The position numbers and the translations under genes are program-made. This document shows, in pieces, positions 1 to 64,000 of a stretch of 64,000 bases of DNA. The stretch is from Cytophagaceae bacterium. GTDB lineage: Bacteria; Bacteroidota; Bacteroidia; Cytophagales; Flexibacteraceae. Within the stretch, counting starts at the first letter, position 1, and every line of letters starts with the position of its first letter. The notes under the pieces are model-generated. The model did not search any database, was not told where the DNA came from, and saw only the letters and a program-made list of their open reading frames with translations. The DNA is taken from the NCBI GenBank assembly GCA_947458545.1, contig CANGYH010000001.1:930001-994000 (forward strand), written 5' to 3'.

Positions 1-465
1 CTTCATGGTGGCCACCGAGGAGTAGGGGCCAAAGTACTGGCCTTTGCCCTTTACCAACTGCCGGGTAGGGTAAATCTTCGGGAAGCGGTCGTGCGTGACG
101 ATGACCCACGGGTAGCTCTTATCGTCTTTTAGGTTGATGTTGTACTTGGGCTGAAACTGCTTGATAAGGTTATTCTCCAGCAGCAGGGCCTCAAACTCTG
201 TATTAACGACGGTGTACTCTATACGGCGGATAGACAGCACCAAGCGCCAGGTCTTCCGGTCTTTGCCATCGCGCTTGGTAAAGTAGCTGGCCACCCGTTT
301 GCGCAGGCTTTTGGCTTTACCCACGTAGATGAGGGTGTCTTCCTTATCGTAGTAGCGATATACCCCGGGGGCATCGGGCAGGGTGCGGATCTGCACCTTT
401 AGCTCGTCTGGGGCATTCATGGCGGGGTCTGGCGGCAGGCCGTGGGTGGCAGCGGGGTTTTCCAT
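1..465 (-). CDS. uvrC: UvrABC excinuclease subunit C, N-terminal part (cut by window edge)
   Basis: This is the 5' end of uvrC, the nuclease subunit of nucleotide excision repair that makes the dual incision around DNA lesions recognised by UvrA/UvrB. The 155 visible codons encode the GIY-YIG nuclease domain: the GVYRYYD and YVGKAKSLRKR segments are the family signature, with the catalytic Arg in the second, followed by LLLENNLIKQFQPKYN and DDKSYPWV, both typical of UvrC. Two in-frame ATGs exist, at 465 and at 420; the domain proper starts just after the second, so the first adds about 15 poorly conserved residues. The rest of the gene, with its UVR and RNase H-like domains, lies beyond position 1. 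Identification is secure; the start is not. Confidence 0.95.
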   Translation of the reverse strand, partial: MENPAATHGLPPDPAMNAPDELKVQIRTLPDAPGVYRYYDKEDTLIYVGKAKSLRKRVASYFTKRDGKDRKTWRLVLSIRRIEYTVVNTEFEALLLENNLIKQFQPKYNINLKDDKSYPWVIVTHDRFPKIYPTRQLVKGKGQYFGPYSSVATMK

Positions 466-544
466 ACAACGCTAGAGCAGCAGACGGGGTTAGCAGCGCC
501 GAAATTAGACCTGCAAGCAGGATTGAGCATTAGGACTAATTGCT

Positions 545-915
545 AATCCCGGTTTGTTACCGGGCCCATCTACTGTGCAATGGCTTGGCCATTGTCACGT
601 GCTCTTGCGAGGCTGTGCCTCGCTTGTGGGCCAGGGCAGCAGGCCTGGCAGCCTGCGGAGGGAGTTCACCCCAGGCTAAAGCCAGGGGCTACTGCTATGG
701 CGACGGCTAAAGCCGAACGCTTTGAGCCTTCGGCATTCTATGGGGATGCTGTTCGAGGGCTCCAGCCCTCGTAACCCTCTCTGGCAGGGCTCCAGCCCTG
801 CAGACCTCCCTACCGCAAGCACGGCCAACGGCACAAAAACGGCTTGGGCATAGCCTATGGCATACCTTGCCCAAAGCCCGCAACGCGCAACCTGTCGCAA
901 GTCTTTAGCGACCTG
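545..915. repeat. Cluster of REP-like short GC-rich palindromes
   Basis: This gene-free stretch holds at least eight short inverted repeats. Clear examples: CAATGGC-TTG-GCCATTG (578-594), GCGAGGC-TGT-GCCTCGC (607-623), GCAGGC/GCCTGC (639-656), GGCTAAAGCC (674-683), CGGCTAAAGCCG (704-715), CGAGGGC-TCCA-GCCCTCG (754-771), GCAGGGC-TCCA-GCCCTGC (784-801), a bulged stem at 841-878, and GTCGC/GCGAC (894-912). Stems of 6-8 bp with 3-4-base loops and the GGCTAAAGCC / GGGCTCCAGCCC cores resemble the REP palindromes associated with RAYT (REP-associated tyrosine) transposases. No RAYT gene is present in the window. Reading frames crossing it are rich in Ala, Gly, Pro and Arg and look like chance frames. 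Confidence 0.7.
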
Positions 916-1135
916 ATTAGGGGAACGATGACTTGTGACGCCCATTGACGAGCAGCCTTCAGCCTGGCACCCCACCCGACAAACCCTCCAACAATCTCCG
1001 ACAAAAACCCTTACAACCCACTGCCTTTCAATTGTTTATGATAGTTCAAAAATCTGACACATGCATCCTGCTACAAACCGACCATCATTTTCCATCATGC
1101 ACCATCAGGCAACCCCGATGCCGTTTCTTTGCAGC

Positions 1136-2272
1136 ATGAAAACGATGCTACCCCGCCTGCGGGCACTGGTGCTTTGGCCTGCCCTGGCCTGGCTTGCCGC
1201 CTGCACCAGCATGAGCGACAAACCCAAAGACGGCTTTCTGGTAGAAGGAACCATCGAAAACCCTCAAAAAGGCAAGGTGGTGGCCCTCTATAAGGTGACG
1301 CCCGAGCAGAGCGTGCTGGTAGATTCTGTGGCCTTGGAGGAGGATGGCAAGTTCCGCTTCGTGGGCAAGGTAGATCAGTTGCAGATGTTCATGCTCATGC
1401 TCTACGGGCAGCAGCCGGCCTTCTTTGTGGCGGGTAATCAAGACGTCGAAATTGAGGTAAAGGGTGCCGTACCCCAGGCTACTGTGAAGGTAGAGGCTGG
1501 GGAGGAGCAGCAAAAGCTGGAGCCCGTTCTGGCCCTGTTCCGCCGCCAAAGCGAGGAGTTTGGCCCCATCAACTATGAGTACCAACTGGCCGTGCAAAAC
1601 CGAGACATACCCCGGGCCGAGCGCTACCGGGGCATGCTGGAGCGGGGCCAGGCTTTCTACGTCCGCCGCTACAAGCACCTGATTGACTCGCTCGGGCCCA
1701 GCTTTGGGGCCTACACCGCCGCCACCCGCCTCAACCTGGAGACCGAGATCGGCGTCCTGGACACCCTGGCCCAGAAACTAACGGCCAAGTACCCGCAAGA
1801 GCCCTGGGTAAAATCGTTTGCAGCCCAAATTGCTGATGCCAAGCAACTGGGTGCAGGGGCAGCGGCGCCCGGCTTCGAGCAGCCCACGCCCGACGGTAAG
1901 ATGCTGGGGCCGGCCGCGTTCAAAGGCAAGGTGCTCGTGCTGGACTTTTGGGCCAGTTGGTGCCGCCCCTGCCGGATGAACAGCCCGGCCATGGTGGCCC
2001 TCTACAACAAGTACCAAGCCAAGGGCGTCGAGTTTCTGGGCATCAGCCTGGACCAAGGCCGCGACAAGTGGCTCAAAGCCGTGGAAGACGACGGCTACCG
2101 CTGGCCCCAGGTGTCTGACCTTAAAGAGTGGGACAATGCCGCCGCTCGGCTCTACAAGGTGGATGGCATCCCCCATCTGGTGTTGATAGACCGCGAGGGC
2201 AAGCTGCTGGCCAAAGGCCTGCAACCCCAGGAGCTTGATGCCAAACTAGCCGCACTGACGGCTACCCCCTAA
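1136..2272 (+). CDS. Thioredoxin-like lipoprotein with N-terminal DUF4369 domain
   Basis: Predicted envelope thiol-disulfide oxidoreductase of the TlpA/ResA type common in Bacteroidota. The chosen ATG at 1136 gives a lipoprotein signal peptide with lipobox LAAC (Cys23); in-frame codons upstream to 1061 add an unlikely hydrophilic leader. Residues about 35-130 (GFLVEGTIENPQKG...) match the DUF4369 beta domain that precedes thioredoxin folds in this phylum. The C-terminal half is an AhpC/TSA-thioredoxin domain with VLDFWASWCRPCRMN; the redox motif is CRPC (residues 276-279), followed by the expected cis-Pro region (VDGIPHLVLID). Its stop codon overlaps by 3 bases the stop of the convergent membrane-protein gene. 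Substrate unknown; cytochrome maturation or general disulfide reduction are possible. Confidence 0.88.
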   Translation: MKTMLPRLRALVLWPALAWLAACTSMSDKPKDGFLVEGTIENPQKGKVVALYKVTPEQSVLVDSVALEEDGKFRFVGKVDQLQMFMLMLYGQQPAFFVAGNQDVEIEVKGAVPQATVKVEAGEEQQKLEPVLALFRRQSEEFGPINYEYQLAVQNRDIPRAERYRGMLERGQAFYVRRYKHLIDSLGPSFGAYTAATRLNLETEIGVLDTLAQKLTAKYPQEPWVKSFAAQIADAKQLGAGAAAPGFEQPTPDGKMLGPAAFKGKVLVLDFWASWCRPCRMNSPAMVALYNKYQAKGVEFLGISLDQGRDKWLKAVEDDGYRWPQVSDLKEWDNAAARLYKVDGIPHLVLIDREGKLLAKGLQPQELDAKLAALTATP

Positions 2273-2832
2273 GGCTGCACAGGCCGCACGGGCCTACCGG
2301 CTGAATCTACCAAAGCCCCGTCTTTGAGATGGTAGCCCTTGCGGTACTCGGTATAGGTAACATGCTTGCTGGCCGGGTTGAAGGCCGCAAACCGGGCCTC
2401 GGCCGGCATCAGCCAAACCAGGGCAGAAACCAGCAATAGCATGGGGGCCAGGTAGCTGGAGATCCGGTGCGGGGCCAGCCGCCAGGGTTGGTCTGCCAAG
2501 CGGAACCAGCCTATGTACCCCAGGCCCGTCAAAATGCCCATGGCCGAGGCATTGTCTGCACCCCGCCACCCCATGGCGTTAAAGAGCAGCGCCCCGGTAT
2601 TTAGGAGCAGGCCCAGGTAGAGCACCATACCCCACAGCTTAAGGAGCCCCCGGTTGGCCGGATTGTTGATGTGGCGCACCAACCGCACCAAAAACCAGCC
2701 CGCCGCCAAGGCCCCCAAGATGGAATAGGCCAGGGTACCACCTGGCCGCAGTGTGAACTTGTAGGCCAAGGCCAGCAAAAACCCGGCCCCGGCCAGGATA
2801 TCGGTACGCTCGGTGGTAGAGAGTGGGTGCAT
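2269..2832 (-). CDS. Multi-spanning membrane protein of unknown function
   Basis: A 187-residue protein with about four to five hydrophobic segments (near residues 12-28, 34-50, 66-86, 97-110 and 128-145) and a polar C-terminal tail of roughly 40 residues containing YTEYRKGYHLKDGALVDSAGRPV. I do not recognise a family or catalytic motif. The gene starts 3 bases after dapF ends, on the same strand, so the two are very probably co-transcribed. Nothing in the sequence links it to diaminopimelate metabolism. Confidence 0.7.
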   Translation of the reverse strand: MHPLSTTERTDILAGAGFLLALAYKFTLRPGGTLAYSILGALAAGWFLVRLVRHINNPANRGLLKLWGMVLYLGLLLNTGALLFNAMGWRGADNASAMGILTGLGYIGWFRLADQPWRLAPHRISSYLAPMLLLVSALVWLMPAEARFAAFNPASKHVTYTEYRKGYHLKDGALVDSAGRPVRPVQP

Positions 2833-2835
2833 AGG

Positions 2836-3612
2836 CTAGAAGGTACCCTGGTAAACGCGCTGTGCCGGCCCAGCCAAGACGACCTGCCCCAGGTCTGCCG
2901 ATGAGCTTACCTGGAGCGTACCGCCGGGGGTATCAACCCGCACGGTATGGCCTGGGGCTGCCCACAGGGCGGCTGCCGTCACGCCCGTTCCGCAAGAGAG
3001 GGTCTCGTCCTCCACGCCGCGCTCGTAGGTGCGTACATGCAGGTGCCGGGCACCCACCCGCTCCAAGAAGTTGACATTGACTCCACCTATGGCCGCAAAC
3101 TGGGCATCGTGCCGGTACTGGCGCCCTTGGGGCACCACCTCCACCTCAGCCACAGCATCCACCGGGAGGATAAGGTGCGGAGACCCGGTGTCTAAGAAGA
3201 AGCCCTGGCGGCCGTCTGCCAGCACCACAGCCTTGGGGGCTTGCGCCGGGCGCATGACCAGCTCAACCTGGGCCGGGCTGTGGTAGGTGGCCTGGTGGGG
3301 GCCATCGGCAGCCGTAAAATCAACAGCGGCGCCTGCCGCCACAAGGCCCAACTCGGCGGCAAAGGAAACGGTGCAGCGCCCCCCATTGCCGCAGAAGGTA
3401 CTGGGCCGCCCGTCAGCATTGTAATAGGCCATGTGGAAGGCATAACGCGGCTCTGCGGCAGGCTGCAGCAAGATCAGCCCGTCTGCCCCGATGCCGAACC
3501 GGCGGTGGCACAGGGCCGCCACCCGGGCATAGTCTTGAGCCGGAAACTGCCCGTCCCGATCATCTATCAAGATGAAGTCGTTGCCGGTGCCGTGGTATTT
3601 GACAAACTGCAT
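2836..3612 (-). CDS. dapF: Diaminopimelate epimerase
   Basis: Converts LL- to meso-diaminopimelate, the last epimerisation before meso-DAP enters lysine synthesis and the peptidoglycan stem peptide; cytosolic, cofactor-independent, using two catalytic cysteines. Both are visible: Cys in FCGNGGRC (about residue 72) and in LSCGTGVTAAA (about residue 206). The start FVKYHGTGNDFILID is typical. An in-frame ATG 12 bases upstream (3624) would lie inside the TACCTTTG promoter box, so 3612 is preferred. At 258 residues the length is normal for the family. The gene is followed 3 bases later by an unknown membrane-protein gene. Confidence 0.95.
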   Translation of the reverse strand: MQFVKYHGTGNDFILIDDRDGQFPAQDYARVAALCHRRFGIGADGLILLQPAAEPRYAFHMAYYNADGRPSTFCGNGGRCTVSFAAELGLVAAGAAVDFTAADGPHQATYHSPAQVELVMRPAQAPKAVVLADGRQGFFLDTGSPHLILPVDAVAEVEVVPQGRQYRHDAQFAAIGGVNVNFLERVGARHLHVRTYERGVEDETLSCGTGVTAAALWAAPGHTVRVDTPGGTLQVSSSADLGQVVLAGPAQRVYQGTF

Positions 3613-3621
3613 GTGCGGCCA

Positions 3622-3629
3622 CAAAGGTA
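3622..3629 (-). promoter_or_regulatory. -7 box (TACCTTTG) of dapF, nearly leaderless
   Basis: Read on the minus strand, TACCTTTG fits the Bacteroidota -7 consensus TAnnTTTG and lies only 9 bases before the dapF ATG, so the transcript would have a 5' leader of only a few bases. No clear -33 TTG is seen, so this rests on the -7 match and on its recurrence at other genes in this window. Confidence 0.55.
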
Positions 3630-3652
3630 GGCCCGGGCCCCGCTGGGCAGGC

Positions 3653-5635
3653 CTACAGGCTCAGGATGACAAACTCGATGCGCCGGTTGCGGGCCCGGCC
3701 TTCGTCTGTGGTGTTGGCCTGGGCGGGGCGCGTCTCCCCGTACCCTTTGGCCTGTAAGCGTGGCTCGACAATGCCTGCCTGCTGTAAGAAGGTGCGCACG
3801 GCCTGGGCCCGGCGCTGGCTGAGCGCCTGGTTAGCCTCAGGGCTGCCGATATCGTCTGTATGGCCAGCGACCTCTACGCGCACTTTGGGGTTGGCCTTCA
3901 GCAAGGCGGCCAAGCGCGTAAGCTCGGCCCTGCTGTCGGGCAGCAGCTCGGCAGAGCCGCTGGCGAAGAAGACGTTGTTGAGCACCGTCTTGGCCCCTTG
4001 CCTGAGGGGCTCAAGCAAGAAGTCTTGCTCAACGGATCCGGTGGTCTGGGCATCGGCAAAGTTGAAGAAGCGGCTCTGGAACAGATAGCCCGTTGCAGAC
4101 ACGTTTAAGCCATAGCGGCTACCCTCGGGGAGCACCATCAAGTATTGACCGGTGGCTGGGTCTGAGTGGACGGAGTACACCACCTGCCCGTTGGTGTTGT
4201 CTATCAGGTCGATCTGCGCGTCCAGCGGCTTGAGGGTGCCTTGGGCCCGCACGGTGCCCTTGGCAAAGTAGCTGCGGGCGCTCAGCTGCAGGCTGTTGCC
4301 CAGCTCAAACTCGTAGAGCAGACTTCGGACCAGTTGGCCGTTGCGGCTGTCGTCCACGCAGTAGTAAGCCCGGGTGCCGTCTGGGGAGATGAAGATGGAG
4401 CTTTCGTCTTGGCTGGTGTTGAGGGGGTAGCCAAGGTTCCGGGGGGCATCCCACAGGGTCCAGTCGGTACGGTTTTGGGCGGCGTGCTCGGCCATAAAGA
4501 GGTCTGTGCCGCCCATGCCGGGGTGCCCCTCACTGCCAAAGAACAGGGTGCGCCCATTGGGGTGTAAGAAGGGGAACATCTCGTTCTCTTCCGTATTGAT
4601 GGCCGGGCCTACGTTGGCAGGGCGGCCCCAGCGACCGTTGGGCCAGCGGTGGCTCACGTATATGTCTTGCCGCCCATACCCCCCCGCCCGCGCAGAGACG
4701 AAGAAGAGCGTATTGCCGTCGGCAGACAGGTTGGGGTTAGAGTCCCAGTCGGCGGAGTTGATGCTGTCCGGCGCTGCGGGCTCAGACCACGTATTACCCG
4801 TCCGGTAGCTGAAGTAGATGTCGCAACTGCCGGTGCCGGGCCTGTCGCAGGCGGCAAAGACCAGGGTGCGCCCGTCTGCCGAGATGGAGTTGGTACCCTC
4901 GTTACCCTCCGTGTTGATGACGCTCGACAGGGGCTCGGGGGTCTGCCAATTGCCTTTGGCATCGCGCCGGGTGATGTACATATCCTCGTCGAACCCGTTG
5001 TGGATGCCCTTGCGGGCGGTGTAGATCAGGATCTGATCGTCGGCGGTGGCGGCGGGGGTGTATTGCAGGGGGAACCGGTTGACAATGGCCGGCAAGGGCT
5101 TCCGGGTTATGGACAGCGGGTTTTGCACGGCCTGCCGCGCAAAGCGGACACTGGCCAGGCCCCGCTCCAGCTCTCGCTTTAGCTTGGGCAGCAGGGGTTG
5201 GGTATAGGCCAGGGCGCGGGTGTAGAGGGCCTCGGCCTCGTCTAGCCGGCCCCGCTTGCGGGCGTGGCGAGCGGCCAGGCTAAGCATGCTGGGAGCCTCC
5301 GGACCCTCGGGCCGCAGCAGGGCCATGCTTTTGAAGTGCTTGGCTACCAGGTCTTCGTCGGCAGTGATGCGGCCCATGTCGGCCAGGGTGCGGTGTGCCT
5401 CTAAGAAGGTGGAGTCCTTCTCCAGAGCCTCCTCTAACAAGGTGCGGGCCTTGCCGATCTGCCGGTAACGCAGCTGCTCTTGGGCTTGCTGGTAGAGGCG
5501 GATGGCCTTCTTGTTTTGGGTGGTGTAGGCAGGCACTGCCTCTTTGAGGGGTGGCCTGCTCTGCGCCGCAAGCCGTCCGCAGGCAAGCAGCCCTACCAGC
5601 AACAACCCTACCCAGCCAATACGCACTTTTACCAT
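3653..5635 (-). CDS. PorE-like OmpA-family protein (TPR, beta-propeller, CRD, OmpA), paralogue 1
   Basis: A 660-residue envelope protein with the four-part architecture of the T9SS component PorE (PG1058 of Porphyromonas). The signal peptide ends LLVGLLACG, with a possible lipobox Cys19. A TPR region follows (about 35-165: TLLEEALEKDSTFLEAH), then WD40/PD40-type propeller repeats (about 185-440; SADGRTLVFAA, SADGNTLFFVSARAGGYGRQDIYVS, SPDGTRAYY), a carboxypeptidase-regulatory-like beta domain (about 455-530; GQYLMVLPEG), and a C-terminal OmpA peptidoglycan-binding domain (VEVAGHTDDIGSPEANQALSQRRA ... NRRIEF). Family knowledge suggests it tethers an outer-membrane complex to peptidoglycan. A second protein of the same design starts at 53131, so whether this one is true PorE or a paralogue cannot be settled here. 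Confidence 0.88.
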   Translation of the reverse strand: MVKVRIGWVGLLLVGLLACGRLAAQSRPPLKEAVPAYTTQNKKAIRLYQQAQEQLRYRQIGKARTLLEEALEKDSTFLEAHRTLADMGRITADEDLVAKHFKSMALLRPEGPEAPSMLSLAARHARKRGRLDEAEALYTRALAYTQPLLPKLKRELERGLASVRFARQAVQNPLSITRKPLPAIVNRFPLQYTPAATADDQILIYTARKGIHNGFDEDMYITRRDAKGNWQTPEPLSSVINTEGNEGTNSISADGRTLVFAACDRPGTGSCDIYFSYRTGNTWSEPAAPDSINSADWDSNPNLSADGNTLFFVSARAGGYGRQDIYVSHRWPNGRWGRPANVGPAINTEENEMFPFLHPNGRTLFFGSEGHPGMGGTDLFMAEHAAQNRTDWTLWDAPRNLGYPLNTSQDESSIFISPDGTRAYYCVDDSRNGQLVRSLLYEFELGNSLQLSARSYFAKGTVRAQGTLKPLDAQIDLIDNTNGQVVYSVHSDPATGQYLMVLPEGSRYGLNVSATGYLFQSRFFNFADAQTTGSVEQDFLLEPLRQGAKTVLNNVFFASGSAELLPDSRAELTRLAALLKANPKVRVEVAGHTDDIGSPEANQALSQRRAQAVRTFLQQAGIVEPRLQAKGYGETRPAQANTTDEGRARNRRIEFVILSL

Positions 5636-5708
5636 ACCTCTCCTTCATGGCCTGCCGCCGGGGCCGGCCGTTCTGAATTAAACAGCGCCCCCCGGGGCAG
5701 GGTTCGAG

Positions 5709-6134
5709 CTAGTCCATAAAGCCGGTAATCTTTTCCCGGCTAAACTCTTTGAAGGTGAGGGTAATCAAGCGGCCGTTCTCCAGGTTGATGCGCAGGGCTT
5801 TGGGGCCTGCCCAGGTGTAGCGACCGGGCTGCTCCTCGGTGCCGTCGGTGGGGGCGATGCCTAGGTAAACCACCTTATTCTCGGGGAGGAAGATGAAGCC
5901 GTCTCGGCCACGGGCGGGCGGAAACTGAAAGCGCTTGGTGTTGCGCCAGACGGTGAGCTGGCTGTTGTTGGAGGGTTCCTCCTCGTGGCTGCGCATCCAG
6001 GTACCGAGCAGCACACTGTCTCTTTGCACGGTGGCGGAGCGCCTTGCTGCCCGGCGCGAGCGCTGCTGGGCACTGCTGCAAGAGGCCGATAGAACAAGGC
6101 ACAGCACAAGGCCTGCCAGCCAGAACGTACGCAT
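5709..6134 (-). CDS. Small putative lipoprotein
   Basis: A 141-residue secreted protein. The ATG at 6134 gives a clean signal peptide (MRTFWLAGLVLCLVLSASCSS) ending near Cys19 of LSASC, so lipid attachment is likely; the in-frame ATG at 6182 would put 16 polar residues in front. The mature part (LGTWMRSHEEEPSNNSQLTVWR ... FIFLPENKVVYLGIAP ... RYTWAGPKALRINLENGRLITLTFKEFSREKITGF) is beta-rich and reads like the lipocalin-like 'LGTW' folds of small Bacteroidota lipoproteins, but I cannot assign a family. It lies between the PorE-like gene and a phosphodiesterase gene, all on the same strand. Confidence 0.7.
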   Translation of the reverse strand: MRTFWLAGLVLCLVLSASCSSAQQRSRRAARRSATVQRDSVLLGTWMRSHEEEPSNNSQLTVWRNTKRFQFPPARGRDGFIFLPENKVVYLGIAPTDGTEEQPGRYTWAGPKALRINLENGRLITLTFKEFSREKITGFMD

Positions 6135-6195
6135 GGGCTTGGAGTTGAGGTTAGGGCGGGTTTGCCTGCTCAAATAACGCATATAAGCCTGCTAT

Positions 6196-6723
6196 CTATA
6201 CAACGGTTGTGGGGCCTTGCAGACGCCCTCTCGGGCCGAGTTCTACCACTTCGGCAGCCGTGACTTTGCGGCCCGAAACCTCGAACCGGAGCAGGGTACA
6301 CATCTTATGGAATCCATGGTGCCCGGCCGCGCCCGGATTGATGTGCAAGCCGCCGGGTATGCCAGGCAAGGGCGCAACCTGCAAAATGTGGCTGTGGCCG
6401 CAGACCACCCAGTCTGGCCGCACCTGGCGCACCAGGGCCTGGGCCTTTGGTACGTATTTGCCGGGCTTGCCCACGATGTGGTGCAGCAATACCTTGAGCC
6501 CCTCTGCCTCGAAGACGGCCGTTTCGTCTAGCAGATGGAGGGTGTCGCGCGGATCGGCATTGCCTGATACGGCGCGGAAGGTGGAGCAGCGTTCCATAAA
6601 CCAGCGGACGGTAGCGGGCGGGCCGATGTCTCCGGCGTGCCAGACCTCGTCTGCCCAAGAGAGCTGTGCCGCTACGCCGGGATATACCATGCCGTGCGTG
6701 TCTGACAGGATGATGATTCGCAT
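6196..6723 (-). CDS. YfcE/MJ0936-type metallophosphodiesterase
   Basis: A 175-residue calcineurin-like phosphoesterase of the YfcE/MJ0936 group. The metal-binding signature is complete: LSDTHG near the N-terminus, HAGDIG, SGNAD (in the family's GNxD position), CGHSH and a final HINPGAAG. These residues bind a dinuclear metal centre that hydrolyses phosphodiesters; the physiological substrate of this group is not settled. The start at 6723 puts the first metal motif immediately after MRIII, as in relatives; an upstream alternative at 6768 adds an unlikely leader and would lie inside the preceding terminator. Probably cytosolic. Confidence 0.9.
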   Translation of the reverse strand: MRIIILSDTHGMVYPGVAAQLSWADEVWHAGDIGPPATVRWFMERCSTFRAVSGNADPRDTLHLLDETAVFEAEGLKVLLHHIVGKPGKYVPKAQALVRQVRPDWVVCGHSHILQVAPLPGIPGGLHINPGAAGHHGFHKMCTLLRFEVSGRKVTAAEVVELGPRGRLQGPTTVV

Positions 6724-6766
6724 ACAAGTTCTGGCAGCAAGTACGGCACGGGGCAGGCTTTGGCAC

Positions 6767-6793
6767 AAAAAAACCCCGCTTTTGGGCGGGGTT
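6767..6793 (-). terminator. Intrinsic terminator of the sigma-factor operon
   Basis: AACCCCGC (6772-6779) pairs perfectly with GCGGGGTT (6786-6793) around a 6-base loop; read on the minus strand it runs into seven T. It lies 25 bases after the small gene at 6819 and before the phosphodiesterase gene, separating the two units. Confidence 0.85.
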
Positions 6794-6818
6794 ACGAGCT
6801 ACGGTGTCGGGGTCTGAC

Positions 6819-7034
6819 CTATGCGTGTGCAGCGGCGGCTAGAATTTGCGCTATTCGATTCTCAGAAAGAGAAAGCATAGAAGCATGAATTTGCTGCGTT
6901 TCTGCCGGGCTCAGTTCCAACTCGGGGTTGTAAGCCTGGGCTTGGCGCTGGGTGTTGTGGGCGAGGGTTTGGTAGAAAGCGTCGCGTACGCGGGAGGCGT
7001 TAACGCTCGATCGTTGCGTAGATGTTCTTATCAT
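6819..7034 (-). CDS. Small helical protein overlapping the end of the sigma-factor gene
   Basis: A 71-residue frame starting at an ATG (7034) inside the last 35 bases of the ECF sigma gene and ending just before a good terminator. The sequence (RDAFYQTLAHNTQRQAQAYNPELELSPAETQQIHASMLSLSENRIAQILAAAAHA) is Ala/Gln-rich, predicted helical, without membrane segment or Cys/His metal motif. I recognise no family. Overlap with the sigma gene and the terminator position suggest translational coupling and perhaps a partner or regulator of the sigma factor; this is inference. It could be a spurious frame, though the protein composition and gene placement argue for a real gene. Confidence 0.5.
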   Translation of the reverse strand: MIRTSTQRSSVNASRVRDAFYQTLAHNTQRQAQAYNPELELSPAETQQIHASMLSLSENRIAQILAAAAHA

Positions 7035-7608
7035 GCAGGTCGGGGTGGATGTGCATCTTCTTGCGAAGATTGATGAGTGCATAGCGCATCCTCCCGAGGG
7101 CTGTATTGATGGAAACGTTGGTGTGCTCGGCAATTTCCTTAAAGCTCATACCTGCAAAGTGGCGCAGTAGCAGCACCTCGCGTTGGGCTTCAGGCAATGT
7201 CTTTATATGCTCTCGGATGGTGACGTACTGGTCGTCTCGCATCCGGGCGGCCTCTGCCGATTCGGTGGCAAAGTCCAGCATAGAGAACACCGGGCTTCCG
7301 TCTTCGGTTACGACCTCTGGGTTGCGTTTTTGCTTACGTACCCGGTCTATGACCAGGTTGTGTGCAATGCGCATCAACCAGGGCAGCAGTTTGCCTTCCT
7401 CGTTGTAGCGCCCGCTCCGGATGGTAGTAACGGCCTTAAGGAATGCCTCTTGCACCAGATCTTCGGCTGCATAGCGATCCTTAAGCATCATGTAGCAATG
7501 CGTCAGGAGCCGAGACTGATAGCGACGGACAATTACCTCAAAGGCTTGCTGGTTACCCTCGGCGAAAAGCTTTACAAGCTCTCCGTCGGGAAGTTCTTTG
7601 TATCTCAT
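7000..7608 (-). CDS. ECF-type RNA polymerase sigma factor (sigma-70 family)
   Basis: A 202-residue ECF (group 4) sigma factor, directing RNA polymerase to a small regulon. Region 2 is clear (residues about 18-90: AFEVIVRRYQSRLLTHCYMMLKDRYAAEDLVQEAFLKA, then WLMRIAHNLVIDRVRKQKR), and region 4 has the helix-turn-helix LLLRHFAGMSFKEIAEHTNVSINTALGRMRYAL. No membrane anti-sigma factor follows; the only downstream gene before a terminator is a 71-residue protein overlapping its end. The first ATG in frame is 7608; a TTG one codon earlier is possible. The upstream AT-rich region is shared with the divergent trxA gene. Confidence 0.93.
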   Translation of the reverse strand: MRYKELPDGELVKLFAEGNQQAFEVIVRRYQSRLLTHCYMMLKDRYAAEDLVQEAFLKAVTTIRSGRYNEEGKLLPWLMRIAHNLVIDRVRKQKRNPEVVTEDGSPVFSMLDFATESAEAARMRDDQYVTIREHIKTLPEAQREVLLLRHFAGMSFKEIAEHTNVSINTALGRMRYALINLRKKMHIHPDLHDKNIYATIER

Positions 7609-7611
7609 CAA

Positions 7612-7937
7612 ACTTCAGAATTAAAACGTAGAAGTTTGTATCGATAGTGTCTGCCTTTGGGTTAAATTTTTTGATTAGGAAAACGGGCTCAGAATCCGCA
7701 GAAACTTTGGCCTGTCTTGATGCTTACAAAACTATATAATTCAAACCAAGATTCCAAACACTCTTTGCACTACATGTATTAAAACAAGTTAAAGCGCGCC
7801 ATTTGCAACAAAGGGTGGTTTGTGCCGAAACTTGTGATAGGGAACAAATGTGTAGGTAGCAGCGTTTCTACCTGACAGGTTACCCCTGAAAGCCCGCCTG
7901 CAATGGTCAAACCACTGTGGCGCAAACAAGCAAAAAA
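7612..7937. other. Divergent intergenic region between sigma factor and trxA
   Basis: About 325 bases without a convincing gene; AT content is well above the surroundings between 7620 and 7800, as expected for promoters of both the sigma gene and trxA. A small inverted repeat (GGTAG/CTACC, about 7855-7873) lies on the trxA side. No perfect TAnnTTTG box in good position was found for either gene. Confidence 0.5.
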
Positions 7938-8261
7938 ATGGGAAAAGCAATCACGATTACCGATGCCGACTTTGAGCAGGTGATCAACTCTGACAAGCCA
8001 GTACTGGTAGACTTCTGGGCTGAATGGTGCGGCCCCTGCAAAATGATCGCTCCCGTGGTGGACGAGATTGCAGGTGAGTTTGAGGGCCGTGCCGTTGTTG
8101 GCAAGCTCGACGTAGACGCCAACCCCAACGTGTCTATCAAGTATGGTATCCGCTCTATACCTACGCTGCTCGTTTTCAAAAACGGCCAGGTGGTAGATAA
8201 GCAAGTGGGTGCGGTAGGCAAGCCGGTGCTGAAGCAGAAGATTGAAGCGCAGCTCGCCTAA
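7938..8261 (+). CDS. trxA: Thioredoxin
   Basis: Classical 107-residue cytosolic thioredoxin, the general protein disulfide reductant recycled by thioredoxin reductase. The active site is WCGPC (Cys31 and Cys34), preceded by VLVDFWAEW and followed by [14 protein letters not shown]; the cis-proline loop is [13 protein letters not shown]. An in-frame GTG at 7917 would add seven residues; the ATG at 7938 gives the normal start [12 protein letters not shown]. The gene stands alone, ended by a very strong hairpin terminator 11 bases after its stop codon. Confidence 0.96.
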
Positions 8262-8272
8262 ACAGCGCTACA

Positions 8273-8323
8273 CCAACAACACAAACGCCCGGCAATAACC
8301 TTGCCGGGCGTTTGTGTTGTTGG
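8273..8323 (+). terminator. Long perfect hairpin terminator after trxA
   Basis: The arms 8273-8295 and 8301-8323 are perfect reverse complements over 23 bp (core AACGCCCGGCAA / TTGCCGGGCGTT) around the loop TAACC. It lacks a long T-tract but its A-rich left and T-rich right flanks are part of the stem. A closely similar hairpin ends mutY/ftsH near 42750. Confidence 0.85.
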
Positions 8324-8419
8324 GCCTGCTTTCTGCTGACGAAACTGATAGCTCTTAAAATTGACTGGGCCTGGCCACAACAAAAACACCGCATACGGCC
8401 TTTTAGCAAGGTAAGATTT

Positions 8420-9913
8420 ATGCCATTTACACAAGCAGACACGAAAAACATCAGCACGCTGGGCGCGCTGAAGGCAGCCGGCTACCTGCCCGAAAGCGTA
8501 AAGCAGGAGCTGCGCCGCAACCTGATGGCCAAGCTGAGCAACGGAGAGCCTGCCTTCGAGGGCATTTGGGGCTATGAGGAGACCGTTATTCCGGACGTGG
8601 AGCGGGCCATCCTCTCGATGCACAATATGAACTTTCTGGGCCTGCGGGGGCAAGCCAAAACGCGGATGGCACGGCAAATGGTGCATCTGCTTGATGAGTA
8701 TGTGCCGGTGGTGGCAGCGTCAGAGCTGAACGATGACCCGTTGAAGCCATTGAGCCGCTTTGCCCAGGAGCTGATTGCCGAACAAGGCGACGAGACGCCC
8801 ATTGCCTGGCTCCACCGCGACGACCGGTATGTGGAGAAGCTTGCTACGCCAGACGTGTCTGTGGCCGACTTGATTGGTGACGCCGATCCGATTAAGGCTG
8901 CTACCCTAAAACTGCCTTACAGCGATGAGCGGGTGCTGCACTTTGGGTTGATACCGCGGGCGCACCGGGGCATCTTTGTGATAAACGAGTTGCCAGACTT
9001 GCAGGCGCGGATTCAGGTGGCACTGTTCAACATTTTGCAGGAGGGCGACATTCAGATACGGGGCTTCCGCAAGCGGATACCGCTGGATATTCTGTTTGTC
9101 TTTACGGCCAATCCGGAAGATTACACCAACCGGGGCAGCATCGTGACACCGCTAAAGGACCGCATCGAGAGCCAGATCTTGACGCACTACCCCAAGTCGA
9201 TTGCCGTAGGCCGCAAGATTACCGAGCAGGAAGCCCAACTGAAGCCGGAGCAGGTGGCTTCGGTCACCATACCGGACCTGGCCTACGATTTGGTGGAGCA
9301 GATTGCCGCCGAGGCGCGCAAGTCTGAGCTGGTGGACGTAAAGAGCGGCGTATCGGCCCGGTTGACGATATCCGCCTTGGAAAACCTAGCCTCGGCCGCC
9401 GAGCGCCGGGGGCTGAAAACGGGCCTTGCTCGTACGCATGTGCGCATGAGCGATTTGTGGGCCATCATCCCCAGCATTACCGGCAAGGTAGAGCTGGTGT
9501 ACGAGGGTGAGCAGGAAGGGCCGCTGGTAGTGGCTCAGAACCTGATTGGCAAGGCCATCCGAACGCTATTTGTGCAGCAATGGCCCCACCCCGAGCGGGC
9601 CAAGAAACGTAAGGCAGGCAACCCTTACCAATCTGTGGTGAACTGGTTTGGCACCGGACAAACGGTAGAAATTTTATTTGATGACACCGAAGAGGCCTAC
9701 CGCGCCAAGCTAGACCTGGTAGATGGCCTGGCCGACCTGGTGGAAACCTACGCCGCAACGAGCGAGGCTGACCTGCGCTACTTCTTGATGGAGTTTGTGT
9801 TGCATGGCCTGGCCGAGTATAGCACGGTGAGCCGCCAAACGGTGGAGCAAGGCCTGACTTTTGCCGACCTGCTGGGCACGATGTTCTCTGGGCCAGACGA
9901 AGACGAGGCCTAA
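8420..9913 (+). CDS. BchI/MoxR-type AAA+ ATPase (magnesium-chelatase-like)
   Basis: A 497-residue AAA+ protein of the magnesium chelatase subunit I/MoxR clade. The P-loop is GLRGQAKTR (about residues 77-85), fitting GxxGxxKT with Ala in place of the usual last Gly; the Walker B region is GIFVINELPDL, with Asn where Asp is usual; FVFTANPEDY is the sensor-1 segment. The helical-bundle C-terminus (LFVQQWPHPERAKKRKAGNPYQSV, GLAEYSTVSRQ) is typical of the Bacteroidota version. Such ATPases usually act with a von Willebrand A-domain partner as a metal-dependent remodelling pair; no such partner gene is nearby. The ATG at 8420 is chosen because upstream codons fall into the trxA terminator. Confidence 0.85.
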   Translation: MPFTQADTKNISTLGALKAAGYLPESVKQELRRNLMAKLSNGEPAFEGIWGYEETVIPDVERAILSMHNMNFLGLRGQAKTRMARQMVHLLDEYVPVVAASELNDDPLKPLSRFAQELIAEQGDETPIAWLHRDDRYVEKLATPDVSVADLIGDADPIKAATLKLPYSDERVLHFGLIPRAHRGIFVINELPDLQARIQVALFNILQEGDIQIRGFRKRIPLDILFVFTANPEDYTNRGSIVTPLKDRIESQILTHYPKSIAVGRKITEQEAQLKPEQVASVTIPDLAYDLVEQIAAEARKSELVDVKSGVSARLTISALENLASAAERRGLKTGLARTHVRMSDLWAIIPSITGKVELVYEGEQEGPLVVAQNLIGKAIRTLFVQQWPHPERAKKRKAGNPYQSVVNWFGTGQTVEILFDDTEEAYRAKLDLVDGLADLVETYAATSEADLRYFLMEFVLHGLAEYSTVSRQTVEQGLTFADLLGTMFSGPDEDEA

Positions 9914-10347
9914 TTGTTAGCAGCTGCTTGCTGGGCGGCCAACGCCGCTCCGTAGAGCTTTACTTGCTTGATCATGGCGGCCAGGCCGTTGCTGCGGGTG
10001 GGGGCTAGGTGCCTGTCCATGCCGATTTGGGTGGGGAAGTATAGGTCGGCCCGGGCGATGTCTGCGGCGGGTTGGCCGCTGAGGGTGCGCACCACCATGG
10101 CTACCAAACCCCGAACGATGAGGGCATCGGAATCGCCCTCGAAGAAGACCTTGCCCTCTTGCTGGTAGGGATAGATCCAGACCTGGCTTTGGCAGCCTTT
10201 GATTTTGGTATCCTCGCTTTTATGCCCATCTGGCATGGGAGGCAGCTTTTTGCCAAGGTCTATGATGTACTCGTACTTGTCTTCCCAATTTTCGAGGAAG
10301 GCGAATTCTTCAATGATTTCGTCTTGGATTTGATTGATGGAGGCCAT
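9910..10347 (-). CDS. sufE: SufE family Fe-S cluster assembly sulfur acceptor
   Basis: A 145-residue SufE protein: it accepts persulfide sulfur from the cysteine desulfurase SufS and passes it to the SufBCD scaffold. The acceptor Cys is Cys52 in KIKGCQSQVWI, the most conserved motif of the family; the start (IQDEIIEEFAFLENWEDKYEYIIDLGKKLP) and the RADLYFP...LAPTRSNGL segments also match. It is the last gene of a run with queE (4-base gap) and converges on the BchI-like ATPase gene with a 4-base overlap. No other suf genes are in the window. Fe-S supply to the radical-SAM enzyme QueE next door would be a plausible reason for co-transcription, but this is inference. Confidence 0.93.
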   Translation of the reverse strand: MASINQIQDEIIEEFAFLENWEDKYEYIIDLGKKLPPMPDGHKSEDTKIKGCQSQVWIYPYQQEGKVFFEGDSDALIVRGLVAMVVRTLSGQPAADIARADLYFPTQIGMDRHLAPTRSNGLAAMIKQVKLYGAALAAQQAAANN

Positions 10348-10351
10348 GGGG

Positions 10352-10972
10352 CTAGGGTATGTGTAGGTACTTGTGGGTTTGCAAGGATAGGCGCCAGCGC
10401 GGATGCTCCTTGACGAAGTCTATAAGTAGCGGGGTGATGTGGTGTCGCTTATCCCACTCGGGCTGGATGTAGAGCTGGCAATTTGGGCCTACCTTTTGGG
10501 CATGGCCAAGGGCCCAGGGGAGGTCGCTTTTGTGGTAGGCTACTACCTTAAGCTCGTGGGCGGCAGGGTAAAAAGCGGGTAGCGGGTCTTTAAACTTTTT
10601 GGGCGAGAAGGTGACCCAGTCCCACCGGCCGGTGAGGGGATGGGTACCGCTGGTCTCGATATGGGCGCGGCGGCCAGATGCGCGAATGGCCTCGGCTAGG
10701 GCCTCCAGGTTGTGCATGAAAGGTTCACCGCCCGTTACTACTACCAAGGGGGCTTCGGTAGCCTGCCACCAGGCGGCCATTTGCTCAACCTCAAAGGAGG
10801 GATGTACATCTATGGGCCAGCTCTCTTTGACGTCGCACCAATGGCAGCCTACGTCGCACCCTCCGAGGCGGATGAAGTAGGCAGGCGTACCGGCCCAGGC
10901 TCCCTCGCCCTGCAGGGTATAGAAATGCTCCATGACGGGCAGGGCCAGGCTTTGAACAGCAGTTGCGGACAT
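10352..10972 (-). CDS. queE: 7-carboxy-7-deazaguanine synthase (radical SAM)
   Basis: QueE makes 7-carboxy-7-deazaguanine from 6-carboxytetrahydropterin, a step to preQ0 and the tRNA nucleoside queuosine. The radical-SAM cluster motif is CDVGCHWC (Cys39, 43, 46), preceded by the substrate-binding YTLQGEGAWAGTPAYFIRLGG; VVVTGGEP is the SAM-binding glycine segment; FSPKKFKDP and ELKVV are typical of QueE. The ATG at 10972 is used; one 45 bases further upstream adds an unlikely leader, and a GACCTTTG promoter-like box lies just ahead of 10972. Downstream is sufE. Other queuosine genes are not in the window. Confidence 0.93.
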   Translation of the reverse strand: MSATAVQSLALPVMEHFYTLQGEGAWAGTPAYFIRLGGCDVGCHWCDVKESWPIDVHPSFEVEQMAAWWQATEAPLVVVTGGEPFMHNLEALAEAIRASGRRAHIETSGTHPLTGRWDWVTFSPKKFKDPLPAFYPAAHELKVVAYHKSDLPWALGHAQKVGPNCQLYIQPEWDKRHHITPLLIDFVKEHPRWRLSLQTHKYLHIP

Positions 10973-10985
10973 TGGTATGATAACA

Positions 10986-10993
10986 CAAAGGTC
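10986..10993 (-). promoter_or_regulatory. Possible -7 box (GACCTTTG) of queE
   Basis: On the minus strand GACCTTTG differs from TAnnTTTG at one position and lies 13 bases before the queE ATG. It supports the shorter start of queE. The 66-base gap to the upstream permease gene makes a separate promoter plausible. Confidence 0.4.
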
Positions 10994-11038
10994 GCACCGA
11001 TGGGTTCTGGGGGCCAAACCTGTGTGTACCCTCCTACC

Positions 11039-12349
11039 CTACCTTCTTCTTAAAAACAGTGCATAGAGTAATACTCCGCTGACAATGAGGCCTAGAGCCG
11101 CCAACTGGTAGGGCCATGCACTTTGCCAGAACAGAAACATCCAAACGGCGATGCTGGCTAACGGGGCCAAGGGGTAGAGGTACATGCGCCAGGGGCGGTC
11201 GTCGTGGGGCTGGAGGGTATGCCAGCGTAGCAGACCGAGCGTCTGGCCCACGAACTGGACCAGGATGCGGAGTGTGACGATGGCCGAGATGACCTCGCCC
11301 ATGCGGAAAAGCAGGCTGAAGACGAATGATATCCCTCCCAACACCAGCAGGCTAACATGCGGGAAGCCCAGCCTGGGGTGCAAGCGGGCAAATGGGCTAA
11401 AGTAGTTGCCCTCTGCGGCGGCTGCATAGAGCACGCGGCTATAGCCCAGCAATACGGCAAACAGTGAGGCAATGGCCACCCCCAAAACGGCCAGCGTGGC
11501 CCACCGGGCGGCTGCGGGGCCGAGCAGATGCTCGAAGTAGGTGCTTATGACAAAGTCTGACGCGGCCACCTGTTGCCAGGGTAACACGCCCAACACAGCT
11601 AACTGCATGGCCAGATACAGCACCGCAATGATGCCGATGGACCAGAAGATACTGCGGGGGATGTTGCGCTCTGGGTTGCGGATTTCGGCCCCGAGGTGGC
11701 AGACGTTGTAGTAGCCCAGGTAGCAATAGACGGCCTTGGTGCCGGCTGTGGAGAGCGATTGCCAAAACGCAGGCGAGGCGTTGAAGGCATCGGCCGGGTA
11801 GGTAAATGCGAGGCCGGGGTTAAAGGCTGGCAAGCCTACCGCAATAACCGCCAACAAGGTGCCGATGGTTAGGAGGCTGAAGACTATGGACAGCCTGCCG
11901 ATGGTCTGGATGCCTCGGTATAGTAGGAAGACGAGCAACAGCACGAGCCCTCCGCTTACGGCCTTTTGCTGCCAGGCATCCATAGGCACCAGGTAGCCTG
12001 CATACTTGGCAAACCCGATGGCACCGCTGGCTACGACCAACGGTGCTTGGATGGTGGTTTGCCAGATGAAGAGGAAAGCCATGAGCCTACCCCAGGGGCC
12101 GTAGAGCTTCTGCAAGAAGGCGTAGGAGCCTCCGGCCAAGGGCCACTTGGCACCCAGCTCGGCCCAGACGGTGCCGTCTAGCAGTGCCAGGGCGGCACCG
12201 AGCAGCCAGGCCAAGATGCAGTGCGGGCCCTGCATGGCACCCGCTATGAAAGACAAGCTGACGAAAGGCCCGATGCCGACCATGTCAATCAGATTGACGG
12301 CGGTGGCTTGGCTGAGCGTGAGTGCTCGGCGGAGGGCCGGGGCTTCCAT
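11039..12349 (-). CDS. APC-superfamily amino acid permease
   Basis: A 436-residue inner-membrane transporter with about 12 hydrophobic helices. The first helix LIDMVGIGPFVSLSFIAGAMQGP contains the broken-helix G-x-G motif that binds substrate backbone in APC transporters; WAELGAKWPLAGGSYAFLQKLYGP in helix 2-3 is also characteristic (E-L...P-x-x-G-G-x-Y), as is ILWSIGI/AEIRNPERNIPRSI in the middle. It resembles the LAT/AdiC-type branch. Substrate cannot be read from the sequence. It lies 11 bases downstream of the PIG-L deacetylase gene and probably belongs to the same transcript as surE. Confidence 0.88.
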   Translation of the reverse strand: MEAPALRRALTLSQATAVNLIDMVGIGPFVSLSFIAGAMQGPHCILAWLLGAALALLDGTVWAELGAKWPLAGGSYAFLQKLYGPWGRLMAFLFIWQTTIQAPLVVASGAIGFAKYAGYLVPMDAWQQKAVSGGLVLLLVFLLYRGIQTIGRLSIVFSLLTIGTLLAVIAVGLPAFNPGLAFTYPADAFNASPAFWQSLSTAGTKAVYCYLGYYNVCHLGAEIRNPERNIPRSIFWSIGIIAVLYLAMQLAVLGVLPWQQVAASDFVISTYFEHLLGPAAARWATLAVLGVAIASLFAVLLGYSRVLYAAAAEGNYFSPFARLHPRLGFPHVSLLVLGGISFVFSLLFRMGEVISAIVTLRILVQFVGQTLGLLRWHTLQPHDDRPWRMYLYPLAPLASIAVWMFLFWQSAWPYQLAALGLIVSGVLLYALFLRRR

Positions 12350-12360
12350 GGGGATGGGGG

Positions 12361-13287
12361 CTAGCGGGTGGGCTTGGGGGTGGCCTCGCGCAAGGCGGCA
12401 AAGAGGGCCTGGCAGCGCTCCATGTAGCCGGGCGCGTTGATCAAGAAGGGCCAGAAGATCTCGTAGTCGGCATTGCGGGCCATGAAGAGCTGCATGGTGC
12501 CTTGCGACTTGTGCTCGGCAATCTCCCAGTTTTTGATGATGTTGTAGTTAAGCTTGCCTTGGTAGCCCAGGCCTGGCTTGAGGTCTATCCGGAACAGGGC
12601 CGTGTCGCTGGCGAGGCGGGTTTCGGGGTAGCGGGGCAGACCTGTGAGGCGGGGGATGAGGGTATCTGTCTTGGTGCGTACAAAGCCGGTGAGCACTACG
12701 GGGCGCTGGGCCTCGGGCAGGCGGCCTACGGCTTGCAGGGCCAGGATGGTGGCTGCCTTGTGGCCGCCGTGCGTGGTAGCCGTAGGGGGCAGCACGAAGA
12801 TGAAGTCGTAACCCGGCTTTTGCAGGAGCTTGTCGAGGCGCTTGGCCACGTAGGGTACGTTCCAGCTGGTATCGAGGGGCTCGCGCTCGTTTTGGGTGTA
12901 GTGGGCGTCGCGCTGGTCTAGAAAGTAGATTTTGCGGATACCCAAAATTTTGCCTGCCTTGATCAACTCTCTGTGGCGGATTTTGGGCAAGTTGCGGCGG
13001 CCAGTTGCCTCTTCTGACAAAGGCAGGTTGTAGAGCGACTCAGAGAGGGTGGCGTATTTATAGCCACCTTCGCCGTTGGTGATTACGCAGATATCGACCT
13101 GCCCTTTGAGCTCTCGGGCAATCTTGTAGAGAATGACGGAGAAAGCCCCTTCGTCGTCTGGATGGGCGATAACGGCCAGGGCTGTGGGGGGCTTGGGCAG
13201 GGTTTGGGCTTTGCTGCCGGTGGCCCAGGCAAATACCAGGGCCAGCACCCATGCCATCCGGTATAAGGTAGCGGCGGGCTTAGGCAT
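12361..13287 (-). CDS. Secreted PIG-L/LmbE-family deacetylase
   Basis: A 308-residue Zn-dependent N-deacetylase of the PIG-L (LmbE/BshB/Mca) fold. The signature AVIAHPDDEGAFS (His/Asp-Asp metal site) follows a signal peptide (MAWVLALVFAWATGSKAQ), and the downstream LPPTATTHGGHKAAT supplies the third zinc ligand region. Cytosolic BshB makes bacillithiol; the signal peptide here points instead to a periplasmic or surface N-acetyl-sugar substrate. Its ATG overlaps the last 8 bases of surE, so translation is likely coupled. It is longer than BshB (about 230), with an extra C-terminal part (YQGKLNYNIIKNWEIAEHKSQGTMQLF) shared with other large secreted members. Confidence 0.88.
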   Translation of the reverse strand: MPKPAATLYRMAWVLALVFAWATGSKAQTLPKPPTALAVIAHPDDEGAFSVILYKIARELKGQVDICVITNGEGGYKYATLSESLYNLPLSEEATGRRNLPKIRHRELIKAGKILGIRKIYFLDQRDAHYTQNEREPLDTSWNVPYVAKRLDKLLQKPGYDFIFVLPPTATTHGGHKAATILALQAVGRLPEAQRPVVLTGFVRTKTDTLIPRLTGLPRYPETRLASDTALFRIDLKPGLGYQGKLNYNIIKNWEIAEHKSQGTMQLFMARNADYEIFWPFLINAPGYMERCQALFAALREATPKPTR

Positions 13288-14095
13288 GGGTGGCGTGGGG
13301 CAGATCCCACTCGGCGTTGAGGGTGGGCATGGCAGCGTAGGCGGTCAGGTCGTAGGTGCAGGGCACCAGGCTGGCGTAGCCGTTGGCCAAGGCCCACTCG
13401 TCGGTATCTTCGCCACGGTCCATGTTTACGAACTTACCTACCATCCAATAATACTCCTGGCCGCGGGGGTCGAAGCGTTTATCGAACTCTTCTTGCCATT
13501 TGGCCCGGGCCTGTCGGCAGACTTTGATGCCCTTAATAGGGCCACGGCCTATGGGCGGAAAGTTAACATTGAGCGTAACCCCTGCCGGGATACCATGGGT
13601 AATGGCCTGGCGGATGACATGCTCGATGTGGGGCAGCGTATGGGAGAAGTCGGCGTCGTGCCCATAGTCGCAGAGAGAGAAGCCGATGGCTGGGATGCCC
13701 TCGATGCCTGCCTCGAGTGCGGCAGACATGGTGCCGGAATAAAGCACCGAGATAGAGCTGTTGCTGCCATGGTTGATGCCCGAGACGACAAGGTCTGGTG
13801 CCTGGCCGCCGAGCACCTCGCGCTTGGCCAGCTTGACACAGTCTGCAGGCGTGCCGCTGCACTCGTAGGCGCGAATGCCAGGCTCGAAGATATCTACCGG
13901 GCGCAGGCGAAGTGTGTTGCCGATGGTGATAGCGTGGCCCATACCGCTTTGGGGGCCGTCGGGCGCTACGACGACGACGTCTCCCACGCGGCTGGCCACT
14001 TCTATGAGGTTGCGGATGCCGGGCGCGGTGATGCCGTCGTCGTTTGAGACCAGGATGAGGGGTTTGCGGGCGGGTGCAGCTTTTGAGGTTGCCAT
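13280..14095 (-). CDS. surE: 5'/3'-nucleotidase SurE
   Basis: SurE dephosphorylates nucleoside 5'- and 3'-monophosphates and short polyphosphates; cytosolic, metal-dependent. The motif ILVSNDDGITAPGI carries the two Asp metal ligands; VSGINHGSN provides the conserved Asn/Ser; APDGPQSGMGHAIT is also diagnostic. The 271-residue length is usual. It is the first gene of a minus-strand run (surE, PIG-L deacetylase, APC permease, queE, sufE) and has a promoter-like box TAATCTTG seven bases before its ATG. Confidence 0.95.
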   Translation of the reverse strand: MATSKAAPARKPLILVSNDDGITAPGIRNLIEVASRVGDVVVVAPDGPQSGMGHAITIGNTLRLRPVDIFEPGIRAYECSGTPADCVKLAKREVLGGQAPDLVVSGINHGSNSSISVLYSGTMSAALEAGIEGIPAIGFSLCDYGHDADFSHTLPHIEHVIRQAITHGIPAGVTLNVNFPPIGRGPIKGIKVCRQARAKWQEEFDKRFDPRGQEYYWMVGKFVNMDRGEDTDEWALANGYASLVPCTYDLTAYAAMPTLNAEWDLPHATHA

Positions 14096-14102
14096 GTCGA
14101 TA

Positions 14103-14110
14103 CAAGATTA
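14103..14110 (-). promoter_or_regulatory. -7-like box (TAATCTTG) of surE
   Basis: On the minus strand TAATCTTG matches TAnnTTTG at seven of eight positions and ends 7 bases before the surE ATG, predicting a leader of only a few bases. Confidence 0.45.
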
Positions 14111-14142
14111 GTGACGCAGGCGCGTAGGCAGGGAATTAGGCA

Positions 14143-14805
14143 TTAGCGTAATACCCCAGGCTGGCCTGCCTTTAGGTGGTTATAGAAAGCAACCAGCGCT
14201 ACAAGGTCTGATGCAGAGGTGGGGCTGGGTTTGTTGGTTTTGACGTAGTCTGTAAGGGCTTCTGCCGGGGGTGCTTCTATAAAACGGGCAAGCTCTGCGC
14301 GTTTGGTTGGGCACTTGCGGACCTTTCCTTTGGCATTAAGGACGTAAAACTCTTGCTTGGGCTCTGTGCCGAAGAAGGTACCGATGGGCTGGCCGTATTG
14401 ATCTACCACGTTGGGGTTGCTGGCTGATGCGCGCTCTCGGCAGAGCAGGGTGGCAAATGGGCCGGGATAAAGCACCTCAAAAAAGGTGGGCACCTCCAGG
14501 TTGCCGCGTAAGGCAGCAAGATGGCTTGCGTAAAGCTTGGGTGGATCTAAAAAGGCTGCCAGCATGACTTGGTAAGGCGTGTAAGCCTTTATAGAGCCTT
14601 GCATCTCTACCTGCAGCAGGTCTGCCTCTTGATTAAGAAATAGGTTTCCACTGAGGGTATCGCCGTTGGTAAAGACGACGGTGCCCTCTTGCCACTCTGG
14701 CCGCTGGGCAAGGGCTGGATTGGTGCCCACAAAAGCGCATAACCATACGCAGAAGGCACAAACAAGCAGGCGTCGCAGAAAAGTTATGTAAGGCAGAGCA
14801 CCCAT
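14143..14805 (-). CDS. Secreted protein of unknown function, partner gene of Omp85-like barrel
   Basis: A 220-residue protein with a signal peptide (MGALPYITFLRRLLVCAFCVWLCAFVGTNPALAQ) when started at 14805; earlier in-frame starts back to 14895 would overlap the upstream gene. The mature part opens with WQEGTVVFTNGDTLSGNLFLNQEADLLQVEM and YTPYQVMLAAF, a beta-type fold seen in many Bacteroidota secreted proteins of unknown role. I do not recognise a named family with confidence. The gene follows the Omp85-like barrel gene by 28 bases on the same strand, so co-expression is likely. Confidence 0.65.
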   Translation of the reverse strand: MGALPYITFLRRLLVCAFCVWLCAFVGTNPALAQRPEWQEGTVVFTNGDTLSGNLFLNQEADLLQVEMQGSIKAYTPYQVMLAAFLDPPKLYASHLAALRGNLEVPTFFEVLYPGPFATLLCRERASASNPNVVDQYGQPIGTFFGTEPKQEFYVLNAKGKVRKCPTKRAELARFIEAPPAEALTDYVKTNKPSPTSASDLVALVAFYNHLKAGQPGVLR

Positions 14806-14833
14806 CGGGGGGCGCAATATGGAGCGCAGCACG

Positions 14834-15991
14834 CTAAAAGGCCTCGCCCATAAAGAAGTAATAACCCGGCCCCTCTGGCGTAAAGGCAGCATCAAACCGA
14901 ATAAAGATGTCTTTACGACTGAAGAGCAGATAGCGTGCCCCTACGCCGCCGGCCCACTTCCATTGCCGGGGGCTAAAATCTGAGGGATGTGAGCCCACAG
15001 AGCCCACGCTACCAAAGGCTGTACCCCCAAAGCGTTTGGAAAATGGGAAGGGCAAAAAGCGATATTCGGCCTGGGCGGCAGCGTAGCTATTGTCGCGAAA
15101 GCGACCCATATAGTAACCGCGCATCAACTGCTCGCTGCCGAGCATGGAGAGCATGTTGAACGGTGCCTGGCCCGTAGGTATGGACTGGAAGTAGGCCTGC
15201 AAGGCCAGGGTCTGGTCTTTGTGAAAAGGCGTCAGGTAACGTCGGAAATCTATTATGTAGGTATTGAAGGCATAGTCTGACCCCAGGCCTGGGCGGTAAA
15301 ACAGTGCCGAGCCTTCTATGAACCAGCCTTTACGCACGTTGAGGTAGTTGTGGCGGGTGTCATAAATAAGGCTGGGGCCTACGCCCAAGCTGGTAGAGCC
15401 TGCCGCCCCTTTGGGGAGGCTGCCCAGCCTATCTATCTGCTCTTGGGTTGCCTCGAATCTGGGATCGAAGAGGCGTTGAAAGTCCATACCTGCTCCAAAA
15501 AACAGATCTGGAATCAGCTTGTGCATTACCCGTTGACGCACCTGGAGGTAGTTGCCGTCTACGGTGACTTTGTCTGCCCTGCGGGTCTGGGGCCCTATAC
15601 CCCAATACAACAGCGGGAAGCTCTGGAGGCGGTGCCTGCCCAGAAAATACCAAGCGTCATTGTCTGTATAGACGGCATGGTCGCTCCAGAGTCCGTACTG
15701 GTTGCGCAGGGTATAAAACGCAAAAAGCGTAATTTCTGAGAGGCGGTTGCGGTCAAAATTTTGCTTGGCAGAGAAGACAAGCACCGAACTTACGCCAAAC
15801 TCCCAGGATGTTTCTGGAGAGAAGCCCACCGTCGGATAGGCCAGAAATTGAGTCTTGCCCGGGTCAGCGCTGTCTTTGATGAGCTTTTGGGCAATGCCTT
15901 GGGCCTTCTCTATAACCTTAGGTTGTGCGGCAGCGCCAGAGGCCGATGCTATCAAGAGGCACAGTGATAGCCTAGCCCATGCGGTAATCAT
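14834..15991 (-). CDS. BamA/TamA-like (Omp85, surface antigen D15) outer-membrane barrel
   Basis: A 385-residue outer-membrane protein with a signal peptide (MITAWARLSLCLLIASASGAAAQ). The body is made of alternating amphipathic strands rich in Tyr/Phe/Arg, and GSEQLMRGYYMGRFRDN sits where Omp85 proteins carry the conserved (V/L)RG(F/Y) loop-6 motif. The C-terminus ends in an aromatic strand (GPGYYFFMGEAF). There are no POTRA repeats, so it is a barrel-only member, as in many Bacteroidota 'BamA/TamA family' or patatin-linked barrels. The start at 15991 is chosen because the longer frame lies antisense to hemL's end and is low in sense. Confidence 0.78.
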   Translation of the reverse strand: MITAWARLSLCLLIASASGAAAQPKVIEKAQGIAQKLIKDSADPGKTQFLAYPTVGFSPETSWEFGVSSVLVFSAKQNFDRNRLSEITLFAFYTLRNQYGLWSDHAVYTDNDAWYFLGRHRLQSFPLLYWGIGPQTRRADKVTVDGNYLQVRQRVMHKLIPDLFFGAGMDFQRLFDPRFEATQEQIDRLGSLPKGAAGSTSLGVGPSLIYDTRHNYLNVRKGWFIEGSALFYRPGLGSDYAFNTYIIDFRRYLTPFHKDQTLALQAYFQSIPTGQAPFNMLSMLGSEQLMRGYYMGRFRDNSYAAAQAEYRFLPFPFSKRFGGTAFGSVGSVGSHPSDFSPRQWKWAGGVGARYLLFSRKDIFIRFDAAFTPEGPGYYFFMGEAF

Positions 15992-16013
15992 GTATGAATA
16001 TACTGTGCTAAAC

Positions 16014-17357
16014 CTAGCTTTGTTGTGCAAGGGCCTCGGCCAGGCTCTCGGCGGCGGCCTGGGCGAAGTGGGCGTGGTCTGCGCCTGCCGGGGCAATGGA
16101 GCAAAAGAGGGCCTCGTACTGGCTTGGGGCCAGGTAAACCCCTCGGCGCAGCATTGCCTGGAAGAAGCGCCCGAACAAGGCAGTATCGCTTGTTTTGGCG
16201 GAGGCAAAATCTGTGACGGGCTGCTCTGTAAAGAAGAGTGTGAACATGCTGCCGATACGATTGAGGGTATAGCGCTTGCCCGCTGCCTGGCACGCCTGGC
16301 GCAGGCCGGCTTCAAAGGCTGCCCCTTGGCGCTCAAGCTCTGGGTAGATGCTTTGGCGGCGCTCGTGTAGCATGGTCAGCGTTGTAAGGCCTGCGGCCAT
16401 GGCCAGCGGATTGCCGCTGAGCGTCCCGGCTTGATAAACGGGGCCTGCTGGCGACACGAAGTCCATAATTTCTTTACGACCTCCGTAGGCGCCCACAGGC
16501 AGGCCGCCTCCGATGATTTTACCCAGGGTGGTAAGGTCTGGCCGAACGCCGTAAACCTCTTGCGCGCCGCCCGGGGCCAGGCGGAAACCGCTCATAACCT
16601 CGTCGAAGATAAGGATGGAGCCGTGCTTGTCGGCCAGGGTTCGTAGGCCTTCCAAAAAGCCTTCTGCGGGTGTAACCAGGCCCATGTTGCCTGCTACGGG
16701 CTCTACGATGAGGGCGGCGATTTGCCCTGGGTTTGCATCGAAAAGGGCCTCTACGGCGGCAAGGTTGTTGAAGGGAGCCACCAGCGTCTCTCGGGCGAGG
16801 CCCTCGGGCACGCCGGGTGAGTCTGGCACGCCGAAGGTGGCTGCGCCGCTGCCGGCGGCAATCAAGAAGCTGTCGCCGTGGCCATGATAGCAGCCGTCGA
16901 ACTTGATGATTTTGCTGCGGCCTGTGAAACCCCGCGCCAGCCTTACGGCCGACATGGTGGCCTCGGTGCCAGAATTGACGAGGCGCACCTTCTCGATAGA
17001 AGGCACCATGGTGCAGATTAGCTCTGCCATCTCAACCTCGCGCGCGGTAGGGGCACCAAAAGAGAAGCCATCGGCAGCAGCTTTGGCCAAGGCCTGTACC
17101 ACGGCAGGATGGGTATGGCCCAATACCATTGGCCCCCAACTGTTAATCAGCTCTAGATAGCGGTTGCCGTCAGCATCCCAGATGTAGGCTCCTTCGGCTC
17201 GCTGAATGAAAAGCGGCTGCCCACCCACAGCCCTAAAGGCGCGCACCGGCGAGTTTACCCCGCCGGGTATATACTGTTGCGCCTGGGCAAACAAGCGCCG
17301 AGAATTTTCGCGCTGGGGATGTGCAAAAAGGGCGGGGTTGGGCGTGGTTACCTCCAT
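16014..17357 (-). CDS. hemL: Glutamate-1-semialdehyde 2,1-aminomutase
   Basis: PLP enzyme that turns glutamate-1-semialdehyde into 5-aminolevulinate in the C5 pathway to heme. Diagnostic segments are [13 protein letters not shown] near the start, [18 protein letters not shown], the [10 protein letters not shown] loop, [11 protein letters not shown], and [17 protein letters not shown] carrying the Schiff-base Lys. The 447-residue length fits. The ATG at 17357 gives [18 protein letters not shown]; the frame extends 30 codons upstream without a conserved match. The Omp85-like barrel gene lies 22 bases downstream on the same strand. Confidence 0.96.
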
Positions 17358-17508
17358 GTAGATTTTGGGATGTAGTAGCTGCAGAGCGTTGGTTTTGGGG
17401 CCGCAATTTAAGGGTGGCCAATGCCTGCCTTTTTTGCCCTCAACCAATAACCTGTCCTCGGCAACCTGCGTACGAGTAACGTATTAAGGCAAAAGGGCTT
17501 ACAGCACC

Positions 17509-17883
17509 ATGGCTATCTTTCGACGTTGGGTTTGGATTTGTGTGCTGGGCGCTTGGTGCCTTGCGCTGCCAGCGTGGGCAAAGCCAGTGGCAGATTCGTT
17601 TTTTAACCTGCGCTTAGGGAAAACGACGATTCCGGGCCAAAAGTTGGTGGCCGAGCGTAAGCCTGTTGCCTTACCCCAAGGAGCGGCGCTGGGTTTCTAT
17701 TACCAAGAAGCGGAGATTATCAACGTGGCCCGCGTGCTTACGTTGCAAGGTGAGCTGCTGCTGGAGACGCGGTCGCTGGATGCCATTATTTGGCTAGAGA
17801 CTGAAAGTTTGCCCAAGGGCAACTACAAGCTGGAGATTTTGAGCGGCACCCAAAGGGCCGAGGGCAACCTGGTGATCCGCTAA
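17509..17883 (+). CDS. Mini secreted protein resembling a lone T9SS C-terminal sorting-type fold
   Basis: A 124-residue protein with a clear signal peptide (WVWICVLGAWCLALPAWAKP). The mature 100 residues end in LPKGNYKLEILSGTQRAEGNLVIR, preceded by VLTLQGELLLETRSLDAIIWLETE. This order (hydrophobic strand, 'l.G..l', 'l..G.Y.l.i...g......lvi.') is that of the Por_Secre_tail/T9SS type A sorting domain found at the ends of large cargo proteins, here without any cargo. The similarity is by eye and moderate. The gene stands between hemL (divergent) and the gamma-carboxylase-like gene (convergent, 10-base gap). Confidence 0.6.
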   Translation: MAIFRRWVWICVLGAWCLALPAWAKPVADSFFNLRLGKTTIPGQKLVAERKPVALPQGAALGFYYQEAEIINVARVLTLQGELLLETRSLDAIIWLETESLPKGNYKLEILSGTQRAEGNLVIR

Positions 17884-17893
17884 ACAGTACCTA

Positions 17894-19180
17894 TCAGGGG
17901 CTGGGCGTTACCCAATCATAAGGGCGAAGGCCGTCTTGGATTTTGGTTAGGTCAATGTCTGGATCAACAAGCAGGCGGCTGGGCCGGCCATTTAGGGTTA
18001 CATAAACCTCTGCACGTACAGCCGGACTAGGCAGCCCTTTGGCGCGTGACCGCTGGGCCAAATAATGCGCATACTGCAAGATAAAATCTGGCTGGGTGCT
18101 CATCATTTTCTCTTGCTCGGGCGTGAGGTAGCCGGCATTGTTAATGGGGCCCCAACGGCCATTACGGCGATCTAGCACGTAGAACTGGGCTGTGCCTGCC
18201 TTTTCCATGAGCATGACACGCCAACTGAAACGGAACCCTTGCTCGTGCCAAAAGAGGCTGCCTGGGTAAAGCAGATACCGGAAAGGAAACAGTATATGAA
18301 AGGCAAACCAGCCTGCAAAAACCCACTTCCAGCCGCGGCTAACAGTTTGGCTGGGCAGAGGTACCTCGCCTTGCAGGGGAGCTAACCAGGGAAGGCGCGC
18401 ATCTAACAGTTGCCAGATGCGTTGGTGGATCTGGGAGGGAAAGAACACTGGAGCCACCAAAATCATGACCAGGGGGAAAACGCCAATGTCGAACATGAGC
18501 CCCACCAGAACATGAAACCCGATGACGGCCACATACCCCAGCCACCAAAGCCGGCGCTGGATTAATACCAGGGGGATGAAGGTGTCGTAAAGCATGCCGC
18601 CCCAGCTGAAAATCCATGCCATAGGAGGCCAGCTTAAGAGTGGCCCCAGAACGGGCAGGTTGCGTTGGGCGTTCATCCAGATGCGGAGGGGCATGGCATC
18701 TACTAGCCAGGCGGGTTGCATCTTGAAGAGGCCTGCGAGTGTGTAGAGGATGCCCGTTTGTAACCTGAACCAGGCTACGGTAAACCGCGACGCCCTGCCT
18801 GCCGTGCCGGGCACCAGGGCTATGCCAAGTGCCATCAGGGCCACAAAGTAGTAGTGGTTGAGGTACCAGGTGGCATCCAAGGTTTGCATCCAGACGAAGC
18901 TGAAGACGAACAGGCCCGCCCCTACCCTGGCCCAGGGCCTATAAAGCATTGCCAAGGCACCCATCAACTGGGCAGCCTGCAATACCTGCAGGCCCAACAG
19001 GCCCGGGTGCGGCACCCAGGCCAAGCCGTAATAATGGAATGAGAAGCGCCCGGGCGCAAAGTGGCTCTGTGCCCAACCCAATACCCAAAACCGCACCACC
19101 GAATAAGCCAAGGCTATACCAAGGCCGTTGCGCAGCGACCGCATGACGGCGTCGTATGGGTTGGTGGCTGCGGCGGACAT
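17894..19180 (-). CDS. HTTM / vitamin K-dependent gamma-carboxylase-like membrane protein
   Basis: A 428-residue inner-membrane protein with about seven or eight hydrophobic helices, resembling the HTTM domain of vitamin K-dependent gamma-carboxylases. YLNHYYFVALMALGIALVP matches the NNHSYLY region of human GGCX (His109 here against His160), and YTLAGLFKMQPAWLVDAMPLRIW matches the AGVKKLDADWV region, with Lys153 in the position of catalytic Lys218. FHVLVGLMFDIGVFP and PFRYLLYPGSLFWHEQGFRFSWRVML also fit. Bacterial homologues have no known vitamin K cycle role and their substrates are unknown. The ATG at 19180 is used; ATG 19204 and GTG 19216 are alternatives. It is divergent from a predicted outer-membrane barrel gene only 36 bases away. 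Confidence 0.75.
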   Translation of the reverse strand: MSAAATNPYDAVMRSLRNGLGIALAYSVVRFWVLGWAQSHFAPGRFSFHYYGLAWVPHPGLLGLQVLQAAQLMGALAMLYRPWARVGAGLFVFSFVWMQTLDATWYLNHYYFVALMALGIALVPGTAGRASRFTVAWFRLQTGILYTLAGLFKMQPAWLVDAMPLRIWMNAQRNLPVLGPLLSWPPMAWIFSWGGMLYDTFIPLVLIQRRLWWLGYVAVIGFHVLVGLMFDIGVFPLVMILVAPVFFPSQIHQRIWQLLDARLPWLAPLQGEVPLPSQTVSRGWKWVFAGWFAFHILFPFRYLLYPGSLFWHEQGFRFSWRVMLMEKAGTAQFYVLDRRNGRWGPINNAGYLTPEQEKMMSTQPDFILQYAHYLAQRSRAKGLPSPAVRAEVYVTLNGRPSRLLVDPDIDLTKIQDGLRPYDWVTPSP

Positions 19181-19216
19181 AGCGGCAAAGTTGCGACGGC
19201 CCATATTTGCCGACAC

Positions 19217-20365
19217 ATGGCTATACGAAAAAAGTGGGGTGCCAGGCCGCTATCGCTTTTGGCCTGCCTGGTTGCCTGCGGCAGCCTGAGGCCAGCCTTT
19301 GGGCAGATGGACAACCGCGCGTTTGAAGAACGATACCGTGTGCCAGACAGCCTGCGGTACGGTATCGTGGCACATAGCTTTAGCTTCTTCAGGAACCTGG
19401 AGTACTTTACGCCGGTAACCGATGGCAAGACGATGTTTGGCCAACAATTGGCCGTGCGGGGGATGCTGCATCCTACGGAGCGGCTTACGGTATCGGGTGG
19501 GTTGTATCTGTGGAAGGATTTTGGCAACCCGGTGCTGCAGCAGGTGCGGCCATTGGTGACGTTGCGCTATCAGCAGGGTCGTTTTGCCTTTTTGTTCGGC
19601 ACGTTGGAGGGGCAACTGGCCCACCGGCAGATTGAGCCCCTGCAAGACTTTGAAGCCACGGTGACCCGTAGGCAAGAAGAGGGCTTTCAGTTGAAGTATG
19701 AGGGCCCCAAACTCTGGGCCGACGTTTGGCTGGAGTGGCAAAACATGCTTTACCGTTTTGCAAACGACCAGGAGCGGTTCCAAGTAGGGATGAACATCCG
19801 CCCGGTGCTGGCAGAGGGCCGCGCTGGGCGCTTGCTGGGTATTTGGCAATACCGAGCCTGGCACGCAGGGGGCACGCTGGATACTACACCGGGGCGGCCC
19901 GGGGCTACCACCATTATGGCACTATCGCCTGGGTTGCGGCTGGAGGATATTCGCTGGGGGCGAAGCCGCCTGATGGTAGATGGTTATGCCATACTGACGA
20001 CAGGGGCTACGGCCTACTATCCTGAGGCGTTAAAGCGCGGGCAAGGCCTTTTTCTGAACGCTCAATGGGCCACCCCCTGGTTTGCCCTTATGGCCAGTTA
20101 TTGGCAGGGACGAGGTTTTTATGTGCCAGGGGGCGGCCCTTATTACAGTAGCCTGGCCTCGGAAGTATCTGCCGGGCTGCGACAGCTTGTTTTTAATAAC
20201 AGGCAATTGCTTATACTGCGCCTGATGCGCGACTTTGATTTAGGCGATGGCTGCAAGCTAACCCTGCGGGCAGAGCCCACCTGGGACCTGGGCCGCGCGC
20301 ATTTTGACTATAACTACCAACTTTACCTCAACTACCAACCCGGGTGGTTTTGGGGCAAGCGCTAA
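19217..20365 (+). CDS. Predicted outer-membrane beta-barrel protein, unknown function
   Basis: A 382-residue protein with a signal peptide (LSLLACLVACGSLRPAFGQ) and a body of alternating strands rich in aromatics (YGIVAHSFSFFRNLEYFTP, FGQQLAVRGMLHPTERLTVSGGLYLWKDFG, FDYNYQLYLNYQPGWFWG), ending in an aromatic strand as outer-membrane proteins do. I recognise no named family; porin-like or a DUF2490-type barrel are possible. The ATG at 19217 is preferred because it opens the signal peptide; upstream codons lie inside the divergent gene. The 36-base gap to the gamma-carboxylase-like gene suggests a shared control region. Confidence 0.65.
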   Translation: MAIRKKWGARPLSLLACLVACGSLRPAFGQMDNRAFEERYRVPDSLRYGIVAHSFSFFRNLEYFTPVTDGKTMFGQQLAVRGMLHPTERLTVSGGLYLWKDFGNPVLQQVRPLVTLRYQQGRFAFLFGTLEGQLAHRQIEPLQDFEATVTRRQEEGFQLKYEGPKLWADVWLEWQNMLYRFANDQERFQVGMNIRPVLAEGRAGRLLGIWQYRAWHAGGTLDTTPGRPGATTIMALSPGLRLEDIRWGRSRLMVDGYAILTTGATAYYPEALKRGQGLFLNAQWATPWFALMASYWQGRGFYVPGGGPYYSSLASEVSAGLRQLVFNNRQLLILRLMRDFDLGDGCKLTLRAEPTWDLGRAHFDYNYQLYLNYQPGWFWGKR

Positions 20366-20395
20366 GGCTTGGCCTGCGTGCCTTGCCTACCCCGC

Positions 20396-20403
20396 TACCT
20401 TTG
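20396..20403 (+). promoter_or_regulatory. -7 box (TACCTTTG) upstream of terC
   Basis: TACCTTTGCGGCC matches the box-plus-start pattern seen before several other genes in this window, but here it lies 62 bases before the ATG, giving terC a normal-length leader. Confidence 0.45.
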
Positions 20404-20465
20404 CGGCCGTTTATAGCAGGTAGCCAACCGGCGCGCGCAAAGGCAGGCTACCAACTTCTCCTCAG

Positions 20466-21254
20466 ATGGACATTCTGCATGCTTTTTTAGGCCCCGACCC
20501 TCGGGCAGGCCTGGTGGTGATTCTGAACCTGATATTGATCGAGACGATGCTCTCGGTGGATAATGCGGCTGTGATGGCCACCATGGTGATGCGCCTGCCC
20601 GAAGACCAACGCGCCCGAGCCTTGCGCTATGGCATTGGCATCGGCTACATCTTCAGGGGGCTTTGCCTGGTGTTTGCCAGTGTGCTCATCAAAATTTGGT
20701 GGTTGAAGCCCATTGGCGGGGCGTACCTTGTGTACCTGTGTGTAAGCCATTTTGCCAAACATCTGACGCCTAAAACGGAAGCTGCAGAGGCCATTGCAGA
20801 GGGCGCGCCCGAAGGCAACAAGCTCTATCGGATGACGGTGGGTGTGTTGGGGCCCTTTTGGTCTACGGTTATATCGGTTGAGATAATGGACCTGACCTTT
20901 TCTATAGACAACGTCTTTGCTGCGGTTGCCTTTACGGATAACATCTACCTGATCTGGACGGGGGTGTTTATCGGGATTTTGGCGATGCGGTTTGTGGCAC
21001 AAGGCTTTGTACGGCTCATGGATCGCTTTCCGTTTTTGGATGCGGTGGCCTTTGCCGTAATTGGCATTTTGGGCTTAAAACTGATTGTTTCTGTTTGGGA
21101 ACATCTAGACCCAGGCAGTGCCCTTGGCCATACGCTTAATAGCGAAGAAGCCGATCATCTGGTATCTCTCCTGACGATCGGCTTGTTTGTATTACCCTTG
21201 CTGAGCAGCTACGTATTGGGCTGGCCCAAGCATAAGCGGGCCGATGCAGCCTAA
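20466..21254 (+). CDS. TerC-family integral membrane protein
   Basis: A 262-residue inner-membrane protein with seven to eight helices. The family signatures IETMLSVDNAAVMATMV and VEIMDLTFSIDNVFAAVAFT, each with an acidic pair (E/D...SxDN), are complete; in TerC proteins these Asp/Asn residues are thought to bind a metal ion. Homologues (YkoY, MeeF/MeeY, Alx) export manganese and help load secreted metalloproteins. Here it could supply metal to exported enzymes, but no neighbour proves it. It converges with the giant surface-protein gene, 3 bases apart, with no visible terminator. Confidence 0.9.
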   Translation: MDILHAFLGPDPRAGLVVILNLILIETMLSVDNAAVMATMVMRLPEDQRARALRYGIGIGYIFRGLCLVFASVLIKIWWLKPIGGAYLVYLCVSHFAKHLTPKTEAAEAIAEGAPEGNKLYRMTVGVLGPFWSTVISVEIMDLTFSIDNVFAAVAFTDNIYLIWTGVFIGILAMRFVAQGFVRLMDRFPFLDAVAFAVIGILGLKLIVSVWEHLDPGSALGHTLNSEEADHLVSLLTIGLFVLPLLSSYVLGWPKHKRADAA

Positions 21255-21257
21255 ATC

Positions 21258-24200
21258 CTACTCGACCACGAAGCGGCGCATAACCTGGCGGCCATTGGCC
21301 GAGATTCGTACCTGGTAAACACCGGCAGGCAAGCCCGGCGCAGGTGCCAGCCCAAAGCTTTGGTGGCCGTTGATGAACGCTGCTGCCCGATGTACAAGCA
21401 AGCCCCTGGCATCCATCACCTGGAGGGAGACTTCGGTAGGCTGTGCAGACTCAAGATGGAGCTGCACCTGGTCTGCCCGGCCCGGGTTGGGATTGATCGC
21501 TGCCGTCAGGGCTGGCTGGGCATTGTTTACGGCCCAGTCTGCCAATGCCACGTTGCTAAACTGCCGTTTGCCGTTGCGGCTTATCTGGGCCAGGCGGTAG
21601 AGGTTGCGGCCGGGCATGGGGCTAAGATCTTGATAGGCATAACCCTGCCTGCGAATGCTTGTGCCGCTGCCATGGGCAGGTATCCACGCCAGGCGGGCAA
21701 AGCTTCTGCCGTCGGCGCTGCGCTCTAGGTAGAAACCGGCGTTGTCTTGCTCAGACTCTGTGGCCCAGGCCAGCTCTACGGCTTTGCCGGGTATGGCACT
21801 GGCTTTCAGGTCTGTAAGGGTTACGGGCAGGCTAATGTGGAGGTCGCCCATGCCGGTACCTCCAGTAAAGTCTGAGAATGAGGTTACGTCTGTCCAGTTG
21901 AAGTTGCGCTGGGTGCTGTCGTACGCGCCGCCAGCCGTCCAGGCGGTGCTGCTGTATTTGAAGGGCCTTATGGGCCTTGGGTCGTCGTTGCGCACCCGGA
22001 CAAGATCTGCGGTGGCGTTGTGGTTGTAGCGGACGTCGTAATTGATGGAGCCCGTGATACCGGTTGGTTCTAACTGCCAGTAGGTGTTTAGGTACCGGCT
22101 GGCCTCTCGGCGTTGCGGATGAGCCGCATTCACTACGCGTAAAGCTACCTGTGCGCCCGGGGCCAGCGTTGCTTGCTTCAGCCTAAAGTTGAAGGGCAAA
22201 AATCTGGTAGCCGTGCCAACTGGCAAAATGGTGATGTTGGGGCTGGCAGGCATAGGAGCTGCCTCTATCTGGCGAACGAGGTAGCCTGTATTGTCTGCCC
22301 AGATGTAGCTCTGGGCTGTGACGACGTCTGGCTTAACCTGGCAGTTTGCACCAAGCGTGAAATTGAACCAGTTGAGCCGCAGCAGGCCTCTGTCTAGCGT
22401 GAGTAGATCTGTGGCCGTGATATTGACACCAAGCACGGCTGCCCCGCTTGATTTATTGATTTGCAAGCGGCTGAAAGTTACCGGCGAGGTACCACCAATA
22501 GTCTGCGTAAGAAATCCGCGTAGGAGCACGTTGGTGTTGCCAGGGATGAAGGTGCCGTTGTTGGTCAGGTTGTTGAAGAGCTCCAGATTCTCGTTGCTGG
22601 CGGCGGTGCCTGCTATGTAAGTGCCCAGGTTGAGGAAGTTGCCCCGTACGATGATTTTACGGTTGGTGCTATTGTTGAAGGTGCCTGCGGCAACGGTAAA
22701 ATTGCCATTGAGGGTAAGCACGGCATCCAGATTTGAGATGGTACCCGTGCTGTTGATGACCAGGTTGTTATATACCGTCCGGCTTGCCGGTAGTGTGTGG
22801 CCTGCACCATCGAACTGTATGGTGCCGCCGCCGGCAGCCGTGAAGGTATTAAAGCTACCTGCAGGCAACACGGCCGTGGCGAGCCTTAAGGTTCCTGTGC
22901 CGGTAATGAGCCCCAGGTTATGACCCGTAGTTGTGCCCAGGTTGAGCGTACCGTTGATTAGGATACGCGCCAGCGATGCCCCGCTTACGGTAGCGGTTAC
23001 GGTGTGGCCGGGCCTGATTTCTACGGCAGACCCAGGCGATGGCACAGACCCCAGGTTCCAGGTGCCAGGATTATCCCATCCGCCGGTGCCGTTGCTCACG
23101 AAGGGTACAACGGTGGCAAACATGCCGGCCTCACCTGCGGTATAGTCTCCGCCTACGACAGATTGGTTGGAGAAGGTGATGGTATTGGCGCCGTTGTTTA
23201 CCACGCCCGTGAAAGTCTGCCAAGCCAGGGAGGGCAGTAGGCGTGCCCCTACGTAGAGGTTTTCATTGCCGCGGCCGGTGGCGCTGGTTTGGTCGTAGGT
23301 ATAGACCTGAGTCAGGTTGAGGCCTGCCAGGCCCGTGCTAGTAATGGCCCAGTAATAGTTAAGTGCCTGCACCCCGCTGGATACGGCCAGCGGGTGGACG
23401 TTGCTAACGGGTTTGATGGCAATGGTACCTACGGCCGTATTTGCTGTGGCATTGTAGCTAACGGGTGTGTACAGGTTATCTACCCCAATAGGCAGCATAA
23501 AGCTAAACGGGGTTGCCGGTGCCTGGCGGATGATACCACCGTCTGCGGCGTTGCCTGCCGTGCGGATCATGCGGGAGGCCGAGAAAGTGCCTGCCACAGA
23601 ACTGGCAGGGCCCATGGTGAGTGGCTGAGATTGTATGTCTAGCAAGCCGTTGACGAGGCTCAGCGTCCCGTTGACGGTGAAGCCCGCGGCCGCCTGAACG
23701 GCCAGCGCATTGTCTATCGTTAACGAACCAAACGCTCCCTGGCCTGAGCCGCTGATGATTTGGGTTAATGGTCCGTTGAGGATAAGCGCTCCGCTGGTGC
23801 TGGTATGCGTGGCCGAGTTGGCCACATTGCCTAAGACAGAGATGTTGCGGGCGTTGGCGTTGAGGGTACCGTTGGCCAGGGTAAGGTCTCGGTTGATGGC
23901 CCAGTTGGTGCCTGCCAGGGTTATGGTGCCGCTGGGGGTGCTGTTGTTTACTTCTACGCTGTTAAACACGGGCGACGACGTACCAGATAGGGTTTGGTTG
24001 CCGGTGCCAACGAATCGGGTGGTATTGAGGCCAGGGTTGTAAGTACCGTTATTTACCCAGTCTCCGCCGAGGCGCAAGTCTAGGTTATTGCATGTAAAGA
24101 CCGTGCCTGTATTGAACGTGCAGGCACCTAAGACTGTGAGTGGGTTGGTGTATAAAGAAGCCCGGGCATGGTTAAGGCTGCCCGAGCCCGTATTTAGGCG

Positions 24201-27200
24201 CAGATTCCACACCGGGGCTGTGGCGTTGATAGAGAAGGTGGTATTGTTGGGCGTGTAGGCACCCATTCCTAAAGCGATGGTACCACCGGTGACGGCAGAC
24301 GAGGCCGGCAGCAACAAAAGGTCTGCTATACCGCTGTTGGCCTGGCTGCGGGCGATGTTGATGTTGCCGTCCGACATCTGAAAGACCCCCTGGTTGACGA
24401 CCTCTAGCATGCCTTTGATGCTGGTGGCAGCGTTGCGGTAGCCAATGTTTACGGTGCCGCCCGTCTGGTTGTAAACCAGGCTGCCAGAGGCAGACACGGC
24501 ATTGCCCCGAATTTGCCCACCAACGTTGAGCGAGTCTCCGCCCATGTCGAGCAAGGGAGACCCAGCCGAGGCATACTGGATGGAGTTGTCGTTGGTGCCC
24601 GTTGTGCCTGCATCTATCCGCACGACGCCGGTGTTGCTGAGTTTGAGTGTACCGTCTAACTGAAGGCCGGCATTAGCACCGGTTGCCGTAACCAGAACTT
24701 TCCCATTGGCTACCCAAAGGCGGGTGGTAGAAGGGATACGGAAGTGCTCGGCAGAACTGCCAGAGCTAACCACCAAGTTTCGGTTTACTGACAGGCGGCA
24801 GGTACCGTTGAGCAACACCAGTGGCTTTAGCCCCGCTGCAAGAGCGCCATTGCCTGCAAGGCTCAAATTGGTGGCTGTGAGATCAACCAGGGGAGTTTGC
24901 GTAGTACCCTTGTTGATCATTAGCGTATGGAAACGGGTGGTTGAGCCACTGCCAGAGACGACAGCGTCTGTAGGCCCGGCCATCTCTACCTGGAGGCGGG
25001 TTTGGGTGCTAGAGCCAGGCTCGGTATCTAAAACGCCATTGTTGACGATGTCTCTTTGGATGGAGATGAAGTGCAGCAGGCTACCCCCTACCTGGGCATT
25101 GAAGGTGCCTGTATTGCGCAAAGAACCTGCAACGGTGATGAACCTTGCCGTGCCTGAGGATTGAAACTGGAGGGTAGTGCCTGCGGTATTTGTCAGGTCA
25201 GCGCCTACGGTGATGTCTCCGGTTGCGGCGCTGGCAAAGCGTACCGTACCGCTGCCGCCCAAAACGTTTAGATTGCCCGAAATGGTGAGTATGCGGGCAG
25301 GCAGGGTAACGATGCCAGAGGTGGGCACAACGTTTAAGTTGCGGTAATTTGCCAGCGGCAGGCCGTCTTGGTTAGAGGCCGGTATGGTAAAGTCTAGGCT
25401 GGTGCGGTAATACTCTACCGTGCCGCCTGTGTTAGCCGACAAGAAGGAGGTGAAGTTGCCACGCGGGAAGGACGGCGTAGCGGTAGAGCTGGAGACTCGG
25501 AAGGTGCCGCTAGAGGGCAAACCTGGCATTACCTGCCCATAGTTGTGGATGTTGGTACTGGTATGGTTGGTGCCAATGTCTAAGACAGCGGTAGAGTCTA
25601 TCCGGAGGCTCCCCAGGGTGATTGGCGTAGCTGCGGCAGGGAAGGTGACGGTGTGCCCAGGCCGGATGATGACAGGCGCATTGGCGGTAGGGATGGTGGT
25701 GCTGGGGTTTTGGAGATCAACGCCGCCTTGGGTGCGCTTCCAGGTGTTGGTTGCCGTCCACAGGCCTGTTTGGCGCGTCTCATACACGACGACACTGCCA
25801 AAGGCTGAAAGGCGGCCTACGGTATAGTCGCCATCAGGGCTGGTACTGTTGACGGTGAAGGTATTGGTGCTCTGCGTAGTGTAAGGGGAGGTGGCCCAAG
25901 CGTAAGCGCCTGGGGCAAAGTGGCCCACGACATAGCGGTTATCGTCGTTGGCATTGCCGCTGGGTGGTATGTCGGCATTTGCGTAGGCAGCGGTGAGGCT
26001 GGCAGAGGTGACGCCCGTCCAACCAGAGGTGGCAAGCTTCCAATGGAAGCGCAGGGCGCTATCTACGGTGGCGGGTGGAATTGTTATAAAGGGGTGGCGG
26101 GCATTGACCTGCACGATGTTGCAAGAGCCATAGACGGCTGCCGATGCCGAGAAGGTTACAGGGCGCAACTGCCCGCCAAAGGCCAATGGGGCCGTAAAGG
26201 GCGGCGTAACGCTGGAAAACTCGCGCGTGATGCCACCGTCGGTGGCCAGGCCTGCGCTGGTAAAGGTGCGGGTAGCGGTATGCCCGCCTGGCCCGATGAC
26301 CAGCGAAGCTGTGCGTGCCAGCCGAAGGTTGAAGGTCGTCAGATCGACGAGGCCATTGGTGAGGTTGCAGATGCCGTTGACGGTTTGGTTGGCCAGCAAG
26401 GCAACGCGGCTGGTGGCAGATCCGGCAAAGTCGAGGTTTGTGTAGGTGCCTAGCCCAGAGCCGCCCATATTTTGGGTGATGGTGCCCGTGGCCCAGATAC
26501 GGATGCGGCCGCTGCCAAGATGCGTGGCCGAGTTGTTGATGGTGGTACCTGCGCAGGTGATGGTCAGGCCACCGTCGTTAAGGGTACCTGCATTGAGGCT
26601 GAAGGCTCCGTTTACGGTAGGGCTAGAGCCTGAGAGGGTAACCGTACCACCTGCATTGAGGTTGTTTATAGCAAAACCGCCAAAGGCAACGGGCTTGTTT
26701 AGTGCAAGGCTTTGAGCTACCCGGCTAGGCGTTGTGCCGCCCATTACGAAAACATTGCTACCGGGCGTAAACCGGCTGTTGGCCGCAAACGTGGCGTTGC
26801 CGCCAACTATCACCCCGGCCGTGCTGGCACAGTTTAGCCAGACGCGGGGCCCTACGTTGAGGTCGTTCAGGACGATGAGGGCGCGGGCTGGTAGGGTAAC
26901 CGTCGTGTTGGAGCTGTAGGTAAGCGGAATAAGCCGCACCGAGACCCCATTGGTATCGGCCTGGTTGCTGATGAGGTTTACGTTATAGAATGGTGCCGTA
27001 GAAGTGATGCCAAAGTTGTTTGTGCTGGTGAGCGGGTCTGAGGGTACGACTACGTTGAGGGTGCCGCCGGTAACCTCTATGTTGGCGGGGTCGCAGCCGA
27101 TCATGATGCTGTTGTTGCCGCCGCCCGTGGAGCCCGCATTGGTGGCATAAACGTTTATGGCACCACCTGACCATTTGAAGACGTTGGTGGTAAAGGGCCA

Positions 27201-30200
27201 TGCGAAGGTTCCATACTCGGGCCGGGGGCTATTGGTACTACCCAACAGGTCCATTTGCCCACCGGTCATTTCGAAAATACCGCGTGGGGTGGTAGAGAAG
27301 AAGATGGAGGGCCTAAACCGGGACGTCCGGAAATATCCGCCGTATTGGCGATACTCGCCTGCTCCCCTGGTTACGAAACCTTCTGCTGTACCGGCGTCAA
27401 AGAAACCTCGGCGAATTTCGAAATTGCCATAACCCAACACCGCCATAGGGTTTGAGTTGGAAAATTGAGACATCCATACGCGGGCGCCGTCAATCACAAT
27501 AGCTGCACCAGCGTTGATCCGCCACTGCCCGGCAGGGTTAACAAGGGCCGGAATACTAATCCGCTCGCCGAGGATTACGGTCCCATAGCGGATGCTAAGG
27601 GCACGGTATTGCCTGGTGTTGATGTCATTTACCGACCCGCTGTCGGCCTGATTGCTGTTGCCAAGCAGGTTAAAAAAAGCAGAATCAGCGGTAGATATCT
27701 GCAGTGCGAAAGTGGGGTCTATACCCTTCTGCACCTCAATGCTGTGGAAGTTGGTGGCTGCATTGCAGGTAACCACATTGTTGCTGGCTCCCAAAAAACG
27801 TAGCCGTACAAAACCATTGTTTGGTGTAGTACCTAGGTAAGAGGCTACGAGCGGTGGGGTACGGTTGGTAAAGTTGCAGGTGCCGTTGTTAACCAGGTCT
27901 CCCCACACGTCCATGTTGTGGTTGGCGTTGTTGGTCGAGGTTGTCAGGCTGGCACTTGCGGCTATGGTCACATTGCGCAAGACTGAGATCCAGACGCGGC
28001 GATTGCTTTCGCTGCCAATGACGACGTTGCCGGCGGCTACAGAGAGATTGCCGTTTAAGCGCCAAACCCGTGCCTGGCCTTGGGTGGCAAAGGTTTTGGT
28101 GCCTGTGCCAGATAAGGTTAGGTTGTTGTATGTAAGCTGCGTTAGCGGCAGGTTGCCGGTAACGTTGGCGTACTCTACTGTGCCGCCGTCTGCGGATACG
28201 AAATTGTCGTATAGGCCCGTTGGTAGAGATAGCGCAGTACGGCGCAAGGTGCCCATGCCGCTGACAACGCCAAATGAGAGCGTGGTAAGGCTGCCAGCGT
28301 CTAGCGTTGCGCCCTCTTGCAGCGTGACGCTGTTGACGCTTTTGCTGCCTGAGGGCATGGTTACGGTATGGCCGCGTAACACAACGACATTGTCGTTGGT
28401 GTTGGGGCCGCCTGCCGGGGGCATGTTTATTTGGGCAGAGCCGGTGGGGTCTGTGGTCCAGGTGGCGGGGGTGTCCCAAGAGCCACTGGTAAATGAGTAA
28501 TAGGTGCGCGGTAGCTGCCCTGCACGGGCCAGGCTCCAGATATCTTCTAAGAAGGTGTTGCCGGCTGCATTAACGCCAAAGGTTTGCCGGCCCACGAGGC
28601 CAGACACATACCCACTTGTAGCGGTAAAGACGGTACCGCCTTGCGTGCGGATGACAAGGTTAGGTGTGCCATTCACCTCAGAGCCATCGAATGAAAACTC
28701 TAGTTGTGCATCGGTTATAGAGCTGATGTTGGCGGTTTGTACACGCCAGTTGCGGCGGAGAATATTAGCCGTTGCACTTGTAAAGGGTATCGTCTTAATG
28801 GCAATGGTTGCAGTACCTGCAACGGTAGCCGAGAGCGCATTGATTTGCGCGGCGGCATAGATGTTGCCGGTGCCTATCGGGTAGATAAATTCTAGCGGCG
28901 AGGGTAAGCCGCATGCCACGAACTGCCCGGCCGAGAGGGCTTCTTTGATCAGTGCGCCAGGGCCCGAGAGCCCGTCTTGCTGGATCATGCAATCGTTGCC
29001 GAAGGGGTAGTTGCCACGGACGCGGCTGTCGGGCCCCAGGGTGATGTCGAAGGCACCTTGTACCAGGTACCCGGCTGCGTTCAAGTTTAGGTTGCCGTCT
29101 ATCCGGATGGGAGTTTGTAGGAGCAGGTTGCGGCCATCCTTGTCTAGTGTCAGGTCAGAGAAGCGGTAGGTACCTGTGCCGGCCAAGGTTTGGTCTGCAC
29201 TTGGGTTGGTAAAGCGAACGGTGGTGCTGGTGCCACCGTCTAGCATGCCGTTGCAGGTCAAATTGCCGCCGGCAAGCTCTAGGGCAACGCCATTTAGCAA
29301 AAGGGTATCTTGAGCATCTATGGTGATGGAACCTTTTGATGTGGCCGGCACGGAAAGCCTGCGGCGGCCAATACCGGTAAAAAGGATGTTTGCAAAGGTG
29401 TCGGCAGGTACCTCTGTGATGTTGTATGAGGCATTGCCGTAGTACACCACGGTACTGGTGTTGAGGAAGGCGGCAAAGTTGCCCGAAGGCCACTGGACAT
29501 TGCCCCCGTTGACGCCCGTCAGGCTCAGGATGCCGCTGCCGGTTACTGTGCCAAGGTTGCTGTTGTGAAAGGTGGCCAGGCGTAGCTCGCTGCCGGTGGG
29601 GATGCTGGTTTGGCTTGCGTTGATGGTGGCTGATACGACCACTGCCCCGCCGGTGTTGGCCAGCGCAAGGCGCTGAAAGGTGTTGCCATTGCGAATCGTC
29701 TGGGTGCCTGCACCGTCGAAAAGAACCTCTGAGCCACCCGTTACCAGATTGGTTACAAGGTTGGTAACGTCAAAATCTCTGGCTACCTGTACCTGGCCAG
29801 CACCAGCGAAAGTGAGCGTGGGCACGGTAATGTTGCCTCCGCCGTTGAAATTAGCATTACTGCCTATGGTGATGGATGCACCTGCGCTTGAGCTGACGTC
29901 GCCTGTGGCAGCCAAGGTATTGCCTGCGGCCAGGCTGAGTGCACCGCCGCTAAGGTCTATGTTATTGACGCGAGACGTGATGTTGATGCCTAGGGTGACG
30001 ACACCGCTGCCGATAACTACATTATGTACCTGGCTCCCCCCACCGGCTTGGCCGGGATAGTCTGCCGTAGTTGCATCGCCAGACTTGGCCCAACTGCTGG
30101 CGCTTTGCCACGACCTTACGCCACCTACATAGGTAAATACAGCTTGGCACCAAGCCGGTGCTGCCGTAGCCAGCAACGACGAAATGGTGACCAAAAAGTG

Positions 30201-30230
30201 CCTGACGAAACGCTTAAATGTAAACTGCAT
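21258..30230 (-). CDS. Giant modular T9SS-exported surface protein (2990 residues)
   Basis: A very large cell-surface or secreted protein. The signal peptide is MQFTFKRFVRHFLVTISSLLATAAPAWCQ (start 30230). Four long modules follow, starting near residues 30, 575, 1480 and 2370. Each opens with a W-rich motif (SGSWDTPATW, TGLWTATNTW, TGGWDNPGTW) and a GHTVT motif, continues as a long Gly/Asn/Thr/Ser-rich beta-helix-like run (phrases such as LNGNLSV, NNLTLSGTGT, NNGTFNAQ), and closes with a compact domain (LNYYWAITSTGL, NTYWQLEPTGI). The end has a linker (DNAGFYLERSADGRSFARLAW, NLYRLAQISRNGKRQFSN) and a type A sorting domain (INPNPGRADQVQL ... GVYQVRISANGRQVMRRFVVE). An adhesin or matrix role is plausible; no catalytic motif seen. 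An in-frame start at 30278 is less likely. Confidence 0.9.
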   Translation of the reverse strand: MQFTFKRFVRHFLVTISSLLATAAPAWCQAVFTYVGGVRSWQSASSWAKSGDATTADYPGQAGGGSQVHNVVIGSGVVTLGINITSRVNNIDLSGGALSLAAGNTLAATGDVSSSAGASITIGSNANFNGGGNITVPTLTFAGAGQVQVARDFDVTNLVTNLVTGGSEVLFDGAGTQTIRNGNTFQRLALANTGGAVVVSATINASQTSIPTGSELRLATFHNSNLGTVTGSGILSLTGVNGGNVQWPSGNFAAFLNTSTVVYYGNASYNITEVPADTFANILFTGIGRRRLSVPATSKGSITIDAQDTLLLNGVALELAGGNLTCNGMLDGGTSTTVRFTNPSADQTLAGTGTYRFSDLTLDKDGRNLLLQTPIRIDGNLNLNAAGYLVQGAFDITLGPDSRVRGNYPFGNDCMIQQDGLSGPGALIKEALSAGQFVACGLPSPLEFIYPIGTGNIYAAAQINALSATVAGTATIAIKTIPFTSATANILRRNWRVQTANISSITDAQLEFSFDGSEVNGTPNLVIRTQGGTVFTATSGYVSGLVGRQTFGVNAAGNTFLEDIWSLARAGQLPRTYYSFTSGSWDTPATWTTDPTGSAQINMPPAGGPNTNDNVVVLRGHTVTMPSGSKSVNSVTLQEGATLDAGSLTTLSFGVVSGMGTLRRTALSLPTGLYDNFVSADGGTVEYANVTGNLPLTQLTYNNLTLSGTGTKTFATQGQARVWRLNGNLSVAAGNVVIGSESNRRVWISVLRNVTIAASASLTTSTNNANHNMDVWGDLVNNGTCNFTNRTPPLVASYLGTTPNNGFVRLRFLGASNNVVTCNAATNFHSIEVQKGIDPTFALQISTADSAFFNLLGNSNQADSGSVNDINTRQYRALSIRYGTVILGERISIPALVNPAGQWRINAGAAIVIDGARVWMSQFSNSNPMAVLGYGNFEIRRGFFDAGTAEGFVTRGAGEYRQYGGYFRTSRFRPSIFFSTTPRGIFEMTGGQMDLLGSTNSPRPEYGTFAWPFTTNVFKWSGGAINVYATNAGSTGGGNNSIMIGCDPANIEVTGGTLNVVVPSDPLTSTNNFGITSTAPFYNVNLISNQADTNGVSVRLIPLTYSSNTTVTLPARALIVLNDLNVGPRVWLNCASTAGVIVGGNATFAANSRFTPGSNVFVMGGTTPSRVAQSLALNKPVAFGGFAINNLNAGGTVTLSGSSPTVNGAFSLNAGTLNDGGLTITCAGTTINNSATHLGSGRIRIWATGTITQNMGGSGLGTYTNLDFAGSATSRVALLANQTVNGICNLTNGLVDLTTFNLRLARTASLVIGPGGHTATRTFTSAGLATDGGITREFSSVTPPFTAPLAFGGQLRPVTFSASAAVYGSCNIVQVNARHPFITIPPATVDSALRFHWKLATSGWTGVTSASLTAAYANADIPPSGNANDDNRYVVGHFAPGAYAWATSPYTTQSTNTFTVNSTSPDGDYTVGRLSAFGSVVVYETRQTGLWTATNTWKRTQGGVDLQNPSTTIPTANAPVIIRPGHTVTFPAAATPITLGSLRIDSTAVLDIGTNHTSTNIHNYGQVMPGLPSSGTFRVSSSTATPSFPRGNFTSFLSANTGGTVEYYRTSLDFTIPASNQDGLPLANYRNLNVVPTSGIVTLPARILTISGNLNVLGGSGTVRFASAATGDITVGADLTNTAGTTLQFQSSGTARFITVAGSLRNTGTFNAQVGGSLLHFISIQRDIVNNGVLDTEPGSSTQTRLQVEMAGPTDAVVSGSGSTTRFHTLMINKGTTQTPLVDLTATNLSLAGNGALAAGLKPLVLLNGTCRLSVNRNLVVSSGSSAEHFRIPSTTRLWVANGKVLVTATGANAGLQLDGTLKLSNTGVVRIDAGTTGTNDNSIQYASAGSPLLDMGGDSLNVGGQIRGNAVSASGSLVYNQTGGTVNIGYRNAATSIKGMLEVVNQGVFQMSDGNINIARSQANSGIADLLLLPASSAVTGGTIALGMGAYTPNNTTFSINATAPVWNLRLNTGSGSLNHARASLYTNPLTVLGACTFNTGTVFTCNNLDLRLGGDWVNNGTYNPGLNTTRFVGTGNQTLSGTSSPVFNSVEVNNSTPSGTITLAGTNWAINRDLTLANGTLNANARNISVLGNVANSATHTSTSGALILNGPLTQIISGSGQGAFGSLTIDNALAVQAAAGFTVNGTLSLVNGLLDIQSQPLTMGPASSVAGTFSASRMIRTAGNAADGGIIRQAPATPFSFMLPIGVDNLYTPVSYNATANTAVGTIAIKPVSNVHPLAVSSGVQALNYYWAITSTGLAGLNLTQVYTYDQTSATGRGNENLYVGARLLPSLAWQTFTGVVNNGANTITFSNQSVVGGDYTAGEAGMFATVVPFVSNGTGGWDNPGTWNLGSVPSPGSAVEIRPGHTVTATVSGASLARILINGTLNLGTTTGHNLGLITGTGTLRLATAVLPAGSFNTFTAAGGGTIQFDGAGHTLPASRTVYNNLVINSTGTISNLDAVLTLNGNFTVAAGTFNNSTNRKIIVRGNFLNLGTYIAGTAASNENLELFNNLTNNGTFIPGNTNVLLRGFLTQTIGGTSPVTFSRLQINKSSGAAVLGVNITATDLLTLDRGLLRLNWFNFTLGANCQVKPDVVTAQSYIWADNTGYLVRQIEAAPMPASPNITILPVGTATRFLPFNFRLKQATLAPGAQVALRVVNAAHPQRREASRYLNTYWQLEPTGITGSINYDVRYNHNATADLVRVRNDDPRPIRPFKYSSTAWTAGGAYDSTQRNFNWTDVTSFSDFTGGTGMGDLHISLPVTLTDLKASAIPGKAVELAWATESEQDNAGFYLERSADGRSFARLAWIPAHGSGTSIRRQGYAYQDLSPMPGRNLYRLAQISRNGKRQFSNVALADWAVNNAQPALTAAINPNPGRADQVQLHLESAQPTEVSLQVMDARGLLVHRAAAFINGHQSFGLAPAPGLPAGVYQVRISANGRQVMRRFVVE

Positions 30231-30652
30231 AGGTGCCGCTTTTAGAACTACGGAATAGCCCTGTCTGACCACTTGCAAGACGCCGGCGGGAGAAGCCGAG
30301 GCGATTTACAGGGTTAGACGAAACAAAAGTGGTAGCCTTGCCTGACGCAAAACAGGCCTAAAAACAGGCGTTATAAGGTGGGTAAGAAGAAGGCTTAAGT
30401 CCCTTATCTTCTTGCAGAAACCAGCGTCCTGGCATGTAAGGTGCCAGCCCACGAGGATAGGGATTGAATCACTTTAGCTTTATTACCACCTTCCATGATA
30501 TGGAAAACACTGTACTCATGCAGGGTCCGATATGGGCGTACAGTGTTTTAGCGTATGTAAGGAAGCCCTGCTGAGGAAGGCTGCCATTCTTGTCAGAATT
30601 GAGGCGCATTGAGGTAGAATCAGCACCTAGAAATGAAAAATAAACCAAAGAA
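30231..30652. other. Intergenic region upstream of the giant gene, with hairpins
   Basis: About 420 bases without a convincing gene. It must hold the promoter of the giant gene; a TACCACTTTTG segment on the minus strand around 30325-30335 is a loose -7 candidate. Two inverted repeats (see the entry at 30491) lie in the middle. A 74-codon frame antisense to part of it has no recognisable character and is not called. Confidence 0.5.
30491..30549. repeat. Adjacent inverted repeats
   Basis: TTCCAT-GAT-ATGGAA (30491-30505) is directly followed by AAAACACTGTAC (30504-30515), which is perfectly matched by GTACAGTGTTTT (30538-30549) across a 22-base loop. The 12-bp stem is A-rich on its left and T-rich on its right, so a bidirectional terminator, a structured small RNA or the trace of a mobile element end are all possible. 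Confidence 0.6.
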
Positions 30653-30676
30653 AAAGCCTGTTTTACAACAGGCTTT
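30648..30676 (-). terminator. Terminator after the short-chain dehydrogenase gene
   Basis: AAAGCCTGTT (30653-30662) and AACAGGCTTT (30667-30676) form a perfect 10-bp stem with loop TTAC; on the minus strand it runs into TTTTTCTTT. It follows the stop codon at 30686 by 9 bases. Confidence 0.88.
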
Positions 30677-30685
30677 GGGTGTGGT

Positions 30686-31492
30686 CTAAGCAAGTGGGCT
30701 ATTTTTCTCTTTGCGAAAATGCTGATAAACGAGCTTATCCATCCAACCGGGGGCCCACTTATTAAGCCAGACTGTAAGGCGCCCTTGCCTTGTTAAAACA
30801 AGGGTGCGCCTGCGGGCCTGCTGCGCTTTATAGATGGCATCTGCCACGGCAGCGGGCTGCATAATCTTACCTTCTTCCAGAGGACTTTCGCCTTGGGCGA
30901 GGCCTTGCGCATTGAGCGCACGGTTGCGTATGGCAGAGGCGGTGAAGCCTGGGCAGGCGGTAAGAAAGTGAAGGCCCGTGCCGTAGTATTCGGCACGCAA
31001 ACTTTCTAAAAATGCCTGGAGGGCTGCCTTGCTGGCCGAGTAGCCGGTGCGGGCCGGCAGGCCCCGGTAACCTGCAATAGAGCTAACGCCCACCAAGCTG
31101 CCCTTGGTTTGCTCTAGCTGAGGCAGAAAAGCCTTGGCGGTATAGACGGCGCCAAGAAAATTGACCTGCATCAATTGCTCGATGACGGCCATGTCTGCAT
31201 CGCGAAAGAGGGCCCGCATGCTGATGCCCGCATTGGCCACCACCACCGAGGCCGGGCCAAGCTGCGCCCATACGGTTGCAGCCAGGGCCTGGCAGTCGGC
31301 CAGGAGGGCTACGTTGCCTGGCAAGGCAAGCACGGGTGTGCCATATGCCCGCAAGGCAGTCGCGGCAATCTCCAGTGCAGAGGCGTCTCTGCCAGTGATT
31401 GCCACGGCGTATCCGGCGTTTGCGTAGCGATGGGCCAGGGCAAGCCCAATGCCCGAGCTACCGCCAGTGATGACGCAGACGGGGTGGCTCAC
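30686..31492 (-). CDS. Short-chain dehydrogenase/reductase (SDR)
   Basis: A 268-residue classical SDR, NAD(P)-dependent. The cofactor motif is ITGGSSGIGLALA (TGxxxGxG), the NAG motif is VVANAGIS, and the catalytic Ser-Tyr-Lys set is GVSSIAG...TGYSASKAAL. The hydrophobic C-terminus (TVWLNKWAPGWMDKLVYQHFRKEK) recalls the DHRS7-like or membrane-associated SDRs. Substrate unknown. Its start codon is GTG (31492), overlapping by 4 bases (GTGA) the stop of the upstream pseudouridine synthase gene, so the two are translationally coupled; a terminator follows. Confidence 0.9.
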   Translation of the reverse strand: MSHPVCVITGGSSGIGLALAHRYANAGYAVAITGRDASALEIAATALRAYGTPVLALPGNVALLADCQALAATVWAQLGPASVVVANAGISMRALFRDADMAVIEQLMQVNFLGAVYTAKAFLPQLEQTKGSLVGVSSIAGYRGLPARTGYSASKAALQAFLESLRAEYYGTGLHFLTACPGFTASAIRNRALNAQGLAQGESPLEEGKIMQPAAVADAIYKAQQARRRTLVLTRQGRLTVWLNKWAPGWMDKLVYQHFRKEKNSPLA

Positions 31493-33195
31493 CGTTTGCC
31501 TCCTTTCGTAGAGGCACCCAAGTGTTTGATGTTGATGATCTCTTGCGATGACAGCATCCGGTATTTGCCGCGTGGCAGGTCTTTCTTGGTCAGGCCTCCG
31601 TACATGACACGGTCTAGCCGGAGGACGTTGTAACCCAGATGCTCGAAGATGCGGCGGACGATGCGGTTGCGGCCGATGTGGAGCTCGAGCCCGATGGATT
31701 TGCGGTCGGGCGTTAGCATGGCCATATCGTCAATGTGGGCGGGGCCGTCTTCTAGCATTAGGCCTTTGCGGATGGCTTGGGCATCGCTATCGCTCAAAGG
31801 CTTGTCTAGGTCTACCTGATAGACTTTGCGAATCTCGAAGCTTGGGTGCATCAGACGCGTGGCCAGGTCTCCGTCGTTGGTCAGCAGAAGCAGGCCAGTG
31901 GTGTTGCGATCTAAGCGGCCAACGGGGTATATACGCTCTTTGACGACGTTACCGAGCAGGTCCATCACGGTACGGCGGCCCTCTTCGTCCTCTAGCGAGG
32001 TGATGTAATCCTTGGGCTTGTTGAGCAGGATGTACACGTGCTTTTCGGGGCGCAGAAGGCGGCCGCCTAGGCGGACTTCATCGTCTGGATTGACCTTGAA
32101 CCCAAGCTCGGTGACGGTTTTGCCGTTGATGGCGATGCGGCCGTCTTCGATGTAGCGGTCGGCCTCGCGGCGGCTGCATACACCGGCGGCGGCAATGAAT
32201 TTGTTGAGGCGGATTTTGCCGTCAGACTCCTCGAGCGGTTCGTTGTCTTCTACCTCTTGGGCACGCTTGCGGGTGCGCTCTTGCTCTCGGCGCAGGGCAT
32301 TATCTGTAAAAGATTTTGGTTTGCGGCCATCGGCAGGCCGGGCTGCGTCTAGCGGGCCACGGCGGATTCTGTCAGCGTCGTCGCCGTCTCGGCGGGGTGC
32401 GGGGCGGTCTGATCCGCCACGGAACTGTCTCTTTTGCTCGCCGTAGCTGCGGCCGCCATCCTGGCCTGGGCGGCCATAGGGGCGTTCTGTATTGCCTTGG
32501 CCGCCACGGTCTGTATGGGGGCCGCGGTTGTCGCGGCGGTCGTTGTCGCGGTTGAAGGGTGGGCGGGCAGAGGGGCCGCGCTCGTCGCGGCGGAAGGGGC
32601 GGTCGCCACCGGGCCTGTCGTTACGGGCGAAGGGTCTGTCTTGGCCAGGTCTGTCTTGGCCGGGTCTGTCGTCTCGGCGGAAAGGCCTATCGCCTTGTGA
32701 ACGATCATCCCTGCGGAAGGGGCGATCCTGACTGGGTCTGCCGTCTCTGCGGAAGGGGCTGTCTCCTGGGGGCCTGTCTCCGCGGGGCCTGTCGGCACCA
32801 AAGGGACGGTCTCCGCCGCGCTGGGGCCGGGCATCATTACCAAAGGGACGGTCTCCGCCGCGCTGAAACCTGTCTCCTCTGTCGGAGGGTCGGGCCGCAT
32901 CTCGGCTGGGGCGCTCATTACGGTTGAAGGGGCGGTCGTTATCTCGGGCCGTGCCGCGGCGGTCGTTGCTGCGGGGGGCGCGGTCGTCGTCTCGGCGGAA
33001 GGGACGATCGTCGGCACCATCGCCTCCGGCACCCCGTACAAAACGGTCTTTATTGAAGCCGCGTGGGCTGCCTGAGGAGGCAGGGCGGGCGGCTGAAGGC
33101 TTGCGGCCATCGCGGCCGGTAGTGGGGCGGCCCTCACGGGCGGCAGAGCGGCCTTTGCCTGATGGGGCATCGGAACCGCGGCGGGGAGTTCTCAT
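31489..33195 (-). CDS. RluB/RsuA-family pseudouridine synthase with a ~320-residue disordered Arg/Asp-rich N-terminus
   Basis: A 568-residue protein. The C-terminal 240 residues are a standard RsuA/RluB-type 23S/16S rRNA pseudouridine synthase: S4 RNA-binding domain from about residue 326 (IRLNKFIAAAGVCSRREADRYIEDGRI), catalytic motif PVGRLDRNTTGLLLLTNDGDL with Asp near 427, and the C-terminal LHIGRNRIVRRIFEHLGY segment. The N-terminal part is low complexity, with many copies of RPFRRDDR / DRPFGxDRP / RPGQDRP, hence strongly charged and disordered. Bacteroidota often carry such extensions on this enzyme; their function is unknown, perhaps RNA binding or condensation. The next gene is the SDR (4-base overlap). 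Confidence 0.92.
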   Translation of the reverse strand: MRTPRRGSDAPSGKGRSAAREGRPTTGRDGRKPSAARPASSGSPRGFNKDRFVRGAGGDGADDRPFRRDDDRAPRSNDRRGTARDNDRPFNRNERPSRDAARPSDRGDRFQRGGDRPFGNDARPQRGGDRPFGADRPRGDRPPGDSPFRRDGRPSQDRPFRRDDRSQGDRPFRRDDRPGQDRPGQDRPFARNDRPGGDRPFRRDERGPSARPPFNRDNDRRDNRGPHTDRGGQGNTERPYGRPGQDGGRSYGEQKRQFRGGSDRPAPRRDGDDADRIRRGPLDAARPADGRKPKSFTDNALRREQERTRKRAQEVEDNEPLEESDGKIRLNKFIAAAGVCSRREADRYIEDGRIAINGKTVTELGFKVNPDDEVRLGGRLLRPEKHVYILLNKPKDYITSLEDEEGRRTVMDLLGNVVKERIYPVGRLDRNTTGLLLLTNDGDLATRLMHPSFEIRKVYQVDLDKPLSDSDAQAIRKGLMLEDGPAHIDDMAMLTPDRKSIGLELHIGRNRIVRRIFEHLGYNVLRLDRVMYGGLTKKDLPRGKYRMLSSQEIINIKHLGASTKGGKR

Positions 33196-33316
33196 AGATC
33201 CTTTCGGTAAAAAACGGAGGCAGGGGCCACATACGGAGGACCGTGCCTTGCCCTGTTGGCACCTTTATCAGGATGCAAATCAGGGGCTTGGGGCAGCCGG
33301 TAGGCTGCCGTGTATT

Positions 33317-33982
33317 TTATCCTTCTGCCGCCGGACTGTCTTGGGCGGTAGGCGGGGTAGTTGCTTCGGGTTGGGTGGGCAGCAGGTCTAGGTCTTGGGC
33401 GGCGGCGGCAATGTCTGCTAAGGCGACCTCGGCAGGCTCGCCCAGCTCTGAGGTACCTATCTGCTCTTTAACGGGTGGCAGGTCTGCCAAGGTTCGGATG
33501 CCTACGTGCTCTAAAAAGCGGGGCGTTGTTTGGTAAAGCACCGGCCTGCCAGGCGCGTCTTTACGGCCGCCGATGGCGATGAGGCCACGCTCTAACAGCT
33601 TCAGCAGGGCATAGTCTGCACTTACACCGCGGACGAGCTCAACCTCGGCCTTGGTGATGGGCTGCCGGTAGGCCACGATGGCCAATGTCTCAAGAGCAGA
33701 TGCTGATAACTTCTTGCGGGCTTGCTCGGCCAGCAAGGTGGCTACCGCGTCTTTATACTCGGGTTTGGTGAGGAACTGATAGCCGCCTGCCAAGGCCACT
33801 ACCTCGAAGGGATAGGGCCCGGTGCGATAGCGCTCCATGATGTCGTCAACGATGGCTTGGACCAGCTCGGCATCAACGTCTGTACCGTGGAGTTTGCGGG
33901 CGCAGGCCAGCAAATCGCCCATACCGACGGGCTCTGGGGCACAGAAGATGATGGATTCTATATGGCGCTCAAGTCCTTGCAA
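33317..33982 (-). CDS. scpB: Segregation and condensation protein B
   Basis: ScpB is the winged-helix subunit that binds the kleisin ScpA in the SMC-ScpAB condensin. The sequence LERHIESIIFCAPEPVGMGDLLA at the start, FEVVALAGGYQFLTKPEY, KLSASALETLAIVAYRQPITKAEVELVRGVSADYALLKLLERGLI and PGRPVLYQTTPRFLEHVGI are all diagnostic. The only reasonable start is TTG at 33982; there is no ATG that keeps the conserved N-terminus. A TACCTTTG box sits 6 bases upstream of that TTG. The last 40 residues are acidic and variable. scpA is not in the window. Confidence 0.93.
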   Translation of the reverse strand: MQGLERHIESIIFCAPEPVGMGDLLACARKLHGTDVDAELVQAIVDDIMERYRTGPYPFEVVALAGGYQFLTKPEYKDAVATLLAEQARKKLSASALETLAIVAYRQPITKAEVELVRGVSADYALLKLLERGLIAIGGRKDAPGRPVLYQTTPRFLEHVGIRTLADLPPVKEQIGTSELGEPAEVALADIAAAAQDLDLLPTQPEATTPPTAQDSPAAEG

Positions 33983-33988
33983 AGCCTA

Positions 33989-33996
33989 CAAAGGTA
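33989..33996 (-). promoter_or_regulatory. -7 box (TACCTTTG) of scpB
   Basis: Minus-strand TACCTTTG, six bases before the TTG start of scpB. It supports the TTG start and an almost leaderless transcript. Divergent trmN6-like box lies 36 bases away. Confidence 0.5.
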
Positions 33997-34031
33997 CGGC
34001 GGCAGGGAGCTGATACGGTGCACCTTGCCTA

Positions 34032-34039
34032 CAACTTTG
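34032..34039 (+). promoter_or_regulatory. -7-like box (CAACTTTG) of the tRNA methyltransferase gene
   Basis: CAACTTTG matches TAnnTTTG at seven of eight positions and is followed by CGGCT and the ATG, five bases away. Confidence 0.45.
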
Positions 34040-34044
34040 CGGCT

Positions 34045-34743
34045 ATGTTTCGGTTTAAGCGTTTTGCCCTGCAACATGGCCCCGGGCTTAAGGTGACCAC
34101 TGACGCGGTTTTCTTTGGTGCATGGGTACCGTTGTTGGGCGAAGGCCCGCTGCTAGACGTCGGAGCCGGTACCGGGCTGCTGGCCGCCATGGCAGCGCAA
34201 CGAAGACCCAACGCAGGCCCTCTGCACCTACTGGAGCCCAATGCCGCTGCAGCAGCCTTGTGCAAGCAAAACATGGCTCAACTGCCCTTTACAGCAAACT
34301 GGCAGCTTTTTGAGCAACAAGTAGAGGAGTACGAGCCTGCTGGCAGCTATGCCGACATCTTGATGAATCCCCCTTTTTTTGAAGAGAGCCTTCCGCGGCA
34401 AGCGCAAGACCTGAGCCAGGCCCTGCATGCAGACCGGGCCTTGCTGGAGCGTTGGCTGGGGCGTTGCCGCCCGTGGCTGCTGCCCGGTGGCAGGCTGCAT
34501 CTGATGGTGCAGCCACAAGTACGCCCACGATTGCTATTATGGGCCCTAAAGCATGGGATAAGCGTGCTGCAAGAGGGTTTTCTGCACCATAGCCCGGCAC
34601 ATGAGCCCATACGGTATGTAGCCTGCCTGGCCGAGACTGATGGAGCTGTACCCAGAAGGCCAAACTGGTATGTGCAAGGAGATGACGCAAAGCCAGACCC
34701 AGCCTACCGAGCTTTGGTACAGGATTTCTATCTTAGCCTTTAG
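34045..34743 (+). CDS. tRNA1(Val) (adenine-37-N6)-methyltransferase (YfiC/TrmN6 family)
   Basis: A 232-residue SAM-dependent methyltransferase. FRFKRFALQHGPGLKVTTDAVFFGAW is the start typical of the YfiC/TrmN6 family; LLDVGAGTGLLAAMAAQR is the SAM motif I, and ILMNPPFFEES holds the NPPF catalytic motif of N6-adenine methyltransferases. Family members methylate A37 of tRNA-Val. The ATG at 34045 is preferred over one 27 bases earlier because it keeps the conserved start and follows a promoter-like box. Divergent from scpB. Confidence 0.88.
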   Translation: MFRFKRFALQHGPGLKVTTDAVFFGAWVPLLGEGPLLDVGAGTGLLAAMAAQRRPNAGPLHLLEPNAAAAALCKQNMAQLPFTANWQLFEQQVEEYEPAGSYADILMNPPFFEESLPRQAQDLSQALHADRALLERWLGRCRPWLLPGGRLHLMVQPQVRPRLLLWALKHGISVLQEGFLHHSPAHEPIRYVACLAETDGAVPRRPNWYVQGDDAKPDPAYRALVQDFYLSL

Positions 34744-34758
34744 CTACGCGGCAGTACC

Positions 34759-35517
34759 CTAAATGGCCCTGTTGACGACAGTGGCGCTGGCCTGAGCCGT
34801 GGGCAAAAGGAGAACCTCGCCCACCATCACATGGGCTGGGCGTTGCAGTATCCAGGCGATGGTATCGGCCACGTCTTGAGCGGCAAGGGGTTGCAGGCCT
34901 TTGTATACGGCTGCGGCCCGGTTTTCGTCGCCTTTGAAGCGAACCAGGCTGAACTCTGTTTCTACCATACCGGGCTCGATATTGGTAACCTTGATGCCGT
35001 GGGGGTTCAAGTCTATCCGCATACCGTCTGAGAGCATGGCTACGGCTGATTTGGTGGCGCAATAGACGGCACCGTTGGCATAAGCCTGCCGCCCGGCAAT
35101 AGAGCCGATGTTGACGATGTGGCCGCTGCGCCGCTCTACCATACCGGGCGACACCAGGCGCGTGAGGTAAAGCAGGCCGCGAACATTAGAGTCTATCATG
35201 GCGTCCCAGTCTGCCAAGGCACCTTGGTGGATGGGGCCAAGTCCATGGGCATTGCCTGCATTGTTGACAAGCACGTCTATACGCTGCCAGTGGGCAGGCA
35301 GGGCCTCCCAGGCTTGGGTGGCGGCGGCAAGGTCTGCCACGTCGAAGCAGAGCACTTGCGACGGCACAGGCAGCTCAGCGGCCAGCGCCTGCAGACGCTC
35401 TGACCTACGCCCGCATAAAATGAGATGGTACCCCAGTTGCCCCAAAGCAAGGGCCGTGGCAGCCCCAATACCAGAGCTGGCACCGGTAACGAGCGCTATC
35501 TTAGACGGTGAATCCAT
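34759..35517 (-). CDS. Short-chain dehydrogenase/reductase (YdfG-like)
   Basis: A 252-residue classical SDR close to the YdfG/serine 3-dehydrogenase group. Motifs: VTGASSGIGAATALALG (cofactor), VLVNNAGNAHGLGPI (NNAG), NIGSIAGRQAYANGAVYCATKSAV (Ser-Tyr-Lys). The segment GIKVTNIEPGMVETEFS is typical of YdfG, which oxidises serine or reduces malonic semialdehyde. Substrate here not proven. It converges with the tRNA methyltransferase gene (15-base gap). It shares only the SDR framework with the SDR at 30686. Confidence 0.9.
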   Translation of the reverse strand: MDSPSKIALVTGASSGIGAATALALGQLGYHLILCGRRSERLQALAAELPVPSQVLCFDVADLAAATQAWEALPAHWQRIDVLVNNAGNAHGLGPIHQGALADWDAMIDSNVRGLLYLTRLVSPGMVERRSGHIVNIGSIAGRQAYANGAVYCATKSAVAMLSDGMRIDLNPHGIKVTNIEPGMVETEFSLVRFKGDENRAAAVYKGLQPLAAQDVADTIAWILQRPAHVMVGEVLLLPTAQASATVVNRAI

Positions 35518-35639
35518 GCCCCAAAATTGGGCATTGCCAACCTGCCACGCACGGGCATCGTTTAAGATTTTGTTAGGGCTTGCAGCTGCCGCGGTGTAAA
35601 TAACCTTGGCGGCGCTACTTTAGCCCCAACGCTGCCCAC

Positions 35640-36749
35640 GTGCGCGCAGAGACCCTTTCCGTTTTTATCAACCCTAAGCCTACCAATACACTGGCAACAG
35701 AACCGGTCGAAAAAATAATTACCCTAGAGAGTGTCTCCTTGCCGGAGTTTCTAGGTGTAGCCAACCAGAACATCAACCAAGTAGCCCAGGCTTTTCCGCA
35801 GAGCCGCATCATTAGCCGGGGCAACGAGATCCGCATCAAAGGCAGCCCGCAAGAGATTGTCAAAATCTCTGAGGTGCTGCAGATGTTGATTGAGCACCTA
35901 AACCGTTATGGGCGCCTCTCGGCCGAGAACGTGACCAGCTACCTGCGCCAAGACGAAGAGCAACAGCAGTTTGATGAAAACGACAATGTGCTGCTCTATG
36001 GTGCCAAAGGTGTGGTGGTGCGGGCCCGCACGGCCAACCAGCAAAAAATGGTGGCCGCCGCCCGCGAGAACGACATCGTCTTCGCACTTGGGCCTGCGGG
36101 CACGGGTAAGACCTATACCGCCGTGGCGTTGGCCGTAAGGGCACTTAAAAACAAGGAGGTCCGCAAAATCATCATAACAAGGCCTGCTGTGGAGGCGGGT
36201 GAGAATCTTGGTTTTTTGCCGGGCGACCTTAAGGAGAAGATTGACCCCTATCTACGCCCTATCTACGATGCGCTGGATGATATGGTGGTGGGCGAGAAGC
36301 TCAAGTTTTATCAAGAAAACCGCATCATCGAGATTGCACCGCTGGCTTATATGCGGGGGCGTACGCTCAACAATGCCTTCATCTTGCTAGACGAGGCGCA
36401 GAATACGACTCCGATGCAAATCAAGATGTTTCTGACCCGGATGGGGCCGAACTCGAAGGTGATCATCACCGGAGACCCCAGCCAGACAGACCTGCCCAGC
36501 AGGCAGAAGTCTGGCCTGGTAGAGGCCATGCAAATTTTGAAGAACATCAAAGGAATCAGCTTTGTAGAGCTGGATGCGGCCGATGTGGTGCGCCACAAGT
36601 TGGTGAAAGACATCATCTTGGCCTACGACCGGCACGACGTACAGGAGCGGGCAAAGGCAGATGAGCGGCACCGCAACGGAGAGCCAGACCGGGCAGATGA
36701 TCAAAACGCAAGCAAAAGGCGCAATCAGCGAGACAAAGGGGGGCAATAG
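35640..36749 (+). CDS. PhoH-like ATPase
   Basis: A 369-residue PhoH/YbeZ-type P-loop ATPase, a cytosolic RNA-associated protein often linked with YbeY and rRNA maturation. GPAGTGKTYTAVALAV is the Walker A motif; FILLDEAQNTTPMQIKMFLTRMG is Walker B with the conserved AQN; ITGDPSQTDLP is also diagnostic. An N-terminal KH-like part (RIISRGNEIRIKGSPQEI) precedes it. The start is GTG at 35640, since no ATG precedes the conserved N-terminal part. The C-terminal 45 residues are polar and variable. A terminator overlaps its stop codon. Confidence 0.92.
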   Translation: MRAETLSVFINPKPTNTLATEPVEKIITLESVSLPEFLGVANQNINQVAQAFPQSRIISRGNEIRIKGSPQEIVKISEVLQMLIEHLNRYGRLSAENVTSYLRQDEEQQQFDENDNVLLYGAKGVVVRARTANQQKMVAAARENDIVFALGPAGTGKTYTAVALAVRALKNKEVRKIIITRPAVEAGENLGFLPGDLKEKIDPYLRPIYDALDDMVVGEKLKFYQENRIIEIAPLAYMRGRTLNNAFILLDEAQNTTPMQIKMFLTRMGPNSKVIITGDPSQTDLPSRQKSGLVEAMQILKNIKGISFVELDAADVVRHKLVKDIILAYDRHDVQERAKADERHRNGEPDRADDQNASKRRNQRDKGGQ

Positions 36750-36762
36750 CCCTCCTTTTTTT
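36735..36762 (+). terminator. Intrinsic terminator overlapping the phoH-like stop codon
   Basis: Stem 36735-36744 / 36749-36758 (10 bp with one G-U pair), loop AATA, followed by seven T (36756-36762). The TAG stop codon lies at the loop/stem junction. Confidence 0.85.
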
Positions 36763-36838
36763 ATGCGAAAGCCCTTGCCCGACATGCCAAACCCCGGCCA
36801 GTGCTAAGCCGTATGGAGAGGTGAAACCCAACCACCAC

Positions 36839-37549
36839 ATGGCAACTACCTCGCAACCGCAGCAGACCTTACAACTTATTGAAACCACCCAGCAATTACT
36901 GGCAGGTGACCTCACCCATGCCTCGGGCGAGGCGGTACCGACACTGTCGGCCTGGCGTGGCATACTGGAGGCCGAAGGCATGATAGAACTCCACCAGAAG
37001 CTGGGTATGCTTAAGAACGCGCTGGAGGCCGGCCAAGGAGACCACATCAAGGCTGTCTTAAAGGACATGAGCCGCATGACCGACGCCGCAGCCGAAGGGA
37101 CTGATCAAGAGCTACAAGAAAGCCTGCAAGATCTTGCCCTGCAATTGCGCAGCGCCGCCGAGGCGCTGCAACCCGGCGACAGCTCTATGATCCGCAATAT
37201 TGAGGGGCCAGAGTTGCCGTCGGAGGCATACAACATGGGCGAGGATGGCGACCGCAACACTACGGCTCAAGGTACGCAGGCCATGTCGCCAGGGAACGTG
37301 GGCAGCCAGCCCCAACAGCCCCAGACCCCCTACCCCAGCCAAGCCGAGGGAGAAGACGAGCCCGATGGTAAGGAGCGCCAAGAATCAGCCGAGGCAGAAG
37401 ATAATCCTGGCCCCTACGGGCACCCCAGCCAGGCCGAGGGAGAAGACATCACTAACCTGGGCCGAGGCGGTTTTGAGTTGGAGGAGTCGGATGGCCAAAA
37501 CGCCGTGGCGCAAAGCGGTACGAACACGCAGCACCGACCTACCTATTAG
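36839..37549 (+). CDS. Acidic, Gln-rich protein of unknown function
   Basis: A 236-residue protein with no signal peptide or membrane segment. The first 120 residues are predicted helical (LQLIETTQQLLAGDL, IELHQKLGMLKNALEAGQ, LQDLALQLRSAAEAL). The rest is disordered, rich in Gln, Glu, Asp, Gly and Pro, with two copies of PSQAEGED and a related YPSQAEGEDEP. I recognise no family. A GTG 18 bases upstream of the ATG is the only alternative start. It has its own unit: terminators lie on either side (36735-36762 and 37565-37598). Confidence 0.6.
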   Translation: MATTSQPQQTLQLIETTQQLLAGDLTHASGEAVPTLSAWRGILEAEGMIELHQKLGMLKNALEAGQGDHIKAVLKDMSRMTDAAAEGTDQELQESLQDLALQLRSAAEALQPGDSSMIRNIEGPELPSEAYNMGEDGDRNTTAQGTQAMSPGNVGSQPQQPQTPYPSQAEGEDEPDGKERQESAEAEDNPGPYGHPSQAEGEDITNLGRGGFELEESDGQNAVAQSGTNTQHRPTY

Positions 37550-37564
37550 CCCGCCTGAACAAGT

Positions 37565-37598
37565 AAAAAGCCAGCTCTCTGCAGAGAACTGGCTTTTT
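37565..37598. terminator. Bidirectional terminator
   Basis: AAAAAGCCAG (37565-37574) pairs perfectly with CTGGCTTTTT (37589-37598), enclosing the self-complementary CTCTGCAGAG; A-tract left and T-tract right. It lies between the convergent gene at 36839 and glyA. Confidence 0.88.
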
Positions 37599-37626
37599 GA
37601 TGTTTGGCCAAAGCTGAAGCGGTATT

Positions 37627-38928
37627 CTATACCTCGTCTGGAAAGAGGGGGCGCTCTTGCATAAACTCGTTGATGGCAACGCGGAGGCCAGCCAGTTTGG
37701 CTTCGTCGGCACGGGCCTCTAGGGCGGTGTCTATGAAGTCGGCCACCAGGCGCATGTCGTCTCTGTGCAGGCCACGGGTGGTGACGGCAGCTGCGCCCAG
37801 GCGGATGCCCGAGGTTACAAAAGGCGACTTGGTGTCGAAGGGCACCATGTTTTTGTTGACGGTGATGTCTACCTTGCCCAACACGGCCTCGGCCTCCTTG
37901 CCGGTGATGCCTTTGTTGGTCAGGTCTATAAGCATCAGGTGGTTATCCGTTCCTCCTGAGATAATGTTATAGCCGCGGCGCACCAACTCGTCTGCCAGGG
38001 ATGCTGCATTGCGGATGACGCGGTCGGTGTACTGGTCGTAGGCGTCGGTCAGGGCTTCGCCAAAGGCGACGGCCTTGGCGGCGATGACGTGCTCGAGCGG
38101 GCCGCCTTGGGTGCCGGGGAAGACGGCACCGTCTAACACGGCCGACATGGCCTTGAGCTCGCCCTTAGGTGTTTTGAGGCCGAAGGGGTTCTCGAAATCT
38201 TTGCCCATCAGAATCAGGCCACCGCGGGGGCCGCGCAGCGTTTTGTGCGTGGTGGTGGTGATGATGTGGCAGTGGGGGACAGGATCGTTGAGCTTTTTGC
38301 GGGCGATAAGGCCAGAGGGATGGCTGATGTCTGCCAGCAGAATAGCCCCGACGGAGTCTGCAATCTGCCGGAGGCGGGCGTAGTCCCAATCGCGGCTGTA
38401 GGCACTGGCACCGCAGATTAGCATCTTGGGCCGTACTTGTTCTGCCTTCTGGGCTACCTTTTCCCAATCAATGAGGCCAGAGTCTGGCTCGACGCCGTAG
38501 AAGTTTGGCTTGTATAGTTTACCCGAGAAGTTGACGGGCGAGCCATGGGTGAGGTGCCCTCCATGCGCCAGGTCGAAGCCTAGGATGGCGTCGCCAGGTT
38601 GCAGGCAGGCCAGCATTACAGCGGCGTTGGCCTGTGCCCCACTGTGGGGCTGTACGTTGGCCCAAGCCGCCCCGAAGAGCTGCTTTACACGGTCTATGGC
38701 CAACTGCTCTACCTCGTCAACAACCTCACAACCGCCGTAGTACCGTTTGCCAGGCAGGCCCTCGGCGTACTTGTTGGTAAGGACTGAGCCCATGGCCCGC
38801 ATTACCTGCGGAGAGGCGAAGTTTTCAGAGGCAATAAGTTCGATGCCGCGCACCTGACGGTCGCGCTCTGCCTCTATGAGGCGGAAAATTTCGGTATCGG
38901 TTTCGATACGGGTAGCAGCCAGTTCCAT
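37627..38928 (-). CDS. glyA: Serine hydroxymethyltransferase
   Basis: PLP enzyme converting serine and tetrahydrofolate to glycine and 5,10-methylenetetrahydrofolate, the main source of one-carbon units. [35 protein letters not shown] and the Schiff-base Lys in [16 protein letters not shown] are all present; 433 residues is normal length. The ATG at 38928 has a TATCTTTA box 7 bases upstream. The protein begins [25 protein letters not shown], as is usual for Bacteroidota versions. Divergent from gpmI; ended by a shared terminator. Confidence 0.97.
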
Positions 38929-38935
38929 CGTAGTG

Positions 38936-38943
38936 TAAAGATA
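38936..38943 (-). promoter_or_regulatory. -7-like box (TATCTTTA) of glyA
   Basis: Minus-strand TATCTTTA (seven of eight TAnnTTTG positions) ends 7 bases before the glyA ATG. Confidence 0.5.
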
Positions 38944-39057
38944 GGCAAATGTGCCAGGCAGAAGGCACTTTTAAAGCCTTGCAATTGCAGTCCGCCGATG
39001 GCCTTGAAGGCATACCGTGGTATCTAGTGAGGCTACTGCCTACCCGCAAGCTTGCCC

Positions 39058-39065
39058 TACCTTTG
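39058..39065 (+). promoter_or_regulatory. -7 box (TACCTTTG) of gpmI
   Basis: TACCTTTG followed by CGGCC and then the gpmI ATG, five bases apart. With transcription normally starting about 5-7 bases after this element, the mRNA would begin at or next to the ATG. Confidence 0.55.
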
Positions 39066-39070
39066 CGGCC

Positions 39071-40606
39071 ATGTCTGCCAAACGTGTTGCGCTGCTGATT
39101 TTAGATGGATGGGGCATCTCTCCAGACCCAAAGGTTTCTGCTATTGACCAAGCCCAAAAGCCCTATTTTGATAGCCTCTGGCAGCGGTATGCGCATGCCA
39201 CGCTCAATACCACGGGCTTGTGCGTCGGCCTGCCAGATGGGCAGATGGGCAACTCTGAGGTTGGCCATATGAACATCGGCGCCGGGCGTGTGGTGTATCA
39301 AGAGTTGGTGCGCATCGGCGAGGCGGTGCGTACGGGCAGCATTAGCCAGGAGCCTGCTATCGAGCGGTTGCGTGCTTATCTGGACGCCCATTCATCTGCG
39401 AGGTTGCATCTTATGGGCCTTGTGTCTGACGGGGGCGTGCATAGCCATATCAACCACCTGCGCGCACTGATAGACCTGTTTGGGCCTGCCTACGCCGGGC
39501 GCGTGTTTGTGCATGCCTTTACCGACGGGCGAGACTGCGACCCGATGTCTGGCCGGGGCTTTGTAACCGCCATTGAGAGCCACGCTGCCGAAAAAGGCGC
39601 AGCCCTGGCAAGCATCTGCGGCCGGTATTATGCCATGGACCGCGACAAGCGCTGGGAGCGCGTCCGCCTGGCTTACGACCTATTGGTGCATGGCCAGGGA
39701 GAAGCCGCAGCCTCTGCCGACGAGGCTTTTGAGCGTAGCTATGGTGCTGGCATAACCGATGAGTTTATAAAGCCTGTGGTACTTACTAAGGCCGGCCAGG
39801 CCGTGGCTACCCTTGCTGGCGGCGATGCCGTGCTGCTTTTTAACTTCCGCACAGACCGTGGGCGTGAGATTACCGAGGTGCTTACCCAGCACGATATGCC
39901 CGAGGCAGGGATGCAAAAGCTAGGCCTGCACTACGTGACGATGACCCGGTACGACGACACCTACCAGGGTGTTGATGTGGTTTTTGAAAAGGATAACCTA
40001 GACTTTACGCTGGGGCAGGTGTTGGCCGCGCATGGCAAAAAGCAGGTGCGCATTGCAGAGACGGAAAAGTATCCGCACGTAACCTTCTTTTTTAATGGCG
40101 GCCGCGAGGAGCCGTTTGAAGGCGAAGAACGCATTTTATGCCCCAGCCCCAAGGTAGCCACCTACGACCTGCAGCCAGAGATGAGCGCCTTTGATATAAC
40201 GGCGGCAATTGTGCCGAGGCTGGCCTCGGGAGAGCCGGACTTTATCTGCCTCAACTTTGCCAATACGGATATGGTGGGCCATACCGGTGTTTTCTCTGCC
40301 GCGGTGGCGGCGACGGAGGCTGTAGATAAATGTTTGAGCCAGGTGGTACCTGCTGCCCTGGCCCAAGGCTATACCTGCTGGATTATTGCAGACCATGGCA
40401 ACTCAGACAATGAGATTAACCCAGACGGCAGCCCTAACACGCAGCACAGCACCAACCTTGTGCCCAGCATTCTGGTAGACCCAGATTTTGAAGAAGGCCA
40501 GGGGCGCAGGCTGCAAGATGGCAAGCTCGGTGATGTTGCCCCAACCATCTTGACACTGATGGGTTTGCCCATACCGGCTGCCATGGGCGGACGGGTGCTT
40601 GTGTAA
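39071..40606 (+). CDS. gpmI: 2,3-bisphosphoglycerate-independent phosphoglycerate mutase
   Basis: Glycolytic and gluconeogenic enzyme interconverting 3- and 2-phosphoglycerate through a phosphoserine, with two manganese ions. LLILDGWGIS is the first metal site; the phosphorylated Ser lies in MGNSEVGHMNIGAGR; DGRDCDPMSG, YYAMDRDKRWERV, and the late metal site IADHGNSDNE follow as expected. Length 511 residues is normal. The ATG at 39071 is chosen over one 54 bases upstream because it opens directly with the conserved sequence and follows the promoter box. It converges with the STAS-HATPase gene (7-base gap). Confidence 0.97.
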   Translation: MSAKRVALLILDGWGISPDPKVSAIDQAQKPYFDSLWQRYAHATLNTTGLCVGLPDGQMGNSEVGHMNIGAGRVVYQELVRIGEAVRTGSISQEPAIERLRAYLDAHSSARLHLMGLVSDGGVHSHINHLRALIDLFGPAYAGRVFVHAFTDGRDCDPMSGRGFVTAIESHAAEKGAALASICGRYYAMDRDKRWERVRLAYDLLVHGQGEAAASADEAFERSYGAGITDEFIKPVVLTKAGQAVATLAGGDAVLLFNFRTDRGREITEVLTQHDMPEAGMQKLGLHYVTMTRYDDTYQGVDVVFEKDNLDFTLGQVLAAHGKKQVRIAETEKYPHVTFFFNGGREEPFEGEERILCPSPKVATYDLQPEMSAFDITAAIVPRLASGEPDFICLNFANTDMVGHTGVFSAAVAATEAVDKCLSQVVPAALAQGYTCWIIADHGNSDNEINPDGSPNTQHSTNLVPSILVDPDFEEGQGRRLQDGKLGDVAPTILTLMGLPIPAAMGGRVLV

Positions 40607-40613
40607 GTGCTAC

Positions 40614-41384
40614 TTAGAAGAGTTTTTGGCGAGTAGCACGGTCGAAGCTTTTGCGGACCTGGGTCAGGTTGTGGCCGTCTCGGGTTTCGTACTCAAACGA
40701 ATCTGCCAGGGCGCGCACAAGATTGATGCCCATACCTCCGCTGTAACCTCCGGCGATGGTTTTGTCGAAGGCGCGGCCCTCGTATCGGGTAGGATCGAAG
40801 GCGAAGCCCTGATCTATGACGGAGGCCTCGAGGGTGTCGTCTTGGCGCGAGAGCATGACCGCTACCGGTTTGCCTGTGGTGCCGTTGTAATTGTGGCGGA
40901 TGACGTTGCTGACGAGCTCGTCTACGGCCATTTTGAGACCATAGGCAGAGACATCGTCGTAGCGGATACGTGTGAAGCTTGTCTCTAGGAAGGTGCGTAC
41001 CGACTTGAGCTCGCGCAGGTCGCTGTTGACGATGATGCCGACGGCTTCAAGGTCAAGCTCTTGCGGCTTGGGGCGGTCTTCCATCCTTACAAAGCGGTGC
41101 AAGCCCAAAGCACCCAATGCCAGCTTGACGGTCTCGTTGAGCCTGCCGATGACAAGTGTAGAGCCAACAGCCTTGAGGCTGTTTATGGCATGGATTATCT
41201 GACCCAGCCCGGCAGACGAAATGAAAGTGAGCTCTTTGCAGTCTAGATACGTCTCGGGGTTGGCGTAGTTGCGGGCCATCCAAAAGGCCTCTTCTAGCAG
41301 CACGACGTTTGAGGAGTCAACCTCGCCCGATGGGCACAACCATAGCGTGTCGGGATAGACAGCGAGGTGCACACTGGTATTCAT
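40614..41384 (-). CDS. STAS - HATPase (RsbV-RsbW type) fusion regulator
   Basis: A 256-residue fusion of two modules that normally oppose each other. Residues about 1-105 are a STAS domain of the anti-anti-sigma kind, with DCKELTFISSAGLGQIIHAI holding the usual phosphorylatable Ser. Residues about 135-250 are an RsbW/SpoIIAB-type HATPase: N-box LKMAVDELVSNVIRHNY (Glu/Asn), VIDQGFAFDP (Asp-x-Gly), SGGMGINLVRALAD (G2 box). In the partner-switching system the kinase phosphorylates the STAS Ser and otherwise sequesters a sigma factor or other target. Here both are in one chain. No sigma factor or PP2C phosphatase is adjacent. Cytosolic. Confidence 0.85.
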   Translation of the reverse strand: MNTSVHLAVYPDTLWLCPSGEVDSSNVVLLEEAFWMARNYANPETYLDCKELTFISSAGLGQIIHAINSLKAVGSTLVIGRLNETVKLALGALGLHRFVRMEDRPKPQELDLEAVGIIVNSDLRELKSVRTFLETSFTRIRYDDVSAYGLKMAVDELVSNVIRHNYNGTTGKPVAVMLSRQDDTLEASVIDQGFAFDPTRYEGRAFDKTIAGGYSGGMGINLVRALADSFEYETRDGHNLTQVRKSFDRATRQKLF

Positions 41385-41632
41385 GCGGTGAGACGGCAGG
41401 AGCAGGAGGGAGACGGTCTGTGGCAGATAAAGCCGGGCCTAACTTCAAATTAATAAAGAAAGTGCCATCTAAGGCGGTTTTCTTTAGCAATAAAGGGGCT
41501 TGTAGGCCATGTACGCTAGCGTTTGCGTAAAGGTTGCAATAACCTAACCGCAAATTTCTAATAATACAAAAAAACTTGGAGGTAACAACTGGTGTCACTA
41601 AGAGCATCTGCAGACCTTTGCAGCTCAATACG

Positions 41633-42706
41633 ATGCTAGACCTTAACCTCGATGTTGCCAAAGCGCTGGCAGACGGCCTGCTGCGTTGGTATGCCGGGGC
41701 GGCGCGGCCATTGCCATGGCGCAATACCCGAGACCCATACGCCATTTTTTTGTCGGAGATTATCCTACAACAAACCCGCGTAGCGCAAGGCCTGCCCTAT
41801 TACGAGCGGTTTATTGAGGCCTACCCCACCGTAGGGGCCTTAGCCGAGGCGCCCGACGATGATGTGATGCGCCTTTGGCAAGGGTTGGGGTACTACAGCC
41901 GTGCACGCAATATGCTGAAAGCGGGGCGGCAAGTGGCCATTACGGGTTGGCCACAAACGGCAGCTGGCTTAGTAAAACTGCCCGGCGTAGGGCCTTACAC
42001 GGCTGCGGCTATTGCCAGTTTTGCCTTTGGCGAGGCTGTACCCGTGCTGGATGGTAATGTGGCCCGCGTATTAAGCCGCTGGCTAGATTGCGACCAAGAC
42101 ATTTTGAAGCCTGCCACACAAGCATTTATGCGAGAGGCAGGTGCCTTGCTAATGAAGGGGCAAGATCCGGCTACTTTTAACCAGGCAATGATGGAGTTTG
42201 GGGCCTTGCAATGTACGCCAGGCCTCCCGCCGTGCCTGGCTTGCCCAGTGCGCGACTTATGCCTGGCCTTTGAGCGACGGACGGTACCGCTCAGGCCAGT
42301 GAAGGCCAAGGCTGCGGCCAAAAGAGAGCGCCAGTTTCTTTATCTGGTGATACGAGACGGAACTGGTAATTTTTTGGTGCGACAGCGGACTGATAAAGAC
42401 ATTTGGAAGGGCCTTTATGAGTTTGTATTGCTGGAAGGGCAAGGCCAGATGCCTTCGTTGGAAGAGGGACAGCGGGAGGTGCAAGCCTTGGTGCATGGGC
42501 CAGCCCGGATGGCCCCTACCCTGCTGTGGAGTGGCAAGCATGTGCTAACCCATCAAACTATCTGCATAGAAGCCCGGGCGGCTTGGGTAGATTCCATTAA
42601 GCCTGTTATAGAGTTGCCTTACCGGTGGGTGTCGGCAGAGGCCTGGGAGGCCTTGGGTAAGCCTGTACCGATGCTACATATCACCAAAGCACATTTAGAT
42701 GGGTAG
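41633..42706 (+). CDS. mutY: A/G-specific adenine DNA glycosylase
   Basis: MutY removes adenine mispaired with 8-oxoguanine. PLPWRNTRDPYAIFLSEIILQQTRV is the diagnostic N-terminus; the helix-hairpin-helix and catalytic Asp region is LVKLPGVGPYTAAAIASFAFG...PVLDGNVARVLSR; the 4Fe-4S loop is C-x6-C-x2-C-x5-C (CTPGLPPCLACPVRDLC). The C-terminal NUDIX-like domain recognises 8-oxoG. Length 357. The ATG at 41633 is preferred to an earlier one at 41576; a GACCTTTG box ends 12 bases upstream. Followed by a strong bidirectional terminator. Confidence 0.95.
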   Translation: MLDLNLDVAKALADGLLRWYAGAARPLPWRNTRDPYAIFLSEIILQQTRVAQGLPYYERFIEAYPTVGALAEAPDDDVMRLWQGLGYYSRARNMLKAGRQVAITGWPQTAAGLVKLPGVGPYTAAAIASFAFGEAVPVLDGNVARVLSRWLDCDQDILKPATQAFMREAGALLMKGQDPATFNQAMMEFGALQCTPGLPPCLACPVRDLCLAFERRTVPLRPVKAKAAAKRERQFLYLVIRDGTGNFLVRQRTDKDIWKGLYEFVLLEGQGQMPSLEEGQREVQALVHGPARMAPTLLWSGKHVLTHQTICIEARAAWVDSIKPVIELPYRWVSAEAWEALGKPVPMLHITKAHLDG

Positions 42707-42729
42707 CTAATAAGTGCCTCTGATGCCAT

Positions 42730-42771
42730 AAACACAAACGGCCCGGCAGTATTGCCGGGTCGTTTGTGTTT
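42730..42771. terminator. Bidirectional hairpin terminator between mutY and ftsH
   Basis: 19-bp arms 42730-42748 and 42753-42771 match with a single G-U pair; loop GTAT; flanks AAACACAAACG / CGTTTGTGTTT. The core closely resembles the trxA terminator at 8273-8323. Confidence 0.88.
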
Positions 42772-42783
42772 GATTACCATGCA

Positions 42784-44811
42784 CTAGAGGCCGCTCTCTG
42801 GTGTGGTGGGCAGGTTGAGCTCAGGTAGTACCTCATCAACTCCAGGCTCTGAGGCCTCGGTCTTTTGGTTGAGGTAGGCTTGCAGGTTGGTCTCCTTGTT
42901 GCTGGGCCGGGGGCCCAGCAGGGTCTCGAGGTCGCTCTGGAAGAGTATTTCTCGCTTAAGCAGTTCTTGGGCCAGAGCTTCCAGCTTATCGGCCTTGCTG
43001 GTAAGCATGGCACGGGTGCGCTGGTAGCATTCTTCTATCAATTTGCGGACCTCTTCGTCGATCGTTTTGGCGGTTGCCTCTGAGTAGGGCTTGTTGAAGC
43101 TGTAGTCGCTGGCTTTGCTGTCGTAATAGCTTATGTTGCCTAGCTTCTCGTTCATGCCATACATGGTTACCATGCCATAGGCCATTTTGGTGATGCGCTC
43201 CAGGTCTGAGAGGGCACCGGTAGAGATACGGTTGAAGGTGAGGTCTTCTGCCGCACGGCCACCCAGGGCCATGCACATTTGGTCTATCAGCTGCTCTGTG
43301 GTGTAGAGGAACTGCTCTTTGGGCAGGTATTGGGCATAGCCCAGGGCAGCTACTCCACGCGGAACGATGGACACTTTCACCAAGGGATCAGCGTGCTCGA
43401 AGAACCAGCCGGCTACGGCGTGGCCTGCCTCGTGGTAGGCTACGATTTGCTTTTCTTCTGGCGAGATGAGCTTGTTTTTCTTTTCTAGCCCGCCGATTAC
43501 ACGGTCTATGGCATCCTGGAAGTCTTGCATGTCGACCTCCTCTTTGTTTTTGCGGGCAGCAATCAGGGCAGCCTCGTTACAAACGTTTGCTATCTCGGCA
43601 CCGGCAAAGCCGGGTGTTTGCGCGGCTATGCGCTTGGCATCTACGCTGGGAGCCAGCTTAAGGGGTGCCATGTGCACTTTGAAGATGGCCTCGCGGCCGA
43701 TGATGTCTGGCTTATCGACGGAGATTTGACGGTCGAAACGTCCGGGACGCAGCAAAGCGCTGTCCAACACGTCTGGGCGGTTGGTGGCGGCCATGATGAT
43801 TACCCCAGAGTCTGTGGCAAAACCGTCCATCTCTACCAGCAGGGAGTTGAGGGTATTCTCGCGCTCGTCGTTGGCGCCAGGCATCTGACCCTTGCCCCGT
43901 GAGCGGCCGATGGCGTCAATCTCGTCTATAAAGACGATGCAGGGAGCTTTCTCTTTGGCTTGCTTAAACAAATCTCTGACGCGGGCAGCGCCGACGCCAA
44001 CAAACATCTCGACGAAGTCTGATCCGGAAAGGCTGAAGAAGGGTACGCCGGCCTCGCCTGCTACGGCCTTGGCCAGCAAGGTTTTGCCCGTGCCAGGAGG
44101 GCCTACCAGCAGTACGCCTTTGGGGATTTTACCACCCAGCTTGGTGAATTTACCGGGCGTCTTGAGGAAGTCAACGATTTCTTTAATCTCTTCTTTAGCT
44201 TCTTCTAGCCCGGCCACGTTGTCGAAGGTGATGTTGACCTTGTTCTCTGCATCGAAAAGAGCCGCGCGGCTTTTGCCGATGGAGAATATCTGCCCGCCGG
44301 GCCCACCGGCAGAGATCCGGCGCATCAAGAAGTAGAAACCTACGAAGAGCAGCAACAGCATGCCCCAATTGAGCACGTTGTTGACAACGCCGGTGCTGTT
44401 TTCTACTTTATAGTCTATCCGATGGTCTGGGTCTAGCTCCTTGTTGAGGCTGCTGAGGTGTTGCTCAAAGTCGTCGGCCGAGACGAGGGCCAAGTGGCAG
44501 TGGGGGCCGCCCGTCATAGAAGAGCTTTTGTCGTAGAACCGGCGGAACTGTGCGTTGTCTTTGCCTGTCTCGTTGAGGGTAAACTCCACGCTGGGCTCTC
44601 CGGCGGTAAACAGAACTACCGGGCTTTTGATGACATGCGCCCGGGCCATCTTGTCGAAGGTGGACAAGGTAACCTCTTGGGTGGCGTTGGTCCGGCTGAT
44701 GTAGCTGATGGCGAAAATGACCAGCAGAATGGCAGATATGACCCAGACTTGATAGTTGGGCCTGCGCGAAGGCATCTTTTTGCGGGGTGCGGGGGTAATG
44801 GGCTCGGCCAT
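42784..44811 (-). CDS. ftsH: ATP-dependent zinc metalloprotease FtsH
   Basis: Membrane-anchored AAA+ protease that degrades unassembled or regulatory membrane and cytosolic proteins. Order: short cytosolic tail, membrane helix ([16 protein letters not shown]), periplasmic domain, second helix ([13 protein letters not shown]), AAA domain with Walker [14 protein letters not shown], Walker [12 protein letters not shown] and [21 protein letters not shown], then zinc protease motif HEAGH. The 675-residue length and tail are normal for Bacteroidota. Start ATG 44811. Converges with mutY over a shared terminator; rsfS lies upstream on the same strand (96-base gap), a pairing common in this phylum. 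Confidence 0.97.
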
Positions 44812-44907
44812 TTACGTAAGTAGCAACCGGGTAGAGCTTGCCGTGGCTAGCGTTTGGTACCTGGTCTGCAAAGATGAAGTGAGATAAAAAACAGCTGTTG
44901 AATTTGG

Positions 44908-45354
44908 CTACTGCATGCCTTGTGGGCCGACGGCTACGGGTACGATGGGCGTGAGAGACTCTTGGCCATTGTCGTCAATAAAGGTCATTGGCGCATCGCC
45001 CCAGAGCTGCTCTAGGCCGTAGAATTGCCGACGGTTCTTTTTGAAGATATGAACGACGCAGTCTCCATAATCGAGCAGAATCCACTCTTTGCCCAATTTA
45101 CCCTCGCGTTGCCAGGGATTCTCTCTGCGAGCTTTGTACACCGTCTCTTCTATGGAATCTGAGATGGCGTCGAGCTGGGTATCAGAGGTACCGCTACAGA
45201 GCACGAAAAAGTCTGCGACAGCATTTTTGACCTGACGCAGATCTAGAACAACGATATCTTGAGCCTTTTTCTCTAACATACCCTGCACGATGAGGCGGCT
45301 CAGTTGCTCGGCGGCAGCGTTTTTAACGGTTTGGGGTGCGGGTGCTTTGCGCAT
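44908..45354 (-). CDS. rsfS: Ribosomal silencing factor RsfS
   Basis: RsfS (Iojap family) binds ribosomal protein L14 and blocks joining of the 50S and 30S subunits under nutrient limitation. The core AQDIVVLDLRQVKNAVADFFVLCSGTSDTQLDAISDSIEE and NPWQREGKLGKEWILLDYGDCVVHIFKKNRRQFYGLEQLWGDA match the family; the last 25 residues are variable. Length 148. Upstream of ftsH on the same strand, probably one transcript. Divergent from birA over about 290 bases with no obvious gene. Confidence 0.95.
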   Translation of the reverse strand: MRKAPAPQTVKNAAAEQLSRLIVQGMLEKKAQDIVVLDLRQVKNAVADFFVLCSGTSDTQLDAISDSIEETVYKARRENPWQREGKLGKEWILLDYGDCVVHIFKKNRRQFYGLEQLWGDAPMTFIDDNGQESLTPIVPVAVGPQGMQ

Positions 45355-45647
45355 TCAATGTGGATTAGGCAGGGTTGCGGCGACTATTCGGCGGTGCTTG
45401 CTGCCAGTGGCAAGGCAAACCAGCGGGTATTGGCGCTCTTGGTCATAAATAGCGAGGCGGCCGATACCATGGTCTGCAAATCGTAGGAAAGATAAGGAGC
45501 GGTAGCAGATTTTTGCCGCTTTCTGACAATCAGACTCGGACCGCTATGGTCTCATAACCTAATTCGAGGCAAAAAGGCTCGGCTAACTGGGGTTTATTTT
45601 AGACTTTTGGCGACGGTTTCACGGCTGCAATAGCTTCTCCAAACTGC

Positions 45648-46397
45648 ATGTACGGTACGCAAAAAATTGTGTTTCTGCCACAATGTCAGAGCACCAACGA
45701 CGAGCTCTGGGCTTTGTTGGATGCCGGCCATGTAGAGCCAGGTGTATTGCTCTATGCAGGATTCCAAACGGCAGGGCGAGGCCAACGGGGTACGCAGTGG
45801 CTAGCTGAGCCCGGGGTGGCACTTTTGTGCAGCTGCCTTTTGCACGTGGCAGGCCGTGTTGAGCCAGAATCGCTCTTTGACCTAAGCCGGGCTGTAGCCC
45901 TGGCGCTGGTAGATGCTATCGAGGCACACACTGGCCTAACCCTCGAGCTGAAGTGGCCCAATGACCTTTATGCAGGGGGGCAGAAACTGGGCGGAATCCT
46001 TATAGAGAACAGATGGAGTGGCCAGGGTCTGGAATGGTCTGTCGTTGGGCTTGGCCTCAACGTAAACCAGCAGGCGTTTGAGCCTGGGCTGCGGGCCACG
46101 AGCCTTCGGCTGCAAACAGGCCGGGCCTGGAGTATAGACTTTTGGGCCGCCACGTTGCAGCAGGCGCTCTCACTGTGCCCGGCAGCGCTTGCCAACAGGG
46201 CGCTGTTGCGCAGCCGATTCGACGGCCGGCTGCGCGGTCTGGGAAAGGTTGGGCAATATCAAACGGAACAAGGCGAGCGGTTTGCCGCGATTGTGCTGGG
46301 CACAACGGAAGATGGCCTGCTGCGCCTGGGCAGCCTTGCAGGCGAGCAAAAGTTTGCCTTGAAGGAAGTAGCTGAGGTGCCCGAGTTGACACTATAG
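45648..46397 (+). CDS. birA: Biotin--[acetyl-CoA-carboxylase] ligase
   Basis: Attaches biotin to the biotin carboxyl carrier protein of acetyl-CoA carboxylase through biotinyl-AMP. The ATP/biotin loop is GRGQRGTQW, and LKWPNDLYAGGQKLGGILIEN is the conserved core; VGLGLNVNQ is also typical. The 249-residue length and lack of a winged-helix N-terminus place it in the group that does not act as a DNA-binding repressor. Transcribed divergently from rsfS; the exonuclease gene at 46486 follows on the same strand. Confidence 0.93.
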   Translation: MYGTQKIVFLPQCQSTNDELWALLDAGHVEPGVLLYAGFQTAGRGQRGTQWLAEPGVALLCSCLLHVAGRVEPESLFDLSRAVALALVDAIEAHTGLTLELKWPNDLYAGGQKLGGILIENRWSGQGLEWSVVGLGLNVNQQAFEPGLRATSLRLQTGRAWSIDFWAATLQQALSLCPAALANRALLRSRFDGRLRGLGKVGQYQTEQGERFAAIVLGTTEDGLLRLGSLAGEQKFALKEVAEVPELTL

Positions 46398-46485
46398 CTG
46401 CATTACCCGTGTGCGGGCAGTTGTGGACGTCTGCCTTATTTTTGGCTAGGCCACAGCATGGTTCTCTGGCTGCCGATAGAGAGAT

Positions 46486-47325
46486 ATGTTCAAAAAGATC
46501 GACTTAGAAAAAACGGTATTTATTGATATCGAGACGGTGCCAGAGTTTGCCAGCTATGATGCCATGGATGCCGACTGGCAGTACCACTGGACAGACAAAT
46601 GGCGCAAGGTGCGGGCACAGCGCTACCGTATGGTGTTTGACAAAGAGCCGCCCGCAGCTGCAGATACAGACCTGACAGCCGAAGCACATGGAGCCTACAA
46701 AGAAGCAGGGCTTTATGCAGAGTTTGGCAAGATTTGCTGTGTGACGGTAGGCGTGTTTAAAGAGTACAGCGCCACGGGGGGCGGAAGGCATTTGCAGGTA
46801 AACAGCTTTTACGGGCCAGACGAAGAGCAGATTTTAACAATGCTATGCAAGGGGCTCTCTGGCAAGACGGAGCGCCACCGCAGTGGACGAAACGACAGGT
46901 ATTGCTGGAATCTGGCAGGCCACAATGTGCGCGAGTTTGACGTGCCTTACCTCTGCAGGCGGATGCTGGTGAATGGTTTAGACCTACCAGAACTGCTTGA
47001 TTGCGCCGGGCTAAAGCCTTGGGAGGTGCCCCATGTAGTGGATACGATGGAGCTGTGGAAATTTGGCGATTACAAGGCTTACACCCCGCTTAATCTACTG
47101 GCGCAGCGATTCGGTGTGCCTAGCCCTAAAGGCGAGATGGACGGCAGCGGGGTTTACGAAGCATACCTGCAAGGCAACTTCGATAGCATAGGCAAATACT
47201 GCGGCCTAGACGTGCTGACGGTGGCCCAGCTTGTGTTGCGCTGGCGCAACGAGGAGCTGCTGCAAGAGGATGAGATAGAGATGAAGATGCACTATCTGCC
47301 CGTGCCCGCGCTTGCGTCTGCCTAA
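46486..47325 (+). CDS. DnaQ-fold 3'-5' exonuclease (PolB exonuclease-like)
   Basis: A 279-residue DEDD nuclease of the family related to the exonuclease domain of DNA polymerase B. The acidic motifs are visible: FIDIETVPE (Exo I, Asp/Glu), LAGHNVREFDVPYL (Exo II, Asn/Asp), and YCGLDVLTVAQL (Exo III, final Asp). The middle (MELWKFGDYKAYTPLNLLAQRFGVPSPKGEMDGSGVY) is characteristic of this group in Bacteroidota. A stand-alone protein without polymerase; probable DNA repair or turnover role, substrate unproven. Converges with the T9SS cargo gene (12-base gap). Confidence 0.85.
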   Translation: MFKKIDLEKTVFIDIETVPEFASYDAMDADWQYHWTDKWRKVRAQRYRMVFDKEPPAAADTDLTAEAHGAYKEAGLYAEFGKICCVTVGVFKEYSATGGGRHLQVNSFYGPDEEQILTMLCKGLSGKTERHRSGRNDRYCWNLAGHNVREFDVPYLCRRMLVNGLDLPELLDCAGLKPWEVPHVVDTMELWKFGDYKAYTPLNLLAQRFGVPSPKGEMDGSGVYEAYLQGNFDSIGKYCGLDVLTVAQLVLRWRNEELLQEDEIEMKMHYLPVPALASA

Positions 47326-47337
47326 CAAAGCTGCCGC

Positions 47338-49119
47338 CTATTGTTTGGTAATGCGGTGCGTGGTAACGCTGGTTTGAGTCGATACCCAGACGGTGTAAAC
47401 ACCTGGCTTGAGGCCTTCTAACCCGATTTGATGCTCCCAGTCTGCATGGGCGAAGTTGCGCTGCAAGACGGCCTTGCCATCGGCGGCAAATATCTCTATG
47501 GAAACTTTGCCTGAACCTGCCCCGGCCAGGCGGAGGTTTAGCACGTCGTGGGCGGGGTTGGGGTACAGGGTTGTGGTTATGCCCCAGGTGTGGCGAACGT
47601 CTGTGACGCCTAAAACCTGGGCCTGGCTCCAGCCAGAGGGGCAGCCGTTGCCTACTTGCCTCACGCGGTAACTTCCTGCGGCAGGGGCCACAATCTCGGC
47701 CGGGCCGGTAAAGAGGCTGTCGCGCAGGGCCCACTCTGCCGAGTTGCCGGGCTCGAGGTTGGCATAGAGGGTGCCTTGCGGGCCTACCAACAACTGTGGC
47801 GCAGCAGGCGTGGGTACAACGTCAATTAAAGTTGATGCCGAATCGGCACAGCCTTCTGGCCAGGTATAGAAAAAAGTGACCTTGTGCCGTCCTGATGTGG
47901 GGAGGGCCCCTTGCAACAGGACGTACGCCTCGGCACCCCCTACCCCGGGGGCAAAACCTGCCGTGGCACGCCAGCCACCATAGCCAAAGCCGCTAGGCAA
48001 CAGAAGCTTGGCCTGAAAGGGCTGGCCTATGCAAAGGCGCGTGCTAGATGGCAAAATCGCCACCGCAGCGCGCAGCTGCCTTAGCTGCGTAAAAGGCGTA
48101 AAGCCTTGGCTATATCGATTGGCCACCGTTGCGGTCTGGCCGAACTGAACAAGGCCAGTGTCTAATTTCTGATTAAACAACAACAGAAAACGTGTGCCCG
48201 TGCCACGGAGCGCATCGGCGTTTTGGCATTGCACGGCAACCGGGCGATGGGCCTGGCCTGCCGCAAAAACGGTGAAGGCCGCAGGCGAAACACTGTCTAT
48301 GGCGACAGGTTGGCTGTAGCAAACCTCTGCCCCAAGGCCGCAGGCTTTGTGAAAAGTTACCAAAGGGCGGGCTAACATCTGGGCATTGGGCTGTGGGGTT
48401 ACCCATGCCTGGGGAGCCGTTGCGGCAGCGTCGGCCTGGTTGAACTTGAGTTTGAAGTAGGTAGCGTTGAGGGAGTAGTTGTCAACAGCCAGCAAGAAGA
48501 CCTGCCCCACCTGCACAGAGAGCGGCTTGCAGTAGCGTTGGTCGTCTGCAGCGTAAGCCTGGCCTTGGCGGGCCAAGCCCGTGGGGCCTGGCAGGCCACT
48601 GTAGTTGCAGGCTACCTGCACAGTGCCTTGGCTGCCAACGGCAGATGCTGCGCGGATGGCGTTGCAGGCTTCTGTTTTAGAGCCGGTGGAGGTAACGTCG
48701 AAGAGGGCAAAATCGAAGTCTGTCATCCCGATGAGGTCTGTGCCGTCGTCTGGGCTGGTGTGGCCTTCGGCATCTGCAGGCACGATGGAGAAGCGCAATT
48801 GCCCTGCGGGAGCCCCCCTGTAGGTAGGGCCGCCCGGCAGCGGCTGCACCTCGAACATGAGCCACACGGTGCGCCGCTCGTTGGTAATGAGGCAGGTTTG
48901 ATTGGCAGCGGGCAGCTCGCCGGCTACGCAGCCGGGGCCGCGCACGAGGCCTACCTGCACAATGGTTTCGGCTTGGTTGATCCAGCGGGCTCCTGGGCAG
49001 TCTTGCCATGGCAGCACGGGGCCCGTTTGGGCACAACCTGCCGTACCTGCACTTTGGGCAAAGCCCATTGATGCAAGGAAGGTGCAGCAGAGTACCAGGA
49101 GGAGAAGTCTAATTGTCAT
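47338..49119 (-). CDS. T9SS type A sorting-domain protein, secreted
   Basis: A 593-residue secreted protein. After the signal peptide (LLLLVLCCTFLASMGFAQ) the N-terminal half (LPWQDCPGARWINQAE, ERRTVWLMFEVQP, FDFALFDVT, VACNYSGLPGPTGLARQGQ, FLLAVDNYS) matches the repeat-like domain found in large gliding-associated and PKD/Ig-like Bacteroidota proteins. The middle is Ig-like; the last 80 residues are a type A sorting domain (LYPNPAHDVLNLRLAG ... GLKPGVYTVWVSTQTSVTTHRITKQ), which routes export through the T9SS and surface attachment. Function unknown. Cysteine-rich (about ten Cys in the mature part). Confidence 0.85.
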   Translation of the reverse strand: MTIRLLLLVLCCTFLASMGFAQSAGTAGCAQTGPVLPWQDCPGARWINQAETIVQVGLVRGPGCVAGELPAANQTCLITNERRTVWLMFEVQPLPGGPTYRGAPAGQLRFSIVPADAEGHTSPDDGTDLIGMTDFDFALFDVTSTGSKTEACNAIRAASAVGSQGTVQVACNYSGLPGPTGLARQGQAYAADDQRYCKPLSVQVGQVFLLAVDNYSLNATYFKLKFNQADAAATAPQAWVTPQPNAQMLARPLVTFHKACGLGAEVCYSQPVAIDSVSPAAFTVFAAGQAHRPVAVQCQNADALRGTGTRFLLLFNQKLDTGLVQFGQTATVANRYSQGFTPFTQLRQLRAAVAILPSSTRLCIGQPFQAKLLLPSGFGYGGWRATAGFAPGVGGAEAYVLLQGALPTSGRHKVTFFYTWPEGCADSASTLIDVVPTPAAPQLLVGPQGTLYANLEPGNSAEWALRDSLFTGPAEIVAPAAGSYRVRQVGNGCPSGWSQAQVLGVTDVRHTWGITTTLYPNPAHDVLNLRLAGAGSGKVSIEIFAADGKAVLQRNFAHADWEHQIGLEGLKPGVYTVWVSTQTSVTTHRITKQ

Positions 49120-49340
49120 TCGTTTCTGTGGCCGGTGCCAGACCCTTGTGGCCCTGGTATCGGATTAGATGAACGTAAGAGGCAAGCTTTTTGGCTGTGG
49201 GTGGGCCAAACCCTACACAGCTAAGACAATCGAAAGGTAGCGATGCCTTACATTAAAAAACAAACATAAAAGGCAATAAAAGGCAAATTTTTACCACAAA
49301 TGCCGTAACAAAAGCTACAACCTTGCATCTTGCCTACGTG

Positions 49341-50090
49341 ATGCGCTCAACTGTCCGGTCGTTTTTGTTCGTTTTCCTTGCGGTCAGCACTTATGTGATG
49401 GTGGGACTTGCCGTCGGGCTGCCGTTGGGAGGGCGCAGTACGGGCTATGTCTCTGCTATGTATCCGTCTGCCATTACGCCGGCGGGGTGGGCCTTTTCTA
49501 TTTGGAGCCTGATTTATACGGGGCTGGGTGCCTTGGCCGTTTGGCAGGCTTTGCCTGGGGGCAGAGCCAATGGCCAAATGGCACAGGCAGCCCCATGGCT
49601 GATGGGGGCAATGGTTGCCAACAATGCCTGGCTATTGGCTTGGCACTACCTGTATCTGCCGGCTTCTATGGTTATCATTCTGACCTATACCTACTGCATG
49701 GCTAGGGCCACAGATGCTTTTTTGATTGGTGGCAGGCCTAAAGGGGCCGCTTATTGGCTTGGCTTTGGGCTATGCAGTTTGTGGGCGGGCTGGCTAACGG
49801 TGGCCACCACGGCCAATGCTACGGTGCTGCTGCTGAGCCTAGACTTTGACGGTGGGGCATATACCCAAACCTGGGGGGTTGTGGTGCTTACAATGGCCTT
49901 TCTGATTGCCTGGTGGCTGTTTAGCCGCTGGCGCTCTGCCTTTTACTTTGGCACCATTGCCTGGGCGTTTGGGGCCATTGCGGCCAACCAGCCGCTGTAT
50001 CCATCTGTGCAGATGACAGCCTTTGGGCTGGGCGGCCTTGCCTTGTTGCTGGCTGCCTTGCAGGTAGCCAGAGGGCGCAAGCAGGCATAG
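49341..50090 (+). CDS. TspO/MBR-family tryptophan-rich membrane protein
   Basis: A 249-residue inner-membrane protein with six or seven hydrophobic segments. SAITPAGWAFSIWSLIYTGLGAL is the family signature of TspO/MBR proteins (P...GW.F..WS.iY), which bind porphyrins, and the spacing of later helices fits. It is longer than typical bacterial TspO (about 160), as is common in Bacteroidota. Start ATG 49341; a TTG 18 bases upstream is less likely. The next gene, 20 bases on, encodes a cytochrome b5-like heme-binding protein, so a heme or porphyrin connection is possible but unproven. Confidence 0.75.
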   Translation: MRSTVRSFLFVFLAVSTYVMVGLAVGLPLGGRSTGYVSAMYPSAITPAGWAFSIWSLIYTGLGALAVWQALPGGRANGQMAQAAPWLMGAMVANNAWLLAWHYLYLPASMVIILTYTYCMARATDAFLIGGRPKGAAYWLGFGLCSLWAGWLTVATTANATVLLLSLDFDGGAYTQTWGVVVLTMAFLIAWWLFSRWRSAFYFGTIAWAFGAIAANQPLYPSVQMTAFGLGGLALLLAALQVARGRKQA

Positions 50091-50097
50091 GCTCTGC

Positions 50098-50105
50098 CAT
50101 CTTTG
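50098..50105 (+). promoter_or_regulatory. -7-like box (CATCTTTG) before the cytochrome b5 gene
   Basis: CATCTTTG (one mismatch to TAnnTTTG) followed by CGCAG and the ATG five bases away. It would let the gene be transcribed apart from the TspO gene, whose stop lies 20 bases before the ATG. Confidence 0.4.
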
Positions 50106-50110
50106 CGCAG

Positions 50111-50368
50111 ATGACGCCCCGCCAACTGCCCGACGACCTGCCTACCTATAGCCGGGCGGCCCTGGCATTGCGCAACGGGCAAGACAAGCCCGAGATTTGG
50201 GTGGGCTTTAAGGGATTGATTTACGACGTTAGCCGCAGCAAGCTCTGGAAGCAGGGGCGACACTACGAGCACTGGGCAGGCCAAGATCTAACCCGCGAGC
50301 TAAAAGATGCACCACACACTGCCTACGTCTTTGACAAGTTTGAAGTAGTTGGCAAGCTAGGCCGCTGA
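50111..50368 (+). CDS. Mini cytochrome b5-like heme-binding protein
   Basis: An 85-residue protein made of a single cytochrome b5-type domain: YSRAALALRNGQDKPEIWVGFKGLIYDVSRSKLWKQGRHYEHWAGQDLTRELKDAPHTAYVFDKF. The heme ligands would be His51 or His54 (GRHYEHWAG) and His69 (APHTAYV), as in short bacterial b5 proteins. No signal peptide or membrane anchor, so cytosolic. Bacterial members are small b-type cytochromes or heme-binding proteins of uncertain electron partner. It follows the TspO-like gene by 20 bases and converges on acs. Confidence 0.85.
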   Translation: MTPRQLPDDLPTYSRAALALRNGQDKPEIWVGFKGLIYDVSRSKLWKQGRHYEHWAGQDLTRELKDAPHTAYVFDKFEVVGKLGR

Positions 50369-50379
50369 GCCAGACATGG

Positions 50380-52290
50380 CTAGGTTAGCCTATGCTGGGC
50401 AATGGCATCTACTACGGCAGGGTCTAACAAGGTAGATGTATCGCCGAGGTTTGCGGTGTCTCCTTCGGCGATTTTGCGCAGGATGCGGCGCATGATTTTG
50501 CCTGAGCGCGTTTTAGGCAGGCCGGGTACAAACTGTATCCAGTCTGGTTTAGCGATGGCCCCGATCTGCTTTGTAACCTCTGCTAAGATTTGAGCATGGG
50601 CCACTACATGGTCTTGCGGTGGGTTGGCATACACCACGTAGGCGTACAAGCCTTGGCCTTTGATGTCGTGCGGACGGCCCACCACGGCAGATTCTGTTAC
50701 CCCATCAGCTGCGTTGATGGCATTTTCTACCTCGGCCGTCCCGATGCGGTGGCCACTTACATTGATGACATCATCTACCCGGCCGGTTATGCGGTAATTG
50801 CCGTCGGCATCGCGCATGGCACCGTCGCCGGTAAAGTACTGGCCCGGATAGGCCGAAAAGTAAGTCTGGCGGAAGCGCTCGTGGTCTCCATAGGTGGTGC
50901 GCATCATGCCGGGCCATGCCTGTTTGATGACCAGGTTGCCCTGGGCCGGATTGCCGGTTACTTCGGCCCCGTGCTCGTCTATGAGCATAGGTACTACGCC
51001 TGGCAGTGGCAGGGTGGCATGTGCCGGGATGCTGGGCGTGACGCCTGCCAGGGGCGAGATCATGATGCCGCCGGTCTCTGTTTGCCACCAGGTATCTACG
51101 ATGGGGCACCGACCTTTGCCGATGTTGCGGTGGTACCAATGCCAGGCCTCCTCATTGATGGGTTCGCCGACGGAGCCCAGCACCTTCAGGCTACCTAAGT
51201 CGGCACCCTGCAGGTGCTCGTCGCCGGCAGCCATCAGGCTACGGATGGCGGTAGGTGCGGTATAAAAGATATCGACCTTGTGGCGGTCTATTACCTGCCA
51301 AAACCTGGCCGGGGTGGGCCAGGTAGGCACACCTTCAAACATGAGAGTGGTGGCCCCAGCCAGCAGCGAGCCGTAGAGCAAGTAGCTGTGGCCTGTTATC
51401 CATCCTACATCGGCGGTGCAAAAGAAGACCTGGCCTCGCTGATACTGAAAAACGTTGGTGAAGGTAAAATGCGCCCAGACCATGTAGCCGGCACAGGTAT
51501 GCACCACGCCTTTTGGCTTGCCCGTACTGCCTGAGGTATAAAGGATAAAGAGCATATCCTCTGCCTCCATGGGTTCGGCGTAGCCCTGGTTAGCGTCAGC
51601 ATCGGCTAGGGTGGTGGCCCAGTCTAAGTCTCGGCCTGGTTGCATGGGCGCCGGGATGGCGGGCACGTTCAGCACCAAAACCTGACTTACGCCGGGGCAG
51701 CTCAGGAGGGCTTCGTCAACAATATTTTTCAGCTGTATTGGCTTGCCGGCCCGGTGGCCGCCGGTGGCCGTCAAGACGATTTTGGCACCGGCGTCTTGCA
51801 GCCTGTCTGCCACAGACTTGGGCGAGAAGCCTCCGAATACTACCGAGTGGACTGCCCCTATCCTTGCACAAGCAAGCACGGCAAAGGCTAGCTCAGGAAT
51901 CATGGGGAGGTAGATGCAGACACGGTCTCCGCGCTGTACGCCCAGGCCACGCAAGGCAGCGGCCAGCCGCGTTACCTCGCTAAGCAACTGGCCGTAGGTG
52001 TAGGTCTTGGCGGCATCGTCTGGATGGCTGGGTTCCCAAATCAGGGCTGGGGCATCTGGTTGTAGCTGGGCCCAACGGTCGAGACAGTTTTCGGTTATGT
52101 TGAGTTCGGCCCCACTAAACCACGCAATGTCTGGCTTGGCCAGGTCTGCCTGATAAACGGTTTGCCAAGGCTTGCGCCAAACAAACTGCCTGGCATAGTC
52201 TCCCCAAAACCGGGCAGGGTCGGCTGCGGCGGCGGCCCAGGCAGTTGAATAGTAGGCTTGCGTTTGCAGCAGCGCAGCAGAGGAAGGCAT
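50380..52290 (-). CDS. acs: Acetyl-CoA synthetase
   Basis: Activates acetate to acetyl-CoA through acetyl-AMP. Motifs: LFILYTSGSTGKPKGVVHT (AMP-binding P-loop-like signature), DTWWQTETGGIMISP, TGDGAMRDADGNYRITGRVDDVINVSGHRIGTAEVE (hinge Asp/Lys region) and the C-terminal LPKTRSGKIMRRILRKIA, whose Lys is the acetylation and catalytic site. The 636-residue length is normal. The start ATG at 52290 leads to MPSSAALLQTQAYYSTAWAAAAADPARFWG, the usual opening with the FWG element. Single-gene unit. Confidence 0.97.
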   Translation of the reverse strand: MPSSAALLQTQAYYSTAWAAAAADPARFWGDYARQFVWRKPWQTVYQADLAKPDIAWFSGAELNITENCLDRWAQLQPDAPALIWEPSHPDDAAKTYTYGQLLSEVTRLAAALRGLGVQRGDRVCIYLPMIPELAFAVLACARIGAVHSVVFGGFSPKSVADRLQDAGAKIVLTATGGHRAGKPIQLKNIVDEALLSCPGVSQVLVLNVPAIPAPMQPGRDLDWATTLADADANQGYAEPMEAEDMLFILYTSGSTGKPKGVVHTCAGYMVWAHFTFTNVFQYQRGQVFFCTADVGWITGHSYLLYGSLLAGATTLMFEGVPTWPTPARFWQVIDRHKVDIFYTAPTAIRSLMAAGDEHLQGADLGSLKVLGSVGEPINEEAWHWYHRNIGKGRCPIVDTWWQTETGGIMISPLAGVTPSIPAHATLPLPGVVPMLIDEHGAEVTGNPAQGNLVIKQAWPGMMRTTYGDHERFRQTYFSAYPGQYFTGDGAMRDADGNYRITGRVDDVINVSGHRIGTAEVENAINAADGVTESAVVGRPHDIKGQGLYAYVVYANPPQDHVVAHAQILAEVTKQIGAIAKPDWIQFVPGLPKTRSGKIMRRILRKIAEGDTANLGDTSTLLDPAVVDAIAQHRLT

Positions 52291-52346
52291 GGACTTAATT
52301 CAGAAACAGGTTAAGGTTGGTGTTTTCCTAGCAAATCGGCCTAGAA

Positions 52347-52952
52347 CTAAGCCCAGTAGCCGGTTTGCAGGTTATAGTCTTCCTCTTTGAGCCAGCGCCA
52401 TCGGGCTCCTAAGGTTTGGTAAAGCTTGTAGCACATCAGGGCGGCCAGCGCCCCAACCAGGGCTCCGCCGGCAATGTCACCTGGGTAGTGCTTGCCGAGA
52501 TATACCCGGCTGTAGCTCACTAGGAAGGCCCATACAAATAGCCAAGCAACGGCAGGGTAGCGCCGCCTTAGCAAGAGCCATAGCAGGAGTGCAAGGCCAA
52601 AAGCGTTTGCCGCATGGCTAGAGACGAAGCCATATTGCCCACCGCAACCGTCTGGTGTGTGCACCTCCATGCCGATGTAGGGGCTGTGGCAAGGGCGCGG
52701 ACGCTCAACCAAAGGTTTGAGCAAGGTAGAGCTCACTTGGTCTGCCACGGTGATGCATAAAGCGATGGCTACCAACACAGGCGCAATTTTGGCCTTATAG
52801 TGCCTGGCAAGGCCTAAAAGCAAGAGGGCATAGAGAGGTATCCAAAATAGTTTACCCGATATGTAGGTCATTACCACGTCCCAAAAAGGAGTGTGCAGGC
52901 TGTTCAGAAAAAGGAACAGCTCGCGGTCTGCCAGAGAGAGGGGCGTTAGCAT
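52347..52952 (-). CDS. PAP2-family membrane phosphatase
   Basis: A 201-residue PAP2 superfamily lipid phosphatase with about five helices. The three phosphatase motifs are present: KPLVERPRP (K-x6-RP), SSHAANAFG (SGH-like), and SRVYLGKHYPGDIAGG (SR-x5-H-x3-D). Candidates for the substrate are undecaprenyl pyrophosphate or other lipid phosphates. A TATTTTAG box lies 4 bases before the ATG. Divergent from PorE-like protein 2. Confidence 0.9.
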   Translation of the reverse strand: MLTPLSLADRELFLFLNSLHTPFWDVVMTYISGKLFWIPLYALLLLGLARHYKAKIAPVLVAIALCITVADQVSSTLLKPLVERPRPCHSPYIGMEVHTPDGCGGQYGFVSSHAANAFGLALLLWLLLRRRYPAVAWLFVWAFLVSYSRVYLGKHYPGDIAGGALVGALAALMCYKLYQTLGARWRWLKEEDYNLQTGYWA

Positions 52953-52956
52953 GGCC

Positions 52957-52964
52957 CTAAAATA
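52957..52964 (-). promoter_or_regulatory. -7-like box (TATTTTAG) of the PAP2 gene
   Basis: Minus-strand TATTTTAG (seven of eight TAnnTTTG positions), followed by GGCC and the ATG four bases away. Confidence 0.4.
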
Positions 52965-53130
52965 GTTGTGCTGGGCTAAACGGCTGCATTATGCTTCAAT
53001 TTGCGCAGATTTAATACCTTCGTCACATTCAACACTTACCCAATAGTATCCTGTTTTTTGTTCGGGCCTTAGATTTACCTGCTGTTAGACATCGGTTGTT
53101 CTGACAGTTGCTGATTCAGCATCAAGCCAA

Positions 53131-55206
53131 ATGATAGTCAATACTTTACCAGTTATGGGCCTCTTGCGTATAACGGTGCGCCTGGCCTTGTTTATGGGTG
53201 TTTGGGCCGCAACGGCATGGTCTGCCGAGGCACAGGTTACGGCCAGTGAGCGCCGCAGGGCGGCGGAGTCTGTCCGCTATGAGGATTACCGTGCCGCCCT
53301 GCCGATTTATGAGAAGATTCTGGAAGCCAACACCGATGACCCGGATGCCAACTTTCAGTTTGGCATTTGCCTGATTGGGCTGGGCCGGGCCTCAGAAGCA
53401 TATCCCTACCTGATCAAAGCCAGAGATGCTTACACGGGGATTGACCCGAAGATCAACCTGGCCATTGCACAGTCTCAGCATGCTGCGGGCAATTTTGACG
53501 CGGCGATAGCGTCTTACGAGGACTATGCCTCTTTCATCGGTGATAAAACGGAGAATAAAGAGGCGCTCAAGGCAGAGCTGCAGAAGTATATCCGCCAATG
53601 CCAGGTAGGCCGTACGCTGATGCTGGCCCCCAAGCGGGCCAAAATCGAGAATCTGGGCCCGATTGTCAATACACGTTTCAAGGAATCTACACCTGTGATT
53701 ACGGCTGACAACTCGGTGATGTTTTTGACGAGCAGACGAGAGGGCAGTACGGGAGGAGACATGGATGAAAAGAACGAGTACTTTGAAGACATCTATGTGA
53801 CGCAAAACAAGGGCGGGCAGTGGACGATGCCTGCCAACCTGGGCAGCCCCGTCAACAGTAACTCGCACGATGCAGCCATAGCCCTGTCTCCGAACGGGCA
53901 GCAACTGTTTGTCTATAAGGATGATGGCGAAGGCGATATCTACGTCTCGCAGAAGAAGGGCTTGAACTGGACAAAGCCCCGCAGCCTTGGCAAATCAATC
54001 AATACAAGTAAATACAGAGAGCCATCTGTATCTGTAACAGCAGATGGCAGGTACATCTACTTTAGCTCTAACCGGCCTAAGGGATATGGCGGTTTAGACA
54101 TCTACAGGGCAAAAAGATTGCCAAATGGTACTTATGCCGAGGTAGAGAACCTGGGGCCGACGGTGAACACGGCCGAAGACGAAGACGGACCCTTTATCCA
54201 TCCAGATGGGGTTACGCTATACTTCAGCAGCCGCGGGCACGAGACGATGGGTGACTACGATATTTTCAGTACTCAGCTGGAGAAGGGAGCCTGGTCTGTA
54301 CCCGAAAACATCGGCTACCCGATCAATACGCCAGGGGCAGATATCTATTTTGTACTCTCTGCCGACGGGCAGTATGGTTACTATGCTTCAGAGAAAAAGG
54401 GGGGCTATGGCTTTACAGACATTTACCGAATTGTTATGGGCAAGTCTGACGATGATTCGGCCCAGGGGCGTGCCATTGCTATTGCCAACCCGGGCCTAGA
54501 CACGTCCATGGGCGCCAAGGCGACTAGCCTGGGTGCTAATGCAGGTGTTAAACAGGTGCATACCTCGTCTCGGCCAAGGTTTGTGACGCCGCTTGTTTTG
54601 CTTAAGGGTATTGTGTCTGACGCTGACGGTAAGCAGCCCGTGGGTGGCCTAGTTACCGTGGTGGATAACGAGACAGGAGAAACGGTTTTTTCGTCTGAAG
54701 CAAACGAAGCTACGGGAGAATACCTGGTGGTATTGCCCGCCGGTAAAAACTACGGCATCTCTGTAACGGCAAAAGATTACTTGTTTGCCTCAGAGAACTT
54801 CTTGCTGCCTGGCGATGACCAGTACAAAGAGTTCGTCAAGAATATCGAGCTGAAAAAGGCTGTTACGGGGGCCAGAATTGTGCTGCGCAACATCTTTTTT
54901 GACACCGACAAGAGTACGCTACGGAAACAATCAAACGCAGAGCTTGACAAGGTGGTGGAGCTGATGAAGCAAAACGCCAACCTGAAGGTTGAAATCTCTG
55001 GCCATACCGACAACGTTGGGGCGGCAGACTACAACCAGCGCCTGTCAGAAAGCCGGGCAGAGGCCGTTGTGAATTACCTGGTTAAGAAAGGCGTGTCCAA
55101 ATTCAGGCTAGAGGCTAAGGGTTATGGCCTTACCCGACCCGTAAGCGAGAATGACAGCGAAGCTGGCAGGCAGCTAAACCGCCGTACGGAGCTTGAGGTA
55201 AAGTAA
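53131..55206 (+). CDS. PorE-like OmpA-family protein, paralogue 2
   Basis: A 691-residue protein of the same four-part design as the gene at 3653: signal peptide (LALFMGVWAATAWSAEAQ), TPR region (about 45-140; YEDYRAALPIYEKILEANTDDPDANFQFGICLIGLGRASEAYPYL), propeller repeats (about 175-440; SADGRYIYFSSNRPKGYGGLDIYRAK, HPDGVTLYFSSRGHETMGDYDIF), a carboxypeptidase-regulatory-like domain (about 490-570; GEYLVVLPAGKNYGISVTAKDYLF), and an OmpA domain (VEISGHTDNVGAADYNQRLSESRAEAVVNYL ... LNRRTELEV). It ends on a bidirectional terminator. PorE function is inferred from architecture only; it has no lipobox Cys, unlike paralogue 1. A start at 53155 is possible. Confidence 0.88.
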   Translation: MIVNTLPVMGLLRITVRLALFMGVWAATAWSAEAQVTASERRRAAESVRYEDYRAALPIYEKILEANTDDPDANFQFGICLIGLGRASEAYPYLIKARDAYTGIDPKINLAIAQSQHAAGNFDAAIASYEDYASFIGDKTENKEALKAELQKYIRQCQVGRTLMLAPKRAKIENLGPIVNTRFKESTPVITADNSVMFLTSRREGSTGGDMDEKNEYFEDIYVTQNKGGQWTMPANLGSPVNSNSHDAAIALSPNGQQLFVYKDDGEGDIYVSQKKGLNWTKPRSLGKSINTSKYREPSVSVTADGRYIYFSSNRPKGYGGLDIYRAKRLPNGTYAEVENLGPTVNTAEDEDGPFIHPDGVTLYFSSRGHETMGDYDIFSTQLEKGAWSVPENIGYPINTPGADIYFVLSADGQYGYYASEKKGGYGFTDIYRIVMGKSDDDSAQGRAIAIANPGLDTSMGAKATSLGANAGVKQVHTSSRPRFVTPLVLLKGIVSDADGKQPVGGLVTVVDNETGETVFSSEANEATGEYLVVLPAGKNYGISVTAKDYLFASENFLLPGDDQYKEFVKNIELKKAVTGARIVLRNIFFDTDKSTLRKQSNAELDKVVELMKQNANLKVEISGHTDNVGAADYNQRLSESRAEAVVNYLVKKGVSKFRLEAKGYGLTRPVSENDSEAGRQLNRRTELEVK

Positions 55207-55220
55207 GCCTTCTTGCTTTT

Positions 55221-55272
55221 TACACATACAAAGGGAGCCTGGCTTGCAAGCCAGGCTCCCTTTGTATGTGTA
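55221..55272. terminator. Perfect 52-base palindromic bidirectional terminator
   Basis: The 26-base arms 55221-55246 and 55247-55272 are exact reverse complements (core GGGAGCCTGGCTTG / CAAGCCAGGCTCCC), with no spacer. It lies between the convergent PorE-like gene and the flippase gene. Confidence 0.92.
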
Positions 55273-55283
55273 GAAGTTTGTAC

Positions 55284-56759
55284 CTATTTTTTAAAGACGT
55301 AGCTGACCTTGTCGAAGTAGATGAACTTGTAAACCAATGGACCTGCCACCAGAAAAACCCAGGGCACATTGAACGCCATAGCAAAGAAGAAAAGGCCAGG
55401 CAGTGCGCCCTGGCTTAGCGCAAAGGGCAGGGCCGGCGTTTTGTACACATGCCGTGCCATGAGTGCAGCCTGGATAAAGCTACCCATATAGTGAGAAAGT
55501 GTGAGGCCCAGGGGCATGTAGGCTGCGCCCAAAAAATGATAGGCGCCAGGCACAAGCACCAACTGAAAGCAAATGATACACACTCGGATGATGGTACCGT
55601 ATCGAACCAGCCCTGCCCCCATTAAAAAGTAGAAGGGCACCACGGTGGTACAAAGCGTACCCAGGTAAATTAGAAAAGGGCGCAAGAAGGGTGCCGTAGC
55701 CGCATACTTGTCTTTTAGGATGAAGCCGAAAATAGGGGCCTGCAACCAGAGGGCTATGGCCGCCGCAGCCATACCACCGGCCACGATAACGGCCTGGCTC
55801 TTGTAATAGAGCTTGAGCATGGGCGCTTGCTTGGCCATGCGGGCAGAAATGAGGGGGAACAAAAAGCCTGCAGCCGCCGCCACCAGACCTAGGGCACGCT
55901 CGCCCATGGTGCTGGCGGCAGAGTAATATCCGAAAACGCTGACGCCGGCCAGTGTAGAGACGATGTACTTGTCCATCTGGGCCGAGATTACATTGAGCAC
56001 CGAGCTGACCCAACTCCAAAAACCGTAGCCTTTGACCCCCTGGAGGTAAGTGCCCGAAAAAGACGGCACCAACGACAATTGCGGCACCAGTCGCTTGACC
56101 CAATAGAGCTGGATACAAAGGCCCATCAAAGTGACGAGCGCCGAGTTGATGAAGATTTGTACCAGCGAGTAGCCGTGCTGTACCATCCAGACGTTGAGGG
56201 CCAGCACCAGCCCTTTACTTAGGATTGATAGGCGGGCGCTTGCATCGTAACGCTCTAGGCCGCGGAGGGCGGAGAGGATGATCGTCTCTACCAAGCGGAG
56301 GCAGAAGGTGACGGCACCGATCTGGAACGCTTGCAGGCTGAGGGCCTTGTTTTGCTCATCTATTTTAAAGTACCGGTGCAGGTTGAAGTAGCCGATGGCC
56401 TCTGCCCCGGCATAGCAGGCTAAGGCTAGGCCTGCTGCCAATGCTATATAGACCGAAAGGGTGGCATTGATGACACCTGCGGCCCTGGCCATCTGCCCTT
56501 TGCTGCGGTACTCGGCCACGTATTTAACGGTAGCGTCGCCAAAGCCGATATTGACCAACGAAAGTGAGGCAATGATGGTGTTGACCCACATCCAGATGCC
56601 GAACTGCTGCTCGCCGAGATTCGTCATAAAGAGCCGCATGGTAAAGACCATGACGAGCGGATAGACGGCGACGTCGGCCACATTCCAGGCTGAGTTGGAG
56701 GCGTGGCGACTGAAAATCGTTTTCCGGACTTGCCGGAATGTTTTGCTGGGAGAGATCAA
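55284..56759 (-). CDS. Wzx/MATE-type polysaccharide flippase-like membrane protein
   Basis: A 491-residue protein with about 12-14 hydrophobic helices of the MOP (multidrug/oligosaccharidyl-lipid/polysaccharide) exporter superfamily. The N-terminus (RHASNSAWNVADVAVYPLVMVFTMRLFMTNLGEQQFGIWMWVNTIIASLSLVNIGFGDATVKYVAEYRSKG) is typical of Wzx-like flippases moving lipid-linked oligosaccharides across the inner membrane. Substrate unknown; other glycan genes lie only at the far end of the window (62.8-64 kb). The start appears to be TTG at 56759; no ATG precedes the conserved part. Confidence 0.8.
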   Translation of the reverse strand: MISPSKTFRQVRKTIFSRHASNSAWNVADVAVYPLVMVFTMRLFMTNLGEQQFGIWMWVNTIIASLSLVNIGFGDATVKYVAEYRSKGQMARAAGVINATLSVYIALAAGLALACYAGAEAIGYFNLHRYFKIDEQNKALSLQAFQIGAVTFCLRLVETIILSALRGLERYDASARLSILSKGLVLALNVWMVQHGYSLVQIFINSALVTLMGLCIQLYWVKRLVPQLSLVPSFSGTYLQGVKGYGFWSWVSSVLNVISAQMDKYIVSTLAGVSVFGYYSAASTMGERALGLVAAAAGFLFPLISARMAKQAPMLKLYYKSQAVIVAGGMAAAAIALWLQAPIFGFILKDKYAATAPFLRPFLIYLGTLCTTVVPFYFLMGAGLVRYGTIIRVCIICFQLVLVPGAYHFLGAAYMPLGLTLSHYMGSFIQAALMARHVYKTPALPFALSQGALPGLFFFAMAFNVPWVFLVAGPLVYKFIYFDKVSYVFKK

Positions 56760-56842
56760 CGGCTAGGGCTACAGCAAAAGCTGGCGTATGGGCCCGGCGC
56801 AGGCCTATGCGGCCTAATGTGGGGCGTGCAAAGTTGGGCCTG

Positions 56843-57550
56843 CTAGTCCTTTCTGTCTTTACGGTCTTTGTTTTTGAGGTCTCCTCGTTTGACGCTTTCA
56901 ATAAACCTGGCCCAGGCAAAGGGGTCTAGCAAGGATAGCTGCGGCACCTGGTACTGCCCCCCACGCTCTATGTATCGCACGCGGTTGTTCATGGCGGTGG
57001 TGTAGTTCATGCGGCCGTCCATGGGCATTTCTTTGGCCATATCTTCAATGGCATATGGGTCTAGATTACGGCGCGCATTGTTGACGTCGCGGTTGTCTAG
57101 GTTCAGGGCCAGAAATGCTTCTTTAAAAAGTGCTTCGGTAGGAAAGGGTACTACATCTACCGTCGGTAGCTGAAGCGTATCTGCCTCAAGGTAAATGATT
57201 ACGGAGTGGCTGGCGGTAGGTGTCTTATGTACGACATACGAGCGCTTCCGGAAGCCGAGGGCCGAGATGATGGTGGTGTCTCCGGCCAAGACGGGTATGC
57301 TGAAGTAGCCAATGTGGTTGGTAGCCGTGCCGCGCCTGGCCCTGGGGATGGTGATTGAGGCCCCGGGAACGCCGTATGCCTTCTCTCCTGCCACGATCAG
57401 GCCCGAAAACTGGACGATTTCTTGGCCTTTGCTGGTCATATTGCCTGGGGTAGGCACTGTGGGGCGCTGCTGCGCCGTGCCGGCTAGCGGCAAGGCCAAT
57501 GCCAGCATCCAAATGGCCAGACGCAGGATTTTGATGGCTTGGTTTCTCAA
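56843..57550 (-). CDS. Secreted protein with carboxypeptidase-regulatory-like domain
   Basis: A 235-residue secreted or envelope protein. The N-terminus gives a signal peptide (LAIWMLALALPLAGTAQQ) if started at TTG 57550; the next ATG (57508) would give a very short one. Residues about 45-125 are a CarboxypepD_reg-like beta domain (FSGLIVAGEKAYGVPGASITIPRARRGTATNHIGYFSIPVLAGDTTIISALGFRKRSYVV), common in Bacteroidota outer-membrane and surface proteins. The C-terminal half (YAIEDMAKEMPMDGRMNYTTAMNNRVRYIERGGQYQVPQLSLLDPFAWARFIESVKRG) is of unknown function and the tail is strongly basic/acidic (KNKDRKDRKD). Start uncertain. Confidence 0.65.
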   Translation of the reverse strand: MRNQAIKILRLAIWMLALALPLAGTAQQRPTVPTPGNMTSKGQEIVQFSGLIVAGEKAYGVPGASITIPRARRGTATNHIGYFSIPVLAGDTTIISALGFRKRSYVVHKTPTASHSVIIYLEADTLQLPTVDVVPFPTEALFKEAFLALNLDNRDVNNARRNLDPYAIEDMAKEMPMDGRMNYTTAMNNRVRYIERGGQYQVPQLSLLDPFAWARFIESVKRGDLKNKDRKDRKD

Positions 57551-57632
57551 CGGGATTTGAAAGGGGTGTGCTTGTGTAAAGGTACAGTAGATGGGCAACG
57601 GTCGTGTATGCGCAAAGATTGCGCCATCGTCT

Positions 57633-58280
57633 TTAGGGTAGTGCTTCTGCTAGCCGCTCGCCGGCTTTGATGGGGAAAGGAAGGTTATTGATGGTTGGCG
57701 GCTCTGGGCAGGCCAAGGCTGGGTTATAGACGCAATAGGGATGGTAGGCAAGGTTAAAGTCTACCCAAACGTGGTGTTGCCCCACGGGCTCTACCTCGAG
57801 ATATCGACCTAGGGGGCTGGTTTCTTCGCCGCTTGTTTCGTCCTTAAAGGCAAGGAGCCAGCGCTTGGGTTCGGCAGGTGGATAGAGGATAATGGCTGGG
57901 CTTACACCTTTGGCGGGTGGTGTCTTGGGTATCTGCACCCAGCCTGCCTGGCGATAAGGCAATGGTGTGCCAAGGTTTGTAGCAAGCCATTGGGTGGCCG
58001 TATCTGGCAAAGGCAAAAGGCGCAGCTTAAATCTCAATGCGGGCTGCGCAGGGTAGTAGGCCAGCCCCCTGAAAAGCTCTGAATGCACCAATGGGCTGCG
58101 GCTTGAAACACGAAAGAAGAGGTCTTTCTCGCCTCTGTATTTCTGCAATGAAGAGGCGTAAGCGGCCACTTCGGCATAGCTAAGTCGGTAGTGGAAAATC
58201 ACCAGAACGGCGCAGGTAGCCACTAAAGCAAGGGCTGCCAATGAAAGGGCGATTTTAGGGAAGGCGGCCTTCGTCGGCAT
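57633..58280 (-). CDS. DUF1684-family protein with N-terminal membrane anchor
   Basis: A 215-residue protein. An N-terminal hydrophobic helix (LSLAALALVATCAVLVIF) anchors or exports it. The C-terminal half matches DUF1684: LLAFKDETSGEETSPLGRYLEVE followed by HHVWVDFNLAYHPYCVYNPALACPEPPTINNLPFPIKAGE, the family's signature with conserved Cys, Tyr, Asn and Pro. Function of the family is unknown. The start at 58280 overlaps the last 26 bases of radC, implying translational coupling; an upstream ATG (58376) would lie deep in radC. Confidence 0.8.
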   Translation of the reverse strand: MPTKAAFPKIALSLAALALVATCAVLVIFHYRLSYAEVAAYASSLQKYRGEKDLFFRVSSRSPLVHSELFRGLAYYPAQPALRFKLRLLPLPDTATQWLATNLGTPLPYRQAGWVQIPKTPPAKGVSPAIILYPPAEPKRWLLAFKDETSGEETSPLGRYLEVEPVGQHHVWVDFNLAYHPYCVYNPALACPEPPTINNLPFPIKAGERLAEALP

Positions 58281-59007
58281 AGCTGTAGTACCCGCTGTCT
58301 GTGACGATGAGGTGGTCTCGGACGGGTATTTGCAAAAATGCGCCGGCCTTTGCGAGTATGCGGGTGAGGTTGTCATCGGCCTGGCTGGGGCGCAGGGTGC
58401 CGCTGGGGTGGTTGTGCAGCAGAATGACCGATGCAGCGCCCTCTAGCAGCGCCTGCCTGAAGATGAGCCGTGGGTCTGCTATGACCCCATCTAACCCGCC
58501 TTTGCCAATGCAGACCTGGCGGATGAGGCGGCTGGCCGTGTTGAGCATAAAAACCATAAAGACCTCTGCCTTGAGGCCCAACATTGCCGGGCGCGCCAGG
58601 TTGTAGGCTTGCCGCGCCGATTGCACTACGGGCAGCTCTGCCGGGGCTTGGGCGGCATGCCTGCGGCCTAGCTCTAGCGCGGCAGCCAGGGTAATGGCCC
58701 TCGCCTGCCCTATGCCTTTTACCTGGCAAAGCTGCCGCCAATCTAGCGAGGCAAGGCGGCCTAAGTCGTTGTCGGCCAAAGTGAGCACACGGCGGGCCAC
58801 ATCTACAGCCGATTGCCCTACCGGGCCCGAGCCGATGAGGATGGCCAGCAGTTCGGCATCAGAGAGGGCTGCTGCTCCTTGGTCTGTAAATTTCTCTCTG
58901 GGTTGATCTTGGCTGTGCCAGTCTCGGATGGCAAGGTGCGCTACGGAATGCGAGCCTGCCGGCCCGATGGATTCTGGTACGGTAGAATAGGTAATCGCTG
59001 CGGGCAT
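58255..59007 (-). CDS. radC: RadC family JAB/MPN+ domain protein
   Basis: A 250-residue protein with an N-terminal helix-hairpin-helix region (LSDAELLAILIGSG ... RRVLTLADNDLGRLASLDWRQLCQVKGIGQARAITLAAALELGRR) and the JAB1/MPN+ metalloprotease-like domain, motif VILLHNHPSGTLRPSQADDNLTRIL with the His-x-His-x10-Asp zinc set. RadC was long annotated as DNA repair; its actual role is unresolved. The long N-terminus before the HhH is variable. The DUF1684 gene overlaps its end. Confidence 0.92.
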   Translation of the reverse strand: MPAAITYSTVPESIGPAGSHSVAHLAIRDWHSQDQPREKFTDQGAAALSDAELLAILIGSGPVGQSAVDVARRVLTLADNDLGRLASLDWRQLCQVKGIGQARAITLAAALELGRRHAAQAPAELPVVQSARQAYNLARPAMLGLKAEVFMVFMLNTASRLIRQVCIGKGGLDGVIADPRLIFRQALLEGAASVILLHNHPSGTLRPSQADDNLTRILAKAGAFLQIPVRDHLIVTDSGYYSYADEGRLP

Positions 59008-59088
59008 AAGCTGCGTTATGGGCTATAAGCTTCAGGAACGGCTTAGATTGCAAGGCAAGCTAACGGACCTGTAACCGGAGCGGAAAGT

Positions 59089-59622
59089 ATGCGAAAGAAA
59101 GCTTCGTCAATAGAGCCAAAAGTGCTGTCTGAGGCGGAGGCCTGGCCGCGCTTGCTGCGGTACTGCGCCTTTCAGGAGCGGGCCCCGGCCGAGGTGCTTA
59201 AAAAGATGCGTAGCTTCAACCTGCCTGCCGACGCCCAGGAACGGCTGCTGGAGCGGCTAAAGGAGGAGAATTACCTGTCGGTAGATCGCTTTACAGAAAC
59301 GTATGCGGGTGGCAAGCTGCGAAGCAACCGCTGGGGTGGGCGCAAGATTGCCATGGGCCTGGCGGCCAAGGGCATAGAGCGAGAAGTAATTACTGAAAAG
59401 CTGGCTGCGGTGCCAGAGGCGGAGTTTCGGGCTGTGCTTCGCACTTTATTAGAGCGCCGGGATGAGAGCCAATACAAGCACTTGCCGCCGGCCGAGCGGA
59501 GGCAGAAGCTATTCAGGCTAGGGTTGTCTCGCGGATTTGGCTCGGATCTAGTATCCGAAGAGGTTAAGCGGCTGACGGGCAGCAGGGTTGAAGATGACCT
59601 GGAAGCAGATGGCTTGAGCTAG
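59089..59622 (+). CDS. recX: Regulatory protein RecX
   Basis: A 177-residue RecX-family protein, a modulator of the recombinase RecA. It has the family's repeated helical segments: AWPRLLRYCAFQERAPAEVLKKM...ENYLSVDRFTETYAGGKLRSNRWGGRKIAMGLAAKGIEREVI and the later RRQKLFRLGLSRGFGSDLVSEEVKRLTG. Length normal (most about 150-220). RecA itself is not in the window. The next gene (mutase-like) starts 41 bases later with its own box. Confidence 0.85.
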   Translation: MRKKASSIEPKVLSEAEAWPRLLRYCAFQERAPAEVLKKMRSFNLPADAQERLLERLKEENYLSVDRFTETYAGGKLRSNRWGGRKIAMGLAAKGIEREVITEKLAAVPEAEFRAVLRTLLERRDESQYKHLPPAERRQKLFRLGLSRGFGSDLVSEEVKRLTGSRVEDDLEADGLS

Positions 59623-59649
59623 TGCACCAAGAGGCAATAACGATGGCCG

Positions 59650-59657
59650 TACCTTTG
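59650..59657 (+). promoter_or_regulatory. -7 box (TACCTTTG) of the mutase-like gene
   Basis: TACCTTTG followed by CGAGCT and ATG six bases away, in the 41-base gap after recX. Supports the start at 59664 and separate transcription. Confidence 0.5.
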
Positions 59658-59663
59658 CGAGCT

Positions 59664-60557
59664 ATGTCTACCCTTGGTGCATTGCTGGCCGCTTTTGAGA
59701 GCACATCGGCAGAACCGAATGCCGGGCCAGAGCAGCCTTTTGGCTTTGAACCTTTTGCGTTGCCTGTTCGAGCCTTTGCCCATAGCCTTAGTCCTTTTGG
59801 TGCAGAAGTTCGTCTGCTTGAGGCGATGGATGCTGACCCACTGCCACCCCAATGGATAGAGCGCCTTGTGCCACTGAATGGGACTGGAGTGGACACAGCC
59901 ACCCTGGCCGAAAGCGGCGCCAATGCCACTACCCAACTGGCAGCCCTCTTGCGCCATCTGGCCACTTTGCCCCAAAGCGAGCAACCTACGCTGACTTGGC
60001 GCTGTGGTTTTGGCAGAGACTTCTGGGAGAACATGGCATTGGTACGGGCGGGTAAGGCCTTGGTGCTTTCACACTTTGAAACCACAGGGCAGGCTGTATT
60101 TGTACTAAAGGTTGAAGCCTGCGCGCTAGCGGCAGCCATGACAGAGGCCGACGGATACAGCAATCTGCTTCGCCTGAGCCAAGTAGCCTTAAGCGCCCAC
60201 ACCGCCGGCGTAGATTCGGTATATCTGCCGGAGTTTGCCAAGGAGGCCAAAGGGCTAGAGAGCCTACGCGAACGGATAGATCAGGTGGTGGCCCACGAGA
60301 GCCGGGTTCATAGCTATGCCCAAGGGCAAAAAGGTGCCTACTGGCCTACCCTGCTTGCAGCTAAAATGATGTTGGCTTCTCGGGAGCTTGCTGCCTCTGG
60401 GCAAGACCTGGCCGAGATAGCAGCCCAAACCCTGGCAGAAAAGCGCCAGGCCGTGGCTAGCGGCAAACGGGTATGGGTAGGCCAAACGGCCTATACCAAT
60501 AACAGCCTGACCGTGGCCGGACCCGCGGCAAGGGCTACGGCAGAATGGGCTGCATGA
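59664..60557 (+). CDS. Divergent methylmalonyl-CoA mutase-like protein (orphan)
   Basis: A 297-residue protein whose C-terminal two-thirds resemble the TIM-barrel domain of methylmalonyl-CoA mutase, in particular its non-catalytic small subunit: RDFWENMALVRAGKALV (cf. the family's nFF.EIAklRA.R.LW), EADGYSNLLRLSQVALSAHTAGVDSVYLPEFAKEAKGLESLRERIDQVVAHESRVHSYAQGQKGAYW (cf. NlLR.T..A..A..GG.d.i.v.pfD and DPAGGSYY), and KRVWVGQTAYTNNSL (cf. vGvN.Y.N). It is shorter than MutA or MutB and lacks a B12 domain; no mutase partner is nearby, as recX precedes and holB follows. An older or degenerate relative with a structural role is possible. Alignment is by eye. Confidence 0.6.
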   Translation: MSTLGALLAAFESTSAEPNAGPEQPFGFEPFALPVRAFAHSLSPFGAEVRLLEAMDADPLPPQWIERLVPLNGTGVDTATLAESGANATTQLAALLRHLATLPQSEQPTLTWRCGFGRDFWENMALVRAGKALVLSHFETTGQAVFVLKVEACALAAAMTEADGYSNLLRLSQVALSAHTAGVDSVYLPEFAKEAKGLESLRERIDQVVAHESRVHSYAQGQKGAYWPTLLAAKMMLASRELAASGQDLAEIAAQTLAEKRQAVASGKRVWVGQTAYTNNSLTVAGPAARATAEWAA

Positions 60558-60588
60558 CCTATAATACGATAGCATAAATTCCCTCGCC

Positions 60589-61725
60589 ATGAGATTCGCA
60601 GACCTGCCTGGGTACGCCGAGATCAAGACAACGCTGGTGGCAATGGGCAGTAGCGAGCGCATACCGCACGCTTTGTTGTTTACGGGTGCACCCGGGGCAC
60701 CGGTGGTGCCGCTGATGCTTGGGTTTGCGCAATTTCTTTACTGCCAGCAGAAGGGTGACGATGATGCCTGCGGGCGCTGCCACGGGTGCCAAACGGTAGA
60801 AAAACTGGTGCATCCGGATATGCAGCTGCTTTTTCCGGTTTCGGGGTCTGAAACGGATGCGGGAGGCGATGATGCAGCGGGAGAGCGGCTGCTGGGGCCC
60901 TTCAGGGCGTTTATCAAAGCGCAGCCCTTTGGCAGCGTGGCAGACTGGGCCGCCAGCTATGGGGCCGCCAACCGGCAGCCGGGCATTAGTGTGAAGGAGG
61001 TGCGCAGGTTGATAGGCAACCTGTCGCTGAAAAGCTACGAGGGTGGCTATAAGGTAGCTATAATCTGGCTGCCCGAGCTTATGAACGTTAGCGGGGCCAA
61101 TGCCTTGCTGAAAATTTTAGAAGAACCGCCCGAGAAGACCCTCTTTTTGCTGGCAACCTACAGCCAGGACGCATTGCTGGCCACGATCTTGAGCCGTGTG
61201 ATTCAGATACGCGTTCGGCCTGCGGAAGATGCCGAGATTGCCAAGGTGCTGGAGATGCACGGCATAGGCCAGGCAGAAGCAAGCCAGGCGATACTAGGTG
61301 CAGAGGGCTCGTTTGCCCGCGCTCTTGAGCTGGCACGCCATGAGGATACGGGGCTGCAGCCGAGCCTATTGGCCTGGATGCGGGCCTGCTTTTCGCTAAA
61401 CTACCCTACTCTGGCGCAGCAGTCGGAGGAGTTTGCCAAGCTGGGGCGCGAGGGGCAGAAATGGCGCGTGAGCTATGCCCTTTCTGTATTCAGGCGCTTG
61501 CTGCGGCACAAGGTGCATCCGGCATCTGGCGCTACCGAAGAGCAGGTGGCCCTGGCAAAATTTTTTGATGCCGTGGCCATAGAGAGCATCGAGCCTGCCG
61601 TAGATCAGCTAGAGCACCTATACGACGGCGTGGTACGCAATGCCGCGCCTAAGTTGGCCTATCTGTCTGCTAGCATAAAACTCGGGCACGCGTTGCGGTA
61701 TCCGCAGCATATGCAGCGGGCATAG
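60589..61725 (+). CDS. holB: DNA polymerase III subunit delta'
   Basis: Clamp-loader subunit that helps load the beta clamp. AAA-like fold with IPHALLFTGAPGAP at the start, a zinc module CGRCHGC, ISVKEVRRLIGNLSLKSYEGGYKVAIIWLPELMNVSGANALLKILEEPPEKTLFLLAT, and the sensor SRVIQIRVRP. The Walker A is degenerate (GAPGAP), as expected for the non-ATP-hydrolysing delta' subunit. The 378-residue length is typical of Bacteroidota. Starts 31 bases after the mutase-like gene. Confidence 0.93.
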   Translation: MRFADLPGYAEIKTTLVAMGSSERIPHALLFTGAPGAPVVPLMLGFAQFLYCQQKGDDDACGRCHGCQTVEKLVHPDMQLLFPVSGSETDAGGDDAAGERLLGPFRAFIKAQPFGSVADWAASYGAANRQPGISVKEVRRLIGNLSLKSYEGGYKVAIIWLPELMNVSGANALLKILEEPPEKTLFLLATYSQDALLATILSRVIQIRVRPAEDAEIAKVLEMHGIGQAEASQAILGAEGSFARALELARHEDTGLQPSLLAWMRACFSLNYPTLAQQSEEFAKLGREGQKWRVSYALSVFRRLLRHKVHPASGATEEQVALAKFFDAVAIESIEPAVDQLEHLYDGVVRNAAPKLAYLSASIKLGHALRYPQHMQRA

Positions 61726-61730
61726 GTCTG

Positions 61731-62822
61731 TTACCAGGTTATACCGGTGGCCTGCCCAAGGCTTTGCAGATCGGCCACCACGGCGGGCAACAAGGGAATG
61801 CCATGGGTCTGTCGGTCTTGCTCGGCCTCGTGCTCGGGCTGGCCGGGGATGCGCACCGGCGCTTGAGCGCTTAGAGCAGGGGTATTGCTGAAGGCTTCAA
61901 TCCAGGTATCCATGGCTTGCAGAAAATCTTCTTTGGGCCTGAAGGCATCTACGCGCCACGCACCGAAGAAATGGCCCAGACCTTGACCAGGCTGCCCCTC
62001 TAGCACAGGCAAAAAGGCCACAAAAGGTGGTGCCCAAGGCCCGAAGCTGGCCCCAGACAGCACTCCAGAAAGAATGTCTGCCACGGCGCCGAGCGCGTAG
62101 CCCTTGTGGCTGCCAGTTTGGGGCGACGAACCTAAGGGCAACAAGGCACCTCCGTGGCCTAGGGCGTGTGGATCTTGGGTAGGCTGGCCTTGGGAGTTTT
62201 GAATCCAACCGAGGGGGGCAGGCTGTTGCTTGCGTTGCAGAATCTCTAGCTTGCCATTAGCGGCCGTGGTGGTGGCCATATCTGCTACAAAGGGCGGATA
62301 CTTGCCGGCAGGCACGGCAAAAGCCAGGGGATTGGTACCCAGCATCCGCTTATTGCCGTGGGTTGGGGCAACCAAAGGGCTTGCGTTGGTGGTGGCAAAG
62401 CCTATCATGCCCTCGGCAGCGGCCATAAGTGCGTAGCGGCCTGCAATGCCAAAGTGATTGCTGTTGCGCACGGCTACCCAGCCGGTGCCTACGGCCTTGG
62501 CCATCTCTAGGGCCTTGGCCATGGCCAACTGCCCGGCAACCAGCCCGAGCCCTCCTCCGGCGTCAAGCGTGGCGGTGGCGGGGGTTTGATGTACCCAATC
62601 GTAGCGTGCGTCTCCCTTTAGGCGGCCTGCCTGGTAGAGGCGGTAGTACCCTGACAGGCGTGCTACGCCATGGCTCTCTATGCCGCGCTGGTCTGCGGCA
62701 ATTAAGTTTTCGGCAGCCATCTGGGCATGGGCGGGCTGGCAACCCATTTGGGCAAAAACGGCCTTTGCAAAGGCCAAAAGCCTGGCGGCCGGGTACCGCT
62801 CAATATCTGGTTGGGTTTCCAT
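61731..62822 (-). CDS. Malate/L-lactate dehydrogenase family oxidoreductase (YlbC/YiaK type)
   Basis: A 363-residue NAD(P)-dependent 2-hydroxyacid dehydrogenase of the type 2 malate/L-lactate dehydrogenase family (not related to classical LDH/MDH). Diagnostic: ESHGVARLSGYYRLYQAGRL with the catalytic His, VRNSNHFGIAGRYALMAAAEGMIGFATTNASPLVAPTHGNKRMLGTNPLAFAVPA, and GSHKGYALGAVADILSGVLSGASFG. Substrate could be malate, lactate, ureidoglycolate or 2,3-diketogulonate. The gene converges with holB (5-base gap). Likely separate from the glycosyltransferase gene, which ends 6 bases upstream on the same strand, so possibly an operon. Confidence 0.88.
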   Translation of the reverse strand: METQPDIERYPAARLLAFAKAVFAQMGCQPAHAQMAAENLIAADQRGIESHGVARLSGYYRLYQAGRLKGDARYDWVHQTPATATLDAGGGLGLVAGQLAMAKALEMAKAVGTGWVAVRNSNHFGIAGRYALMAAAEGMIGFATTNASPLVAPTHGNKRMLGTNPLAFAVPAGKYPPFVADMATTTAANGKLEILQRKQQPAPLGWIQNSQGQPTQDPHALGHGGALLPLGSSPQTGSHKGYALGAVADILSGVLSGASFGPWAPPFVAFLPVLEGQPGQGLGHFFGAWRVDAFRPKEDFLQAMDTWIEAFSNTPALSAQAPVRIPGQPEHEAEQDRQTHGIPLLPAVVADLQSLGQATGITW

Positions 62823-62828
62823 GCAGGC

Positions 62829-63692
62829 CTAGGATGATTGCTTGAGTTTACGGGCCTTGAAACGCGCCAGACCCTCTGCCCCAAGGAGGGTGCGCAGGGT
62901 TGTGTTGACCAGGCCCATGTACAGTTGCACCCACGCCTGGCGGGCCCGTACGCGAAGGGCATAGGCCAATCCGAAGTATTTACGGTTGATGGCAAAAGCG
63001 TCTTTGAGCGTCTGCGGGCTGGCGCTGGCGCCGCCGGGGCGCTTGTAGCTGATGACGCTGCCTGTATGGGCAAACTGCCCCCCTGCACTTACGATCTGAA
63101 GGTACCAGTCGTAGTCTGCACAGATGCGGTAACGAGTATCGTAACGATGGCGGGCATAGAGGGCCTGAGTGGCAAAGACGGTGCGGTGATCTACGCCGCC
63201 GTCTCGGCCGATGCGGTGGTGGTCTGAGCGGAAGAGGCTGGTTTGCAGCGGCTCCTCTTGCCAGACGACGAGCGTGTCGCCATAGACAAAGCCAGCGCCG
63301 GTGGCTTGCCAGGTTTTTACTACGTCTGCCACGGCATGGGGGGTGTACCAGTCGTCAGCATTTTTGAGGCCGATGAGCGTACCTGTGCAGAGGCTAATGC
63401 CCTCGTTCATGGCGGCGTAAATGCCTGCATCCGGGGCAGAGCGCCAATAGGCCAGGCGGTCGTTGTAGGCCCGAATGATGTCGAGGGTACCATCGGTCGA
63501 GCCGCCGTCTAGGATGATGTATTCGACGTAGGGGTATGTCTGGCCCAAGACAGACTCGATGGTTTGCCTCAGGTGCTTTTGCCCGTTGAGTACCACCGTT
63601 ACGATACTCACCAGCGGCAACCCCTCTGGGGCGGCAAAGGTGCGGCCGGTAAGCCGGAGGCCACCCTCTAGGGGCACTGATGGCAGGGGCAT
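62829..63692 (-). CDS. Family 2 glycosyltransferase
   Basis: A 287-residue GT-A fold glycosyltransferase of family 2: LVSIVTVVLNGQKHLRQTIESVLGQTYPYVEYIILDGGSTDGTLDIIRAYNDRLAYWRSAPDAGIYAAMNEGI, with GLKNADDWYTP as the DxD-type metal site. Probably adds a sugar to a surface glycan; the donor cannot be read. A methyltransferase gene (FkbM) lies just upstream (12-base gap), so the two likely belong to one glycan-assembly operon extending past the window end. Confidence 0.92.
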   Translation of the reverse strand: MPLPSVPLEGGLRLTGRTFAAPEGLPLVSIVTVVLNGQKHLRQTIESVLGQTYPYVEYIILDGGSTDGTLDIIRAYNDRLAYWRSAPDAGIYAAMNEGISLCTGTLIGLKNADDWYTPHAVADVVKTWQATGAGFVYGDTLVVWQEEPLQTSLFRSDHHRIGRDGGVDHRTVFATQALYARHRYDTRYRICADYDWYLQIVSAGGQFAHTGSVISYKRPGGASASPQTLKDAFAINRKYFGLAYALRVRARQAWVQLYMGLVNTTLRTLLGAEGLARFKARKLKQSS

Positions 63693-63704
63693 GAAGTGGG
63701 ACGG

Positions 63705-64000
63705 TCAGGCTTTCAGAAAGATGGCGTCTTGCTGCAAGGGGCGGCCGTTGATGGGCGAGTTGCGCTGCCCGCCCGAGCCTGCATAGGCAAAGCCGCGCTC
63801 GGCCAAAAACTGGGCCACGTCTGCAAAAAGCCGTTGGCCTTGATAAAGCTCTACAAAGCTGGTTTCGCAAATGATGGCTTTGCAGTGGGCCAACGTATTA
63901 GGGGCTCCCTCTAAGGCAGGCAGCTCGAACCCTTGCACGTCTAACTTGAGCAAGAAGGGGCCTGTAATCTGGTGTTCCGCCAGCAGATCGTCTAGCCGCA
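63705..64000 (-). CDS. FkbM-family methyltransferase, C-terminal part (cut by window edge)
   Basis: The visible 98 codons end an FkbM-type SAM methyltransferase. RLDDLLAEHQITGPFLLKLDVQGFELPALEGA contains the LKxDvqGxExxvL motif of the family; CETSFVELYQGQRLFADVAQFLAERGFAYAG follows as usual. FkbM enzymes O-methylate sugars or polyketides; beside a glycosyltransferase a glycan substrate is likely. The start lies beyond position 64000; the apparent start at 63953 is only an internal Leu codon. Confidence 0.9.
   Translation of the reverse strand, partial: RLDDLLAEHQITGPFLLKLDVQGFELPALEGAPNTLAHCKAIICETSFVELYQGQRLFADVAQFLAERGFAYAGSGGQRNSPINGRPLQQDAIFLKA

Follow-up and report, generated by a model that had tools for sequence, protein, structure and literature searches.

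What kind of protein is built from several long modules that share a plan without being copies of one another, how did it arise, and what might it do? We asked these questions of a giant gene on the reverse strand of a 64,000-nucleotide stretch of DNA (hereafter the window; contig CANGYH010000001.1, positions 930,001 to 994,000) from a Cytophagaceae bacterium (assembly GCA_947458545.1), whose genome is 3.23 Mb in size and 99.7% complete. The original prediction, made from the letters alone, described a secreted (T9SS) protein of 2990 residues with four modules that grew by old duplications. All positions given below are those of the window.

The gene, its tail and its export

The extent of the gene was as predicted, a single open frame that encodes 2990 residues from an ATG at 30230 (Table 1). 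The frame at 21258-30278 (-) is open over 3006 codons, up to a TTG at 30278, and residues in frame numbering are those of the ATG protein plus 16. A predicted model of the first module placed a helix, at low confidence, at residues 6-19, over the N-terminus that resembles a signal peptide. Threonine, glycine, alanine, asparagine and serine are abundant in the whole protein and charged residues are scarce. The promoter motif of Bacteroidota, TAnnTTTG, was absent from the 460 bases upstream of the gene, and an Rfam scan of the window returned 0 matches.

Assignment to the type IX system was borne out by the NCBIfam model TIGR04183, which gave 32.6 bits when run on the C-terminal 212 aa and 30.2 bits on the full-length protein, against a cut-off of 23. 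The corresponding Pfam model, PF18962, reached 25.5 bits on the C-terminus and 21.9 bits on the whole protein, below its cut-off of 27. A stretch of the form LPV.L..F ... W.TA.E ... F..ERS.DG lies ahead of the tail, and by eye a similar one precedes the tail in several relatives. The same genome encodes SprA (TIGR04189, 1949 bits, cut-off 200) and contains 90 T9SS tail matches at E ≤ 0.001, making it likely that the protein is exported; it is probably displayed on the cell surface.

Table 1. Features of the gene and its product, with window coordinates; residues are in frame numbering.
Feature	Position	Strand	Basis
Whole gene, 2990 aa	21258..30230	(-)	ATG start at 30230
Signal-peptide-like N-terminus (basic start, hydrophobic core)	30141..30230	(-)	Read by eye
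Module M1, about 576 aa	28503..30230	(-)	Residues 17-592
G8-like opening of M1 (weak)	29826..30119	(-)	19.4 bits, own profile (M1 among its seeds)
Second G8-like stretch in M1, resembling the later part of an opening	29451..29720	(-)	32.1 bits, own profile (M1 among its seeds)
Closing domain C1	28527..28886	(-)	Alignment and own profile
Module M2, 902 aa	25797..28502	(-)	Residues 593-1494
G8-like opening of M2	28182..28493	(-)	93.5 bits, own profile; Pfam G8 14.6 bits, below cut-off 22.9
Closing domain C2	25815..26195	(-)	Alignment and own profile
Module M3, 884 aa	23145..25796	(-)	Residues 1495-2378
G8-like opening of M3	25425..25775	(-)	71.0 bits, own profile
Conserved mid-solenoid stretch of M3	24354..24539	(-)	Conservation, 16 rows; residues 1914-1975, peak 1914-1938
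Closing domain C3	23133..23498	(-)	Alignment and own profile
Module M4, 433 aa	21846..23144	(-)	Residues 2379-2811
G8 opening of M4	22824..23093	(-)	PF10162, 24.1 bits in M4 alone, cut-off 22.9
Closing domain C4	21858..22229	(-)	Alignment and own profile
Pre-tail domain	21498..21845	(-)	By eye; no Pfam family
T9SS type A C-terminal sorting domain	21261..21497	(-)	TIGR04183, 32.6 bits, cut-off 23

Modular plan and kinship of the modules

Cutting the protein at its closing domains yields four modules, each of which starts with a G8-like stretch, continues as a long, presumed beta-solenoid and ends in a closing domain of ~125 aa. Four modules had been predicted, with lengths of 550-900 residues; the number stands, and the range fails for M4 (433 aa) unless the C-terminal tail is counted with it. 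The recurring GHTVT motif was found at residues 620 and 1525 as described and at 2408 rather than about 2405 (636, 1541 and 2424 in frame numbering), with the expected spacings of 905 and 883; M1 has VVIGSGVVT in place of this stretch. The W-x-x-P-x-x-W motif said to stand before each GHTVT is present in M2 (WDTPATW) and M4 (WDNPGTW) and is not kept in M3 (WTATNTW), while M1 has WQSASSW.

Module pairs were compared by BLAST, with 200 full and 200 local shuffles plus a single reversal as controls. We observed 189 bits for M2 and M3 (best control 47.0), 99 bits for M2 and M4 (40.4) and 75.9 bits for M3 and M4 (46.6), scores that mark these three modules as clearly kin at the level of sequence. 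Compared alone, M2 and M3 aligned over almost their entire length with 26% identity (E 8e-31), and M4 matched the beginning and end of both, not their middle. M1 scored 78.2 bits with M3 (best control 55.8, the reversal) and 57.0 bits with M4 (46.2), and its 40.4 bits with M2 did not exceed the best of the shuffles and the reversal (45.8). M1 therefore appears weakly tied to the other modules, mainly via its later part. The claim of a shared plan holds by sequence for M2, M3 and M4, and for M1 it draws on the closing domain, the weak G8-like stretches and a beta-helix model that starts after its first 68 residues.

Likeness between modules could be compositional, as in an ordinary low-complexity, beta-rich giant, and the similarity of M1 and M2, which lies within its controls, speaks for such an explanation. 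The other five pairs, however, beat all shuffles and the reversal. Our own profiles, grown on the first set of related frames, gave nothing on reversed frames at 1e-4 (best 2.8 bits for the closing-domain profile and 1.6 for the G8-like profile), and a tree of closing domains groups them by position, as described below. A compositional origin is disfavoured, and we consider it very improbable. Hydrophobic periodicity along the solenoids gave weak peaks at differing lags (best z 2.7-3.3 of 59 lags), and we therefore claim no coil length.

G8-like openings

Across the whole protein the Pfam G8 model PF10162 scored 37 bits and passed its cut-off in M4 only, while M1 and M3 scanned singly gave no match. 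The match in M4 spans profile positions 1-53 of 124 (1-83 in a genome search), so that the M4 opening does not reach a full 124-position match. When the window protein and related frames were taken together, 11 of 29 G8-like openings matched PF10162 at E ≤ 0.1. Among wider relatives, Pfam G8 was detected in 52 of 194 genomes, over the cut-off in 44, with the genome of the window included.

A widespread closing domain

Each module had been predicted to end in a compact domain containing a tryptophan, and this was confirmed: C1 to C4 are four mutually alignable copies of about 125 aa, and all 31 copies that were aligned keep the tryptophan, which in C1 to C4 precedes ATSG, TSTG, EPTG and QTAN. 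Scanned singly, the 31 copies from the window and related frames could not be credibly assigned to any family of Pfam or NCBIfam. Each library yielded three stray families, each in one of the 31 copies; DUF2510 (E 0.00035), a fimbrial chaperone model (E 0.0021) and four further, weaker matches were all taken as chance. Antibody chains, the sole matches of the closing-domain profile among PDB sequences (E 0.1), were likewise taken as chance. The domain would be a beta-sandwich that joins one segment to the next.

At E ≤ 1e-5, closing domains turned up in 145 of the 295 genomes sampled from the class and in 62 of the 296 sampled from the phylum; both samples include the window's own genome and have further genomes in common, and up to 15 candidates were scored in each genome, so that copies per genome are to be read as 'at least'. 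In the frames that were read (cut 1e-4), 63 of 93 closing domains were followed directly by a G8-like opening, and 63 of 92 G8-like stretches lay directly behind a closing domain. For 23 of the 30 closing domains with no G8-like opening after them, the domain was the last one detected in its frame; the other seven occur at loci L029, L031, L039 (three), L025 and L041. Giant T9SS proteins are frequently annotated from the tail alone. Neither Pfam nor NCBIfam has a name for this common closing domain, so a single profile for it would give many giant frames an annotation.

Fold models of M1 and M4

We modelled M4 and M1 with AlphaFold2 from shallow alignments of 8 and 6 rows, respectively. The M4 model has a mean pLDDT of 60, with block means of 80-94 at residues 11-110 and lower values afterwards; that of M1 has a mean of 67, with 64-87 over residues 71-400 and less than 50 at residues 1-68. 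Closing domains were modelled with block means of 27-56 (M4) and 37-75 (M1).

Used by itself, Foldseek yielded no hit at E ≤ 0.001 (best 0.55 for M4 and 0.042 for M1). A second aligner, restricted to the Foldseek candidates (293 chains for M4 and 999 for M1), placed an autotransporter passenger first for M1 (Z 14.6, rmsd 3.0 over 192) and a tailspike first for M4 (Z 11.1, rmsd 5.2 over 243); by its own note, a Z under about 13 may, for repeats, reflect just a common arrangement, and above that value there were two M1 rows only, one with an rmsd of 16.4. Most of the best 50 rows per model were tailspikes, autotransporter passengers, tapirins and other beta-helix proteins, and those for M4 include nine GlmU entries and one of the effector SlrP. 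The helix of GlmU is left-handed; the best-matching structures suggest that the helix here would be right-handed. A search of M4 against PDB sequences gave no match up to E 10.

The models of M1 and M4 thus resemble parallel beta-helices, with modest confidence. The original prediction would have been contradicted by modules lacking a common fold, and the two that were modelled both came out parallel beta-helix-like. Such matches tell of an arrangement, not of a function. With usual values for coil size and rise, a rod of four such segments would be very roughly 50-65 nm long.

Age of the module order

We built trees of closing domains from the window protein and its relatives. In the first (46 domains, 17 frames), C1 of the window grouped with the first domains of L027 and L028 (100/99), C4 likewise (100/96) and C2 with that of L028 only (99/90), while C3 fell within an open, unstarred group of third domains. 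For the second tree (55 domains, 18 frames at 17 loci), labels for position were set by spacing before the tree was built. It required four label changes, where three is the least possible and shuffled labels averaged 29.7, with none of 200 shuffles as low. The set drew on 16 loci that had been picked partly for window-like spacing, which favours the position labels. First domains formed one clade (99/96). Second, third and fourth domains require two changes each and are therefore not clean clades: the third row of L060 sits among second rows, and the fourth rows form two groups. The first two rows of L031 and the fifth of L029 were left out of this tree, as were the frames L025, L026, L030, L032-L036, L039-L042, L054, L056, L058 and L059.

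The closing domains thus group by position and not by genome, which supports duplication of the modules before these proteins diverged. This agrees with the predicted growth of the window protein by old duplication and divergence rather than by recent tandem repeats. The plan may have spread over orders by descent or by transfer between lineages. L029 (G002:C166), from a genome of the window's own family, falls among f24 family rows at each of the four positions, and its placement may reflect transfer or old paralogy. Locus L036 (G006:C122) has four closing-domain units that are closely alike, lie at intervals of about 330 aa and form two very close pairs; recent tandem growth therefore also happens in such proteins.

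Spacing of the domains is kept as well. For the second, third and fourth module-closing domains, start-to-start distances of ~900 and then ~410 aa were seen in five of 17 frames that were not picked by spacing (window 899/422, L027 894/410, L028 911/437, L029 908/407 and L031 910/424; L029 has a fifth copy behind the four), and in eight of the 17 frames with copies in the set of loci picked partly by spacing. M3 is 886-923 aa long in 16 rows. M3 and the start of M4 had matches (E ≤ 0.001) in 13 of 39 genomes, counting that of the window; a contig search for relatives found two, in Chitinophaga ginsengisoli and a Pontibacter, which together with the T9SS point to Bacteroidota as the phylum, while plasmids gave no match to M3 and viral contigs gave no match. 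Behind the last closing domain the relatives vary, with PKD and a tail or with FN3 and no recognised tail, while the module spacing is kept. Read from the sequence, then, the protein has a T9SS tail and four modules (M1 weakly so) of old common origin in a kept order.

The C-termini of L048, L051 and L052 have no type A tail by NCBIfam or Pfam, match FN3 and, by eye, have a DxNxDG-like end; Pfam Dockerin_1 was seen in L048 only, at 13.9 bits, below the cut-off of 22.9. These ends are perhaps another export or anchor signal. The genome of the window also has a frame of 5583 codons on contig G000:C4, from 30844 (-) to an upper end of about 47600 by calculation (L037, L039 and L043), with a T9SS tail, a G8 match below cut-off and, by our own profile, four closing domains in stretch L039.

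Conservation and possible function

We propose that the gene product would leave the cell via the Sec and type IX systems and remain attached to its outside, where four beta-helix segments would make up a long and stiff rod. In each segment the G8-type stretch would form the first helix turns, as in TMEM2, and a separate closing domain would end the segment and link it to the next. The rod would offer one or more faces for ligand binding and adhesion, most likely to polysaccharide, and would serve as a stalk or adhesin, not as an enzyme; that the ligand would be a glycan is suggested by analogy with other beta-helix proteins. To this reading, in which an exported rod on the surface binds some ligand, possibly a glycan, as stalk or adhesin, we give a probability of roughly 0.55.

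Alternatively, one or more modules could be beta-helix lyases or hydrolases that cleave polysaccharide, combined in one surface protein. PL6 alginate lyases, an inulin lyase and phage depolymerases are among the matches listed for M1, and a galactosidase entry, presumably GH110-like, is among those listed for M4. In the family of G8 proteins, one report calls the G8 domain of HYBID/CEMIP essential for hyaluronan depolymerisation (PMC10276149), whereas TMEM2 itself had no detectable hyaluronidase activity according to another (PMC10206443). No enzyme family exceeded its cut-off with Pfam and NCBIfam on the whole protein or with Pfam on single modules, and no Pfam family of beta-helix polysaccharide lyases matched any of the four modules at E ≤ 10, in one library, which an undescribed lyase family would escape. 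None of the 10 neighbouring frames scanned with Pfam was a carbohydrate-active enzyme.

The invariant positions bear on the same question. In M3, the 31 columns invariant in 16 rows consist of G, P, F, W, N, Y, V, Q and L only, mainly glycine and then P, F, W and N, leaving no D, E, H, K or R, and M4 has one H among 19 invariant columns (13 rows). Against this stand seven D, E, K or R columns among the 65 that are invariant in the smaller M2 set (8 rows), and in M3 the 12 columns of D, E, H, K or R among the 102 that are nearly invariant. Because of these columns a catalytic role keeps a place among the explanations, as an unlikely one.

A structural coat or matrix scaffold, in which the modules stack or form an extracellular layer with no specific ligand, would suit the composition of the protein, in which T, G, A, N and S abound and charge is scarce, the mostly glycine invariant columns of M3, and relatives that keep the module spacing while the parts behind the last closing domain differ. 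Conservation of M3 is, however, uneven: residues 1914-1938 in the middle of the solenoid tie with 1589-1613 in the opening at 0.55, against a mean of 0.378 (16 rows). In M2 and M4 the most conserved windows lie within the opening. Together with the invariant columns, we take this distribution to fit a rod that has one or more binding faces. The positional identity of the modules also exceeds what a generic spacer would need, and we regard a pure scaffold as rather improbable.

A wider reading goes beyond the ligand-binding rod. The protein could belong to an undescribed, old family of Bacteroidota surface proteins with a fixed order of four G8/beta-helix modules, each position having a long-kept role. 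The closing domain would then be a domain family new for the phylum, and the conserved mid-solenoid stretch of M3 would bind a ligand shared across orders. We hold this tentatively, at less than even odds. The kept module order poses a testable question, namely the role of each position.

Comparison with known proteins

The closest parallel is with the G8/beta-helix units of TMEM2 and fibrocystin. In TMEM2, a G8 stretch leads into a parallel beta-helix and then a large beta-sandwich (PMC10206443), and fibrocystin has two G8-PbH1 regions, of which the second is described as a possible tandem duplication (PMC13424714). TMEM2, HYBID/CEMIP and fibrocystin/polyductin would share with the window protein, as modelled, the passage from G8 to parallel beta-helix. 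Unlike TMEM2 and fibrocystin, the window protein has four units, a different closing domain and a T9SS tail, and passes the Pfam G8 cut-off in M4 only. TMEM2 entry 8c6i was not among the matches listed for the M1 and M4 models, and Pfam found no lectin-like domain in the window protein, whole or as single modules. The enzymatic role of TMEM2 is disputed, and the window protein offers a bacterial comparison.

Tapirins are cell-attachment proteins of Caldicellulosiruptor that bind cellulose. They are reported to attach to lignocellulosic material (PMC9933333). Beta-helix matches to tapirin C-terminal domains (6n2b, 6n2c) were seen for both modelled modules. M1 aligned with 6n2b at Z 11.5 (rmsd 2.8 over 149), and M4 with 6n2c at Z 10.8 and with 4wa0, which we take to be a tapirin, at Z 10.1 (rmsd 3.3 over 157), all within the range that may reflect a common arrangement. 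The entry 4wa0 ('possible adhesin') was also the best PDB sequence match of the G8-like profile, with an E of 0.012 (0.32 for the best single stretch), followed by an unrelated Zoocin A entry at E 0.017. We see no convincing homology to tapirins in these sequence comparisons.

With the giant T9SS type A surface proteins of Bacteroidota the window protein shares a signal-like N-terminus, a type A tail and a length of thousands of residues. SprB-type gliding adhesins among them carry repeats of another kind, whereas here four diverged modules stand in a kept order. We found no description in the open-access papers searched of a four-unit G8/beta-helix plan in a bacterial protein with a T9SS tail. 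The plan that can be named here is one of repeated G8, helix and closing units, whose order recurs across taxonomic orders.

Genomic neighbourhood

The gene is flanked by a TerC family gene and by a pair encoding an SDR protein and a pseudouridine synthase; these are housekeeping-type neighbours, and within the window they give no hint at a ligand. Loci L025-L043, 19 in all and with short flanks, gave no tblastn match (E ≤ 1e-8) to any of the 10 window neighbours. Scanning one neighbour at each of ten loci of relatives gave an M1 peptidase (L045, L047), MutS (L051, L052), an EngA-type GTPase (L050, L053) and, once each, an amino acid kinase, a PKD/T9SS protein, an IMPDH and a DsbA-like protein. 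Pairs of loci agree and no neighbour is common to all; we therefore drew no functional inference and dropped the neighbourhood as a clue.

Two other genes of the window were noted in addition. Near the giant gene, at 17894-19216 (-), lies one whose product has HTTM and vitamin K-dependent gamma-carboxylase lumenal domains, and the pseudouridine synthase at 31489-33195 (-) has an S4 domain, preceded at the N-terminus by a long region in which R, D, G and P are abundant.
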